NCBI RefSeq assembly: GCF_945952055.1
Contig: NZ_CAMFHB010000047.1
Span: forward strand, 1-47,760
Origin: an uncultured Alsobacter sp.
GTDB taxonomy: Bacteria; Pseudomonadota; Alphaproteobacteria; Rhizobiales; Beijerinckiaceae
Length of the DNA: 47,760 nucleotides
Direction: 5' to 3'
Shown: positions 1 to 47,760 of the stretch, piece after piece
Layout of the letters: each line of letters begins with the position of its first letter
Position numbering within the stretch: the stretch's first letter is position 1
Position numbers and translations under genes: made by a program
Notes under the pieces: generated by a model
The model's database searches: none
Seen by the model: only the letters and a program-made list of their open reading frames with translations
Told to the model about the DNA's origin: nothing

Positions 1-33
1 AACGAGTGTTCACCATGTCTCCGGTCTGTACAC

Positions 34-193
34 TTGGCCCGGCCACCCACGAATTCGGCACGGCCCCGGCAAAGTCGTGGATGCCCGGGCCAGGCCCGGG
101 CAGGACGACGGAGAGGTGGTGGCGCGCTGGAGAAGCCAGATGCAACGCCGCAACTCCACAACTCTCAGGGTGAGGAACGTTGTTTTGTCAGAG
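34..193. repeat. Partial copy of the composite double-hairpin intergenic repeat
   Basis: The right hairpin is intact at 82-102 (arms TGCCCGGGC and GCCCGGGCA around CAG). The left hairpin keeps only its 3' half (from about 36). The paired ACGA...TCGT stem between them is partly eroded. The tail after 106 shares text such as GTGGTGGCGCGCTGG with the copy at 13992-14303, and 163-193 looks like a degraded terminal module (GAGGAACGTTGTT). I see no gene in 1-225; this element fills most of it. Confidence 0.75.
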
Positions 194-225
194 GCAGGCT
201 GCCGGAAACGCGGACGCGAAAGGCC

Positions 226-813
226 TCAGAGCACAATCACCTTCGAGCCGGCCGGGACGCGGTTGTAGAGGTCGATCACGTCGACGTTGCGCATCCGGAT
301 GCAGCCCGACGACACCGCGCGGCCGATGGTCTCGGGCTCGTTGGTGCCGTGGATGCGGTACAGCGTGTCGCGGCCGTTCTGGTAGAGGTACAGCGCGCGC
401 GCGCCCAGAGGATTGTCCGGACCGCCCTTGGTGAAATGGACGTGCGGCCAGCGCTTGATCATCTCCGCCGGCGGCTGCCAGTCGGGCCACTCGGCCTTGC
501 GCTGGACGGTGGCGGTGCCAGACCAGCCATAGGCTTCGTCGCCCACGGCGACGCCGTAGCGGATGGCCTTCTTCCCGGGCAGCACGAGATAGAGGAACTT
601 GTTGCGCGTATCGACGACCACGGTGCCCGGCGCCTCGCCGGTCGGATCCTCGATGCGGTAGCGCTCGAACGGCAGGTGCACCTGGTAGGTGGGCACCAGG
701 GCCATGTACTCGCTGTCCTTCGAGCTCAGCGAGGGCTCCGGAACCGGCTCGTAACGGCAGCCGCCGACCAGCAGGGCCAACGTCACAAGGGCGAGTCGCG
801 TCCGGATTGTCAT
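226..813 (-). CDS. L,D-transpeptidase (YkuD/ErfK family) lipoprotein
   Basis: Likely makes 3-3 crosslinks in peptidoglycan, or attaches proteins to it, in the periplasm. The 195-residue product starts with a short basic n-region and a hydrophobic stretch ending in the lipobox LVGGC (Cys19), so it should be a membrane-anchored lipoprotein. The YkuD catalytic core follows, with His155-Gly in RIHGTN and the nucleophile Cys171 in AVSSGCIRM. The usual motif is SHGC(I/V)R; here the residue two before Cys is Ser, not His. The frame is open upstream to 1152, but the lipoprotein signal fixes the start at ATG 813. It is divergent from the deacetylase-like gene, and a CtrA-like box lies about 55 nt upstream of the start. 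Family call is firm; the physiological substrate is not known. Confidence 0.92.
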   Translation of the reverse strand: MTIRTRLALVTLALLVGGCRYEPVPEPSLSSKDSEYMALVPTYQVHLPFERYRIEDPTGEAPGTVVVDTRNKFLYLVLPGKKAIRYGVAVGDEAYGWSGTATVQRKAEWPDWQPPAEMIKRWPHVHFTKGGPDNPLGARALYLYQNGRDTLYRIHGTNEPETIGRAVSSGCIRMRNVDVIDLYNRVPAGSKVIVL

Positions 814-866
814 GCCGCCAAAATTCCTCGTGCGATTGAAGCGGCAACAATCAAGCCGCAGTATGG

Positions 867-882
867 TTAATGTTGGGCTAAC
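867..882. promoter_or_regulatory. CtrA-like box in the divergent L,D-transpeptidase/deacetylase interval
   Basis: TTAA, seven bases, then CTAAC: one mismatch from the alphaproteobacterial CtrA motif TTAA-N7-TTAAC. It lies in the 231-nt divergent interval 814-1044, 54 nt upstream of the L,D-transpeptidase start. The same interval holds a small hairpin (CTTCGC 885-890, GCGAAG 900-905). Motif match only; binding is inferred. Confidence 0.4.
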
Positions 883-1044
883 GTCTTCGCATCCGAAAAG
901 CGAAGTGGGTCTGCACGGCGCCGTTATGACGGCCGCCATGACCCAGATCAACCCTGGAAAGCCGTAGATTGTTCGATGGACGCGGGGGCGTGCATGACGG
1001 ACACTATGCGCAACGAACGCCATCGAATGGGTCCCGGAGACGCC

Positions 1045-1977
1045 GTGAGCACTCTCTACATTTCGCATCCCTGCTTCGTCCGCCACCTGACGCCCGCTGG
1101 CCACCCCGAGCGCCCCGACCGGATCCGAGTCGTCGAAAGGATCCTGGAACACGAGCGGTTCCAGCCGCTTGCGCGCGAAGCTTCACCTGTCGCGACGCTC
1201 AAGACGCTGTCGCTCGCCCACCCGGAAAGCTACATCCGCTCGATCGAGGAGGCCTCGCCCGCCGAGGGCCTGCTGCAGATCGATGCCGACACGGCCATGT
1301 CTCCAGGGACCCTCGAGGCGGCGCAGCGCGCGGCCGGCGGCGCGGTCCTCGCTGTCGATGAAGTGATGACGAAGAAGGTCGCCAACGCCTTCTCGGCGGC
1401 GCGCCCGCCCGGCCACCACGCCGAGCGCGCGACGGCCATGGGCTTCTGCTTCTTCAACAACGCCGCCGTCGCGGCACGCCACGCGCAAAAGGTGCACGGC
1501 GCCGAGCGAGTCGCGATCATCGACTGGGATGTGCATCACGGAAACGGCACGCAGGACATCTTCTGGAGCGATCCCAGCGTGCTCTACTGCTCGACCCACG
1601 AGATGCCGCTCTACCCCGGCACCGGCGCGGCCAGCGAGACCGGCGAGCACAACACCATCGTCAACGTGCCGCTGCGCGCGGGCGACGGCGGCGCCGAGTT
1701 CCGGGAGGCGTTCGAGGTGGGCATCCTGCCCCGGGTCGAGGCCTTCCGCCCCGACCTGATCATCATCTCCGCCGGCTTCGACGCCCATGTGCGCGACCCG
1801 CTCGCCAACCTCAATCTCGTCGAGGCCGATTTCGGCTGGGCGACGGCACAGCTCATGGACATCGCCGACAAATCCTGCGAGGGCCGGGTCGTGTCGCTGA
1901 TGGAAGGCGGCTACGACCTCGAGGGCCTCGCCCGCTCCGTCGCCGCCCACGTCATGACGCTGATGCGGGGCGGATAG
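1045..1977 (+). CDS. Histone deacetylase family hydrolase (HdaH/acetylpolyamine amidohydrolase-like)
   Basis: A zinc hydrolase of the arginase/deacetylase fold, 310 residues from the chosen start. Bacterial members act on acetylated small molecules (acetylpolyamines, acetoin pathway) or acetyl-lysine; the substrate here cannot be read. The family signatures are present: N-terminal HPERPDR, the active-site PPGHHAE pair of histidines, the metal-binding DWDVHHGNGTQDIF, the later SAGFDAH and the terminal EGGYDLEGLARS. The frame is open from ATG 976, but homologues begin at STLYISHP. GTG 1045 has GGAGA just upstream (1036-1040), so I chose it; ATG 1027 is the alternative. In many Rhizobiales this gene stands beside xseB-dxs-tlyA; here that block is 27 kb away. 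It converges on ribBX across 72 nt. Confidence 0.9.
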   Translation: MSTLYISHPCFVRHLTPAGHPERPDRIRVVERILEHERFQPLAREASPVATLKTLSLAHPESYIRSIEEASPAEGLLQIDADTAMSPGTLEAAQRAAGGAVLAVDEVMTKKVANAFSAARPPGHHAERATAMGFCFFNNAAVAARHAQKVHGAERVAIIDWDVHHGNGTQDIFWSDPSVLYCSTHEMPLYPGTGAASETGEHNTIVNVPLRAGDGGAEFREAFEVGILPRVEAFRPDLIIISAGFDAHVRDPLANLNLVEADFGWATAQLMDIADKSCEGRVVSLMEGGYDLEGLARSVAAHVMTLMRGG

Positions 1978-2002
1978 CCCGCCCTCTCGTCACGCCCCAA
2001 CC

Positions 2003-2045
2003 TCCTCATCCTGAGCCGGCCGCGAAGCGGCCGAGTCGAGGCGCG
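2003..2045. repeat. Half copy of the TIR module of the composite repeat
   Basis: TCCTCATCCTGAGC followed by a GC-rich hairpin (CGGCCGC-GAA-GCGGCCG, 2017-2033) and GAGTCGAGGCGCG. This is the terminal module seen complete at 31581-31702. It fills the 72-nt gap between two convergent genes, where the hairpin could also help end transcription, although no T-run follows it. Confidence 0.7.
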
Positions 2046-2049
2046 CTCC

Positions 2050-3333
2050 TTACCCCTCCAGCGGCTCCGTCCCGGCGATCTCGATGCCGAAGCCCGCGAG
2101 GCCCACATAGGAGCGCGCCGAGCTCGACAGGTTGACGATGGACGTCACGCCGAGGTCGCGCAGGATCTGCGCGCCGAGGCCGATCTCCCGCCACTGGGCC
2201 TGCCGCTGGCTCTCGGAGCTCGATTCATCGTGGCTCTTCACCGGCACACCGGCGGTGCCGTCGCGCAGGTAGACGAGCACGCCGCGGCCGGCCTTGCGGA
2301 AGCGCGCGAGCGAAGCCTGGATGGTGACGCCGCCACCCAGCGTGTCGGCGATGACGTCCGCCCGGTGCAGGCGCGTGAGCACGCCCCGGCCATCGCCGAT
2401 GCCGCCATGGACGAAGGCGAAGTGCTGCACCGTGTCGAAGGGCGTGCGGAACGCGTAGCCGGTGAGTTCGCCGTCCTCGGTCTTGACCGGAAACGTGGCC
2501 ACGCGCTCGACGAGCTTCTCGCGCGCCTGGCGGAAGGCGATGAGGTCGGCGACGGAGATGCGCTGCAGCCCGTGCTTCTCCGCGAACTCGACGATCTGCT
2601 GGCCCTTCATGACCGTGCCGTCGTCGTTGGCCATCTCGCAGATCACGCCCACGGGCGGCAATCCCGCGAGCTTGCACAGGTCCACGGCCGCCTCGGTGTG
2701 CCCGGAGCGCATCAGCACGCCCCCGTCACGCGCGATCAGCGGGAACACGTGCCCGGGCCGCACGAAGTCGGAGGCGCCCATGTTGCCGTTGGCCAGGGCG
2801 CGCACGGTGTTGGAGCGCTGCTCGGCCGAGATGCCCGTGGTCAGCCCATGCTTCACGTCGACAGACACGGTGAACGCGGTCCCCAGCGGCGCATCGTTGG
2901 CGGCGACCATCGGGTTCAGGTGGAGCCGCCGCGCATCGGACGCCGTCACGGGGGCGCAGACGATCCCGCAGGAGTGGCGCACGATGAAGGCCATCTTCTC
3001 GGGCGTGCACAGGGAGGCCGCGCAGATCAGGTCTCCCTCGTTCTCGCGGTCGTCGTCGTCGGTGACGATCACGATCTCGCCGCGCTTGAGGGCGTCGATG
3101 GCTTCGGTGACGGATTTCTGCACGGTGTGATCCTCCGGCGCGGCCAGGCCGATGAAGTCGTTGGGGGTGACGGCCCCGGCCGTGACACGCGCGATCGTCT
3201 CGGCGACGTCGCGCGACATCCAGGCTGCATCGTTGTTGCAGAGCGCCGTCACGGAAGCGGGCGACAGGCCGACGCGGCGCGCGAAATCGATGCGCGCGAT
3301 GCCTTCCCGCTTGAGCCAGTCCGCCAGTTTCAT
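2050..3333 (-). CDS. ribB: RibBX: 3,4-dihydroxy-2-butanone-4-phosphate synthase with N-terminal HTH and degenerate GTP cyclohydrolase II domain
   Basis: Converts ribulose 5-phosphate to the four-carbon precursor of riboflavin. Residues 1-62 resemble a Cro/C1-type HTH (DFARRVGLSPASVTALC). Residues about 75-275 are the RibB enzyme with DDDDRENEGD (92-101), RPGHVFPL (192-199) and GHTEAAVDLC (211-220). Residues 278-427 align with GTP cyclohydrolase II, but the zinc-binding Cys-x10-Cys-x-Cys is gone: the stretch after RLH (321-323) has no cysteine. That half should not be a functional RibA, as in the RibBX proteins described in proteobacteria, so a separate ribA is expected elsewhere. There is no Shine-Dalgarno at ATG 3333, and a perfect 19-bp palindrome lies 26 nt upstream. 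The fused HTH may bind it; that is inference. I see no FMN riboswitch in the 108-nt upstream gap. Confidence 0.93.
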   Translation of the reverse strand: MKLADWLKREGIARIDFARRVGLSPASVTALCNNDAAWMSRDVAETIARVTAGAVTPNDFIGLAAPEDHTVQKSVTEAIDALKRGEIVIVTDDDDRENEGDLICAASLCTPEKMAFIVRHSCGIVCAPVTASDARRLHLNPMVAANDAPLGTAFTVSVDVKHGLTTGISAEQRSNTVRALANGNMGASDFVRPGHVFPLIARDGGVLMRSGHTEAAVDLCKLAGLPPVGVICEMANDDGTVMKGQQIVEFAEKHGLQRISVADLIAFRQAREKLVERVATFPVKTEDGELTGYAFRTPFDTVQHFAFVHGGIGDGRGVLTRLHRADVIADTLGGGVTIQASLARFRKAGRGVLVYLRDGTAGVPVKSHDESSSESQRQAQWREIGLGAQILRDLGVTSIVNLSSSARSYVGLAGFGIEIAGTEPLEG

Positions 3334-3358
3334 GGGACGAACTTAGGAGAAACCGGCC

Positions 3359-3377
3359 ATTTCAGTCAAACTGAAAT
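3359..3377 (-). promoter_or_regulatory. Perfect 19-bp palindrome upstream of ribBX, candidate operator
   Basis: ATTTCAGT-CAA-ACTGAAAT: two exact 8-bp half-sites around 3 bp, 26-44 nt upstream of the ribBX ATG. Read on the minus strand it contains TTGACT, a plausible -35. TAAGTT follows 18 bp later, six bases before the ATG, which would give a leaderless or nearly leaderless mRNA. A protein on the palindrome would cover the -35. The palindrome is direct observation; the promoter elements and binding are inferred. Confidence 0.5.
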
Positions 3378-3441
3378 GCTTGCGTCACCGTCGGTTCGCG
3401 CTTGCTGAAACGCACAGGCTGATTGCTCAGCCCCCCTGCGC

Positions 3442-4530
3442 TCAGCCCACCTGCGCCCGGTGCCGCAGGAAGTGGTCCGCGATCACGCAGGCCACCATCG
3501 CCTCGCCCACCGGCACGGCGCGGATGCCGACGCAGGGATCGTGGCGGCCCTTGGTCATGACGTCGACATCGTGGCCTTCCCGGTCGACGCTGCGGCGCGG
3601 CGTGAGGATCGACGATGTGGGCTTCACGGCGAAACGGGCCACCACCGGCTGGCCGGTCGAGATGCCGCCCAGGATACCGCCGGCGTTGTTCGACAGGAAC
3701 ACGGGCGCCCCGTCGTTGCCGGCGCGGATCTCGTCCGCATTGTCCTCGCCGGTGAGTTCGGCCGACGCGAAGCCCGCGCCGATCTCGACCCCCTTCACCG
3801 CGTTAATGCTCATCAGGGCCGCGGCGAGGTCCGCGTCGAGCTTGCCGTAGACCGGCGCGCCGAGCCCCACGGGCACGTTCTCGGCGACCACCTCGATCAC
3901 GGCGCCGACCGAGGACCCCGACTTCCGGATCTCGTCGAGGTAGGTCTCGTAGAAGGCGGCCGCCTCAGCGTCGGGGCAGAAGAAGGGATTGTTGGCGATC
4001 TCGTTCCAGTTCCAGCGGCTGCGGTCGATCTTGTGCGGCCCCATCTGCACCAGCGCGCCACGAACCGTGAGGCCCGGGACGACCTTGCGGGCGATGGCGC
4101 CGGCCGCCACCCGCGCCGCCGTCTCGCGCGCCGAGGAGCGCCCGCCGCCCCGGTAGTCGCGCACGCCGTACTTCGCGTCATAGGTGAAGTCGGCGTGGCC
4201 GGGCCGGTACTTGTCGCGGATCTCGCCGTAGTCCTTGGAGCGCTGGTCGACGTTCTCGATCAGCAGCGCGATGGGCGTCCCCGTCGTGACCGGGCCGCCT
4301 GTGCGGTCGTCCTCGAACACACCCGACAGGATCTTCACCTGGTCGGGCTCGCGGCGCTGGGTGGTGAACCGGGACTGCCCGGGCCGGCGCCGGTCGAGCT
4401 CGGCCTGGATGTCGGCCTCCGTCAGCGGGATCCGCGGCGGGCAGCCGTCCACGACGCAGCCCAGCGCCGGCCCGTGGCTCTCGCCGAAGGTCGTGACGCG
4501 GAAAAGGTGGCCGAAGGTGTTGTGCGACAT
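3442..4530 (-). CDS. aroC: Chorismate synthase
   Basis: Last step of the shikimate pathway: EPSP to chorismate, with reduced FMN, in the cytoplasm. The 362-residue length is normal. Signatures visible are FGESHG near the N-terminus, [16 protein letters not shown], the FMN-site run [35 protein letters not shown] and the C-terminal [19 protein letters not shown]. It begins 78 nt downstream of the pls stop on the same strand, so read-through is possible, but the two have no known pathway link. ribBX follows 108 nt downstream. Confidence 0.97.
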
Positions 4531-4608
4531 GGCGAGCGGTCCCGGCGGAAGGCTCGCTCATAGGGGCAAAGGCCGCGGCAGGTCAAACCCACCGCGGCAT
4601 TTGCAACC

Positions 4609-7600
4609 TCATGCGGCGTCTCGGACCAGCTTCAGGACCGGCGCGCTGTGGCGCGGCACGGCGGACTGGGGCACGGCAGGGGCACCGACCCAGGCGGAGT
4701 TGGCGGGCAGGCCCTCGCCCTTCATGACCAGCGTCAGCGGACCGAGGCGGGCGAAGTCGCCGACTTGGGTGTCGTAGAGCACCGTGGAGCCGGCGGCGAT
4801 GGTGACGCCCTTGCCCACGTTGACCCGGCCGACCTTCATGACGCGGTCTTCGTAGAGGTGCGTCTGCAGCGAGGACATCTCGTTCATGGCCACGTAGTCG
4901 CCGATGTTCACGCAGTCGAACTCGGTGAGGTCGGTCATGTTGAGCCACACGCCCTTGCCGATCTTCACGCCGAACAGGCGCAGGGCCCAGGGCAGCATCG
5001 GGGTGCCGCGCAGGTGGTCCAGCAGGACCTTGCCGGCGAGGCCCCAGTACATGACGGCGACGGCTTCCGTGCGCAGGGCCCACCACGACCACATGGGCTT
5101 CATGGTGGGAACGTAGCGGCCCATCAGGGTCCACTTCACCGCGGCCACGACGAGGGTCATCACGACCGGGATCACCACCGAGGCAGCCACGAAGAGGAGC
5201 GCGAAGGTGCCCCAGTGCTGCTCGACGACGGAGGGCAGGAACACTTCCACCGCGAGCGTGCCGAAGGTGATGAAGAGCATGGTCGGCAGCGACAGGTTGA
5301 AGGCTTCGAACACGGCGCGGCCGATGCGCGCGGCGCGCGAGGGCTCGAAGGTCCAGGAGGCGGCGATCCCGTCGACCTTCTGGCGGGTCGGCAGCTTGAT
5401 CGGCGGGCTGCCGAACCAGGTGTCGCCCGCGGCCATCTCCTCGTTGGCCGGCGGCTTCGACTTGATGCCGATGAGCACGCCGTCCGGGATGGACGCGCCG
5501 GGAGGAACGACGCCGTCGTTGCCGACGAACACACGCGAGCCCGTCTTCACCGGAGCCAGCGTCATCCAGCCGTTGCGGATGTCCTCGTCGCCCAGCACCA
5601 CCTCGTCGGCGATGAAGCACTTGTCGCCGATCTCGGTAAGGTCGTAGCGGCCCGACAGGTTGGAGGAGATCTCCGAGCCCCTGCCGATCTTGGCCCCCAT
5701 CAGCCGGTACCAGTGACGCATGTAGACGGTGGCGTAGAGCGACGACAGCGTCTCCAGCGTCACCTCCGTGGCGAGCGCCACGATCCACTTGCGGACGTAG
5801 AACCAGCTGTGGACCGAGTAGGTGCCCGCCCGAACCCGCGGCAGGACGGTCCAGCGCACGGCGGCGATCAGGAACACGGTGACCGCGATCATGGCCATGG
5901 CCGTCGGCCAGGCGAGGAGCGGCAGGTAGTTCAAGTAGCTCGTCTCCACGAAGCGGGACACGAGGTCATCGATCCGGTCGAAGAGATAGAAGGCCGGGAA
6001 GATCGGCAGCAGGCTCACCGGCGGCAGAGCGAGCAGCGCGGCGACGTAGGCGGCCGTCTGCAGGGTGCGGCGCGTACGGCTGGCCAGCGGGGGAACCGGA
6101 AGCTCGTCGCGATCGACCTCGCCGACGCGGCGGCCGGGCGAACCGTCCCACATCTCCCAGGCTCCGACGCGGACGTCCTCGCCCACCGAGGTAAGGTCGG
6201 CCAGTTCGGCCCCGCGCCCGATCACGGCGCCCTGGCCGATCACGCAGGAGGTGCCCACATAGGCGCCCGCGCCGATCTCGACCGGCCCGATGACGAGCTC
6301 GTTGCCGATCACGTCCGCCGTGCACAGCACGACCTTGCCGCCGATCGAGGCTCCCGCGCCGATGGTGACGAGGTCGAGGGCGCCCGACTCGATTTCGCAG
6401 ACGATCGCGTCGGCTCCGACCTTGGCGCCGAGCGCCCGCAGGTAGCCCCGCATGACCGGGGTGCCCTGGAACCACTTCATGTGGGTCAGGCTGAGCAGGC
6501 GCTGCACCAGCCACCAGCGGTAGTAGTAGGCGCCCCAGAGCGGATAACGGCCGGGCTTCGTGCGGCCGAGGATGAGCCACTTGCCGGCGATGGCGATGAC
6601 CACCGTGGCGACGTTGATGCCCATGTAGACGCCGAGCAGCATCAGGATGCCGGCGAGCACCGTGGTCTCCTCGCCACCCAGCAGCATGTAGGTGACGAAG
6701 ACGCCCAGCCACTGGGCCGTCATCAGCGCCAGGATGAAGGGCATCGCCGCGGCCTGGGCCAGGCCGCACAGGAACCGGCGGCGCAGCGAAGGCGGCGCGA
6801 ACGAAAGGTCCTGCGGCTCGGCGTGCCCGCCGGCCGGGGCGCGCGCGTCCAGCGCCGCGGCCATGGCGCGCAGCGAGCGACCCGCATAGACGTCCTGAAG
6901 GGTAATGCCCGCGAGCGCCGGGGTCTCGCGAACCGCCGAGATGTAGCGGGCGGCGATCAGCGAGTGGCCGCCGAGATCGGTGAAGAAGTCGGCGTCGAAC
7001 GGCAGGGCCTGGCCCGGAAACACCCGCTGCGCGGCGGCGAGCAGCAGCGCCTCGGTCGGCGTCTGCGGCGCCTCCTGCTCCTCGCCGCGGTCGGCACCGG
7101 TGGCGAGCGGCATGGCCTTCAAGGTCTTGCGGTCGATCTTGCCGGAGACGAGCCGCGGAACGGCCTCGAGCAGCTCGAAGCGGGACGGCACCATGTAGGA
7201 GGGAAGCTGCTCGGCGAGCGACAGGCGGAGCTGCATCCGGTCCACGCCGGACCCAACCTCGGGCACCACGAAGGCCACGAGGCGGTCAATGCCGTCGTCC
7301 TGCCGCAGCACGACCGCCGCCTGCGCGACGCCCGGAAGCGCGTCGAGGCGCACCTCGATTTCGCCCAGCTCGACGCGGAAGCCGCGGATCTTCACCTGGT
7401 CGTCGATACGGCCGTGGAAGACGATGCGCCCGTCGGCATCGAGGCTCACGGCGTCGCCCGAGCGGTACAGGACCGGATCGATTCCGTCCGTCGCGAACGG
7501 GTTGGGAATGAACTTCTCGGCCGTCAGCTCGGGGCGCTTGAGGTAGCCCGAGGCGACGCCGGGGCCACCGATCAGCAGCTCGCCCTGCTGGCCCGGGGCG

Positions 7601-8646
7601 AGCAGCGAGAGGTCCTCGCCCACCACGTAGCAGGTGTAGTTCGGGATCGGACCGCCAATGGTGACGGGCTCGCCGCGCACGACCTCGCAGGCGGTAGCCA
7701 CGACGGTCGCCTCGGTCGGCCCGTAGGTGTTGAAGATGCGCCGGCCGGGCTTCGACCAGCGCTGCACCACGGACGGCTGCAGCGCCTCGCCGCCGAGCAG
7801 GATGAGGCGGAGGCTGGGCACGTCGCGGGTGAACATCGACAGCAGCGTCGGCACCGTGTCGACGGCGGTGATGCCGGCGCCGGCCATGACGTCGGCGAGC
7901 GTCTCGGTCTCGGCCAGCACCTCGGGCGTCGCGACCCACAGGGTCGCGCCGACGAGGTAGGGGATCCAGATCTCTTCCATGGAGAGATCGAACGCCACCG
8001 AGGCGCTCTGGAACATCACGTCGGTCTCGTCGAGCCCGTAGAGGGCATTCCCCGAGCGCAGATAGTGGCAGATGTTGCGATGGCTGATGACGATGCCCTT
8101 GGGCATGCCGGTCGAGCCGGAGGTGTAGATCAGGTAGGCCGGATGATCCGGCGTCAGGCCGAGGCCGCGGGCGTCGACGGCGGCGCCGGCCACCGCGATC
8201 TCGGCCGGGACCAACGCCACGATCCCGTGCGCGGAGGCCCTCGGGGCGAGGTCGGCGGAGGTGAGCAGGCCTTTGGCCGCCGCATCCGTCAGGCAGGTCG
8301 CGATGCGCTCGACCGGGGCGTCGGCGTCGAAGGGCAGCCAGGCGGCGCCCGACTTGGTGATGGCGATCTGGGCCACGAGCAGGTCCGCGCCACGGCGCAT
8401 CCACAGGCCCACCACGTCGCCGGGGCCGATCCCGCGGGCGGAGAGCCCGGCGGCGATGGCGTCGGCCCGCTCGGCCACCTGACGGTAGGTCAGGGTCTCG
8501 CCGGCGCAGACGATGGCGGGATGATCGGGGCGTCGGTGGACGGTCGCGTCGAAGATGTCGGCGAGAACCTCGTCCCGGATCAGATCCGGAAGAGACGGGC
8601 CATGGAGGATGCCCTGTTTGGCCGTCGTGGCGTCAAGCGTGTTCAT
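4609..8646 (-). CDS. Pls/PosA-type membrane NRPS-like synthetase, probably for a basic amino-acid homopolymer
   Basis: A 1345-residue single-chain NRPS-like enzyme in the membrane. Residues about 25-510 are an adenylation domain (YTSGSTGMPKG 174-184, NTYGPTEATV 306-315, YRSGD 394-398, Lys503 in SGKIDRK). Residues 525-600 are a carrier domain (DLGGHSL, Ser562). No condensation or thioesterase domain follows. Instead there are three tandem soluble hexapeptide-rich domains (about 735-840, 975-1080, 1215-1330), each preceded by a pair of membrane segments (about 633-690, 866-930, 1115-1170). This is the layout of epsilon-poly-L-lysine synthetase (about 1300 residues), whose tandem domains form the isopeptide chain. 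Hand alignment to PheA gives the specificity residues D220 L221 E224 D263 L283 G285 T307 V315 V316 K503. The D-x-E-x-(I/L)-G opening resembles lysine/ornithine codes. Start: ATG 8646 with GGAG upstream. Family call is strong; the product is inference. Confidence 0.9.
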   Translation of the reverse strand: MNTLDATTAKQGILHGPSLPDLIRDEVLADIFDATVHRRPDHPAIVCAGETLTYRQVAERADAIAAGLSARGIGPGDVVGLWMRRGADLLVAQIAITKSGAAWLPFDADAPVERIATCLTDAAAKGLLTSADLAPRASAHGIVALVPAEIAVAGAAVDARGLGLTPDHPAYLIYTSGSTGMPKGIVISHRNICHYLRSGNALYGLDETDVMFQSASVAFDLSMEEIWIPYLVGATLWVATPEVLAETETLADVMAGAGITAVDTVPTLLSMFTRDVPSLRLILLGGEALQPSVVQRWSKPGRRIFNTYGPTEATVVATACEVVRGEPVTIGGPIPNYTCYVVGEDLSLLAPGQQGELLIGGPGVASGYLKRPELTAEKFIPNPFATDGIDPVLYRSGDAVSLDADGRIVFHGRIDDQVKIRGFRVELGEIEVRLDALPGVAQAAVVLRQDDGIDRLVAFVVPEVGSGVDRMQLRLSLAEQLPSYMVPSRFELLEAVPRLVSGKIDRKTLKAMPLATGADRGEEQEAPQTPTEALLLAAAQRVFPGQALPFDADFFTDLGGHSLIAARYISAVRETPALAGITLQDVYAGRSLRAMAAALDARAPAGGHAEPQDLSFAPPSLRRRFLCGLAQAAAMPFILALMTAQWLGVFVTYMLLGGEETTVLAGILMLLGVYMGINVATVVIAIAGKWLILGRTKPGRYPLWGAYYYRWWLVQRLLSLTHMKWFQGTPVMRGYLRALGAKVGADAIVCEIESGALDLVTIGAGASIGGKVVLCTADVIGNELVIGPVEIGAGAYVGTSCVIGQGAVIGRGAELADLTSVGEDVRVGAWEMWDGSPGRRVGEVDRDELPVPPLASRTRRTLQTAAYVAALLALPPVSLLPIFPAFYLFDRIDDLVSRFVETSYLNYLPLLAWPTAMAMIAVTVFLIAAVRWTVLPRVRAGTYSVHSWFYVRKWIVALATEVTLETLSSLYATVYMRHWYRLMGAKIGRGSEISSNLSGRYDLTEIGDKCFIADEVVLGDEDIRNGWMTLAPVKTGSRVFVGNDGVVPPGASIPDGVLIGIKSKPPANEEMAAGDTWFGSPPIKLPTRQKVDGIAASWTFEPSRAARIGRAVFEAFNLSLPTMLFITFGTLAVEVFLPSVVEQHWGTFALLFVAASVVIPVVMTLVVAAVKWTLMGRYVPTMKPMWSWWALRTEAVAVMYWGLAGKVLLDHLRGTPMLPWALRLFGVKIGKGVWLNMTDLTEFDCVNIGDYVAMNEMSSLQTHLYEDRVMKVGRVNVGKGVTIAAGSTVLYDTQVGDFARLGPLTLVMKGEGLPANSAWVGAPAVPQSAVPRHSAPVLKLVRDAA

Positions 8647-8810
8647 GCTCAGTCTCCGCCGCGGCCAGGCACGCGACCGACCACGGACCCGCTTGCCGCG
8701 GGTCCCGCGATCCGGCTCAGCGTTCTGGCTGCTCCCCGATCCCCCTTGCCGCCGTTGCAGGGCGGCAGACGCGTCAACTCGCGCCTTGCACAGGTTATCG
8801 GGGTTTCAGA

Positions 8811-8837
8811 CTGAACCGAGAATGAACGATCCTGAAC
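8811..8837 (-). promoter_or_regulatory. Three helically phased TGAAC direct repeats upstream of pls
   Basis: CTGAAC (8811-8816), ATGAAC (8822-8827) and CTGAAC (8832-8837) are spaced 11 and 10 bp. Read toward pls this is GTTCAG-N4-GTTCAT-N5-GTTCAG. The first copy is also half of an 11-bp palindrome, TTCAG-A-CTGAA (8805-8815). Response regulators of the OmpR/PhoB type typically bind 11-bp-spaced direct repeats. It lies 165-191 nt upstream of the pls start, in the 216-nt gap 8647-8862, which otherwise shows nothing I recognise. Binding is inferred. Confidence 0.4.
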
Positions 8838-8862
8838 GGCGGAGGAAAATCGACACGCGGGG

Positions 8863-9450
8863 TCAGACCCAGCGGTAGGCGCCCGCCTCGAAAACGAGCA
8901 CCTTGCCCTGCCAGATGTCGGCCGAGGCCGCTTCCGCGGCCGACATCCCGGTCACCAGGCGCATGACGGCGCGGGCGACGCCGCCGTGGGAGACCGCCAC
9001 GGTCTCCTCGGTGAGCGAATCGAGCCACGGCCTGACCCGCTCCATCAGCATGCCGTAGCTTTCGCCGTCGGGCGGGACGAAGTTCCATTTGTCCTGCTCG
9101 CGCAGGCGCGCCATGGCCGGCTCGGCCTTGCGCACTTCTTTCCAGGTGTAGCCTTCCCACAGCCCGAAGGAGATTTCCTTGAGCCGCTCGTCCACCGTGT
9201 AGCCGGCCGGGTCGAGGCCGACGGCGCCGCGGCCGAGTTCCGCGGTCTCGCGGGTGCGCCCCATGGGGCTCACCAGCCAGGGTAAGGCGCCCAGGTCCGG
9301 CCTGAGCGCGGCGAGCCGGCGCCCGGCCTCGCCGGCCTGGACGCGTCCCTTCTCGTTGATCGGGATGTCGTGCTGGCCCTGCAGCCGGCCTTCGGCGTTC
9401 CAGTCGGTCTCGCCATGCCGGATGAAGTACAGACGCGGCCTCGCCCTCAC
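8863..9450 (-). CDS. Histidine phosphatase family protein (phosphoglycerate mutase-like)
   Basis: 195 residues with the RHGETDWN phosphohistidine motif at the N-terminus, SPMGRTRETAE, and the second histidine in AVSHGGVARAVMR. Members include cofactor-dependent phosphoglycerate mutases and broad small-molecule phosphatases. This one lacks anything that fixes a substrate, and its length suits a phosphatase rather than classical GpmA (about 230-250). The start is GTG 9450, three bases after the fabI stop, so the two genes are almost certainly cotranscribed, with this one second. Confidence 0.9.
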   Translation of the reverse strand: MRARPRLYFIRHGETDWNAEGRLQGQHDIPINEKGRVQAGEAGRRLAALRPDLGALPWLVSPMGRTRETAELGRGAVGLDPAGYTVDERLKEISFGLWEGYTWKEVRKAEPAMARLREQDKWNFVPPDGESYGMLMERVRPWLDSLTEETVAVSHGGVARAVMRLVTGMSAAEAASADIWQGKVLVFEAGAYRWV

Positions 9451-9453
9451 CCG

Positions 9454-10284
9454 TCAGCCCTTGTCGAGCGTGAGATCGGGGGCGTCGGGGTTCTTCATGC
9501 CGACGACGTGGTAGCCGGCATCCACGTGCAGGATCTCGCCCGTCGTTCCCCGGCCCATGTCGGACAGGAGGTAGACGGCGCTGTCGCCGACCTCCTCGAT
9601 CGTCACGGTCCGGCGCAGCGGGGCGTTGTATTCGTTCCAGCGCAGGATGTAGCGGAAATCGCCGATGCCCGACGCCGCGAGCGTCTTGATCGGCCCGGCC
9701 GAGATCGCGTTGACGCGGATGTTCTGCGGGCCGAGATCGGCCGCCAGGTAGCGCACCGACGCCTCGAGCGCGGCCTTGGCCACGCCCATGACGTTGTAGT
9801 GGGGCATCCACTTCTCGGCGCCGTAGTAGGTCAGGGTCAGCATCGACCCGCCGTTCTTCATCAGCTTCTCGGCACGCTGCGCGACGGCCGTGAACGAGTA
9901 GCAGGAGATCTGCAGGGAGCGGATGAAGTTCTGCTCGGTGGTGTCGATGTAGCGCCCGGTGAGCTCGTCCTTGTCCGAGAAGGCGATGCAATGGACGATG
10001 AAGTCGAGGCCGCCCCACAGGCGGTCGACCTCGGCGAACACCGCGTCGATCGAGGCCGGGTCGGTGACGTCGCAGTGCCCGACGACGGCCGCCCCCATCT
10101 CCGCGGCGAGCGGGCGCACCCGCTTTTCGAGCGCCTCCCCCTGGAACGTGAAGGCGAGTTCGGCCCCGTGGGACCGCGCGGCGCGCGCGATGCCCCAGGC
10201 GATGGAACGGTTGTTGGCCACTCCCATCACGAGCCCGCGCTTGCCGGCGAGCAGGGTCGAGACGGGAGATGTGGGATCGGTCAT
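9454..10284 (-). CDS. fabI: Enoyl-[acyl-carrier-protein] reductase [NADH]
   Basis: Reduces trans-2-enoyl-ACP in the last step of each fatty-acid elongation cycle. The 276-residue product has the divergent SDR cofactor region GVANNRSIAWGIA and the catalytic Tyr-x6-Lys (YNVMGVAK), followed by NAISAGPIKTLAASGI, all diagnostic of FabI. The frame is open to 10380, but ATG 10284 (MTDPTSPVSTLLAGKRGLVMG) matches the family start. A histidine phosphatase follows after 3 nt. It is divergent from the ECF sigma gene across 224 nt. Confidence 0.96.
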   Translation of the reverse strand: MTDPTSPVSTLLAGKRGLVMGVANNRSIAWGIARAARSHGAELAFTFQGEALEKRVRPLAAEMGAAVVGHCDVTDPASIDAVFAEVDRLWGGLDFIVHCIAFSDKDELTGRYIDTTEQNFIRSLQISCYSFTAVAQRAEKLMKNGGSMLTLTYYGAEKWMPHYNVMGVAKAALEASVRYLAADLGPQNIRVNAISAGPIKTLAASGIGDFRYILRWNEYNAPLRRTVTIEEVGDSAVYLLSDMGRGTTGEILHVDAGYHVVGMKNPDAPDLTLDKG

Positions 10285-10465
10285 TGGAACCGCCGGGCGT
10301 TGGGCGTGGGGCAAAGCATTCGGCACTCCTTTAGCGGAAGCCGAAGGGGCTTGGAAGCGCCCGCCCTCCTTTCGTTGCATGGAATACGCCGGCCCGGGCG
10401 GTGTTCTGCACCGCGAAGGGATGGCACATGCGCGGCGAAGGTCTTACTGTGAGGCGAGAGTTCCG

Positions 10466-10479
10466 GGGGGTCGACCCCC
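10466..10479. promoter_or_regulatory. Perfect 14-bp palindrome upstream of the ECF sigma gene
   Basis: GGGGGTCGACCCCC, 30 nt upstream of the chosen sigma start at 10509. If translation instead begins at ATG 10428 the palindrome would be inside the coding region. I could not identify a convincing ECF-type -35/-10 pair in the divergent gap 10285-10508. Confidence 0.35.
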
Positions 10480-10508
10480 GGTTTGTGCGCGTCGATGGAC
10501 CACGGTGG

Positions 10509-11015
10509 ATGCCCGATCTTCGGGGACAGCTGACCGATGAAATACCGCGATTGCGCCGTTTTGCGCGAGCGCTGACGCGGGACCGCGAGACCGCGGACGA
10601 CCTGGTCCAGGACACGCTGGTGCGTGCGCTGCGGGCGGAAGCCCGCTGGGCCGGCACCAATCTTCGCGTGTGGCTGTTCACGATTCTGGCCAACCTGAAC
10701 AGGAACCGGCTTCGCGGCCTGGCCCGCAAGGCGCCCCACGCCGAGCTGGAGGAGGCCGACGACGGCCACGCCATCCCGGCCACCTCCGGGGAATCGAGCG
10801 ACATTCTGCGTGCTTTGGACGCGTTGAGCGCCGAACACCGCGAGGTCATCGTGCTCGTGGGTGTCGAGGGGCTGAGCTACGACGAGTGCGCGGAGGCGCT
10901 TTCCATTCCGGTGGGGACGGTGATGTCGCGCCTGTTCAGGGCGCGCTCGATCCTGCGCGACCGGCTGAATGCGGGGGATCCGGGCAGCCCGCCCCATCTG
11001 CGGGTGATCAAATGA
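10509..11015 (+). CDS. ECF RNA polymerase sigma factor
   Basis: 168 residues. Region 2 is seen in RLRRFARALTRDRETADDLVQDTLVRAL followed by RVWLFTILANLNRNRLR, and region 4 in LSAEHREVIVLVGVEGLSYDECAEAL followed by VGTVMSRLFRAR. It should direct polymerase to a stress regulon and is held by the anti-sigma factor encoded next. The frame is open from 10401; ATG 10509 (MPDLRGQLTDEIP) fits the usual start, with ATG 10428 as alternative. The stop overlaps the anti-sigma start (ATGA), so the pair is translationally coupled. It lacks the extra region of general-stress EcfG partners; the subgroup cannot be fixed by eye. Confidence 0.93.
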   Translation: MPDLRGQLTDEIPRLRRFARALTRDRETADDLVQDTLVRALRAEARWAGTNLRVWLFTILANLNRNRLRGLARKAPHAELEEADDGHAIPATSGESSDILRALDALSAEHREVIVLVGVEGLSYDECAEALSIPVGTVMSRLFRARSILRDRLNAGDPGSPPHLRVIK

Positions 11016-11821
11016 CCAGCCCGCTCGATCCCACCGAGATTCACGCCTTCGTCGACGGCGAACTGGACGCGCAGCGCCGGGCCGAGGTGGAACGCCTCCT
11101 GGCCGACGACGCGGACGCGGCGGCCGAGGCCAAGGCGTGGCGCGAGCAGAACGATGCGCTCAAGCGCGCCTTCGCCCCGGTGATGGCCGAAACCGTGCCG
11201 GCCCGCCTCGATCCCAAGCGGCTGTCGAGGGCGCTGCCGGGAATGGGGTGGCAGGACGCCCGCGTGCCGATGGCGGCCAGCATCGCGTTCGTGGCCGGCG
11301 GTCTCGTCGGCGCGGCCCTCCTGGCCCTGGTCCAGTACGGTGTCATGGGCGGCCCGCAGGCCGGGCCCGACCTGTCGACGCGCCTCGTCGTGCTGGCCGC
11401 CGACACGCATCGCGTGTTCGCCCCGGAGGTCCGCCACCCGGTGGAAGTCAGCGCCAGCGAGGAGGGTCACCTCGTCCAGTGGCTGTCCAAGCGGCTGTCC
11501 TACCCGATCACCCTGCCCGACCTCGCCGGCGAGGGCCTGAAGCTGGTCGGCGGGCGCCTCCTGTCGAACGCCCCGGGCGCGGCGGCCATGTTCATGTACG
11601 AATCGGCCAGCGGCGAGCGGATCACGATCGTGTGCAGCCGCATGACGGGCGCCCGCGACAGCGCCTTCCGAATCTCCGAGGGCAAGGGGCTGAGCACGGC
11701 CTACTGGTTCGACGACCAGATCGGGTTCGCCGTGTCGGGCCCGCTGGATCGCGAAAAGCTGCTGCGGGTGTCGCGGCGGGTGTTCGAAGCGATGGAACGG
11801 CACGCCGACCGGGCGGGTTGA
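11012..11821 (+). CDS. Membrane anti-sigma factor
   Basis: 269 residues. The N-terminal cytoplasmic helix region (EIHAFVDGELDAQRRAEVERLLADD) is typical of anti-sigma factors. A single membrane segment follows at about residues 87-112, then a periplasmic C-terminal domain. I see no HxxxCxxC zinc motif, so it is not a ZAS-type redox sensor. The start codon overlaps the sigma stop. It should hold the sigma factor at the membrane until an envelope signal releases it; the signal is unknown. Confidence 0.88.
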   Translation: MTSPLDPTEIHAFVDGELDAQRRAEVERLLADDADAAAEAKAWREQNDALKRAFAPVMAETVPARLDPKRLSRALPGMGWQDARVPMAASIAFVAGGLVGAALLALVQYGVMGGPQAGPDLSTRLVVLAADTHRVFAPEVRHPVEVSASEEGHLVQWLSKRLSYPITLPDLAGEGLKLVGGRLLSNAPGAAAMFMYESASGERITIVCSRMTGARDSAFRISEGKGLSTAYWFDDQIGFAVSGPLDREKLLRVSRRVFEAMERHADRAG

Positions 11822-11954
11822 GGGACGCGCTGACCGGGCGCGGCATTGCCCTGCGCTCAGGTCAAGCCTGCAGAGAGGCTGATGTGCGCCGCACAATGTG
11901 GTGATATAAGCCGCGCGCGGAAGACCGGTCCGCGTCAGTCATCCGGCAGAGTCC

Positions 11955-13964
11955 ATGGCCCAACCCGAGTCCCTTCCGTCCAGCACCGACGCGCCCGCCG
12001 CAGCCGGCAAGACGGTTCCCCCTGCCGCGGACCCTGCGTCCCCGCCGCCTGCCCCGGCCTCGCCGGATCACGGGCATGGGCATGGCAACGGCAATCTCTT
12101 CGCCCTCACGCTGGGCAGCATCGGCGTCGTCTATGGCGACATCGGGACGAGCCCCCTCTACGCCTTCCGCGAGGCGCTGATCGCCGCCGTCGGGGCTCAC
12201 AACACGACCGGCGCGACGGTTCAGGCGGTGCCGCGCGAGACGGTTCTGGGCGTCCTGTCGCTGATCGTGTGGTCGCTCCTGCTCGTCGTCACGGTCAAAT
12301 ACGTCCTCATCCTTCTGCGCGCTGACAACAACGGCGAGGGCGGCACGCTGTCCCTGATGGCGCTGGCGCAGCGGGTCCTGGGCCGCGGCCGCGTCTACAT
12401 CGTGGCGGGCGGCATCATCGGCGCCTCGATGTTCTACGGCGACAGCGTCATCACGCCGGCGATCTCCGTCCTGTCGGCGGTGGAAGGCCTGAAGCTCGTG
12501 GCGCCCGGATTCGAGCACTATGTGGTGCCCGTGACCGTGTGCATCCTCGTGCTGCTGTTCGCGGTGCAGAGCCGCGGCACGGCCAAGGTCGCGGCCTTCT
12601 TCGGCCCGGTCATGGCGGCGTGGTTCCTGCTGCTGGCCGTCGGCGGCCTGATGCATGTAAGCGACGACCCCGGCGTCGTGCTCGCCCTCAACCCCGTCCA
12701 TGGCATCGCCTTCGTCATCGAGCACAAGATGATCGGGCTGGTGACGCTGGGCGCCGTCTTCCTGGCGGTCACCGGCGGCGAGGCGCTCTATGCCGACCTT
12801 GGCCATTTCGGCCGCCGTCCCATCCAGATCGCCTGGCTCGGGCTCGTGCTGCCGTCGCTCGTGATCAACTATTTCGGGCAGGGCGCGCTCATTCTCTCGC
12901 ACCCCGACCACATCGACAGCCCGTTCTTCCAGCTCTATCCCGACTGGGCCCTCATCCCGGTCGTCGCCATGGCGACCGCGGCGACCGTCATCGCCAGCCA
13001 GGCGGTCATCACCGGCGCCTTCTCGCTGACGCGCCAGGCTGTCCAGCTCGGCCTCCTGCCCCGCATCGAGATCCGGTTCACGTCCGAGACCCATTCCGGG
13101 CAGATCTACATCCCGCGAATCAATACGTTGCTGCTGATCGGCGTCCTGATCCTGGTGGTGCTGTTCCGCTCCTCGGGCGCACTGGCCTCGGCCTACGGCA
13201 TCGCCGTCACCACCACGATGGTCGTCGACGCGTCGCTGGCCTTCATCATCATCTGGCGCCTGTGGAACTGGAAGCCGGCCGCCGCCGCCGCGCTCGTGCT
13301 TCCCTTCCTGCTGATCGACGCGACCTTCCTGGCTTCGAACCTTCTGAAGCTATTCGACGGCGCCTGGGCACCGCTGCTCTTCGCCTCGTTCCTGATCCTG
13401 CTGATGATGACCTGGCGGAAAGGGACGCGCATCCTCGCGGACAAGACGCGCCGCTCCGAGGTGCCGCTCGACATGCTCGTGCGCAACCTCGAAAAGAAAC
13501 CGCCGCACCGTGTGCAGGGCACCGCGGTGTTCCTCACCAGCGACCCGGACTACGCGCCGACCGCCCTCCTCCACAATCTCAAGCACAACAAGATCCTGCA
13601 CGAGAAGAACGTCATCCTCACCGTCGCCACGGCCGACACGCCGCGCGTGCGCGAGGAGGAGCGGATCACCATCCAGCCCGTCAGCGAGCACTTCTCCCGG
13701 GTGAAGATGAAGTTCGGCTACATGGAGAGCCCGAACGTGCCGCGCGGCCTCGCCATCGCGCGCAAGCTCGGCTGGACCTTCGACATCATGTCGACGTCCT
13801 TCTTCGTGTCCCGCCGCTCCATCAAGCCGGCCGCCCAGTCGGGCATGCCTTTGTGGCAGGACAAGCTGTTCATCGCGCTCGCCCGCAACGCCAGCGACGC
13901 CACGGACTTCTTCCAGATCCCCACCGGCCGCGTGGTGGAAGTGGGCACGCAGGTGACGGTGTAG
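11955..13964 (+). CDS. kup: KUP/HAK/KT family potassium uptake protein
   Basis: Inner-membrane K+ importer, probably a K+/H+ symporter. The 669-residue product has a Pro/Ala-rich cytoplasmic leader (1-45). It then shows the family hallmark [19 protein letters not shown], about twelve membrane segments and a C-terminal cytoplasmic domain (from about 490). Other Kup blocks visible include [40 protein letters not shown] and [12 protein letters not shown]. The upstream gap 11822-11954 contains TATAAG at 11905-11910, a possible -10, without a clear -35. It probably forms its own transcript; a composite repeat follows its stop. Confidence 0.96.
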
Positions 13965-13991
13965 ACCAGGTCGACGGTCGGCTCGTTCCCG

Positions 13992-14303
13992 GCGTCCTTC
14001 GACGCGCCGCCGGCGAGACTGCTCAGAGCGCGTGACTCTTTCGGTCGTCCAGCGAGCACCTCCCTCTCCGCGTCATGGCCGGGCTTGGCCCGGCCACCCA
14101 CGACTTGCGGATGGCCCCGGCAAAGTCGTGGATGCCCGGGCCAAGCCCGGGCAGGACGGCGGAAAGGTGGTGGCGCGCTGGAGAAGTCAGATTCAGCAAC
14201 GCATCGGCGGTCGGTTCATGCTCTCAGAATGAGGACCGTTGTCGTTGAAAAACAACGATCTTCCTCATCCTGAGCAAGCCGCGAAGCGGCCGTGTCGCAG
14301 GAC
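13992..14303. repeat. Full composite MITE-like repeat (best preserved double-hairpin copy)
   Basis: Fills nearly all of the 363-nt gap 13965-14327. The ends are inverted: GCGTCCTTCGACGCG at 13992 and CGTGTCGCAGGAC at 14291-14303. Inside are hairpin 1 (14076-14096, arms TGGCCGGGC/GCCCGGCCA), the paired CCACGACTT...AAGTCGTGG stem, and hairpin 2 (14133-14153, arms TGCCCGGGC/GCCCGGGCA). A TTGTCGTT-GAAA-AACAACGA stem-loop and a CCTCATCCTGAGC terminal module follow. No open frame, so non-autonomous. Confidence 0.85.
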
Positions 14304-14327
14304 ACAGAACCGCTCCGACAGCCCCGG

Positions 14328-15281
14328 TCAGAAATCCTTGCGCGGGTCGAAGTCGAGCGTCTCGCTCCAGCGCTCCATCAGCGCCTTCAACTCGTCGCTG
14401 GCCTGAGGCGGCAGGACGATCTCCAGCGTCACGAGCAGGTCGCCCCGGGTGTCGCCCGAGGGCAGGCCCTTGCCGCGCAGGCGCAGCGTGCGGCCGCTCG
14501 ACGAGTTCGCCGGAATCGTGAGTTCCACCGCGCCCTCGAGGGTGGGCGCCCGCACCTTGGCGCCGAGCACGGCCTCGTCGAGCCGGATGGGCAGGCGCAG
14601 GCGGATGTCGTTGCCTTCCACCGCGAAGCGGCGATCGGGGCGCACGTGCACGCTCACCAGCACGTCGCCCGGCGGGCCGCCCGGCGCGGGGCTCGGATGG
14701 CCCTGCCCCTTGAGGCGCACGGTCTGGCCCTCGGCGATGCCGGCCGGGATCTTCACCTCCACGTCGCGGCCGCTCGGCAGCGTGACGCGCAGCGACGTGC
14801 CCTTGACCGCCTCGGCCAGGGTGATGGTCGCCTCGATCTTCACGTCTGCCCCGCCACGCGGCTTGCGCGGCCCGCCGCGGCCGCCCGAGAACAGGTCGGA
14901 GAAGATGTCGGAGGCATCGAACCCGCCAGGACCACCGCGGGCCGAGCGAAAGCCGCCCCCACCCTGGTCGAAGCCAAAGTGGAAGTTCTCGAAGCCGGCC
15001 CCGGCCCCGCCGCCGCGCGGCCCGCCCGCCCCGAAGCCCTCGAAGCCGGTGAAGCGCGGCTTGCCCTCCGCGTCGATCTCGCCGGCGTCGAACTTCTTAC
15101 GCTTGTCGGCATCGCCCAGGATCTCGTAGGCGTTGTTGATCTCGGCGAACGTGTCGCGCGCCTTCGGATCGGTGGGGTTGCGGTCGGGATGGTGGGCTTT
15201 GGCCAGGCGGCGGAACGCCTTCTTGATGTCGGCTTCCGTCGCCGAGCGTCCGACACCGAGGACGACATACGGATCGCGCAT
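14328..15281 (-). CDS. DnaJ-like co-chaperone (CbpA type)
   Basis: 317 residues. A J domain (1-65) carries the HPD motif (KAHHPDRNP), a Gly/Phe-rich linker follows (about 75-130), and then the two C-terminal substrate-binding beta domains. There is no CxxCxGxG zinc finger, so it is a CbpA-type class II partner of DnaK rather than DnaJ itself. The frame is open to 15329; MRDPYVVLGV at ATG 15281 is the obvious start. A perfect palindrome lies 35 nt upstream. It shares strand and neighbourhood with the small lipoprotein at 15425-15910, a common arrangement next to pdxH in Rhizobiales. Confidence 0.93.
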   Translation of the reverse strand: MRDPYVVLGVGRSATEADIKKAFRRLAKAHHPDRNPTDPKARDTFAEINNAYEILGDADKRKKFDAGEIDAEGKPRFTGFEGFGAGGPRGGGAGAGFENFHFGFDQGGGGFRSARGGPGGFDASDIFSDLFSGGRGGPRKPRGGADVKIEATITLAEAVKGTSLRVTLPSGRDVEVKIPAGIAEGQTVRLKGQGHPSPAPGGPPGDVLVSVHVRPDRRFAVEGNDIRLRLPIRLDEAVLGAKVRAPTLEGAVELTIPANSSSGRTLRLRGKGLPSGDTRGDLLVTLEIVLPPQASDELKALMERWSETLDFDPRKDF

Positions 15282-15315
15282 CGATTCACACCTCTTCTGC
15301 CGCAGGCAGTGTGCC

Positions 15316-15336
15316 ATGGCGCCCAGCATGCGCCAT
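15316..15336 (-). promoter_or_regulatory. Perfect inverted repeat upstream of the DnaJ-like gene
   Basis: ATGGCGC-N7-GCGCCAT, 35-55 nt upstream of the ATG at 15281 in the 143-nt gap to the lipoprotein gene. It is not the CIRCE element (TTAGCACTC-N9-GAGTGCTAA). It could be an operator, or the stem of a weak terminator for the lipoprotein gene; no T-run follows. Confidence 0.3.
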
Positions 15337-15424
15337 CGTCAGACGAGACCCCGCGGCCTTCTGTCGGACACGCATATGGGGAGCCTGTTGCCGAACCGCA
15401 ACGGTGTGTCGACGAAGCCGCGCT

Positions 15425-15910
15425 TCAGATGCGGCGCGGCGGCTCGTCCTTGATCGACTTGACCTTGTGGAGCGACCAGGAGCCCGCACCCGCCCGGCAG
15501 GCGACGCCGCGCAGGTCGTCCGGCTTCTGCTGGACGACGATGGCGGCGCGGAACGAGCGGCACACCTGGTCGTCGCGGACATAGGCGTCGCCCTCGGCCA
15601 GGAAGCTGCCCTGGTTGCCGGTGGAGGGATTGGACCAGCGCACGGCGCCCTTGCGCACGGGATCGAGCGCCTGGTCGAGCGCTCCGCCGGCGATGACGAG
15701 ATCCTCGCCCGTCGCGGCCTCGGACAGGACGACGGTCTGGACGATCGACCCGGTCGTCAGTTCGGGTTCGGAGAAGGGTCCGAGAGGCAGATTGATGGAG
15801 CATCCCGCCGACAGGACCCCGGCGGCAAGCACCGCGCCGGCCGCAGCGCCGATCCGCAAACCACGACCGGACGACACCGGACGCCTTCCTTCAGCAGCGG
15901 CTTGTCCCAT
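15425..15910 (-). CDS. RT0821/Lpp0805-like surface lipoprotein
   Basis: 161 residues from ATG 15910. A basic N-terminus and a hydrophobic segment end in the lipobox LSAGC, so the mature protein is a lipoprotein. The C-terminal domain has VRWSNPSTGNQGSF, the pattern of the 16-kDa surface antigen family, and CRSFRAAI...GVACRAGAGSW with paired cysteines. Function is unknown in the family. An upstream ATG at 15973 would add 21 residues before the signal region and looks less likely. It is divergent from pdxH. Confidence 0.75.
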   Translation of the reverse strand: MGQAAAEGRRPVSSGRGLRIGAAAGAVLAAGVLSAGCSINLPLGPFSEPELTTGSIVQTVVLSEAATGEDLVIAGGALDQALDPVRKGAVRWSNPSTGNQGSFLAEGDAYVRDDQVCRSFRAAIVVQQKPDDLRGVACRAGAGSWSLHKVKSIKDEPPRRI

Positions 15911-15983
15911 ATAACGGCTTCGACCCTGTTCGTGGCTGTACGCAGCGCCCGTCTTCGCGGGCGCAACCGCCATGATTTAGCCG

Positions 15984-16598
15984 ATGGAAACGTTAATGGC
16001 TGGTGACTTCACGGCGTCCGACGACCCCTTTGCCCTCTTCGACACGTGGTTCGCCGAAGCGGCGAAATCCGAAGTCAACGATCCCAACGCGATGGCGCTG
16101 GCGACGGTGGACGCAGACGGGCTGCCCGACGTCCGGATGGTGCTCCTCAAGGGCGCCGATCCGGCCGGCTTCGTCTTCTACACCAACACGGAATCGGCCA
16201 AGGGCACGGAGCTCGCCGGCAACCCCAAGGCTGCCGTCGTGTTCCACTGGAAGAGCCTGCAGCGGCAGGTCCGCGTGCGCGGCCCGGTGGAACGGGTCAC
16301 CGACGCGGAGGCCGACGCCTATTTCGCCAGCCGGGCCCGCGACAGCCGGATCGGCGCCTGGGCGAGCCAGCAGTCGCGCCCGCTGGAAAGCCGCTTCGCG
16401 CTGGAGAAGGCCGTCGCCTACCACGCGGCCCGGTTCGCCGTGGGCGAGGTGCCCCGTCCGCCCCATTGGACGGGCTTCCGCATCAGGCCCGTCTACATGG
16501 AATTCTGGCAGAACGGCCTGTTCCGACTGCACGACCGTGTCGTGTTCCGCAGGCCGGCGCCGGAGGGCGACTGGAACCGCCAGCGCCTTTACCCCTGA
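15984..16598 (+). CDS. pdxH: Pyridoxamine 5'-phosphate oxidase
   Basis: FMN enzyme that oxidises pyridoxine/pyridoxamine 5'-phosphate to pyridoxal 5'-phosphate. The 204-residue length is normal. Diagnostic blocks are [41 protein letters not shown] and the C-terminal [12 protein letters not shown]...FWQ...RLHDR and WNRQRLYP. Two in-frame ATGs (15984 and 15996) are possible, neither with a good Shine-Dalgarno; I kept the first. The SDR gene follows after 51 nt on the same strand. Confidence 0.96.
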
Positions 16599-16649
16599 CC
16601 TTTCCGCCGCGTGCTTGACGCGCGGCGCCGGACCTGAGCAGATCGCGCC

Positions 16650-17405
16650 ATGCCCAACAGTGCCCCTTCCAACGAGTCTCGCCGCGCCATGCTGCTGACC
16701 GGCGCAAGCCGCGGCATCGGGCACGCCACCGTGAAGCGATTCTCGGCCGCCGGCTGGCGCGTGATCACCTGCTCGCGCCATGCGTTTCCCGAGAACTGCC
16801 CCTGGGAGATGGGACCCGAGGACCACATCCAGGTGGACCTCGCCGATCCGGCCAACACCGAGGAGGCGATCGCGGAAATCCGCAGCCGCCTCGAGAACGG
16901 CCGCCTCGACGCGCTGGTGAACAATGCCGGCATCTCGCCCAAGGGCCCCGGCGGCGCGCGGCTGGGAACCATCGAGACCGCCATCGCCGACTGGCAGAAG
17001 GTGTTCCAGGTGAACTTCTTCGCCCCCGTCATGCTCGCCCGCGGCCTGCGGGCCGAGCTGGAGAAGGCGAAGGGCTCCGTCGTCAACGTGACGTCGATCG
17101 CCGGCTCGCGCGTGCATCCCTTCGCCGGCGCGGCCTACGCCACGTCGAAGGCGGCCCTGATGGGCCTCACCCGCGAGATGGCCGCCGACTTCGGCCCCCT
17201 CGGCATCCGGGTGAACGCCATCTCCCCCGGCGAGATCGACACCTCGATCCTCTCCCCGGGAACGGACAAGATCGTGGCCCAGATCCCGATGCGCCGCCTC
17301 GGAACGCCCGAGGAAGTGGCCAAGGCGATCTATTTCCTGTGCACCGACCAGTCGAGCTATGTCCACGGGGCCGAGATCCACATCAACGGCGGCCAGCACG
17401 TCTGA
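16650..17405 (+). CDS. SDR family NAD(P)-dependent oxidoreductase
   Basis: 251-residue classical short-chain dehydrogenase/reductase: cofactor loop TGASRGIG, NNAG, catalytic Ser in NVTSIAG and Tyr-x3-Lys in YATSK, then VNAISPGEIDT. The insert after the first strand (SRHAFPENCPWEMGPEDH) is unusual and may define a subfamily. The substrate cannot be told. The next gene's only plausible start codon lies 47 nt inside the 3' end of this gene, so the two are probably coupled. Confidence 0.9.
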   Translation: MPNSAPSNESRRAMLLTGASRGIGHATVKRFSAAGWRVITCSRHAFPENCPWEMGPEDHIQVDLADPANTEEAIAEIRSRLENGRLDALVNNAGISPKGPGGARLGTIETAIADWQKVFQVNFFAPVMLARGLRAELEKAKGSVVNVTSIAGSRVHPFAGAAYATSKAALMGLTREMAADFGPLGIRVNAISPGEIDTSILSPGTDKIVAQIPMRRLGTPEEVAKAIYFLCTDQSSYVHGAEIHINGGQHV

Positions 17406-17859
17406 GCCGCAGGCCGACACGCGGCTCTACCCGCCCCGCCCGATCCTGGCGGCGAGCGTCGCCGTGTTCCGCGACGACGGGCGCGTCCTCGTGGCCGCGC
17501 GGACGAAGCCCCCGGGCCCGGACGTCTTCTCGCTGCCCGGCGGCGTCGTCGAGATCGGCGAGACCCTGGAGCAGGCCGCCCTGCGCGAGCTGGACGAGGA
17601 GGTCGGCGTGCGCGCCCGCATTCTCGGCTTCGCCGGCCATGTCGAGGTGATCGAGCGCGACGAGGCCGGCGCCGTGCGCCGCCATTTCGTCGTCAACGCG
17701 TTTTCGGGCACCTGGCTGGAGGGCGAACCGACCACCGGGCCGGAGGCCTCGGAGGTTCGCTTCGTCGCCCTCGACGAGCTCGCCGGCCTGAAGACCACGC
17801 CGGGTCTGGCCGGCATCGTCGCGCGCGCCCACGCGGTCTGGCGGGAGCGCCGGCCATGA
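17359..17859 (+). CDS. NUDIX hydrolase
   Basis: 166 residues with a complete Nudix box (GGVVEIGETLEQAALRELDEEVGV), so a catalytically competent pyrophosphatase. The strands before it (ASVAVFRDDGRVLVAAR) belong to the fold. No ATG, GTG or TTG occurs in frame between 17359 and that first strand, so ATG 17359, overlapping the SDR by 47 nt, is the best start; its first ~20 residues are low-complexity. The stop overlaps the next start (ATGA). Substrate unknown; ADP-ribose-like or oxidised nucleotides are typical. Confidence 0.87.
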   Translation: MSTGPRSTSTAASTSEPQADTRLYPPRPILAASVAVFRDDGRVLVAARTKPPGPDVFSLPGGVVEIGETLEQAALRELDEEVGVRARILGFAGHVEVIERDEAGAVRRHFVVNAFSGTWLEGEPTTGPEASEVRFVALDELAGLKTTPGLAGIVARAHAVWRERRP

Positions 17860-18389
17860 GGCGCGCGGCCGCCCTCCTCCTGTGTCTCGTCGCGCTCGTG
17901 GCGACCGCCCCCGACGAGGCGCTGGCCCAGTTCTACTGGCCCTGGCAGCAGCGCCCCGCGCCGCCGCCTCCCCCGCCCGCGCCGGTGCAGCAGCCCCGCC
18001 GCCCCCGCCCGGTGGCCAAGCCCGCGACCCCGCCCACGGCCGACGCCGCGAAGAAGGACGCCGCCGTGGAGCAGCCGGAGGCCCCGCCGCCGCCCTACGA
18101 GCCGCAGCTCCTGCGCCTGTCCGAGATCATGGGCGCGCTCGCCTTCCTGCGCCCGCTGTGCGGCGCCCAGGACGAGAACGAATGGCGCCAGCGCATGGGC
18201 CAGCTCATGGACGCGGAAGCCGCCACGGCCCGCCGCAAGGAACGCCTCGCCGGCGCCTACAACAAGGGCTACCGCGAATACGCCCAGAGCTACCTGCGCT
18301 GCACCCCGGCCGCCGAGACCATCATCGGCCGCTACGTCGACGAAGGCAGCAAGCTCGCCCGCGAACTGGCCAGCCGCTACGGGGGTTGA
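17856..18389 (+). CDS. Exported TIGR02301-like protein of unknown function
   Basis: 177 residues. A cleavable signal peptide (AALLLCLVALVATAPDEALA) is followed by a Pro-rich low-complexity segment (about residues 30-80, many PPP and RPRP). The conserved C-terminal helical region contains LRLSEIMGALAFLRPLCG and YNKGYREYAQSYLRC, with two cysteines that may pair. This matches the alphaproteobacterial TIGR02301 family, which has no assigned role; the export signal puts it in the periplasm. The start overlaps the NUDIX stop by 4 nt, so it is the last gene of the pdxH-SDR-NUDIX run. Confidence 0.8.
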   Translation: MRRAAALLLCLVALVATAPDEALAQFYWPWQQRPAPPPPPPAPVQQPRRPRPVAKPATPPTADAAKKDAAVEQPEAPPPPYEPQLLRLSEIMGALAFLRPLCGAQDENEWRQRMGQLMDAEAATARRKERLAGAYNKGYREYAQSYLRCTPAAETIIGRYVDEGSKLARELASRYGG

Positions 18390-18414
18390 ATCCTGGCCAG
18401 TCCAGCTTGCCTCA

Positions 18415-18603
18415 CTCTCTCCGCGTCATGGCCGGGCTTGGCCCGGCCACCCACGACTTGAGCATGGCTCCGGCAAAGTCGTGGGTCCCCGGGCCAGGCC
18501 CGGGGAGGACGGCTGAGAGGTCGGTTCGAACTGGACTGACAGTCCTCTGGCAAACGATTCACACGCTCTGGGCCGCCGCAGGCGGCGTGTCGAAGGACGC
18601 ACC
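18415..18603. repeat. Composite double-hairpin repeat, right TIR intact
   Basis: Fills the gap between convergent genes ending at 18389 and 18609. Hairpin 1 at 18429-18449 is the TGGCC type and hairpin 2 at 18486-18506 the TCCCC type (arms TCCCCGGGC/GCCCGGGGA). A linker with GGACTG-A-CAGTCC follows, then the terminal module GCCGCCGCAGGCGGC-GTGTCGAAGGACGC (about 18573-18602). The linker matches, inverted, the left flank of the copy at 42265-42547. Confidence 0.85.
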
Positions 18604-18608
18604 ATCTC

Positions 18609-19949
18609 TCACCCGCGCGGAGCGAGCGTTTCCACGAACTCGACCGGCTCGCCGCGCGAGGGCGTCACCAGTTCGCCGTCCCACATGACGATGGCGCCCC
18701 GGACGATTGTGCCCACCGGCCAGCCGGTGACGTCCACCCCGTCATACGGCGTCCAGGCGCTTTTGGAGGCGATCCAGTCGTTGGTGATGGTCTCGCGCCG
18801 CTTCAGGTCGACCACCGTCAGGTCCGCGTCGTAGCCCACCGCGATGCGGCCCTTGCGGGCCGTGCCGAAGATCCGGGCCGGTCCGGCGCTCGTCAGGTCC
18901 ACGAGCCGCTCCAGGGTGAGGCGGCCGGCATTGACGTGGTCGAGCATGATCGGGACGAGCGTCTGCACGCCGGTCATCCCCGACGGGCTGTCGGGGTACG
19001 TCTTGCGCTTTTCCTCGAGGGTGTGCGGCGCGTGGTCGGAGCCGAGCACGTCGACGATGCCCTGCTCGAGGCCCTTCCAGATTCCGGCGCGGTGCGCGGC
19101 GTCGCGCACCGGCGGGTTCATCTGGGCGAGCGTGCCGAGGCGCTCGTAGCAGTCCGGCGCGACCAGCGTCAGGTGGTGCGGCGTCGCCTCGCAGGTGGCC
19201 ACGTCCTTGGCGCCGGCGAGGAAGTCCATCTCCTGCGCGGTCGAGATGTGCAGCACGTGGATGCGCGCGCCGGTGCGGCGGGCGATCGCCACGAGGCGCT
19301 CGGTGCAGCGCATGGCCGCTTCCGGCGAACGCCAGACGGGATGGGAGCGCGGGTCGCCTTGCACGCGCAGGTCCTTGCGGGCCCGCAGCATCTCCTCGTC
19401 CTCCGAATGGAAGGCTGCCCGGCGACGAGTGCGACTCAGGACGGCCTCGATGCCGGGATCGTCCTCGATCAGCAGGCTGCCGGTCGACGAGCCCATGAAC
19501 ACCTTGATGCCGGCCGCGCCCGGCAGGCGCTCCAGGTCGCGCACCTCCGCGGCGTTGGCGTGGGTGCCGCCGACCCAGAAGGCGAAGTCGCAATGCATCC
19601 GGTGCCGGCCACGCCGCACCTTGTCGGCGAGCGCCTCCGGCGTGGTCGTCTCGGGCTTGGTGTTGGGCATCTCGAACACAGCGGTGACGCCGCCCATGAC
19701 GGCGGCGAGCGACCCGGTCTCGAGGTCTTCCTTGTGGTCGAGCCCGGGCTCGCGGAAATGCACCTGGCTGTCGATGACGCCTGGCATGATGTGCAGGCCC
19801 GAACAGTCGACACGGCGGCCGGCTGAGGCCTGCGACAGGTCGCCGAGCGCGGCGATGCGCCCGTCGCGAATGCCGATGTCGGTCTCGTGCCGGCCGTCCT
19901 GGTTCACGACGGTGGCGCGGGCGAGGACGAGGTCGTAGGTCGCGGCCAT
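18609..19949 (-). CDS. pyrC: Dihydroorotase (class I-like, IIb-type active site)
   Basis: Interconverts N-carbamoyl-aspartate and dihydroorotate in pyrimidine synthesis. 446 residues from ATG 19949; the frame is open far upstream, but MAATYDLVLARATVV is the amidohydrolase start and lies just before the divergent ygfZ. Motifs: PGVIDSQVHFREPG (57-69), EMPNTKP, HSEDEEML, HVLHIST, CEATPHHL and VLGSDHAPHT. The metal-binding HxH is read as Gln62-x-His64, so the first histidine is missing. I recall this variant in alphaproteobacterial dihydroorotases, so I keep the call, but a related amidohydrolase or non-catalytic PyrC-like subunit is possible. It is monocistronic here, with no pyrB adjacent. Confidence 0.85.
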   Translation of the reverse strand: MAATYDLVLARATVVNQDGRHETDIGIRDGRIAALGDLSQASAGRRVDCSGLHIMPGVIDSQVHFREPGLDHKEDLETGSLAAVMGGVTAVFEMPNTKPETTTPEALADKVRRGRHRMHCDFAFWVGGTHANAAEVRDLERLPGAAGIKVFMGSSTGSLLIEDDPGIEAVLSRTRRRAAFHSEDEEMLRARKDLRVQGDPRSHPVWRSPEAAMRCTERLVAIARRTGARIHVLHISTAQEMDFLAGAKDVATCEATPHHLTLVAPDCYERLGTLAQMNPPVRDAAHRAGIWKGLEQGIVDVLGSDHAPHTLEEKRKTYPDSPSGMTGVQTLVPIMLDHVNAGRLTLERLVDLTSAGPARIFGTARKGRIAVGYDADLTVVDLKRRETITNDWIASKSAWTPYDGVDVTGWPVGTIVRGAIVMWDGELVTPSRGEPVEFVETLAPRG

Positions 19950-20054
19950 GCGGAACTCCGGATCTTGATGCGTCTTCGGCAGGGCATAGGTAACGTGCAG
20001 CATCGGCGCAAGCGCGCCGTCACCGCCGTCCCCCGTTCCCAAAAGGAAATCCGC

Positions 20055-20930
20055 ATGCCAGCCGTCTTCCTCGCCGACCGCGGGATCGTTCGCGTCGCGG
20101 GGGCCGATGCCCGAACCTTCCTCGATGGCCTCGTGACGAGCGCCATGGACAAGGTCACGCCCCGGCAGTCCCGCTGGACCGCCCTGCTCTCCCCGCAGGG
20201 CAAGATCCTGTTCGACTTCATCGTGTTCGAGGCACCCGACGGCGGCTTCCTCCTCGACGTGGGTCGCGCCGTGGCGCCGGACCTCGCCAAGCGCCTCGGC
20301 TTCTACAAGCTGCGCGCCAAGGTCGAGGTCGCCGACGTGTCGGAGGGCTTCGGGGTGCTCGCGAGCTGGGACGAGCCGCCGGCGGGCGACGAGGCCGCCG
20401 TCGAGACGGTGGACCCGCGCTGGCCGGCGATGGGCCTGCGGGCGATTCTCCCCCGCGACCGCGCCGCGGCCCGCGCGACGGCCGACGGCGACGCGTACCA
20501 CGCCCGCCGCGTGCTCATGGGCATTCCCGAGGGCGGCCGTGACTTCGTCTACGGCGACGCCTTCCCCCACGAGGCGGACATGGACCAGCTTGCCGGCGTC
20601 GACTTCGACAAGGGCTGCTTCGTGGGCCAGGAGGTCGTGTCGCGCATGCAGCACCGGGGCACGGCGCGCACACGGCTTGTGCCCGTCACCTTCGCCGACG
20701 GCGTGTCGCCGCCGGAGGGCACCGAGGCCATGGCCGGCGGAAAAGCCGCCGGCAGGGTTTATTCGGCGGCCCCGGGCGGACGGGCACTGGCCATGCTGCG
20801 GCTCGACCGCGTCGAGGACGCACTCGCCGCCGGGGAGGCACTGGAGGCCGGCGGCCTCGCCTTCAGCCTGTCGCGCCCCGATTTCGCGACCTTCCCGATC
20901 CCGGGGGTTCCGGCTAAACCGGACGCATGA
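20055..20930 (+). CDS. ygfZ: Folate-binding YgfZ/CAF17 family protein
   Basis: Folate-dependent accessory factor for iron-sulfur enzymes. 291 residues related to the T-protein fold. The family signature K-G-C-x-x-G-Q-E is clear in DKGCFVGQEVVSRMQHRG, and the N-terminal GADARTFLDGLVTS and LSPQGKILFD blocks also fit. AAAAGGAA precedes ATG 20055; the longer open frame from 19887 runs into the dihydroorotase gene. The stop overlaps the tag start (ATGA), the first link in a five-gene chain. Confidence 0.94.
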   Translation: MPAVFLADRGIVRVAGADARTFLDGLVTSAMDKVTPRQSRWTALLSPQGKILFDFIVFEAPDGGFLLDVGRAVAPDLAKRLGFYKLRAKVEVADVSEGFGVLASWDEPPAGDEAAVETVDPRWPAMGLRAILPRDRAAARATADGDAYHARRVLMGIPEGGRDFVYGDAFPHEADMDQLAGVDFDKGCFVGQEVVSRMQHRGTARTRLVPVTFADGVSPPEGTEAMAGGKAAGRVYSAAPGGRALAMLRLDRVEDALAAGEALEAGGLAFSLSRPDFATFPIPGVPAKPDA

Positions 20931-21541
20931 CCGCTTCGCCCCTGATCATCCATGCCGACGGCAAGGCCCGTTGCCCCTGGCCCGGCACAGACCCGTTCTA
21001 TGTCGCCTATCACGACACGGACTGGGGCGTGCCCGAGCGCGACGACCGCGCGCTCTTCGAGAAGCTGATCCTGGACGGTTTCCAGGCCGGCCTGTCCTGG
21101 ATCACCATCCTGCGCAAGCGCGAGAACTTCCGGCGCGCCTTCGAGGGCTTCGAGCCCGAGCGGATCGCGGCCTGGGGCCCCGAGCGCGTCGAAGAGCTCA
21201 TGGGAGACGCCGGCATCGTCCGCAACCGGTCGAAGATCGAATCGGCGGTCAAGTCGGCGCGTGCCTATCTCGCCATCCAGGAGCGCCAGGGCTTCTCGAC
21301 CTTCCTGTGGGACTTCCTCGACGGCCGGCCGGTCCAGAACAGCTTCCGCACGCCCAAAGAGGTGCCGGCCGAAACCGAGATCTCGCGCAAGATGTCCAAG
21401 GCGCTGCGGGCCGAAGGCTTCAACTTCGTCGGGCCCACCATCGTCTATGCCTTCATGCAGGCGGTCGGCATGGTCAACGACCACCTCGTCGGCTGCTTCC
21501 GTCACGAGGAGGTGCGCGCCCTCTCGGAGAAGACGCGGTGA
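20927..21541 (+). CDS. tag: DNA-3-methyladenine glycosylase I
   Basis: Removes 3-methyladenine from alkylated DNA. 204 residues. The zinc-snap ligands of Tag are all present with the right spacing: Cys16 and His29 (CPWPGTDPFYVAYHDTDWG) and His186 and Cys190 (NDHLVGC). The substrate region (LFEKLILDGFQAGLSWITILRKRE) is also conserved. It overlaps ygfZ by 4 nt upstream and the HD hydrolase by 4 nt downstream. Confidence 0.96.
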   Translation: MTASPLIIHADGKARCPWPGTDPFYVAYHDTDWGVPERDDRALFEKLILDGFQAGLSWITILRKRENFRRAFEGFEPERIAAWGPERVEELMGDAGIVRNRSKIESAVKSARAYLAIQERQGFSTFLWDFLDGRPVQNSFRTPKEVPAETEISRKMSKALRAEGFNFVGPTIVYAFMQAVGMVNDHLVGCFRHEEVRALSEKTR

Positions 21542-22182
21542 GCGGCCGGCGCAGCGCCCGGGACGCGGCGCCGCGCGCCTGGCAGCGCATGCTGTCGGGA
21601 CGCAGGCTCGACCTGCTCGACCCCTCCCCCCTCGACGTGGAGATCGAGGACATCGCCCACGGGCTGGCGCGCGTGGCGCGCTGGAACGGCCAGACGCGCG
21701 GCGCGCACATCTATTCGGTCGCCCAGCACTCGCTGCTGGTGGCGGCCATCGCGCGCCTCGCGGATCCGGCGCTGGCGCCGGAGGCGGAGCTCTTCGTGCT
21801 GCTGCACGACGCGCCCGAATACGTGATCGGCGACATCATCTCGCCGTTCAAGGCGGTGCTGGGAGACGGCTACAAGGGTGTGGAGAAGCGCCTGCTCTCG
21901 GCCATCCACCTGCGCTTCGGCCTCGCCCCCGAGGCACCCAGGGCGATCGCGGTGCTCGCCAAGTCGGCCGACAAGGCCGCCGCCTTCCTCGAGGCGACGC
22001 GGCTCGCGGGCTTTGCCACCGACGAGGCCCTGCGCTTCTTCGGCCGCCCCTGCGCGGTGCCCCACGACATCGACCACATCGTGGAACCGTGGAGCGCGGA
22101 CGAGGCCAAGACACGGTTCCTGGAGCGGTTCGAGGCCATCGAGGCGGCCCGGTCGGAGCCCGCCGTGGCCCGGCCGAGCTGA
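21538..22182 (+). CDS. HD-domain phosphohydrolase (YfbR-like 5'-nucleotidase family)
   Basis: 214 residues from GTG 21538, which overlaps the tag stop (GTGA); no better start exists nearby. HD ligands: His64 (SVAQHSLLVA), His90-Asp91 (LLHDAPEYVIGDI) and a later Asp (KSADKAAAF). Relatives dephosphorylate deoxynucleoside monophosphates; that activity is inference. It sits between a DNA-repair glycosylase and a tyrosine phosphatase-like gene, and is followed after 11 nt by a gene with a good GGGAGG ribosome site. Confidence 0.85.
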   Translation: MSGRRSARDAAPRAWQRMLSGRRLDLLDPSPLDVEIEDIAHGLARVARWNGQTRGAHIYSVAQHSLLVAAIARLADPALAPEAELFVLLHDAPEYVIGDIISPFKAVLGDGYKGVEKRLLSAIHLRFGLAPEAPRAIAVLAKSADKAAAFLEATRLAGFATDEALRFFGRPCAVPHDIDHIVEPWSADEAKTRFLERFEAIEAARSEPAVARPS

Positions 22183-22193
22183 GGGAGGACGCC

Positions 22194-22706
22194 ATGCCCG
22201 CGATCCACGTCACGCCGCTCTCCCGCCTGCACGAAACCGTGGAGGCGAGCGGCGCCAGCCACGTGGTGACGCTGATCAACGTGTCGACGCCGGTGGAGCG
22301 CCCCGCCTCGATCCCGCAGGAGCGCCATCTCTTCATCGGCGTGAGCGACATCGTCCAGGACATGGACGGCCACGTGCTGCCGGGCCAGGACCATGTCGAG
22401 CGTCTCCTGGGCTTCGTCCGACAATGGGACCGGGAGAAGCCCATGGTCATCCACTGCTGGGCCGGGATCAGCCGCTCCACCGCGGCGGCGTTCATCAGCC
22501 TGTGCGCCCTGCGGCCCGACCGCGACGAGGCGGAACTCGCCCGCGAACTGCGCCTGCGCGCCCCCTCGGCGACGCCCAACGCCCGGCTCGTGTCCGTCGC
22601 CGACGCCCTGCTGCGGCGCGAAGGCCGCATGACGGAGGCGGTGGCGGCGATCGGACGCGGCGCCGACGCCTTCGAGGGAACGCCCTTCCACCTGAAGGTG
22701 GAGTGA
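22194..22706 (+). CDS. Protein tyrosine phosphatase-like (dual-specificity fold) protein
   Basis: 170 residues with the cysteine phosphatase P-loop HCWAGISRS (His87, Cys88, Arg94; HC-x5-R). The preceding DHVERLLGFVRQW helix and the following STAAAFISL fit bacterial PTP/DSP proteins. The general-acid loop is not obvious by eye. GGGAGG lies 8-13 nt before ATG 22194. The next gene begins one base after its stop, so they are coupled. Substrate unknown; rhizobial relatives are annotated only as tyrosine phosphatases. Confidence 0.85.
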   Translation: MPAIHVTPLSRLHETVEASGASHVVTLINVSTPVERPASIPQERHLFIGVSDIVQDMDGHVLPGQDHVERLLGFVRQWDREKPMVIHCWAGISRSTAAAFISLCALRPDRDEAELARELRLRAPSATPNARLVSVADALLRREGRMTEAVAAIGRGADAFEGTPFHLKVE

Positions 22707-22707
22707 C

Positions 22708-23706
22708 ATGGCCGCGGCGCGCCCCGAGACCCCGATCGAGATCGGCGTCGCCGCCGCGGTCGTCGCCGTCGAGGGCAACGGGCCGCGCATCCTGGTCTCG
22801 CGCGGCGACGACGACGTGCCGGGCCTGCCGTCGGGCCGCTTCGATCCGGTGGGTCACCGCACCATCGAGATCGGTCTGCGCGCCTTCGTGACCGAACAGA
22901 CCCAGCTTTCGCTGGGCTATGTCGAGCAGCTCTACACCTTCGGCGACCGGGGGCGTAGCGCCACCGCGAGCGACGAGGCGCCCCACGTCGTCTCCATCGG
23001 CTATCTCGCGCTCACGCGGCTGGCGGGCAGCACGGCCAGGCTGCCGCCCGGCGTGCGGCTGCGCGGCTGGTACGAGTTCTTCCCCTGGGAGGACTGGCGC
23101 GGCGGCCGCCCCGCCATTCTCGACCGCGCCATTCTGCCCAACCTCGCCCGCTGGGTGGCCGACACCGAGGGCGAGCGCGCCGAGGGCGACCGGCGCGTCC
23201 TTTCCCGCGCCGAGCGCCTGCGGCTGTGCTTCGGCGTCTCCGCCGATGCCGGCGAGCCGGAGGTGTGGGACGAGGAGAAGGTGCTGGAGCGCTACGAACT
23301 TCTGTACGAGGCAGGGCTCGTCGCGGAGGCCGCCCGGGACGGCCGCCCGGCGGCCGACGCCTGGTCGCCGGCCCCGACGCTGGGCGAACCGATGATGTTC
23401 GACCACCGCCGCATCCTCGCCACCGCCATGGGGCGGCTGAGGGCGAAGCTCAAATATCGGCCGGTGGTGTTCGAGCTCCTGCCGCCGGTGTTCACCCTCA
23501 CCGCCCTTCAGAAGACGGTCGAGGCGATCTCCGGACGGCACCTGCACACCCAGAACTTCCGCAGGCTCGTGGAGGGCACGGCGCTGGTCGAGCCCACGGG
23601 CGAGTTCGCGACGACGGGGGGCCGCCCCGCTGCCCTCTTCCGCTTCCGCCGCGAAGTCGTGCAGGAGCGCCCCTCCCCGGGCCTGCGCCTGGGCGGCCGC
23701 GCCTGA
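22708..23706 (+). CDS. NUDIX-like transcriptional regulator, NadQ/COG4111 type
   Basis: 332 residues. The N-terminal half has a Nudix-like fold, but the box is degenerate: after SGRFDPVGH the REUxEE core is replaced by GLRAFVTEQTQL, so hydrolysis is unlikely. The C-terminal third (LKYRPVVFELLPPVFTLTALQKTVEAISGR...NFRRLVE) resembles the winged-helix part of NrtR-like regulators. In alphaproteobacteria the COG4111 family (NadQ) is predicted to control NAD biosynthesis genes. No nad gene is in this window, so the target is unknown. It is the last gene of the ygfZ run. The 161-nt gap after it carries TTGGCA (about 23786) as a weak candidate -35 for the next gene. Confidence 0.75.
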   Translation: MAAARPETPIEIGVAAAVVAVEGNGPRILVSRGDDDVPGLPSGRFDPVGHRTIEIGLRAFVTEQTQLSLGYVEQLYTFGDRGRSATASDEAPHVVSIGYLALTRLAGSTARLPPGVRLRGWYEFFPWEDWRGGRPAILDRAILPNLARWVADTEGERAEGDRRVLSRAERLRLCFGVSADAGEPEVWDEEKVLERYELLYEAGLVAEAARDGRPAADAWSPAPTLGEPMMFDHRRILATAMGRLRAKLKYRPVVFELLPPVFTLTALQKTVEAISGRHLHTQNFRRLVEGTALVEPTGEFATTGGRPAALFRFRREVVQERPSPGLRLGGRA

Positions 23707-23867
23707 CGACGGATCTCCGGCCGCCCTTGCCATGCGACGCGCTGGGACCGGCGCCGGGATAACGGCGGCAGCCCCATCCAGAGGTTGGCAATTGTTGACC
23801 TCGCCGCATTAGACTGCGCGCGGGGATACAACCTGCACGGATTGTGCGGGCGGGGGCTCGGCGTCGC

Positions 23868-26660
23868 ATGGAATGGGTCATTCTGGTTCTGATCGCGCTG
23901 GCGATCCCGATCCTGGGTTTCGTCGGGTTCTTCATCGCGGTCGGAGCGCGCAACCAGGGGCGCGAGACGTTGGCCCGCCTCGAGCGGCTCGAGGCCGCGC
24001 TGAAGGCAGCAGGCCTCAAGATCCCGGACGCGCCCCTCGCACCCGACTTCGCGCCGGCGGGCGAACCGACACCGCAGGCCGCACCGGCGGCGAGCGAGAC
24101 GGCCTTCAAGACCATCCCGACACCGGACGCGGTGGCGCCGGAGCCGATCGAGGTCTTCGTACCCGCCTCGCAGCCCAACGACGTCGCGTCCGAACCGGAA
24201 TCGGCCGTCGCGCCTCCGCCACCCCTGCCGCCGCCCGCCGGACCGCGGCCCAGCCTCGAGGAGCGCATCGGCACGCGCTGGGTGGTCTGGGTCGGCGGGC
24301 TGGCGCTCGGCCTCGGCGGCCTGTTCCTGGTGCGCTTCGCCATCGACGAGGGCTTCTTCGGCCCCGGCGCCCGCATCGCGGCCGGCACCCTTTTCGCCCT
24401 GGGCCTGCTGGCGGCCGGCGAATGGATGCGCCGGCGCGAGAGCGGCGCGCCCGTTCTCCGACTCGGGCTGCTGCCGCCCGCCCCCATTCCCGCGGTGCTG
24501 ACGGCCGCCGGCACGCTGACGGCCTTCGGCACGGCCTATGCCGCCCACGCGCTCTACGGCATGATCGGGCCCGCGCTGGCGTTCATCCTGCTCGGCGCCA
24601 TCGCCCTCGCAACGCTTGCCGCCGCCGCCCTGCACGGCCCGGCGCTCGCCGCCGTGGGCATCGTGGCCTCCTACGGCGCGCCGTTCCTGGTCTCGTCCAG
24701 CGAACCCAACGCCTGGCCGGTCATCCTCTATGTCGGGATGGTCGCCGCGGCGGGCTACGGGCTGTCGCGGGTCCGGCTGTGGATCTGGCTCGCGGCCGCC
24801 ACTCTGGCCGGGGCCGGCGTGTGGACCTTCGTGCTGGCCGGGCTCTTCGCCGGGCGCACGGCCGAACTGACGCTCCAGTTCGCCGTGCAGACCGCCTTGG
24901 CCGCGGGCTTCCTCGTGCTCGCGCCGCATCGCGGCGACGAGGACGACAGACCCGATCCGCTGGCGCCCGCCGCGCTCGGGGTCTTCGCGGCGCTCGCCTG
25001 CATTGCCCTGCAAGCGTGGGGCTTCGGCCTCGGCCGGCCGCTCCTCGCCGGGGTCGTCGTGGCCCTGGTCTGGGGCACGGCCCTGCGCGTTCCCGCCGCC
25101 GCGGCCGGTGGCCTGATGAGCGGCCTCGTGGCCCTGGCCGCGCTGTGGGCCTGGCCGGTCGTCGGCGAAAGCGCGGCCGAGCCGGTCACGGTGCTGCCGG
25201 GGGCTCCCTCGTCGCCGCCGATGCCGGACGCGCTCTGGCTGTTCCTCATGTTCACGGCGGCCACCGCCGGAGCGCTCGCGCTGGGCGCCCTCGCCCGGCT
25301 GGCGCGCAGCGCGGGCCTGCGTTTCGTCGGAGCCGGCCTCTATGCGGCCGCCGGCACGGCAGGTCCCCTCGCCCTGCTGGTGATGGCGTGGTGGCGCGTG
25401 GCCGACTTCGACCGCTCGATCCCCTTCGCCCTCGTGGCCGGTGCCATGGCCCTGGCCTATGCCGGCGCCGCCGCGGTCTTCCAGCGCCAGGAAGCGCAGG
25501 ACCCGACACCGGCCAGCGTCTGCGGGGTGGAGGCCACGGCCGCCGCCGCCCTCGGCGCGCTCGCCGCCGGCCTGACCATGGTGCTGGACAAGGGCGCGCT
25601 CACCGTCGCCCTGGCGCTGACCGCCGCCGGCGCGGCCTGGGTGACCACCCGCCGTCCGGTCGGCACGTTGCGCTACGCCGTCGGCGTCATGGGCGTGATC
25701 CTGCTGGCGAGGCTCGCCTGGAACCCCACCGTCGTCGCCGGCGACCCCGGGTCGATGCCGGTGCTGAACTGGCTGCTCTGGGGCTACGGCGTGCCCGCGG
25801 TCGCCTTCGCGGCCGCATCGGTCCTGCTGCGCCGGCAACGTGACGACCAGGTCGTGGCGCTTGCCGAGGCGCTGGCGCTGATCTTCGCCTGGCTGCTGGT
25901 CAGCTTCGAGATCCGGCACGCGGTCAACGGCGCCCTCGACGTGCGGGCGCCGGGCCACGTGGAGGCCGGCCTGCAGGTCTTCGCGACGCTGGGATTCGCG
26001 CTGGGCCTGCTGCGGCTCGAGGTGCTGCGACGCAGCCTCGTCCTGCGGCTCGCCACCTATCTCTTCGGCGTGATGGGCCTCGCCGGCGCGGTGGCGGGCC
26101 TCATGATCCTCGACAACCCCCTGCTCGATTCCAGCGAGCGGGTGTTCGGCGGGCTCCTCCTGAACACCCTCCTGCCGGGCTACCTGCTGCCGGCCATCGC
26201 GGCGGTCCTGCTCGGCCGGACCGCACGCGGCAAGCGCGCCCGCTGGTTCGTGCTGGGCGCCCTCGCGCTGGGCTTCGTGCTGCACTTCCTGTGGATGGTC
26301 ATGGCCGTCCGGCACGCCTTCCACGGGCTGTCGATCCCGCTCTGGCGCAGCACCTCGGACGCGGAGGGCTACACCTACTCGGCGGTGTTCCTGCTGACGG
26401 GCCTGGCGCTGCTGGCCATCGGCATCGTGCTGCGCTCGGCGCCGGCGCGGCTCGCCTCGGCCCTCTACGTGCTGCTCACGGTCGGAAAGGTGTTCTTGCT
26501 CGACATGAGCGGACTGGAGGGCGCCTGGCGGGCGCTCTCCTTCATCGGGCTCGGCCTCGCCCTCGTCGGCATCGGGCTCGTCTACCAGAAGTTCGTCTTC
26601 GTGCGGCCGCCGGCGCCGCCCGAGGATCAGAGCCCCAGCACGGCCTCCGCCGACACGTAG
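23868..26660 (+). CDS. DUF2339 polytopic membrane protein
   Basis: 930 residues. One N-terminal membrane segment is followed by a coiled/Pro-Ala-rich cytoplasmic region (about 30-135), then the conserved LEERIGTRWVVWVGGLALGLGGLFLVRF and more than twenty hydrophobic segments to the end. This is the DUF2339 layout: very large and of unknown function, possibly transport or envelope related. ATG 23868 (MEWVILVLIALAIP) is preferred over 23844 because it gives a clean start to the first membrane helix. Its last 34 nt overlap the 3' end of alanine dehydrogenase on the other strand (26627-26660). Confidence 0.85.
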   Translation: MEWVILVLIALAIPILGFVGFFIAVGARNQGRETLARLERLEAALKAAGLKIPDAPLAPDFAPAGEPTPQAAPAASETAFKTIPTPDAVAPEPIEVFVPASQPNDVASEPESAVAPPPPLPPPAGPRPSLEERIGTRWVVWVGGLALGLGGLFLVRFAIDEGFFGPGARIAAGTLFALGLLAAGEWMRRRESGAPVLRLGLLPPAPIPAVLTAAGTLTAFGTAYAAHALYGMIGPALAFILLGAIALATLAAAALHGPALAAVGIVASYGAPFLVSSSEPNAWPVILYVGMVAAAGYGLSRVRLWIWLAAATLAGAGVWTFVLAGLFAGRTAELTLQFAVQTALAAGFLVLAPHRGDEDDRPDPLAPAALGVFAALACIALQAWGFGLGRPLLAGVVVALVWGTALRVPAAAAGGLMSGLVALAALWAWPVVGESAAEPVTVLPGAPSSPPMPDALWLFLMFTAATAGALALGALARLARSAGLRFVGAGLYAAAGTAGPLALLVMAWWRVADFDRSIPFALVAGAMALAYAGAAAVFQRQEAQDPTPASVCGVEATAAAALGALAAGLTMVLDKGALTVALALTAAGAAWVTTRRPVGTLRYAVGVMGVILLARLAWNPTVVAGDPGSMPVLNWLLWGYGVPAVAFAAASVLLRRQRDDQVVALAEALALIFAWLLVSFEIRHAVNGALDVRAPGHVEAGLQVFATLGFALGLLRLEVLRRSLVLRLATYLFGVMGLAGAVAGLMILDNPLLDSSERVFGGLLLNTLLPGYLLPAIAAVLLGRTARGKRARWFVLGALALGFVLHFLWMVMAVRHAFHGLSIPLWRSTSDAEGYTYSAVFLLTGLALLAIGIVLRSAPARLASALYVLLTVGKVFLLDMSGLEGAWRALSFIGLGLALVGIGLVYQKFVFVRPPAPPEDQSPSTASADT

Positions 26661-27745
26661 GCCAGGCCGTGGGCCTCGGCCACCGGCTGGCAGGTGACCT
26701 TGCCGTCATGCACATTCAGGCCCGCCCGCAGGTGGCGGTCGTCGGCGAGCGCCCGGCGCCAGCCCTTGTCGGCGAGCGCGAGGGTGAAGGGCAGCGTCAC
26801 GTTGTTGAGGGCAAAGGTCGAGGTGCGCGCCACCGCGCCGGGCATGTTCGCCACGCAGTAGTGCACCACGTTGTCGACGACGTAGGTCGGGTCGGCGTGG
26901 GTCGTCGCGTGGGAGGTCTCGCAGCAGCCGCCCTGGTCGATGGCCACGTCGACGATGACCGCACCGGGCTTCATCGTCTTCAGCATGTCGCGGGTGACGA
27001 GCTTCGGCGCCGCCGCGCCCGGGATCAGCACGCAGCCGATCAGGAGGTCGGCGCGCTTGACGATCTCGCGCACCGCGTCGCGCGTCGAGAAGATGGTGCG
27101 GACACCCGTCCCGAACTGGCTGGCGAGGCGGCGCAGCACCTCGGCCGAGCGGTCCACGACCGTGACGTTGGCGCCCATGCCGAGCGCGATGGTGGCCGCG
27201 TGGGTGCCCGAGACGCCGCCGCCCAGGATGATCACTTCGGCCGCCGGCACGCCGGGTACCCCGCCGAGCAGGATGCCGCGTCCCCCCGCCGCCTTCTCCA
27301 GGCAATGGGCCCCGACCTGCGGGGCCAGGCGTCCCGCCACCTCCGACATGGGCGTGAGCAGCGGCAGCCCGCCCGTCGGCGCGGTGACGGTCTCGTAGGC
27401 GATGCAGGTGGCCCCCGAGGCCACGAGATCGTGGGTCTGTTCGGCATCCGGCGCGAGGTGGAGATAGGTGAACAGCACCTGGCCGGGCTTGAGCCTCTTG
27501 CGCTCGGCGGGAAGCGGCTCCTTGACCTTCACGATCATGTCGGCCTTGGCGAAGACCGCATCGGCATCGTCGAGGAGCGTGGCGCCGGCGGCCACGTAGT
27601 CGGCGTCCGGAATGCCCGAGCCGATGCCGGCGCCCGTCTCGACGACGACCTCATGCCCGTGGTGGACGAGTTCGGCGACGGAGGACGGCACGAGGCCGAC
27701 CCGGTATTCGTGGTTCTTGATCTCCCTGGGAACACCGACGCGCAT
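26627..27745 (-). CDS. ald: Alanine dehydrogenase
   Basis: NAD-dependent interconversion of L-alanine with pyruvate and ammonium. 372 residues, the normal length. Motifs: MRVGVPREIKNHEYRVGL, the KVKEP substrate lysine, the Rossmann loop ILGGGVSGTHAA, then GAVIVDVAIDQGG and the C-terminal NMPGAVARTSTFALNN. A strong GGAGG ribosome site precedes ATG 27745. It is divergent from an Lrp/AsnC gene across 129 nt, the classic arrangement in which the regulator responds to alanine and activates ald. Confidence 0.97.
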   Translation of the reverse strand: MRVGVPREIKNHEYRVGLVPSSVAELVHHGHEVVVETGAGIGSGIPDADYVAAGATLLDDADAVFAKADMIVKVKEPLPAERKRLKPGQVLFTYLHLAPDAEQTHDLVASGATCIAYETVTAPTGGLPLLTPMSEVAGRLAPQVGAHCLEKAAGGRGILLGGVPGVPAAEVIILGGGVSGTHAATIALGMGANVTVVDRSAEVLRRLASQFGTGVRTIFSTRDAVREIVKRADLLIGCVLIPGAAAPKLVTRDMLKTMKPGAVIVDVAIDQGGCCETSHATTHADPTYVVDNVVHYCVANMPGAVARTSTFALNNVTLPFTLALADKGWRRALADDRHLRAGLNVHDGKVTCQPVAEAHGLAYVSAEAVLGL

Positions 27746-27874
27746 GTTGTCCTCCGCTGAGTGAGCCCCCCATCAGTGTAGGGGCCGCCGCCGCCGCAGA
27801 TCCCGCGAAAACGGCTTTCCTTCAACCGCAGGCTTCGCATAACGTTGCGTGGACAGGGCCTCTGGGCGAAGACC
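27746..27874. promoter_or_regulatory. Divergent ald/lrp control region
   Basis: 129-nt gap between divergent starts. It must hold both promoters and, by analogy with other ald-lrp pairs, Lrp-type sites. The least GC-rich stretch is about 27806-27830 (with GAAAACGGCTTTC, short inverted GAAA/TTTC arms). I see no convincing -35/-10 pair. Confidence 0.35.
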
Positions 27875-28342
27875 ATGCGAACGATCGACCTTGACGCGCG
27901 GGATCGTGCGATCCTCAACCTCCTGCAGCAGGACGGGCGCATCACCAACGCCGAGCTGGCCGAACGCGTGCACCTGTCCCCTTCGGCCTGCCTGCGCCGG
28001 GTCAAGATCCTGGAGGAGAGCGGCCTCGTGAAGGGCACGGTGATGCTGCTGGACGAGGCCGCCGCCGGCCTGCCGGGCACCGCCTTCGTGTTCGTGACCC
28101 TCGACCAGCAGGGCCGCCAGAGCCTCGACGCCTTCGAGGCGGCCGTCGCCAAGCATCCCGAGATCCTGGAGTGCTACCTGCTCGCCGGCACGGCCGACTA
28201 TCTCGTGCGCGTGGTCTTCGCCGACACCGCCGATTTCGAGCGCATCCACCGCAACGCGCTCACCACGCTGCCGGGCGTGGTGCGGGTGCAGTCCACGCTG
28301 ACGCTGCGCACGGTGAAGCGGACGACCGTGCTGCCGGTGTAG
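27875..28342 (+). CDS. Lrp/AsnC family transcriptional regulator
   Basis: 155 residues from ATG 27875. The N-terminal winged HTH ([44 protein letters not shown]) is followed by the RAM/AsnC effector domain ([30 protein letters not shown]...[14 protein letters not shown]). A TTG at 27845 in frame is an alternative, less likely start. It is divergent from ald, so probably the alanine-responsive regulator of ald and of itself. Confidence 0.93.
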
Positions 28343-28439
28343 CGCTCCCGTCTGCCGTTTCGCCGCAATGCGGCGCTGCAGCGCTTGCGTGCCGCGGCGT
28401 GGCGCTGCTAGACCGGCCGCGTCCCGCGGAGGTCCTCCC

Positions 28440-28715
28440 TTGCCCGAAGCTCCTGCCTTGTCCGAAGCTCCTGCCCACGCCGACGTCGCCGCCCTTCCCT
28501 TCGAGAAGGCCATGGCCGAACTCGAGACCATCGTCGCGCGCCTCGAGCGCGGTGACGTGCCGCTCGAGGAATCTCTCACGATCTACGCGCGCGGCGAGGC
28601 GCTGAAGGCCCATTGCGAGCAGCTGCTGCGCGCGGCGGAGGCGAAGATCGAGAAGATCACGCTGTCTGCCGACGGCCGGCCGAAGGGCGCCGAGCCGCTG
28701 GACGTGGATCGTTGA
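28440..28715 (+). CDS. xseB: Exodeoxyribonuclease VII small subunit
   Basis: 91 residues. The core [52 protein letters not shown] is cut here as read: it starts [18 protein letters not shown] and continues GDVPLEESL...[10 protein letters not shown], the XseB signature. Translation probably begins at TTG 28440, with GGAGG seven bases upstream; the in-frame codons before that encode no conserved sequence. With XseA (not in this window) it degrades single-stranded DNA. It is followed 107 nt later by dxs, a conserved pairing. Confidence 0.9.
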
Positions 28716-28779
28716 GCGGCAAGGTGCGTTGGGCTCGGCGTTGCGCTTGCACGGCCCGGCCTCGGGTGTATGGTTGAGT

Positions 28780-28804
28780 TGACACTTCGAGTGTCAGTCT
28801 GACA
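28780..28804. promoter_or_regulatory. Two overlapping palindromes upstream of dxs
   Basis: TGACACT-TCG-AGTGTCA (28780-28796) and TGTCAG-T-CTGACA (28792-28804) are both perfect and share the middle arm. The result is three alternating TGTCA half-sites 18-43 nt before the GTG start. The left arm includes TTGACA (28779-28784), a consensus -35, but no good -10 lies 16-18 bp downstream. It could be an operator cluster or mutually exclusive RNA hairpins. I see it directly; the function is inferred. Confidence 0.45.
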
Positions 28805-28822
28805 GGACAGGGCGCCTTCATC

Positions 28823-30739
28823 GTGACCAGACCGTCGACCCCTCTTCTCGACACCATCGAGACTCCCGAAGACCTGCGCCTCCTTCCCGCCTCCTCGCTC
28901 CGGCAGGTCGCCGACGAACTGCGGGCGGAGACCATCGACGCGGTGTCCGTCACCGGCGGGCACCTGGGAGCCGGCCTCGGCGTCGTCGAACTGACGGTGG
29001 CGCTCCACTACGTGTTCGACACGCCGCGCGACCGGGTGATCTGGGACGTCGGCCACCAGGCCTACCCGCACAAGATCCTGACCGGGCGGCGCGACCGCAT
29101 CCGCACGCTGCGCCAGGGCGGCGGCCTCTCCGGCTTCACCAAGCGCAGCGAGAGCCCCTACGATCCCTTCGGCGCCGCGCATTCCTCGACCTCGATCTCG
29201 GCCGGCCTCGGCATGGCCGTGGCGCGCGACCTCGACGGGCGCTCCAACAACGTCATCGCCGTGATCGGCGACGGCTCGATGTCGGCGGGTATGGCCTACG
29301 AAGCCATGAACAACGCCGGCGCGCTCGATTCGAAGCTGATCGTCATCCTCAACGACAACGACATGTCGATCGCCCCGCCCGTGGGCGCCATGTCGACCTA
29401 CCTGTCGCGGCTCCTGTCGGGGCGCACCTATCTCACTCTGCGCGAGATCGGCAAGCAGTTCACGGGGCACTACCTGCCCAAGCGCATCGACCGCACGATC
29501 ACCCGCGCCATGGAGCATGCCCGCGGCTTCGTCACCGGCGGCACGCTGTTCGAGGAACTGGGCTTCTACTATGTCGGGCCGATCGACGGCCACGACATGG
29601 ACCACCTCGTCCCCATCCTGAAGAACGCGCGCGACGAGGCGACGGGTCCGATCCTGATCCACGTGCGCACCCAGAAGGGCAAGGGTTATGGCCCGGCCGA
29701 GGCCTCGGCGGACAAGTATCACGGCGTCTCGACCTTCGACGTGGTGACCGGGACGCAGGCCAAGCCCAAGGCCAACGCGCCCGCCTACACCCGCGTCTTC
29801 GCCGACGCCCTGATCGACGAGGCCAAGCGCGACGACCGGATCGTCGCGGTCACCGCGGCCATGCCGTCGGGCACCGGTCTCGACCTCTTCGGCAAGCTCT
29901 TTCCCGAGCGCACCTTCGACGTGGGCATCGCCGAGCAGCACGCCGTGACCTTCGCCGCGGGCCTCGCGACGGAGGGCTACAAGCCGTTCTGCGCCATCTA
30001 CTCGACCTTCCTGCAGCGCGCCTATGACCAGGTGGTTCACGACGTGGCCCTGCAGAGCCTGCCGGTGCGCTTCGCCATCGACCGGGCGGGCCTGGTCGGC
30101 GCCGACGGCCCGACCCATGCCGGCTCCTTCGACGTGGCCTATCTCGGCATCGTGCCGAAGATGGTGGTGATGGCGGCCGCCGACGAAGCCGAACTCGTGC
30201 ACATGGTCGCCACCGCCTCGGCCTATGACGAGGGTCCGATCGCCTTCCGCTACCCGCGTGGCGAGGGCGTGGGCGTCGAGATGCCGGCCCGCGGGTCCAT
30301 CCTGGAGATCGGCAAGGGCCGCATCGTGCGCGAGGGCACCCGCATCGCCCTGCTGTCGCTGGGCACGCGCCTGGCCGAATGCCTGGTCGCCGCCGAGGAC
30401 CTGGCGGCCCGCGGCCTCTCCACCACGGTGGCCGACGCGCGCTTCGCCAAGCCGCTGGACACGCAGATGATCGCCCGGCTCGCCCGCGAGCACGAGGTGC
30501 TGGTGACGGTGGAGGAAGGCAGCGTCGGCGGCTTCGGCTCGCTGGTGATGCAGTTCCTCAGCGACGAAGGACACCTGGACAACGGGCTGCGCGTGCGCAG
30601 CCTGATCCTGCCCGACGACTGGATCGACCACGACAAGCCCGAGCGCATGTACGCGAAGGCCGGCCTCGACGCGAAGGGCATCGTCGCCAAGGTCCTCCAG
30701 GCGCTGGGCCGCCAGGCCCAGGCGACCAAGATCGCCTGA
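28823..30739 (+). CDS. dxs: 1-deoxy-D-xylulose-5-phosphate synthase
   Basis: First and rate-limiting step of the MEP isoprenoid pathway (pyruvate + glyceraldehyde 3-phosphate), thiamine-diphosphate dependent. 638 residues, full length. Motifs: [37 protein letters not shown], the ThDP motif [33 protein letters not shown], and [13 protein letters not shown]. The start is GTG 28823; AGGG lies 12-15 nt before it. A pair of overlapping palindromes sits just upstream. In related genomes tlyA normally follows directly; here a repeat and an opposing sodC intervene. Confidence 0.97.
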
Positions 30740-30756
30740 GAAGTTTTTCAGGCTCG

Positions 30757-30925
30757 CCCTCTCCACCGTCCTGCCCGGGCTTGGCCCGGGCATCCACGAC
30801 TATGCCGGGGCCACGCGAAAGTCGTGGGTGGCCGGGCCAAGCCCGGCCATGACGCGGAGAGGGAGGTGCGAGCTGAACTTCCGAAAGATTCGCAAGCGCT
30901 GAGCAGCCGCCGAAGGCAGTGAAGG
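30757..30925. repeat. Composite double-hairpin repeat downstream of dxs (inverted orientation)
   Basis: Hairpin 1 at 30772-30792 is the TGCCC type and hairpin 2 at 30829-30849 the TGGCC type, joined by CCACGACT...AAGTCGTGG. The right tail (GAGAGGGAGGTGCGAGCTG...CTGAGCAG) matches the right tail of the copy at 42265-42547. The terminal module is decayed. It fills most of the 211-nt dxs/sodC gap. Confidence 0.8.
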
Positions 30926-30950
30926 TCGCACCGCTGTTCAGCGTCTCCGA

Positions 30951-31472
30951 CTACTTGATCACCGCGCACGCCACGCGCGCCCCGGCATTGCCGATGGGCT
31001 GGGTGGAATGATCGTCCTCGGCGGCGTGCACGATGAGCGCCGAGCCGTCGGCGTCCTTGAGGCCGTTGGCGCCCGAGACCTTGGCGAAGGGCGTGAACAG
31101 CTCCGCGTTCACCGAACCGTCGGCGGCGGCGTAGATGTTGGGCAGGTCGCCGTTGTCCGGGCCCTCGGCATTGAGCAGCCCGTGCTTGCGGTTGTCGTGG
31201 TTCACGTGGGCCTTCGAGTTCATGAACTTGTCGGTGTCGCTGCAGTCGCCGACGGCGTGCAGGTGAACGCCGTGCCATCCCGGCGTCAGCGATCCGGCTT
31301 TCAGCGACAGGCGCAGCACGGTGCCGGCCGCGCTGCCGCGCAGTTGCAGGGTGCCGATGCTGGCGCCCTTGGTGTCGATCACCGGCGCGTCGGCGGTCTC
31401 GGCGGTCTGCGCGGAGACGGGCATGGGGGCGAGCGCGGCCAGCAGCAGCAGGCAGGGCAAACGGCGAAACAT
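30951..31472 (-). CDS. sodC: Periplasmic Cu/Zn superoxide dismutase
   Basis: 173 residues with a signal peptide (LPCLLLLAALAPMPVSA). It converts superoxide to peroxide in the periplasm. Copper ligands His70 and His72 lie in GVHLHAVGDC; Cys77 and Cys169 (GARVACAVIK) should form the conserved disulfide. Zinc side: His89, His97 and Asp109 (GDLPN). The position usually held by the third zinc histidine reads Asp106 (GPDNGDLPN), so the zinc site may be altered. It lies opposite to its neighbours, with repeat elements on both sides, inside what is usually a dxs-tlyA block. Confidence 0.92.
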   Translation of the reverse strand: MFRRLPCLLLLAALAPMPVSAQTAETADAPVIDTKGASIGTLQLRGSAAGTVLRLSLKAGSLTPGWHGVHLHAVGDCSDTDKFMNSKAHVNHDNRKHGLLNAEGPDNGDLPNIYAAADGSVNAELFTPFAKVSGANGLKDADGSALIVHAAEDDHSTQPIGNAGARVACAVIK

Positions 31473-31580
31473 CGGGAGCTCCGGGGGTTACGATGGCGGT
31501 CGTCATCGACGCTCGCGATGGTAAGGAGCCGCCGGGAGCGTGCAAGCGGACACTTGGCCGCTCCGTGATGTGCGACGAGG

Positions 31581-31702
31581 TCCTGCGTCCTTCGCCACGC
31601 CCGCTCCGCGGGCTGCTCAGGATGAGGACCGTTGTTGTTGAAAAACAACAAACTTCCTCATCCTGAGCAGCGGCCGCAGGCTGCGTGTCGAAGGACGCAG
31701 GA
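31581..31702. repeat. Complete 122-bp MITE-like hairpin element
   Basis: Nearly perfect palindrome. The 20-bp ends (31581-31600 and 31683-31702) match at 19 of 20 positions. Inner arms CTGCTCAGGATGAGGA (31613-31628) and TCCTCATCCTGAGCAG (31655-31670) match exactly, and the tip is TTGTTGTT-GAAA-AACAACAA (31632-31651). It gives the full terminal module whose fragments occur at 2003, 14255-14303, 18573-18602, 42265 and 42490. It sits in the 304-nt gap between sodC and tlyA (31473-31776), whose remainder shows no gene. Confidence 0.88.
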
Positions 31703-31776
31703 TGCCGCCTCGGCCCCCAGAACTTGCACCCGCCCACCAGCGTGATACTGCACCCCCGTCACCGGAGCCGGACAGC

Positions 31777-32535
31777 ATGACTGCGCGCCGCAGGGCGGAC
31801 GTCGCCCTCGTCGAGGACGGGCATTTCGAAAGCAGGGCGCGCGCGCAGGACGCGATCGCCGCGGGGCTCGTGCGCGTCAACGGCAAGGCGCTGCGCAAGG
31901 CCTCCGAGCCCATCCCGCCCGGCGCCACGATCGAGGCCGAGAAGCCGCATCCCTGGGTGTCGCGCGGCGGGGTGAAGCTCGCCGCCGCGCTCGATCGTTT
32001 CGGCATCGATCCGGACGGGCGGGCCTGCCTCGACATCGGTGCCTCGACGGGCGGGTTCACGCAGGTGCTGCTGGAGCGCGGCGCCGCGCGGGTGGTCGCG
32101 GTGGACGTCGGGCGTGGCCAGTTGCACCCCGCCCTCCACGGCCATCCACGGCTTCTGTCGCTCGAGGAAACCGATGCGCGCGCCCTCACCGCCGAGACGA
32201 TCGGCACCGTGCCGAGCCTCGTCACCTTCGACGTCAGCTTCATCGGCCTTGCGGCCGTCCTGCCGTCCGTTCTCGCGCTCGCAGCGCCCGATGCCACGCT
32301 GGTCGCTCTCGTGAAGCCGCAGTTCGAAGCCGGCCGGGAGCACGTCAAAAAGGGCATCGTGCGCGATCCGCAGATGCATGCCGCAGTCTGCCAGGCCGCC
32401 GCCGATGCCGTCGGTGCGCTCGGCTGGACGGTGCTGGGCACTATCCCGTCCCCCATCGAGGGCGGCGACGGCAACCGCGAATTCCTGCTGGTCGCCACGC
32501 GCGGCCAAGCGCAGGACAAGGGAGGCGCAGCATGA
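31777..32535 (+). CDS. tlyA: TlyA family rRNA 2'-O-methyltransferase
   Basis: 252 residues. An N-terminal S4 RNA-binding domain ([34 protein letters not shown]) is followed by an FtsJ-like methyltransferase with the SAM loop [20 protein letters not shown] and catalytic-tetrad region (VALVKPQFE). Homologues 2'-O-methylate cytidines of 16S and/or 23S rRNA; some were first named hemolysins. ATG 31777 (MTARRRAD) is chosen over the upstream frame opening at 31702, which lies in a repeat. Its stop overlaps the next start (ATGA). Confidence 0.93.
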
Positions 32536-33812
32536 GCGTCAACACGCTCGCCGGTCGCCGGCTCCACATCGACAGGATCGGCCAGCGCGGAGACGGCATC
32601 GCCGACACCGATGCGGGCCCGGTCTTCGTGCCCTATGCCCTGGCGGGCGAAACCGTTATCGCCGAGGTGGACGGCGAGCGGGGCCGCCTCGTCGCGGTGG
32701 AAACCGCGTCGCCGGAGCGCGTCGACGCGCCATGCGCCCTGTTCGGCACCTGCGGCGGGTGCGCCACGCAGCATTGGGCCAGCGAGCCCTATGCCGCCTG
32801 GAAGACCGGCCTGGTGGCGACCGCGCTGCGGCAGGCGGGCCTCGACGCCCCCGTTCGCCCGCTCGTCATGGCCCATGGCGACGGCCGCCGCCGCCTCACC
32901 ATGCACGCACGGCGCGGCGAGGACGGCCGGGTGGCGCTGGGCTTCATGGCCGCGCGCTCCCACGCCATCGTTCCCATCCCGGCCTGCCCGCTGCTGGTGC
33001 CGGCGCTGGAGCGCGCCTTGCCCAAGGCACGCGCCATCGCCGAACTGCTGGCCCAGACGGGAAAGCCGCTCGACGTGCAACTGACGGCGACGGCCGGCGG
33101 CCTCGACGTCGACGTGCGGGGGCACGGACCGGCCGGTCCGTCCCTGCGGGCCCGCCTCGTCGGGCTCGCCAACGACCTCGACCTCGCGCGCCTGTCGATC
33201 CACGGCGACGTCGTCGTGGAGCGCCGGCCGCCGCTGGTGCGCATGGGCAAGGCCGACGTCGCCATCCCGCCGGGAAGCTTCCTGCAGGCCACCGCGGCCG
33301 GCGAGGACACCCTGGCCCACCTCGTCACCGCCGCCGTCGGCAAGGCCAAGCGGGTCGCCGACCTCTTCTGCGGGTCCGGCCCGTTTGCCCTGAGGCTGGC
33401 CCAGGCGAGCACCGTGCATGCCGTGGAGAGCGACGCCGCCGCGGTCGCGGCGCTCGATAGGGCGGTGCGGTTCACGCAGGGGCTGCGGCCGGTGACGACC
33501 GAAGTCCGCGACCTGTTCCGCCGTCCGCTGGTCGGCCCCGAGCTCGCGACCTTCGACGCGGTCGTCTTCGATCCCCCGCGCGCCGGGGCTGAGGCCCAGG
33601 CCAAGGCGCTGGCCGCCTCCCCCGTCCCGCGGGTGGTCGCCGTGTCCTGCAATGCCGGCACGTTCGCCCGCGACGCGGCCGCGCTCGTCGCGGGCGGATA
33701 CCGCCTCCTCGAGGTCACGCCGGTGGACCAGTTCCTCCACTCCGCCCACGTGGAACTCGTGGGCGTGTTCGACAAGCCGAGGACCAAGGGGCCCCGGCGC
33801 GCACTGGGATGA
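32532..33812 (+). CDS. Class I SAM-dependent RNA methyltransferase (TrmA/RlmC/RlmD family)
   Basis: 426 residues, a probable m5U RNA methyltransferase. An N-terminal TRAM-like domain is followed by four cysteines for a 4Fe-4S cluster (Cys68, Cys74, Cys77, Cys152), the SAM loop [11 protein letters not shown] (277-287), DPPRAGAE (347-354) and the nucleophile Cys373 ([11 protein letters not shown]), then HSAHVELV. Whether it modifies tRNA or 23S rRNA cannot be read. It overlaps tlyA by 4 nt and the FAD oxidoreductase by 4 nt, so it is translationally linked to both. Confidence 0.92.
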
Positions 33813-35269
33813 CGCAGATGGACGGCGCGGCCTTTCTCGAACGCATCGCCGAACTGATCGGGCCGCGCTACGTGGTGACCGATCCGGGCGAGATGGCGGG
33901 CCACCTGGTGGAATCGCGCGGGATCTACCGCGGCACGGCGCTCGCGGTGGTGCGTCCCGGCTCCACCGCGGAGGTCGCGCAGGTCCTGGCGCTCGCCAAC
34001 GAGGCCGGCTTCGGCATCGTGCCCCAGGGCGGAAACACCGGCCTCGTGGGCGGACAGATGCCTCAGGACGCCAGGCGCGAGGTGGTGCTGTCGCTGACCC
34101 GCCTGGACCGCATCCGCGAGGTCGACCCCACCTCCGACACCCTGACGGTGGAGGCGGGCGTGACCCTGTTGCGGGCGCAGGAGGCGGCGCAGGCCGTCGA
34201 CCGCCTGTTCCCCCTGTCGCTCGCCTCGGAAGGCTCCTGCACCATCGGCGGAAACCTCGGCACCAATGCCGGCGGCACCGCGGTGCTGGCCTACGGCAAC
34301 GCGCGCGACCTGGTCCTCGGGCTCGAGGTCGCGCTGGCCGACGGCCGCGTCTGGAATGGGCTCGGCAAGCTGCGCAAGGACAACACCGGCTACGACCTGA
34401 AGCACCTCTTCATCGGCTCGGAAGGCACGCTGGGGATCATCACGGCCGCCGTCCTGAAGCTGTTCCCCGCCCCGCGCTCGACGGTGACCGCCTTCTGCGG
34501 CGTCCCCTCGCCGCACGCCGCGCTCGACCTGCTGAAGGCGGCGAAGGCCCAGGCCGGCACGGCCGTGACCACCTTCGAACTCATGCCGCGCTTCGGCATC
34601 GACATCGTCGTCACCCACATGGAGGGGTGCCGCGATCCCCTCGCCGGCCGCCATGCCTGGTACGTCCTGATGGAGCTGTCCTCGGCCTCGCAGGCGAGCC
34701 TGGAGGAGACGGCCGAGACCATCCTCGGCGACGCGATCGAGGCCGGCTTCGTGGAGGACGCCACGATCGCCTCCTCGCTCGACCAGCGCAACGCGCTGTG
34801 GCGCCTGCGCGAGGCGCTGGCCGTGGGCCAGGTGCATGAAGGCGGCTCGGTGAAGCACGACATCTCGCTGCCGCTGGCGCTCGTGCCGGACTTCATCGAC
34901 GAGTGCTCGGCGGCGCTACGGGCGCGCTTCCCGGGCTGTCGTCCCCTGCCCTTCGGGCACATGGGCGACGGCAACCTGCACTTCAACATCAGCCAGCCCG
35001 CGGGCGGCGACAAACAGGCCTTCCTCGCGCAATGGGGCGAGATGAACGAGCTCGTGCACGGCATGACGGTGGCGCGCGGCGGCTCGATCTCGGCCGAGCA
35101 CGGCATCGGCCGACTGAAGCGCGACCTGCTGCCCGGGGTGAAGGATCCCGTGGCTCTCGAGCTGATGCATACCTTGAAGGCCGCGCTGGACCCTCGGGGC
35201 ACGCTCAATCCGGGCAAAGTTCTCCGACCCGGTTTACCCTTCGTCAACCTGAGTGTGGCCTCGTCATAA
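33809..35269 (+). CDS. FAD-binding 2-hydroxyacid dehydrogenase (GlcD/D-2-hydroxyglutarate or D-lactate type)
   Basis: 486 residues of the PCMH/VAO family. The FAD-binding part has [13 protein letters not shown] and [28 protein letters not shown]. The C-terminal FAD-oxidase domain has [17 protein letters not shown] with the metal-binding histidines, then [14 protein letters not shown] and [12 protein letters not shown]. Substrate candidates are D-2-hydroxyglutarate, D-lactate or glycolate; the sequence does not decide. It starts within the methyltransferase stop (ATGA). The next start is 39 nt beyond its stop. Confidence 0.93.
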
Positions 35270-35307
35270 GGCAACCCGCGGACGAACCGCGGCGGCGGAG
35301 CATCCGC

Positions 35308-36996
35308 ATGCCGATCGAGAGCCTTCAGTCGCGCGCCCCCGTGACCGCCTACGCCACCGGCGAAGGTGCCACGACGGCCCTGCCGGCCGGCACGATCGAG
35401 GCGCGCGTCACGGCCATCCTCGAGAACGGCATCGCCCGCTTCGCCACGGCGTTCGGGTTCGTCGACCTTGCCACGCCCGAACAGATGTCCATCGGTGCCC
35501 GCGCGCAGCTTTTGGTCGAGAACACGGGGATCCGCATTCTCCTGACCCAGCTCGGCACCGCCTCTACCGCATCCGGCGGCGCGCCCGCCGGGACGCAGAC
35601 CGCGGCCACCGCCTCCAATCGGCCGCTGCCGTCCGCACCGCCGTTCGATCCCGTCGCGACGCAGCTCGCATCCGCCGCCCGATCCGCCACCGCCACGCAG
35701 CAGAGCCCGGCGGCCCTCCTGTCGAGGCTCGTGCCCCTGCTCGCCCAGTCGACCGGCGCGCTGCCGCCCGACGTGCAACGGGCCGCCGCCCAGCTGCTGT
35801 CGCTGCCCCTGCGGGCGGACCAGGCGCTCGATCCCGCCGTCCTGCAGGCGGCGATGCGCCAGTCCGGCCTCTTCCGCGAAGCCAAGGGGGAGACGTCGGG
35901 ACGCCCCGACTGGAAACAGGCTCTCGTGGCGCTGCGCGGCGCACTCTCCGCCTGGAGCCCGCAAGCCGCCGACATGCCGTCCACCGCGGCACAGGACACG
36001 GCGGACGCTCCCGAGGGGACGCCGCCACGCCCGCCCACATCGGGCCCGGCGACCCCGGGCACCGCTGCCGACGCCGGCGCGGCCGCGAGGCTTCTCGCCT
36101 CGGCCGCCTCGCGCGTCACCGGCGGCGGCGCGGATGCGACGGCAGCCCTGATGGCCGGCGGCCAGGACGGCGCGGATCCCGCCGCGCCGCCGCGCACTGC
36201 ACCGGCCGGCGCCGGAACGCCGGAAAGCCTGCTCATAGGCGACGAGACGGCCCTCGCCTCCCGCGCCGCGTCTCCCGCCATGCTCGGCCAGCTCGTGGCG
36301 CGCGCCTTCGGCGCCACGCTCGCGGCCACCGCCGGCCGCCCGGCGGGGCCGATGGACGGAGCCACCGAACAGGACCAGCCGGGAACGGTCGTCGGACTGC
36401 CCTCGCGCGACCGCGTCGTGCCACCCCGGGCCGACCAGCCTCCGCGCACGCTGCCTCCCGAGACCGCGCCGGACCAATGGCTGCAGGCCGATCCCGCGAC
36501 GCAGCGCGACACGCTGCTCGCCCTCACCGAGGGCGCGCTGGACCGGGTCAGGCTGTCGCAATTCGCATCCCTGCCGCGCGAGCAGCCGGCCGCCCAGCAG
36601 GCCCAGCCCCAGGTGCAGCAGCAGCCGGCCTGGGTCTTCGACGTGCCGGTCTTCGTCGGCCGCGAAACCGCGGTCGCGCAGTTCCGCGTGTCGAAGGACG
36701 GGCGCGGCGCGGGGGCCGGCGGCGGCTCCGCGGAGCGCTGGAGCATGGACGTGGCGATCGACACCTCCGAGACGGGGCCGGTGCATGCCCGCGTGCGGCT
36801 CGGCGGCGGTGCCATCGGCATCACCTTGTGGGCCGAGCGGCCCGACATGGTCGAGCGGCTCAAGACCGAGATGCCCGACCTGCGGCGCACGCTCGACGCG
36901 GCCGCCTTCACGGTCGACGATCTCTCGATTCTTCCTGGCAGCCCGCAGGCGCAAGCCGTTCGCGCCTCAGGCTATTTCCTGGACACGCGCTCATGA
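35308..36996 (+). CDS. FliK-like flagellar hook-length control domain protein
   Basis: 562 residues. An N-terminal globular part (1-75) is followed by a long Ala/Pro/Thr/Gln-rich, probably disordered middle (about 80-430). The C-terminal domain (about 438-545; WVFDVPVFVGRETAVAQFRV, GPVHARVRLGGGAIGITLWAE, LRRTLDAAAFTVDDL) resembles the FliK hook-length C-domain. FliK proteins act as rulers that switch export substrate via FlhB. The next gene encodes a FlhB C-terminal-like domain and overlaps it (ATGA), which supports the call. No other flagellar or type III secretion gene is near. Alternative: a FliK-like protein for a non-flagellar role. Confidence 0.72.
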   Translation: MPIESLQSRAPVTAYATGEGATTALPAGTIEARVTAILENGIARFATAFGFVDLATPEQMSIGARAQLLVENTGIRILLTQLGTASTASGGAPAGTQTAATASNRPLPSAPPFDPVATQLASAARSATATQQSPAALLSRLVPLLAQSTGALPPDVQRAAAQLLSLPLRADQALDPAVLQAAMRQSGLFREAKGETSGRPDWKQALVALRGALSAWSPQAADMPSTAAQDTADAPEGTPPRPPTSGPATPGTAADAGAAARLLASAASRVTGGGADATAALMAGGQDGADPAAPPRTAPAGAGTPESLLIGDETALASRAASPAMLGQLVARAFGATLAATAGRPAGPMDGATEQDQPGTVVGLPSRDRVVPPRADQPPRTLPPETAPDQWLQADPATQRDTLLALTEGALDRVRLSQFASLPREQPAAQQAQPQVQQQPAWVFDVPVFVGRETAVAQFRVSKDGRGAGAGGGSAERWSMDVAIDTSETGPVHARVRLGGGAIGITLWAERPDMVERLKTEMPDLRRTLDAAAFTVDDLSILPGSPQAQAVRASGYFLDTRS

Positions 36997-37265
36997 GCGC
37001 GCCGCCCGACACCCGCCGGCTCGCCGTCGCCCTGCAGTACGACCGCCAGGGCGCGCCGCGCGTCACTGCCAAGGGCCGGGGCGCCACGGCCGAGAAGATC
37101 ATCGAGACGGCGAAGTCGCACGACATCCCGCTGGAGGACGACCCCGTCCTCGCCGAGGCTCTGGCCAAGATCCCGCTGGACGACGAGATCCCGGTGGAAC
37201 TCTACAGGGCCGTCGCCACGGTGATCGGCTTCGTCCTGCGGCACCGCCGCGGGCCGGCACGATGA
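36993..37265 (+). CDS. Stand-alone FlhB C-terminal-like protein (EscU/YscU/HrcU export-switch family)
   Basis: 90 residues matching only the cytoplasmic C-terminal domain of FlhB: AVALQYDRQGAPRVTAKGRG, then AEKIIETAKSHDIPLEDDPVLAEAL and IPVELYRAVATVIGFV. The transmembrane half is absent, and the autocleavage motif NPTH is replaced by DTRR, so it cannot undergo the usual switch cleavage. This is the FhlB type of short FlhB homologue. It overlaps the FliK-like gene by 4 nt. Proposed role is binding the FliK-like partner; unproven. Confidence 0.85.
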   Translation: MSAPPDTRRLAVALQYDRQGAPRVTAKGRGATAEKIIETAKSHDIPLEDDPVLAEALAKIPLDDEIPVELYRAVATVIGFVLRHRRGPAR

Positions 37266-37292
37266 CGTTTCCAGTTTGGGAATTCACCAGCC

Positions 37293-37393
37293 CCTCCACC
37301 GTCCTCCCCGGGCCTGGCCCGCGGATTCACGACTTTGGCCCGGCAGCGCAAAGTCGTGGGTGGCCGGGCCGAGCCCGGCCCTGACGCGGAGAG
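37293..37393. repeat. Composite double-hairpin repeat between convergent genes
   Basis: Hairpin 1 at 37305-37325 is the TCCCC type with one mismatch (GCCCGCGGA). Hairpin 2 at 37361-37381 is the TGGCC type. CACGACTTT...AAAGTCGTGG pairs between them, and no terminal modules are recognisable. It occupies most of the gap 37266-37424 between the FlhB-C gene and smpB, where it could act as a bidirectional transcription barrier. Confidence 0.8.
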
Positions 37394-37424
37394 ATGGAAC
37401 TCGTCTGGAGAGACTGGCGCCGCC

Positions 37425-37904
37425 TCAGCCCTTGTCGCGCATCAGCCGGGCGCGCTCGCGGGTCCAGTCGCGCTGCTTCTCGGTCTCGCGCTTGTCGTGG
37501 AGCTTCTTGCCCTTGGCGAGCGCCAGCTCGACCTTCGCGCGGCCCTTGTCGTTGAAGTAGATCTTGAGCGGGACGAGCGTCATGCCCTCGCGCTGGATGG
37601 CGGCGACGAGCTTGTCGACCTCGCGCCGGTGCAGCAGGAGCTTCCGCGGGCGCTTCGTCTCGTGGTTGAACTGGTTGGCCTGAAGATATTCGGGGATATA
37701 GGCATTCACGAGCCAGATCTCCCCGTTCTTCTCCCCGGCATAGCTTTCGCCGATCGTGGCCTTGCCGCCGCGCAGCGACTTCACCTCGGTGCCCGAGAGC
37801 GCGATGCCGGCCTCGAAGGTGTCGTTGATCGCGTACTCGTAGCGCGCCTTCCGGTTCTCGGCGGCAACCTTGTAGTTCGGGTCGTCCTTTCCCTTGATGG
37901 CCAC
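37425..37904 (-). CDS. smpB: SsrA-binding protein SmpB
   Basis: Partner of tmRNA in rescuing stalled ribosomes. 159 residues, the usual length. Blocks: [88 protein letters not shown]. The start is GTG 37904, 19 nt after the dapA stop, so dapA-smpB form an operon. The tmRNA gene itself is not in this window. Confidence 0.97.
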
Positions 37905-37923
37905 TGCTGCGCGATGCTCCGGT

Positions 37924-38817
37924 TCAGGCGTTCAGGAGCCCGGCGTGGACCATCGCGGCGCGGATGGCCTTGCGGGTGGGCTCGGTCGCGGGGACGAGCG
38001 GCAGGCGCGTTTCGTCCGACATGCGTCCCAACGCCGAGAGCCCGTACTTGGCTCCGGCGAGGCCCGGCTCCAGGAAGATGGCGACGTCGAGCGGCACGAG
38101 CCGGTCCTGCAGCGCGAGAGCGCGCTTCATGTCGCCTTCCAGCGCCGCTTCCATGCGCTCGGCGCTGAGGCGCGGCGCGACGTTCGACACCACCGAGATG
38201 GTGCCCAGCGCGCCGGCGGCGACCGACGGCATGGCGATGATGTCGTCGCCCGAGAGCTGGATGAACTCCGGGCCCATCGCCGCGCGCTGCTGCGAGATGC
38301 GCGCCACGCTGCCGGTGGCGTCCTTCACCCCGGCGATGTTCTTGAGCTCGTAGAGCCGCTTCATGGTGTCGACGCTGAGGTCGACCACCGAGCGCGGGGG
38401 AATGTTGTAGATGATGATCGGGATGCCGATGGCGTCGTTGACCGCCTTGAAGTGCTGGTACATGCCCTCCTGGGTGGGCTTGTTGTAGTAGGGCGTGACC
38501 ACCAGCACCGCATCGGCGCCCGCCTTCTCGGCGTGGACGGCGAGGTCGATGGCCTCGACCGTGTTGTTGGAGCCGGCGCCGGCAATCACCGGCACGCGTC
38601 CGCGCGCCTCGGCGATGCACATCTCGACGACCTTCTTGTGCTCGGCATGGCTGAGCGTCGGGCTCTCGCCCGTCGTGCCCACCGGAACGAGGCCGTGCGT
38701 GCCATTCTCGATCTGCCAGTCGACATGGGCGCGGAAAGCGGCCTCGTCGAGGCGCCCGTCCTTGAACGGCGTCACGAGCGCCGTCAACGATCCCTGGAAC
38801 CTGTGGCCCTTCGCCAT
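37924..38817 (-). CDS. dapA: 4-hydroxy-tetrahydrodipicolinate synthase
   Basis: First committed step of lysine and meso-diaminopimelate synthesis (pyruvate + aspartate semialdehyde). 297 residues. Motifs: [37 protein letters not shown], catalytic Tyr in [10 protein letters not shown] and Schiff-base Lys in [12 protein letters not shown] 38817 ([10 protein letters not shown]) is preferred; ATG 38826 adds three residues. A perfect 8-bp-stem hairpin (38845-38863) lies in its leader. It leads into smpB. It supplies lysine and DAP in the same cell that carries the Pls-like synthetase. Confidence 0.96.
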
Positions 38818-38844
38818 CTCGCGCATCCCCCGAAAACATCGTCC

Positions 38845-38863
38845 CGCGCCGCGTCGCGGCGCG
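38845..38863 (-). other. Perfect GC-rich hairpin in the dapA leader
   Basis: CGCGCCGC-GTC-GCGGCGCG, 28-46 nt upstream of the dapA ATG, in the 379-nt gap 38818-39196. It could shape leader-RNA structure or bind a regulator; there is no lysine-riboswitch architecture around it. Confidence 0.35.
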
Positions 38864-38941
38864 TCCCACACATAGACGCTCGATGCGCGTGGGGAAAGGG
38901 GACAAGGTGGACGCGAACCACCGAGGGGAGAACTGCGTCGG

Positions 38942-39047
38942 GAGGCGAGTGGCGAGTAGCGAGTAGCGAAAGGGGGAGCCTTGCCGGATGAGCCGCAAGC
39001 AGGCTCACCATGCCTACTCGCTATTCGCCATTCGCAATTCGCTCGCC
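38942..39047. repeat. Hairpin repeat built of 7-bp tandem units
   Basis: The left arm contains three tandem heptamers GCGAGTG, GCGAGTA, GCGAGTA (38945-38965) plus a degenerate GCGAAAG. The right arm contains four, TACTCGC, TATTCGC, CATTCGC, AATTCGC (39015-39042), the reverse complement of the same unit. An inner stem (GAGCC-TTGC with GCAA-GGCTC) lies between. The whole folds into one long hairpin of about 105 bp in the dapA/lytic transglycosylase gap. It is different from the other repeat families here. Confidence 0.75.
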
Positions 39048-39119
39048 ACCCCGCTCCTCCGCCCCCCTGCCCCCGTCCCGCCATGGTGCTTCGCTATTGA
39101 ATCGATCGGGCCCGTTCGG

Positions 39120-39135
39120 TTAACGGCGCGTCAAC
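39120..39135 (+). promoter_or_regulatory. CtrA-like box upstream of the lytic transglycosylase
   Basis: TTAA-CGGCGCG-TCAAC: exact spacing and one mismatch from TTAA-N7-TTAAC, 62 nt before the ATG at 39197. A GANTC site (GAATC, 39099-39103), the CcrM methylation target, lies 16 nt further upstream. Cell-cycle control of this murein gene is inferred. Confidence 0.4.
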
Positions 39136-39196
39136 AAGCGCGCGCCCAGAGTGGACGGTGGGGGGCGAGAGTGAGACTCTACGCCGAAAGGTCGAC

Positions 39197-41332
39197 ATGA
39201 CGCGCTTGACCCCGTCGCGGCTCTTCGCCGTTTTCGCTGCCTGCGCGGCCGTGCCCGTGCTGGTCGATTCCGTGCGTTCCGCCGACGATGGCATCTTCTC
39301 GGTCGCCAGGCTCGAGGAGGCCGCCCCCCTGGGCGAGGCGAAGCCCGAACCCGTCGCCGTGCAGCTGGACGCCGCCGATGGTGCCGCGTCGCCGCAGGGG
39401 CCTCTGGCCGACCGTCTCGCCCCGCGTCCCGAGCATCCGGACCTCGCCGCGCTGCGGGCCGCGCTCGACGCCTATCGCCGGGGCGACCTGGCAGGCGGCG
39501 ACGCGAAGGCAGCCACCCTGGACGACCCGGCGGCCCGGACGGTGGCCCGCTGGGCCGCCCTGCGGCTGCTGCCGCGCGAGGCGGGCTATGCCCGGATCCA
39601 GGCGTTCCTCGCCGAAGAACCGCATTGGCCCGGACGGGGCCAGATGCAGAGGCGGGCCGAGGAGGCGCTCATGGCGAGCCGTCCGACGGCCGAACAGGTG
39701 CTGGCCCACTTCAAGGGCCACGTGCCGATGACCGCCATGGGCAAGCTTGCGCTCGCCCGCGCCTGGTCCGCCAATGGCCGCGCGGCCGAGGCGGCGGCCC
39801 TGGTCCGGCGCAGCTGGCGCGAGGACGACTTCAGCGCCGAGATCGAGAACGCGGTGCTGGACGATTTCGGCCGCGTCGTCACGCCGGCGGACCACATGGC
39901 ACGGACCGAGCGCTTCCTGTTCGGCGAGGACTGGGCCGATGGCCTGCGCTGTGCCGCGCGAGCGGGCGCCGACTACGTGAAGCTGGCGCAGGCGCGCATT
40001 GCCGCGGCCAAGGGCACCTCCGACATGGCCGCGCTCGTCGACGCGGTTCCCAAGGCGCTGCAGGAGCAGCCCGCCTGGCTGTTCGCCAAGGCCCAGGTGC
40101 TGCGGCGCAAGGACAAGCCGCAGGAGGCCGCCCAGCTGCTGGCGCGGGCTCCGCGCGACGCGGCGGCCCTGGTCGCGCCCGAGGGCTGGTGGACGGAACG
40201 CCGCATCCTGGCGCGCAAGCTCCTGGACCAGGGCGAGCAGCGGCTGGCCTACGAGGTCGCCGCCGCGCGCCCGCCCGGCACCGGCGCCTATGCCATCGAG
40301 GGCGAGTTCCATGCGGGCTGGATCGCGCTGCGCTTCCTGTCCGACCCGGCCACGGCCGCCCGCCACTTCGCGGACGCCGCACGCCATGCCACGACGCCGA
40401 TCTCGGTTTCCCGGGCGGCGTACTGGCAGGGCCGTGCCGCGGAGGCGGCCGGCGCCGACCCTCATGCCTTCTACGAGACCGCCGCCCGCCACGGCACGAC
40501 GTGGTACGGGCAACTGGCCCGCGCCCGGCTCGGACGGACGGACCTCGTGCTGCAGCGCCCGAGCGCCTCGCCCACCGGCCCCGGCGCCCTTCTGGGCGAT
40601 GCCGTGCGGCTGTTGATGGCGGCCGGCGCCCGCGACCTGGCCCTGCCGCTCCTGGCGGATGCCGCCCAGCCCAAGCGCGACCCCGCCGACATGGCCGCCG
40701 TGGCGACGGCGGTCGAGGAAATCGGCGATGCCCGCGCCCAGCTGATGATCGGCAAGGCAGCCCTGCAGCGCGGCATTCCGCTCGAGAGCCAGGCCTTTCC
40801 GACAGGCGGCATTCCACTGGACGGCCTCGCGACCGAGGGGATCGAGACCCCGCTCGTTCTGGCTGTCGTGCGGCAGGAAAGCTCGTTCGATCCGAAGGCT
40901 CAGTCGACCGCGGGCGCCCGGGGCCTGATGCAGCTCATGCCTGCGACCGCCCGCGAAACCGCCGGAAAGCTGAAGCTCGACTTCTCGCTCGACCGCCTCA
41001 CCGCGGACCCCGGCTACAACGCCGCGCTGGGCTCGGCCTATCTGTCGGGGCTCGCGGCGGAGTGGCGGGGCTCCTACATCCTCGCCATCGCGGCCTACAA
41101 CGCCGGCTCGGGCAACGTGAAGAAGTGGGTGGAAGCCTATGGCGATCCACGCAATGCGGCGATCGACCCGATTGATTGGGTGGAGCGGATCCCGTTTACC
41201 GAGACCCGAAACTACGTGCAGCGCGTGATGGAGAACCTGCAGGCCTATCGCAGCCGCATGGGCGATCGCGAGGCCATGTTGATCATGCAGGATCTGCGGC
41301 GCGGAGCGCCCAAGGGAGAAGCGAGCCGGTGA
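39197..41332 (+). CDS. Soluble lytic murein transglycosylase (SLT family)
   Basis: 711 residues. An N-terminal signal/anchor (LFAVFAACAAVPVLVDSVRSA) is followed by a long alpha-helical superhelical U-domain (about 80-520), then the lysozyme-like SLT domain. Catalytic Glu is in VLAVVRQESSFDPKAQSTAGARGLMQLMP; AYNAGSGNVKKW follows, and WVERIPFTETRNYVQRVMENLQAYR ends the domain. It cleaves peptidoglycan glycan strands with 1,6-anhydro product formation in the periplasm. ATG 39197 (after GAAAGG) is chosen over 39158 because the signal starts there. Its stop overlaps the hydrolase start (GTGA). A CtrA-like box lies upstream. Confidence 0.94.
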   Translation: MTRLTPSRLFAVFAACAAVPVLVDSVRSADDGIFSVARLEEAAPLGEAKPEPVAVQLDAADGAASPQGPLADRLAPRPEHPDLAALRAALDAYRRGDLAGGDAKAATLDDPAARTVARWAALRLLPREAGYARIQAFLAEEPHWPGRGQMQRRAEEALMASRPTAEQVLAHFKGHVPMTAMGKLALARAWSANGRAAEAAALVRRSWREDDFSAEIENAVLDDFGRVVTPADHMARTERFLFGEDWADGLRCAARAGADYVKLAQARIAAAKGTSDMAALVDAVPKALQEQPAWLFAKAQVLRRKDKPQEAAQLLARAPRDAAALVAPEGWWTERRILARKLLDQGEQRLAYEVAAARPPGTGAYAIEGEFHAGWIALRFLSDPATAARHFADAARHATTPISVSRAAYWQGRAAEAAGADPHAFYETAARHGTTWYGQLARARLGRTDLVLQRPSASPTGPGALLGDAVRLLMAAGARDLALPLLADAAQPKRDPADMAAVATAVEEIGDARAQLMIGKAALQRGIPLESQAFPTGGIPLDGLATEGIETPLVLAVVRQESSFDPKAQSTAGARGLMQLMPATARETAGKLKLDFSLDRLTADPGYNAALGSAYLSGLAAEWRGSYILAIAAYNAGSGNVKKWVEAYGDPRNAAIDPIDWVERIPFTETRNYVQRVMENLQAYRSRMGDREAMLIMQDLRRGAPKGEASR

Positions 41333-42249
41333 GTTCCGAAGGGTTCGAGAGCGTCTTCACCACGGCGTCGGACGGATGCCGCCTCCATGCCCGCATCTAC
41401 GGCGCGCATCTCGAGGACCGGCTGCCGGCGCTCTGCCTCGCCGGACTGACCCGCAACAGCACCGATTTCCATGATCTCGCCCTGGCGCTCTCCGGGCACA
41501 AGCACCGGCCGCGCAAGGTGGTGTCGATCGACTATCGCGGCAGGGGCCTCTCCGGCCGGGACGCCGACTGGCGCCGCTACGATCCGCGCATCGAGTGCGA
41601 GGACGTGCTGGCCCAGTGCACGGCCCTGGGGATCGAGGAGGCGGCCGTCGTCGGCACGTCACGCGGCGGGCTCGTGGCCATGGCGATCGGCGCCATGCGG
41701 CCGGCGATGCTGCGGGCCGTGGTGCTGAACGACATCGGCCCCGTCATCGACTCGCAGGGGTTGATCCGCATCCGCGGCTCGGTCGGCAAGCTGCCGCCGC
41801 CGCGCTCCATGCACGATGCCGTGGCGATCCTGCGCAGCGTCTCGGACGCCCGCTTCCCCGGGCTCTCGGACGAGGACTGGATGGCCCTGGCACAAGGCAC
41901 CTTCCGCGACGACGGCGGCCGGCTCGCGCCCACCTACGACACCGCGCTGATGAAGGGCCTCGCCGAACTCGACCTCGACGCCCCCCTGCCGCAGCTCTGG
42001 TCGTTGTTCGCGGGGTTGAACCACGTGCCGGTCCTCGCCATCCGCGGCGAGAACTCCGACCTGCTCAGCGACAAGACGCTGGCCGCCATGGAAGCCGCCC
42101 ACCCGGCGTGCGAGCGCTGGGTTGTCCCCGGCCAGGGCCACGCGCCCCTGCTGCGCGACGCCCCCACCATGAACCGCATCGCCAGCTTCATCGCCCACGC
42201 CGAGGACGGCCGGGCGGGCGTCAAGACACCCGCGGAGGCGGGCGCGTGA
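41329..42249 (+). CDS. Alpha/beta-fold hydrolase
   Basis: 306 residues from GTG 41329, which overlaps the transglycosylase stop; GGGAGA precedes it. The frame is open upstream, but inside the neighbouring gene. Nucleophile elbow VVGTSRGG (Ser111), oxyanion region CLAGLTRNSTDFHDLA, SIDYRGRGLSG, and the catalytic His in VVPGQGHAPLL. Typical of esterase/dehalogenase-like enzymes; substrate unknown. Tight coupling to a murein hydrolase gene is conserved in some relatives but does not prove a wall role. Confidence 0.9.
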   Translation: MSSEGFESVFTTASDGCRLHARIYGAHLEDRLPALCLAGLTRNSTDFHDLALALSGHKHRPRKVVSIDYRGRGLSGRDADWRRYDPRIECEDVLAQCTALGIEEAAVVGTSRGGLVAMAIGAMRPAMLRAVVLNDIGPVIDSQGLIRIRGSVGKLPPPRSMHDAVAILRSVSDARFPGLSDEDWMALAQGTFRDDGGRLAPTYDTALMKGLAELDLDAPLPQLWSLFAGLNHVPVLAIRGENSDLLSDKTLAAMEAAHPACERWVVPGQGHAPLLRDAPTMNRIASFIAHAEDGRAGVKTPAEAGA

Positions 42250-42264
42250 CTGTCTGATTTATCC

Positions 42265-42547
42265 TGCGTCCTTCGACACGCCCGCTCCGCGGGCTGCTCA
42301 GAGCTTGTGGATCTATCAGCGAAGGACTGGCAGTCCAGTTCAAACCGACCTCTCAGCCGTCATCCCCGGGCTTGGCCCGGGGACCCACGACCTTGCCTGT
42401 GCCATTCTGAAGTCGTGGGTGGCCGGGCCAAGCCCGGCCATGACGCGGAGAGGGAGGTGCGAGCTGGACCACCGAAAAATTCACGAGCTCTGAGCAGGCC
42501 GCGCAGCGGCCGTGTCGAAGCCTCATGCTGAGCCTGTCGAAGCACGC
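42265..42547. repeat. Composite MITE-like repeat with both terminal modules
   Basis: Left terminal module TGCGTCCTTCGACACG-CCCGCTCCGCGGGCTGCTCAGAG (from 42265), then a linker with GGACTG-G-CAGTCC. Hairpin 1 at 42363-42383 is the TCCCC type and hairpin 2 at 42420-42440 the TGGCC type. A GAGAGGGAGGTGCGAGCTG linker leads to the right terminal module CTGAGCAGGCCGCGCAGCGGCCGTGTCGAAG (42490-42520 region), with another fragment to 42547. It fills the 369-nt gap 42250-42618 together with the porin terminator. Confidence 0.85.
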
Positions 42548-42566
42548 ACGAACCCTCAACCCGACA

Positions 42567-42598
42567 AAAAAGCCCCGGCCGATGGCCGGGGCTTTTTC
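42567..42598 (-). terminator. Rho-independent terminator of the first porin gene
   Basis: Perfect 9-bp stem GCCCCGGCC/GGCCGGGGC (42573-42581, 42585-42593) with loop GAT, flanked by A6 on the left and T5 on the right. It can work in both directions. It lies 20 nt past the porin stop at 42619 on the minus strand. Confidence 0.92.
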
Positions 42599-42618
42599 GT
42601 TCGACCCTGCCGTCAGGA

Positions 42619-43935
42619 TCAGAAATCGCGCTCGAAGCGGATGCGGCCGGCCCAGTTGTCGCGCTCGTCGAAAGCGGCGATCGGGAGCAGGTTGCGCGGG
42701 GTCTGGGTGAGCTTCGAGTAGGTGACCTCGGCGCCGATATCGAGGTTCTTCACCGGCGACCAGATCAGGTTGGTGCCGGCCGAGAAGGCGGCGGTGTCGT
42801 AGAGCGGGCCCCAGTGGTCGAGACGGCCATAGGCGGCGAAGACGCCCTGGCGGACCGTGGGGGTCCAGTAGTGCAGCAGGCCGCCGGTCACCGACCAGGA
42901 CTTGGTGGTGTGGCCATTGCCGTTCACGTCGTAGATGACGTCGGCGGTCGCCGGGGTCAGCGTGCCGGCGCCGGTCGCGGCCCAGCCGGTGTAGCTGTTG
43001 GCGCCGTTGGCGTAGGCTGCCTGCAGGAAGAGCGCGTCGCCCGGGGCGAGCATCGGCAGGTTGACCTTCAGGCCGCCCTGGATGGCATAGCCGTATTCGG
43101 TGTCGCCGATCGTGTTGCCGAGGCCGAACACGTTGTTGACGTTGCTGCCGAGGCCGACGCGGCTCTGGTGCACGGCGGCCGACAGAGCGGCCTGGCCCCA
43201 GGCGGCGGTGTAGTCGAGGCGGCCGACGATGTCGGGCATCACGTGCCCGCCGTAGGTCGGGTTGCCGATGATCGTGAAGGCACCGTTGGCGCGGGCGAGC
43301 GCGTTGGCCCGGCGCTCCGTGCCGTCCTCGATGGCGATCGTGGCCGAGAAGTCGCCGAAGGTCGCCGTGTAGGCCAGCGTGTTGATGGAGCTGTAGTCAG
43401 CGCCGCGGCCCAGGTTGCCGCCGCCCTCGAACGAGATGCCGCCGAAGGGCGCGAACTCGAAGAAGGAGGTCGCCACGCGGCCGGCCGTGATGCCGGCGAA
43501 CTGGATGTAGGCCCAGTCGAGGACGACGTCGGCGTTGGTGGTGCCGGCACCGTTGCCGATGTTGGCGTTGTTCACGTTGTTGGCGTTGAAGCCGCGGCCG
43601 GAGTCGCGCGTCACGTAGATGCGGGTCGAGGCGCGCAGCGGGCCGTAGCCGGTGTTGTTGATCGCGTCGAGCGTGAAGTAGCCGCGGCCACGGAAGGACG
43701 TCGTGTTCGCGTCACGCGTGAACGGCTGGTTGTAGTAGTACTCGGCGCGGACACGACCGCCGACCTTCAGGCAGGTATCGGTGCCGGGAACCACGAAACC
43801 GGTGACTTCGCCGATGGAGCAGATCCGGACGTACTCAACCGGGGCGGCCTTCTTGGAAGGCAGGTCCGCTGCGGAGGCGACGCCGACGATGGACAGGGCG
43901 GCAGCCGAGCCGAGGAAGATCGAGGAAAGGCGCAT
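42619..43935 (-). CDS. Porin, Porin_2 (Omp2b/RopA) family, copy 1
   Basis: Outer-membrane trimeric general-diffusion porin. 438 residues. The signal peptide ends VASA-ADLPSKKA, the N-terminal hallmark of rhizobial porins; two cysteines follow (VRIC...TDTCLKVGGRVRAEY, 15 residues between) that may pair. Then alternating beta strands lead to a C-terminal Phe (RIRFERDF) for outer-membrane assembly. RRANALARANG, VMPDIVGRLDYTAAWGQAA and GGLLHYWTPTVRQGVFAAYG are shared with the two copies that follow upstream. It has its own strong terminator and a candidate operator 84 nt upstream. GGAG lies close to the start. Confidence 0.95.
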   Translation of the reverse strand: MRLSSIFLGSAAALSIVGVASAADLPSKKAAPVEYVRICSIGEVTGFVVPGTDTCLKVGGRVRAEYYYNQPFTRDANTTSFRGRGYFTLDAINNTGYGPLRASTRIYVTRDSGRGFNANNVNNANIGNGAGTTNADVVLDWAYIQFAGITAGRVATSFFEFAPFGGISFEGGGNLGRGADYSSINTLAYTATFGDFSATIAIEDGTERRANALARANGAFTIIGNPTYGGHVMPDIVGRLDYTAAWGQAALSAAVHQSRVGLGSNVNNVFGLGNTIGDTEYGYAIQGGLKVNLPMLAPGDALFLQAAYANGANSYTGWAATGAGTLTPATADVIYDVNGNGHTTKSWSVTGGLLHYWTPTVRQGVFAAYGRLDHWGPLYDTAAFSAGTNLIWSPVKNLDIGAEVTYSKLTQTPRNLLPIAAFDERDNWAGRIRFERDF

Positions 43936-44018
43936 GGAAGTCTCCGAGCGGAACGTCTGGATGCGTCAGGGGCAAAGGGCCCTGCCATGACCAAACAGTG
44001 TCCGCCAGCCGGAAGCTT

Positions 44019-44035
44019 TGCAACCGTATGTTGCA
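44019..44035 (-). promoter_or_regulatory. Perfect inverted repeat upstream of porin 1
   Basis: TGCAAC-CGTAT-GTTGCA, 84-100 nt upstream of the porin 1 ATG. A second, weaker inverted pair (TGTGT...ACACA, about 44072-44086) lies further upstream. The gap 43936-44259 (324 nt) holds these, the porin 2 terminator hairpin and no gene. Operator function is inferred. Confidence 0.4.
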
Positions 44036-44196
44036 GTAGCGAAGGCATCGCGGCTCTACACGCGCTTCAGCTGTGTTTTCGACACAACACTCTTCTTGAA
44101 GAGATGAACGTTTCAGGGCACTTAGCCTGAATTTTGGGCAGCCAGAATCCAACATTACGCCCTCGTCATCTTGCAAAAGACGACCGACGCAAGAGA

Positions 44197-44215
44197 CCCC
44201 GGCACGGGGCCGGGG
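44197..44215 (-). terminator. Weak terminator hairpin after porin 2
   Basis: CCCCGGC-ACGGG-GCCGGGG, 45 nt past the porin 2 stop on the minus strand. Only a TCTCTT follows, so it is a poor intrinsic terminator compared with those of porins 1 and 3. Confidence 0.45.
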
Positions 44216-44259
44216 CTCCTCCTCCACGTCGTGACGAATCGCGAGCTGGGCCGGAGGCC

Positions 44260-45597
44260 TCAGAAGTCCCGTTCGAAGCGCACGCGGCCCGACCAGGAGT
44301 CACGCTGGTCGAAGGCCTGCAGCGGCAGAAGGCTGCGCGGGGTCTGCGTCAGCTTGGCGTAGACGACCTCGGCCCCGACGTCGAGGTTGCGCACCGGCGA
44401 CCAGATGAGGTTCGTGCCGGCCGACACGGCCGCCACGTCGTTCGACGGCCCGAACTGGTCGAGCCTGCCCCAGGCCGCGAAAACGCCCTGGCGCAGGGAC
44501 GGCGTCCAGTAGTGCAGCAGGCCACCGGTGACGGACCAGGAGTCCGACAGCTTCGCTTTCCCGGCCGCATCGTAGGCGACGTCGTAGCTCTGCGGCGCGA
44601 GCGTCCCGGCTCCCGTGCCGCCCCATCCCGTGTAGCTGTTGGCCCCCGTGGCATAGGCCGCCTGGAGGAACAGCGCGTCGCCCGCGCCGAGCGACGGCAG
44701 GTTGACCTTGAGGCCCCCCTGCACGGCGAAGCCATACGCCGTCTCGCCGACGGCGCCGGCGGTGAAGGCGTTCGGGTAAGTCGTGGAGATCGCGAGGACG
44801 CCACCAGCACCAATGAACTGGGCCCGGAAGGCCGTCGACGGAGAGGCTGCACGCGACTGATGGATGGCACCCGTCAGCGCGGCCTGGCCCCAGTCGTCAG
44901 TGTAGTCGAGACGGCCGACGAGATCGGGAACGGCGTGACCAGCATACGCGGGCGTGTCACCGGAGACCGCGCCGAGCCCGACGCGCCGCTCGGTCCCGTC
45001 CTCGATGGCGAGGGTTGCAGTCAACAGGCCCAGGTTCGCGGTGTAGGCTAGGGTATTGATCGATCCGTAGTCGGAGCCACGGCCCAGCGTCCCGCCGCCG
45101 TCGAATGAGACGCCACCGAAGGGCGCGAATTCGAAGAAGGACGTGCCGATCCGCCCTGCCGTGAGGTTGCCGAATTGCACATAGGCAAAATCGAGCGTCG
45201 GGTTCGCGTCCGTTCCGGAGGGCAGCCGCGTTCCTGCAGGCGCGCCCGACCCGGCGGTGACGCGACCGGTGTCGCGGGTCACGAACACGCGCGCCGCCGT
45301 TCGCACGACACCGAACTCCGTGCTCGTGAGAGCGTCCAGGCCCACATAGCCACGACCGCGCGTCGCGGTCGCATGGGAGTCCCGACTGAAGGTCTCCGCA
45401 TAAAAATATTCGGCCCGCACACGCCCGCTGACCTTGAGGCAGGTGTCCGAGCCGGGGATCACGAAACCGCTGACATCGCCAATCTTGCAAATCCGAACAT
45501 AGTCGACGGCAGCAGCCTTCTTCGACGGCAGATCGGCCGCCTTGGCACCTGTCGAAAGAAAGACGAGGGTGCTCGCATAAAGAATTGACTTCAACAT
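44260..45597 (-). CDS. Porin, Porin_2 (Omp2b/RopA) family, copy 2
   Basis: 445 residues from ATG 45597 (MLKSILYASTLVFLSTGAKA signal, then ADLPSKKAAAVDYVRIC). The longer open frame to 45660 adds residues before the signal and is not used. Same plan as its neighbours: paired cysteines (RIC...SDTCLKVSGRVRAEYFY), FFEFAPFGGVSFDGG, AVPDLVGRLDYTDDWGQAALTGAIHQSRA, and C-terminal RVRFERDF. It differs from the others in loop segments (for example the stretch after HQSRA). The upstream region is strikingly AT-rich for this window and holds an ATCTTC/GAAGAT inverted pair. The ribosome site is weak. Confidence 0.95.
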   Translation of the reverse strand: MLKSILYASTLVFLSTGAKAADLPSKKAAAVDYVRICKIGDVSGFVIPGSDTCLKVSGRVRAEYFYAETFSRDSHATATRGRGYVGLDALTSTEFGVVRTAARVFVTRDTGRVTAGSGAPAGTRLPSGTDANPTLDFAYVQFGNLTAGRIGTSFFEFAPFGGVSFDGGGTLGRGSDYGSINTLAYTANLGLLTATLAIEDGTERRVGLGAVSGDTPAYAGHAVPDLVGRLDYTDDWGQAALTGAIHQSRAASPSTAFRAQFIGAGGVLAISTTYPNAFTAGAVGETAYGFAVQGGLKVNLPSLGAGDALFLQAAYATGANSYTGWGGTGAGTLAPQSYDVAYDAAGKAKLSDSWSVTGGLLHYWTPSLRQGVFAAWGRLDQFGPSNDVAAVSAGTNLIWSPVRNLDVGAEVVYAKLTQTPRSLLPLQAFDQRDSWSGRVRFERDF

Positions 45598-45636
45598 CGC
45601 GCATCCACCGCAAGAAATTAAGGCAATACCACTATT

Positions 45637-45657
45637 ATCTTCATTTTCCCTGAAGAT
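45637..45657 (-). promoter_or_regulatory. AT-rich promoter region with inverted repeat upstream of porin 2
   Basis: ATCTTC-N9-GAAGAT, 40-60 nt before the start. On the minus strand TTGATC overlaps the first arm and GATAAT the second, 15 bp apart (short for sigma70). TAATAG at 17 bp is an alternative -10. The 45598-45740 stretch is among the most AT-rich in the window. Candidate promoter/operator only. Confidence 0.35.
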
Positions 45658-45740
45658 CAATGTAATTTTCGCAGTCGCAGCAAAGTACTAGAAACAATAA
45701 TACTTATTCGGCAAATCTATCGTTGGTTGTAGTGATGACC

Positions 45741-45770
45741 AAAAAAGAGCCCTGGCTCACGCCAGGGCTC
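45741..45770 (-). terminator. Rho-independent terminator of the third porin gene
   Basis: On the minus strand: perfect 10-bp stem GAGCCCTGGC/GCCAGGGCTC with loop GTGA and an uninterrupted T6 tail (45741-45746). It lies 20 nt past the stop of the porin at 45790. With the porin 1 terminator it shows that these porins are separately transcribed. Confidence 0.94.
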
Positions 45771-45789
45771 CATATGCTGTATCGATCGA

Positions 45790-47154
45790 TCAGAAATCGC
45801 GCTGGAAGCGAATGCGGCTAAAGTAGTTGTCGCGAGATGAACCAACGGCCAGCGGAAGAGCCGAGTTCGGCGTGTCCGTGAGCTTCTGGTACCCAACTTC
45901 GGCGCCGATATCCAAGCCCTTCACCGGCGACCAATACACGTTCGTGCCGACGGTCAAAGCCGCTGCGTCGTACAGTTTGCCGTACTGGTCAAGCTTACCG
46001 TAGCCGACGAACACGCCCTGGCGGACCGTGGGCGTCCAGTAGTGCAGCAGGCCGCCGACCACCGAATAGGACTTCGACGTTTTCGCATTGCCCGCCGGAT
46101 CGTAGATCACGTCAGCCGAGGTGATCGTGCTGAACGTACCGACCCCCGTGGTGCTCCAGCCAGTGTAGCTGTTGGCGCCATCGGCGTACGCCGCCTGAAG
46201 GAACAGAGCATCACCAGCAGCGATCATCGGGAGGTTGATCTTCAAGCCACCCTGGATCGCGAAGCCGTATACCGTGTCACCGACGGCGCCATTGGTGTAG
46301 CTGTTGCCGAAACCTTCAGTCACGGCGCCAGTGGCAGCAGTCATCGTGCGGGTCTTGGTACCAGGCGAACCGACGCGAGTCTGGTGGATGGCGCCGGTCA
46401 GCGCGGCCTGCCCCCAAGTGCCGGTATAATCGAGGCGCCCCACGACGTCCGGCATGGAATGGCCACCGTAGGTCGGAGCCTTCTCACCGGTAAGCAGCTT
46501 GAAGTCGGCACCGGCATTGGCAATGCCAACGCGGCGCTCCGTGCCGTCTTCGATCGCGAGCGTGGCCGTGAACCCACCGCCGAACTGAGCCGTATAGGCC
46601 AGGACGTTGTTCGCGCCGTAGTCAGAGCCGCGGCCGAGAGCATTGCCGCCAACCATCGACACGCCGCCGAGCGGGGCGAATTCGAAGAAGGAGACGGGGA
46701 GGCGGCCAGCAGTAATTCCGGCGAACTGGATGTAAGCCCAATCGAGCGTGATGTTGGCGTCAGTGCCGCTCGGAAGAGTCGTGCCGCCAGCAGCGCCCGA
46801 ACCGCCCGTCACACGACCAGAGTCACGCGTGACAAAGATTCCGGTCGTCGCGCGCAGCGGACCCCAGTCGGTCGGGGTGTAACTGTCAAGGCGGACGTAG
46901 CCGCGAGCGCGGGTCGAGGTCGTGTTGGAATCGCGCGAGAATGGCTGGTTATAGTAGTAGTCCGCACGGACGCGGCCATACACGCGCAGGCAGGTGTCGG
47001 AGCCCGGGACGTAGAAGAACCCGGCGCCGAACTGCGAGCAGACGCGCACGTACTCGACAGGAGCCGCCTTCTTCGACGGCAGGTCGGCAGCGAAGCCGAC
47101 GGTCCCCATGGCGAGCAGGGCCGCCGAGGACAAAAGGGGCGTGGTGAAACGCAT
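45790..47154 (-). CDS. Porin, Porin_2 (Omp2b/RopA) family, copy 3
   Basis: 454 residues. Signal peptide LLSSAALLAMGTVGFA followed by ADLPSKKAAPVEYVRVC, cysteine pair (VRVC...SDTCLRVYGRVRADYYY), FFEFAPLGGVSMVGGN, MPDVVGRLDYTGTWGQAALTGAIHQTRVG, GLLHYWTPTVRQGVFVGYG, C-terminal RIRFQRDF. Codon third positions look less GC-rich than in neighbouring genes, which may reflect high expression or divergence. AGGAG lies 11 nt upstream of ATG 47154. A long leader (AT-rich zone at about 47310-47370) suggests the promoter is 150-200 nt upstream. It is preceded by repeats. Confidence 0.95.
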   Translation of the reverse strand: MRFTTPLLSSAALLAMGTVGFAADLPSKKAAPVEYVRVCSQFGAGFFYVPGSDTCLRVYGRVRADYYYNQPFSRDSNTTSTRARGYVRLDSYTPTDWGPLRATTGIFVTRDSGRVTGGSGAAGGTTLPSGTDANITLDWAYIQFAGITAGRLPVSFFEFAPLGGVSMVGGNALGRGSDYGANNVLAYTAQFGGGFTATLAIEDGTERRVGIANAGADFKLLTGEKAPTYGGHSMPDVVGRLDYTGTWGQAALTGAIHQTRVGSPGTKTRTMTAATGAVTEGFGNSYTNGAVGDTVYGFAIQGGLKINLPMIAAGDALFLQAAYADGANSYTGWSTTGVGTFSTITSADVIYDPAGNAKTSKSYSVVGGLLHYWTPTVRQGVFVGYGKLDQYGKLYDAAALTVGTNVYWSPVKGLDIGAEVGYQKLTDTPNSALPLAVGSSRDNYFSRIRFQRDF

Positions 47155-47328
47155 GGGTGTCTTTGCTCCTGAAATGGACCCTGCGGCTTGAAAATGAGAC
47201 GACCGCAGGCACGGCAGCAGAGTTGCTCTGCTTCGGACGGCGCTTCAACATCAGAAAGACATGAAGAGCCCCAAAACAGGCCAATTGCCGTCAGTGTTGC
47301 TCAGGAAACACAGAGTATTCGCGTAAGG

Positions 47329-47355
47329 GTTGTATTTTCTAAGAGATATTACAAC
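47329..47355 (-). promoter_or_regulatory. AT-rich region with inverted repeat, probable porin 3 promoter
   Basis: GTTGTA-N15-TACAAC lies about 175-200 nt before the porin 3 start, in an island of low GC (47310-47370). On the minus strand TTAGAA and AATACT, 17 bp apart, are weak -35/-10 candidates beside it. Nothing else is recognisable in 47155-47390. Confidence 0.35.
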
Positions 47356-47399
47356 TACAGGTTATATTTGTCCCGAAACGTCCGCGGATCCTCTCTTTG

Positions 47400-47575
47400 C
47401 GCAGCTTCCACTCTCCTCGTCCTGAGAGCGTGTGAATCGATCCCAGCACCCATTCCTTCGTCCTGAGAGCTTGTGCACCGAACCCCGGTAGGGCGTTGCA
47501 TCTGACATCGGCGGCGGGCGACCAACTCTCCGCCGTCCTGCCCGGGCTTGGCCCTTCTGGATTCACACATCTCTG
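47400..47575. repeat. Degenerate fragments of the composite repeat
   Basis: Two CGTCCTGAGAGC-like terminal fragments (about 47419 and 47460) are followed by the first half of a TGCCC-type hairpin (GTCCTGCCCGGGCTTGGCCC, near 47536-47555), broken at TTCTGGATTCAC. The second hairpin is missing. No gene. Confidence 0.6.
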
Positions 47576-47599
47576 CACGGCCTGGATTGAAGGCGCTCT

Positions 47600-47760
47600 C
47601 CCTCCCCTGCAGGGGAGGGTGGCAGCCGCAAAGCGGCTGACGGGTGGGGACCGCGACGAAGAACGAGGCGGTCAAGCCGGGGCCGGTCCTGTCGTCGTAC
47701 AAAAGCCTGCCGCACCGCCCCCACCCGTCTCGCGCTTCGCGCGATCCACCCTCCCCTGCA
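47600..47760. repeat. Second type of inverted repeat, cut by the window edge
   Basis: Starts with the perfect 20-bp palindrome CCCTCCCCTGCAGGGGAGGG (47600-47619), then a small hairpin AGCCGC-AAA-GCGGCT (47624-47638) and GACGGGTGGGG. The inverted partner appears at about 47719-47760 (CCCCCACCCGTC, then CACCCTCCCCTGCA), so the element is a large palindrome whose right arm runs off the end. The sequence between (about 47655-47715) shows no gene. Confidence 0.75.

Follow-up and report, generated by a model that had tools for sequence, protein, structure and literature searches.

A Pls/PosA-family synthetase with a DLED specificity code, probably making a cationic isopeptide homopolymer, in an uncultured Alsobacter sp., with family members in most sampled Beijerinckiaceae

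In the 47,760-nucleotide stretch of DNA from an uncultured Alsobacter sp. that was analysed here (the window), a gene on the minus strand (4609..8646) encodes what is very probably a Pls/PosA-family enzyme, membrane-bound and iterative with a single module, whose product is a cationic isopeptide homopolymer; this confidence covers the kind of enzyme and its reaction, not the monomer. L-ornithine is the leading candidate for the monomer, at a little under an even chance, and lysine, 2,4-diaminobutyrate and a monomer new to such polymers share the rest. The window gene belongs to a known enzyme family and to a code class that has been noticed before. PMC10522769 lists DLEDIGTV(T/V/I)K as a unique signature occurring in, among others, Archaea, Rhizobia and Methylobacterium. 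A note on a Bosea genome (PMC10508160) describes DLedLgTVvK, with a ten-letter code identical to that of the window and differing only in the genome, as an NAPAA locus that also occurs in seven other complete Bosea genomes. NAPAA loci are likewise described in Methylorubrum extorquens genomes and in almost all those of Methylobacterium (excerpts of PMC8561711 and PMC10353431). Neither the DLED class nor the exact code is new, both having been published without a measured substrate, and our literature search found a measured product for no DLED enzyme. What is new here is conserved-residue evidence that the membrane half of these synthetases may have one active site, in its last third.

The reading frame is a genuine gene with an ATG start, and its 1345-amino-acid product has both profile and Pfam matches. 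The Pls/PosA profile TIGR02353 matched residues 630-1324 far above its cut-off (2.8e-186; 620.9 bits vs. 423.1), the A-domain profile TIGR01733 also matched above its cut-off (406.9 bits), and Pfam matches at E <= 0.001 comprised AMP-binding (residues 32-369), AMP-binding_C (429-503), PP-binding (544-599) and Hexapep, with no condensation or thioesterase family found in the same search. As in the Pls/PosA family generally, a single adenylation (A) domain (approximately residues 24-510; 7117..8577, minus strand) and a single carrier domain (approximately residues 530-601; 6844..7059, minus strand), with Ser562 in a GGHS motif at 559, lie ahead of a membrane terminal domain (residues 605-1325; 4672..6834, minus strand). 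AlphaFold models of the A-domain half (mean pLDDT 91.6) and of the C-terminal half (residues 605-1345; mean pLDDT 92.1, pTM 0.91) were both confident, and the latter has long helix pairs at approximately residues 621-692, 857-934 and 1104-1174, each followed by the strands of a left-handed beta-helix. A simple hydropathy scan placed membrane stretches at residues 624-694, 862-938 and 1118-1176, so that model and scan together give the six predicted membrane helices, in three pairs, and three soluble segments of the family; the scan also returned one weak extra stretch (139-159) within the A domain. A sequence-only reading of this DNA had described a Pls-like synthetase of alphaproteobacterial source and had named a profile search for the terminal domain and structure prediction of the C-terminal half as checks; source and architecture were borne out, and both checks agreed with the architecture.

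The window synthetase shares this domain order with delta-poly-L-ornithine synthetase PosA of Acinetobacter baumannii (PMC10522769, in part; structures 8g95-8g98), and family and architecture with epsilon-poly-L-lysine synthetase Pls of Streptomyces albulus (7wew) and with the PDAP/PDAB synthetases for diaminopropionate and diaminobutyrate (PMC4668381 and PMC10522769, both in part). The A-domain model superposed on the PosA structures, whether empty or bound to L-ornithine, D-ornithine or lysine, with a target TM of 0.95-0.96 at 46-47% identity, and the match to the Pls A domain (263 bits) was below that to PosA (402.8 bits). By comparison with characterised relatives, the A domain would adenylate one diamino acid, with D220 holding the alpha-amine and E224 the side-chain amine; the activated amino acid would be loaded on Ser562 of a carrier primed by a transferase encoded elsewhere, and the terminal domain would let the side-chain amine of the acceptor attack the thioester repeatedly.

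The relatives compared were the best 80 of at least 594, together with 39 Beijerinckiaceae stretches and 28 order or class stretches. Over 140 of these rows (the best 80 of at least 594 relatives included; eight rows left out, and the alignment across classes made without L137, L139, L143, L158 and L159), 16 polar positions were conserved in at least 95%, i.e., two in C1 (Q631 and R710), three in C2 (R981, D1014 and N1043) and eleven in the last third, which also holds the sole conserved histidine of the membrane half, His1263. In the third beta-helix, the conserved polar residues run from E1242 to E1311 (codons at 4712..4923, minus strand) and include His1263. A repeat alignment of 24 taxa showed several Gly and Pro residues common to all three repeats, with Glu1242, Gln1261, His1263, Lys1271, Lys1309 and Glu1311 typical of the third repeat only. 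Because the only conserved His and 11 of the 16 polar positions lie in the last third, a single active site may serve all of the "three condensation domains", and we infer that polymerisation would take place at one site centred on the third beta-helix, to which the second may contribute; the conserved polar residues of C1 and C2 count against a site made by C3 alone. Mutational work published in 2013 on the lysine enzyme may bear on this. In a fold search, each beta-helix resembled hexapeptide acyltransferases, and the half therefore resembles a trimer folded from a single chain; the matches listed for the C-terminal half were to single beta-helices, which leaves room for a longer one. In a proposal based on their own model, the PosA authors likewise unite the three regions in a single domain (PMC10522769, in part).

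The likeness to acyltransferases, together with the seat of the terminal domain in the membrane, would also suit an enzyme that releases no free polymer and instead adds basic residues to a membrane or cell-surface acceptor, much as in D-alanylation. The A domain does score against DltA models, below their cut-offs, and lasting conservation would fit a surface role; PosA, of the neighbouring class, nevertheless makes free polymer in vitro (PMC10522769, in part) and the C3 residues are equally conserved across classes, which makes acceptor modification very unlikely.

The specificity positions of the homopolymer synthetase that we favour lie between residues 220 and 503 (7138..7989, minus strand) and were placed by hand with what we take to be the GrsA numbering. 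The alignment columns gave D220, L221, E224, D263, L283, G285, T307, V315, V316 and K503, confirming the string D-L-E-D-L-G-T-V-V-K of the sequence-only reading, and the placing can be regarded as checked since in 23 of 28 DMEH rows (best 80 of at least 594 relatives included) the same columns spell out DMEHNGTVSK, the code published for PosA. D220 and E224 supply the Asp at position 1 and the Glu at position 3 that mark the family; with the best 80 of at least 594 relatives included, this pair occurred in all 148 rows except L173 (masked) and L183 (short frame), and Gly at position 6 was missing from these two and from ten rows with Phe, DGES or DYEC codes. The code had been called lysine/ornithine-type on the strength of these three letters. 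The basic character of the pocket is supported, but the letters also occur in rows with Phe at position 2 and Gly at position 6, the class of diaminopropionate and diaminobutyrate by the published rule (PMC10522769, in part), and therefore cannot single out lysine or ornithine; they would indicate "basic" at most. For ornithine, DMENLG was then cited; the ornithine polymerase PosA instead carries DMEHNG (same source).

Positions 2, 4 and 9 separate the classes. In rows including the best 80 of at least 594 relatives, they read L, D and V in 75/75 DLED rows, M, H and S/T in 28/28 DMEH rows, A, S and I/V in 22/22 DAES rows, and F, a variable residue and T/S in 17/17 Phe rows, and the combination of Leu221, Asp263 and Val316 was found in no other class among the rows read. 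At these positions, the window code fits none of the lysine, ornithine and Phe-2 classes: Leu221 stands where Pls has Ala and, by the published rule, the PDAP/PDAB synthetases have Phe; Asp263 stands where lysine-type rows have Ser; and DLEDLGTVVK differs from the PosA code at positions 2, 4, 5 and 9, although use of ornithine is compatible all the same. The codes of L183 (short frame) and L197 (DYECISLVSK) fall outside the classes. A 34-residue pocket signature, at positions that we presume to be the relevant ones, had a mean of 21.8 residues identical to the lysine class vs. 22.3 to the PosA class, and does not decide the monomer.

Our trees, which were quick and contain some long branches, place DLED nearest to PosA among characterised classes. 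The tree built from the C-terminal half without L143 (best 80 of at least 594 relatives included) had 67/67 DLED rows on one side of a branch with SH-aLRT support of 100, adjoined by 23 DMEH rows with support of 99. With the 28 order and class rows added, the DLED class needed two changes; once the masked row L173 was removed, it needed one, with 75/75 rows on one branch beside PosA and support of 100 (best 80 of at least 594 included; L143, L173 and others too short left out), which makes DLED a class of its own. The DMEH class needed two changes in this larger tree and is thus not one clade. An A-domain tree built without the pocket columns and without L173 and L183 again joined DLED and DMEH, with two changes for DLED, and the Phe-2 rows lay elsewhere in both the C-terminal-half and the A-domain trees. 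The dN/dS ratio was 0.077-0.174 over nine pairs of close relatives, which points to purifying selection on the synthetase gene, more than chance.

With regard to the monomer, position 2 is described as limiting the chain length of the substrate, with Ala for lysine, Met for ornithine and Phe for shorter acids (PMC10522769, in part); with chain length governed in this way in PosA, Leu, which is about the size of Met, fits the ornithine side. The Ser at position 9 of PosA, which binds the delta-amine (same source), is replaced by Val in the window synthetase, and a Ser of the lysine enzyme contacts its substrate (PMC11253843, in part) at what is, in our own matching, position 4, Asp in the window. 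Val at 9 and Asp at 4 would thus point away from a plain PosA pocket, and it is this conflict with the evidence from position 2 that holds ornithine below an even chance. An epsilon-poly-L-lysine synthetase would agree with the polar position 4 and aliphatic position 9, as in the DAES class, and with a pocket signature nearly as near DAES as PosA; it is unlikely, given Ala at position 2 in 22/22 DAES rows vs. Leu in 75/75 DLED rows (best 80 of at least 594 included) and the grouping of DLED with PosA, not DAES, in the trees. A bulky residue at position 2 should also hinder lysine, because replacing that of PosA raised lysine use nearly tenfold (PMC10522769, in part). The same type of enzyme may, alternatively, use a basic amino acid other than lysine, ornithine, diaminobutyrate or diaminopropionate, with an extra group held by Asp263. 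The co-occurrence of Leu221, Asp263 and Val316 in all 75 DLED rows and no other class (best 80 of at least 594 included) speaks for such a monomer, as do two statements in PMC10522769, i.e., that the unique DLED signature carries no assigned substrate and that a Bdellovibrionales homologue with a different code preferred arginine; the acidic pair could, however, simply hold one ammonium, and in the neighbour clustering the genes recurring next to DLED copies include none for an unusual amino acid, so that this alternative is possible but doubtful. Ornithine remains the leading candidate.

The family member is not peculiar to the window strain and is present in most sampled Beijerinckiaceae genomes. 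Searches made by enzyme family, not by code, found matches at E <= 1e-50 in 211/298 Beijerinckiaceae genomes (205/298 over the family cut-off; 34 of 43 genera), in 37/249 genomes of an order sample, nine of them Beijerinckiaceae, and in 8/240 of a class sample, three of them Beijerinckiaceae. Among 40 Beijerinckiaceae proteins, that of the window included, 37 had DLED codes, two Phe-type codes and one the PosA code; 28 copies from outside the family comprised 8 DLED, 9 Phe, 3 DAES, 3 DGES, 2 DMEH and 3 others or unreadable. In the window, the neighbours are aroC, a histidine phosphatase gene, fabI, a ribB/GTP-cyclohydrolase gene and a histone-deacetylase-fold gene, and none of the genes adjoining the synthetase is a hydrolase or exporter gene, in line with the earlier description of a stand-alone gene with no polymer hydrolase or exporter beside it. 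In the Beijerinckiaceae sample besides the window, aroC and/or fabI occurred in the fetched stretch at 32/36 DLED loci (both at 19) vs. 0/3 copies with other codes, counted as presence in stretches some of which end at contig ends, not as adjacency; on these counts, a newly acquired cluster was rejected. In a neighbour clustering over loci of all classes (best 80 of at least 594 included), the recurrent DLED neighbours were fabI, aroC, the phosphatase, dnaJ, ribB and the deacetylase-fold gene; neither hydrolase genes nor genes for monomer synthesis recurred there. An amino-acid permease gene adjoins the synthetase gene in one DLED locus (L115), a relative lies near L181, and an aminotransferase cluster includes three DLED loci, there kilobases from the synthetase.

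Of 13 genomes lacking the gene that were searched for aroC, 12 have it, at 13 loci, and four of these 13 loci are empty sites, running from fabI (or fabI and the phosphatase) to aroC with approximately 63-113 bases between matches; the gene can thus be absent from some relatives. For the congener G003, a true loss was rejected, as a search found no aroC either, so that the region is probably absent from this 83% complete assembly. Presence in 205/298 genomes, a fixed place, a single DLED branch and empty sites in some relatives together identify the synthetase gene as old and vertically kept.

A phosphopantetheinyl transferase would have to prime the carrier. The window's own genome has two matches to the phosphopantetheinyl transferase family, one of which (in L202) we take to be AcpS from its sequence and neighbours. 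With the best 80 of at least 594 relatives included, a transferase gene lay within 500 bases at 1/51 loci near fabI/aroC vs. 9/18 DLED loci away from them, and at 15/28 DMEH, 6/22 DAES and 3/23 other loci; these counts omit the window and the duplicates L095, L096, L100, L118 and L121, and the profile used was built from ten of these neighbour genes, so that it necessarily matches them; nine of the ten enter the 500-base count. From the first two counts, priming of the fixed-place copy seems to fall to a transferase encoded elsewhere.

Only a few organisms have yielded characterised cationic isopeptide polymers, which are discussed mostly as antimicrobials. The DLED class is retained in a large bacterial family with soil, plant and methylotrophic members, and its fixed place and purifying selection would suit a constant role better than that of an occasional antibiotic. 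A fuller account, i.e., that most Beijerinckiaceae, Methylobacterium and Bosea included, make a cationic homopolymer of a monomer new to natural isopeptide polymers with an ancestral enzyme encoded near fabI/aroC and serving a standing envelope role, and that in all Pls/PosA enzymes polymerisation takes place at one site, built about the third beta-helix of a degenerate pseudo-trimer, is rather unlikely to hold in all its parts. For the polymerisation step, the conserved residues point to an active site open to testing, and the DLED monomer, once found, would supply a missing entry in the code table of cationic-polymer synthetases.

A class-III aminotransferase gene directly adjoins the synthetase gene in five of the copies drawn from the order-level sample (loci L182, L184, L185, L186, and L193), all of which carry the specificity code DFEC.S.V.K or DFEPISAVSK; the identity of the aminotransferase was checked against Pfam for L184 and assigned by sequence cluster for the other four loci. 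An aminotransferase in this position would suit supply of diaminobutyrate at these five loci. Three further order-level copies (L190, L191, and L195) show the code DGESVSVVNK, which differs by a single letter from the poly-beta-lysine code, given as DGESISVVNK in PMC10522769.

Unusual neighbours or lengths were also found at single loci. In Aquabacter cavernae (L115:14009-15610), two genes come after that of the synthetase on the same strand, the first for an amino-acid permease and the second for a phosphopantetheinyl transferase; the permease is a possible candidate for transport of the monomer or the product. At L107, a gene with a match to the HMW1C N-terminal domain (L107:14003-15814) lies between the synthetase gene and aroC. 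The copy at L074 (L074:4940-11008), which has Phe at code position 2, occupies a frame of 2022 residues that far exceeds the other copies in length. In the window itself, an open frame of 1388 codons (4648-8814, plus strand) mirrors the synthetase gene on the opposite strand; codon usage rich in G+C probably produced it as a side effect. Two Porin_2 genes (42619-43935 and 45790-47154) share a strand in the window, separated by approximately 1.9 kb.

In genus g29, the code of the synthetase copy in one genome (G181, locus L076) is identical to that of PosA, and this copy is not located near fabI and aroC; in the congener G031 (L203), the fabI-phosphatase-aroC site is empty. In the synthetase tree, the copies of the window's two congeners (L054 and L055) cluster with L079, apart from that of the window; for aroC plus fabI, L054 and L055 are closest to the window by path length, not by a resolved branch. 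The synthetase may have been replaced in place.
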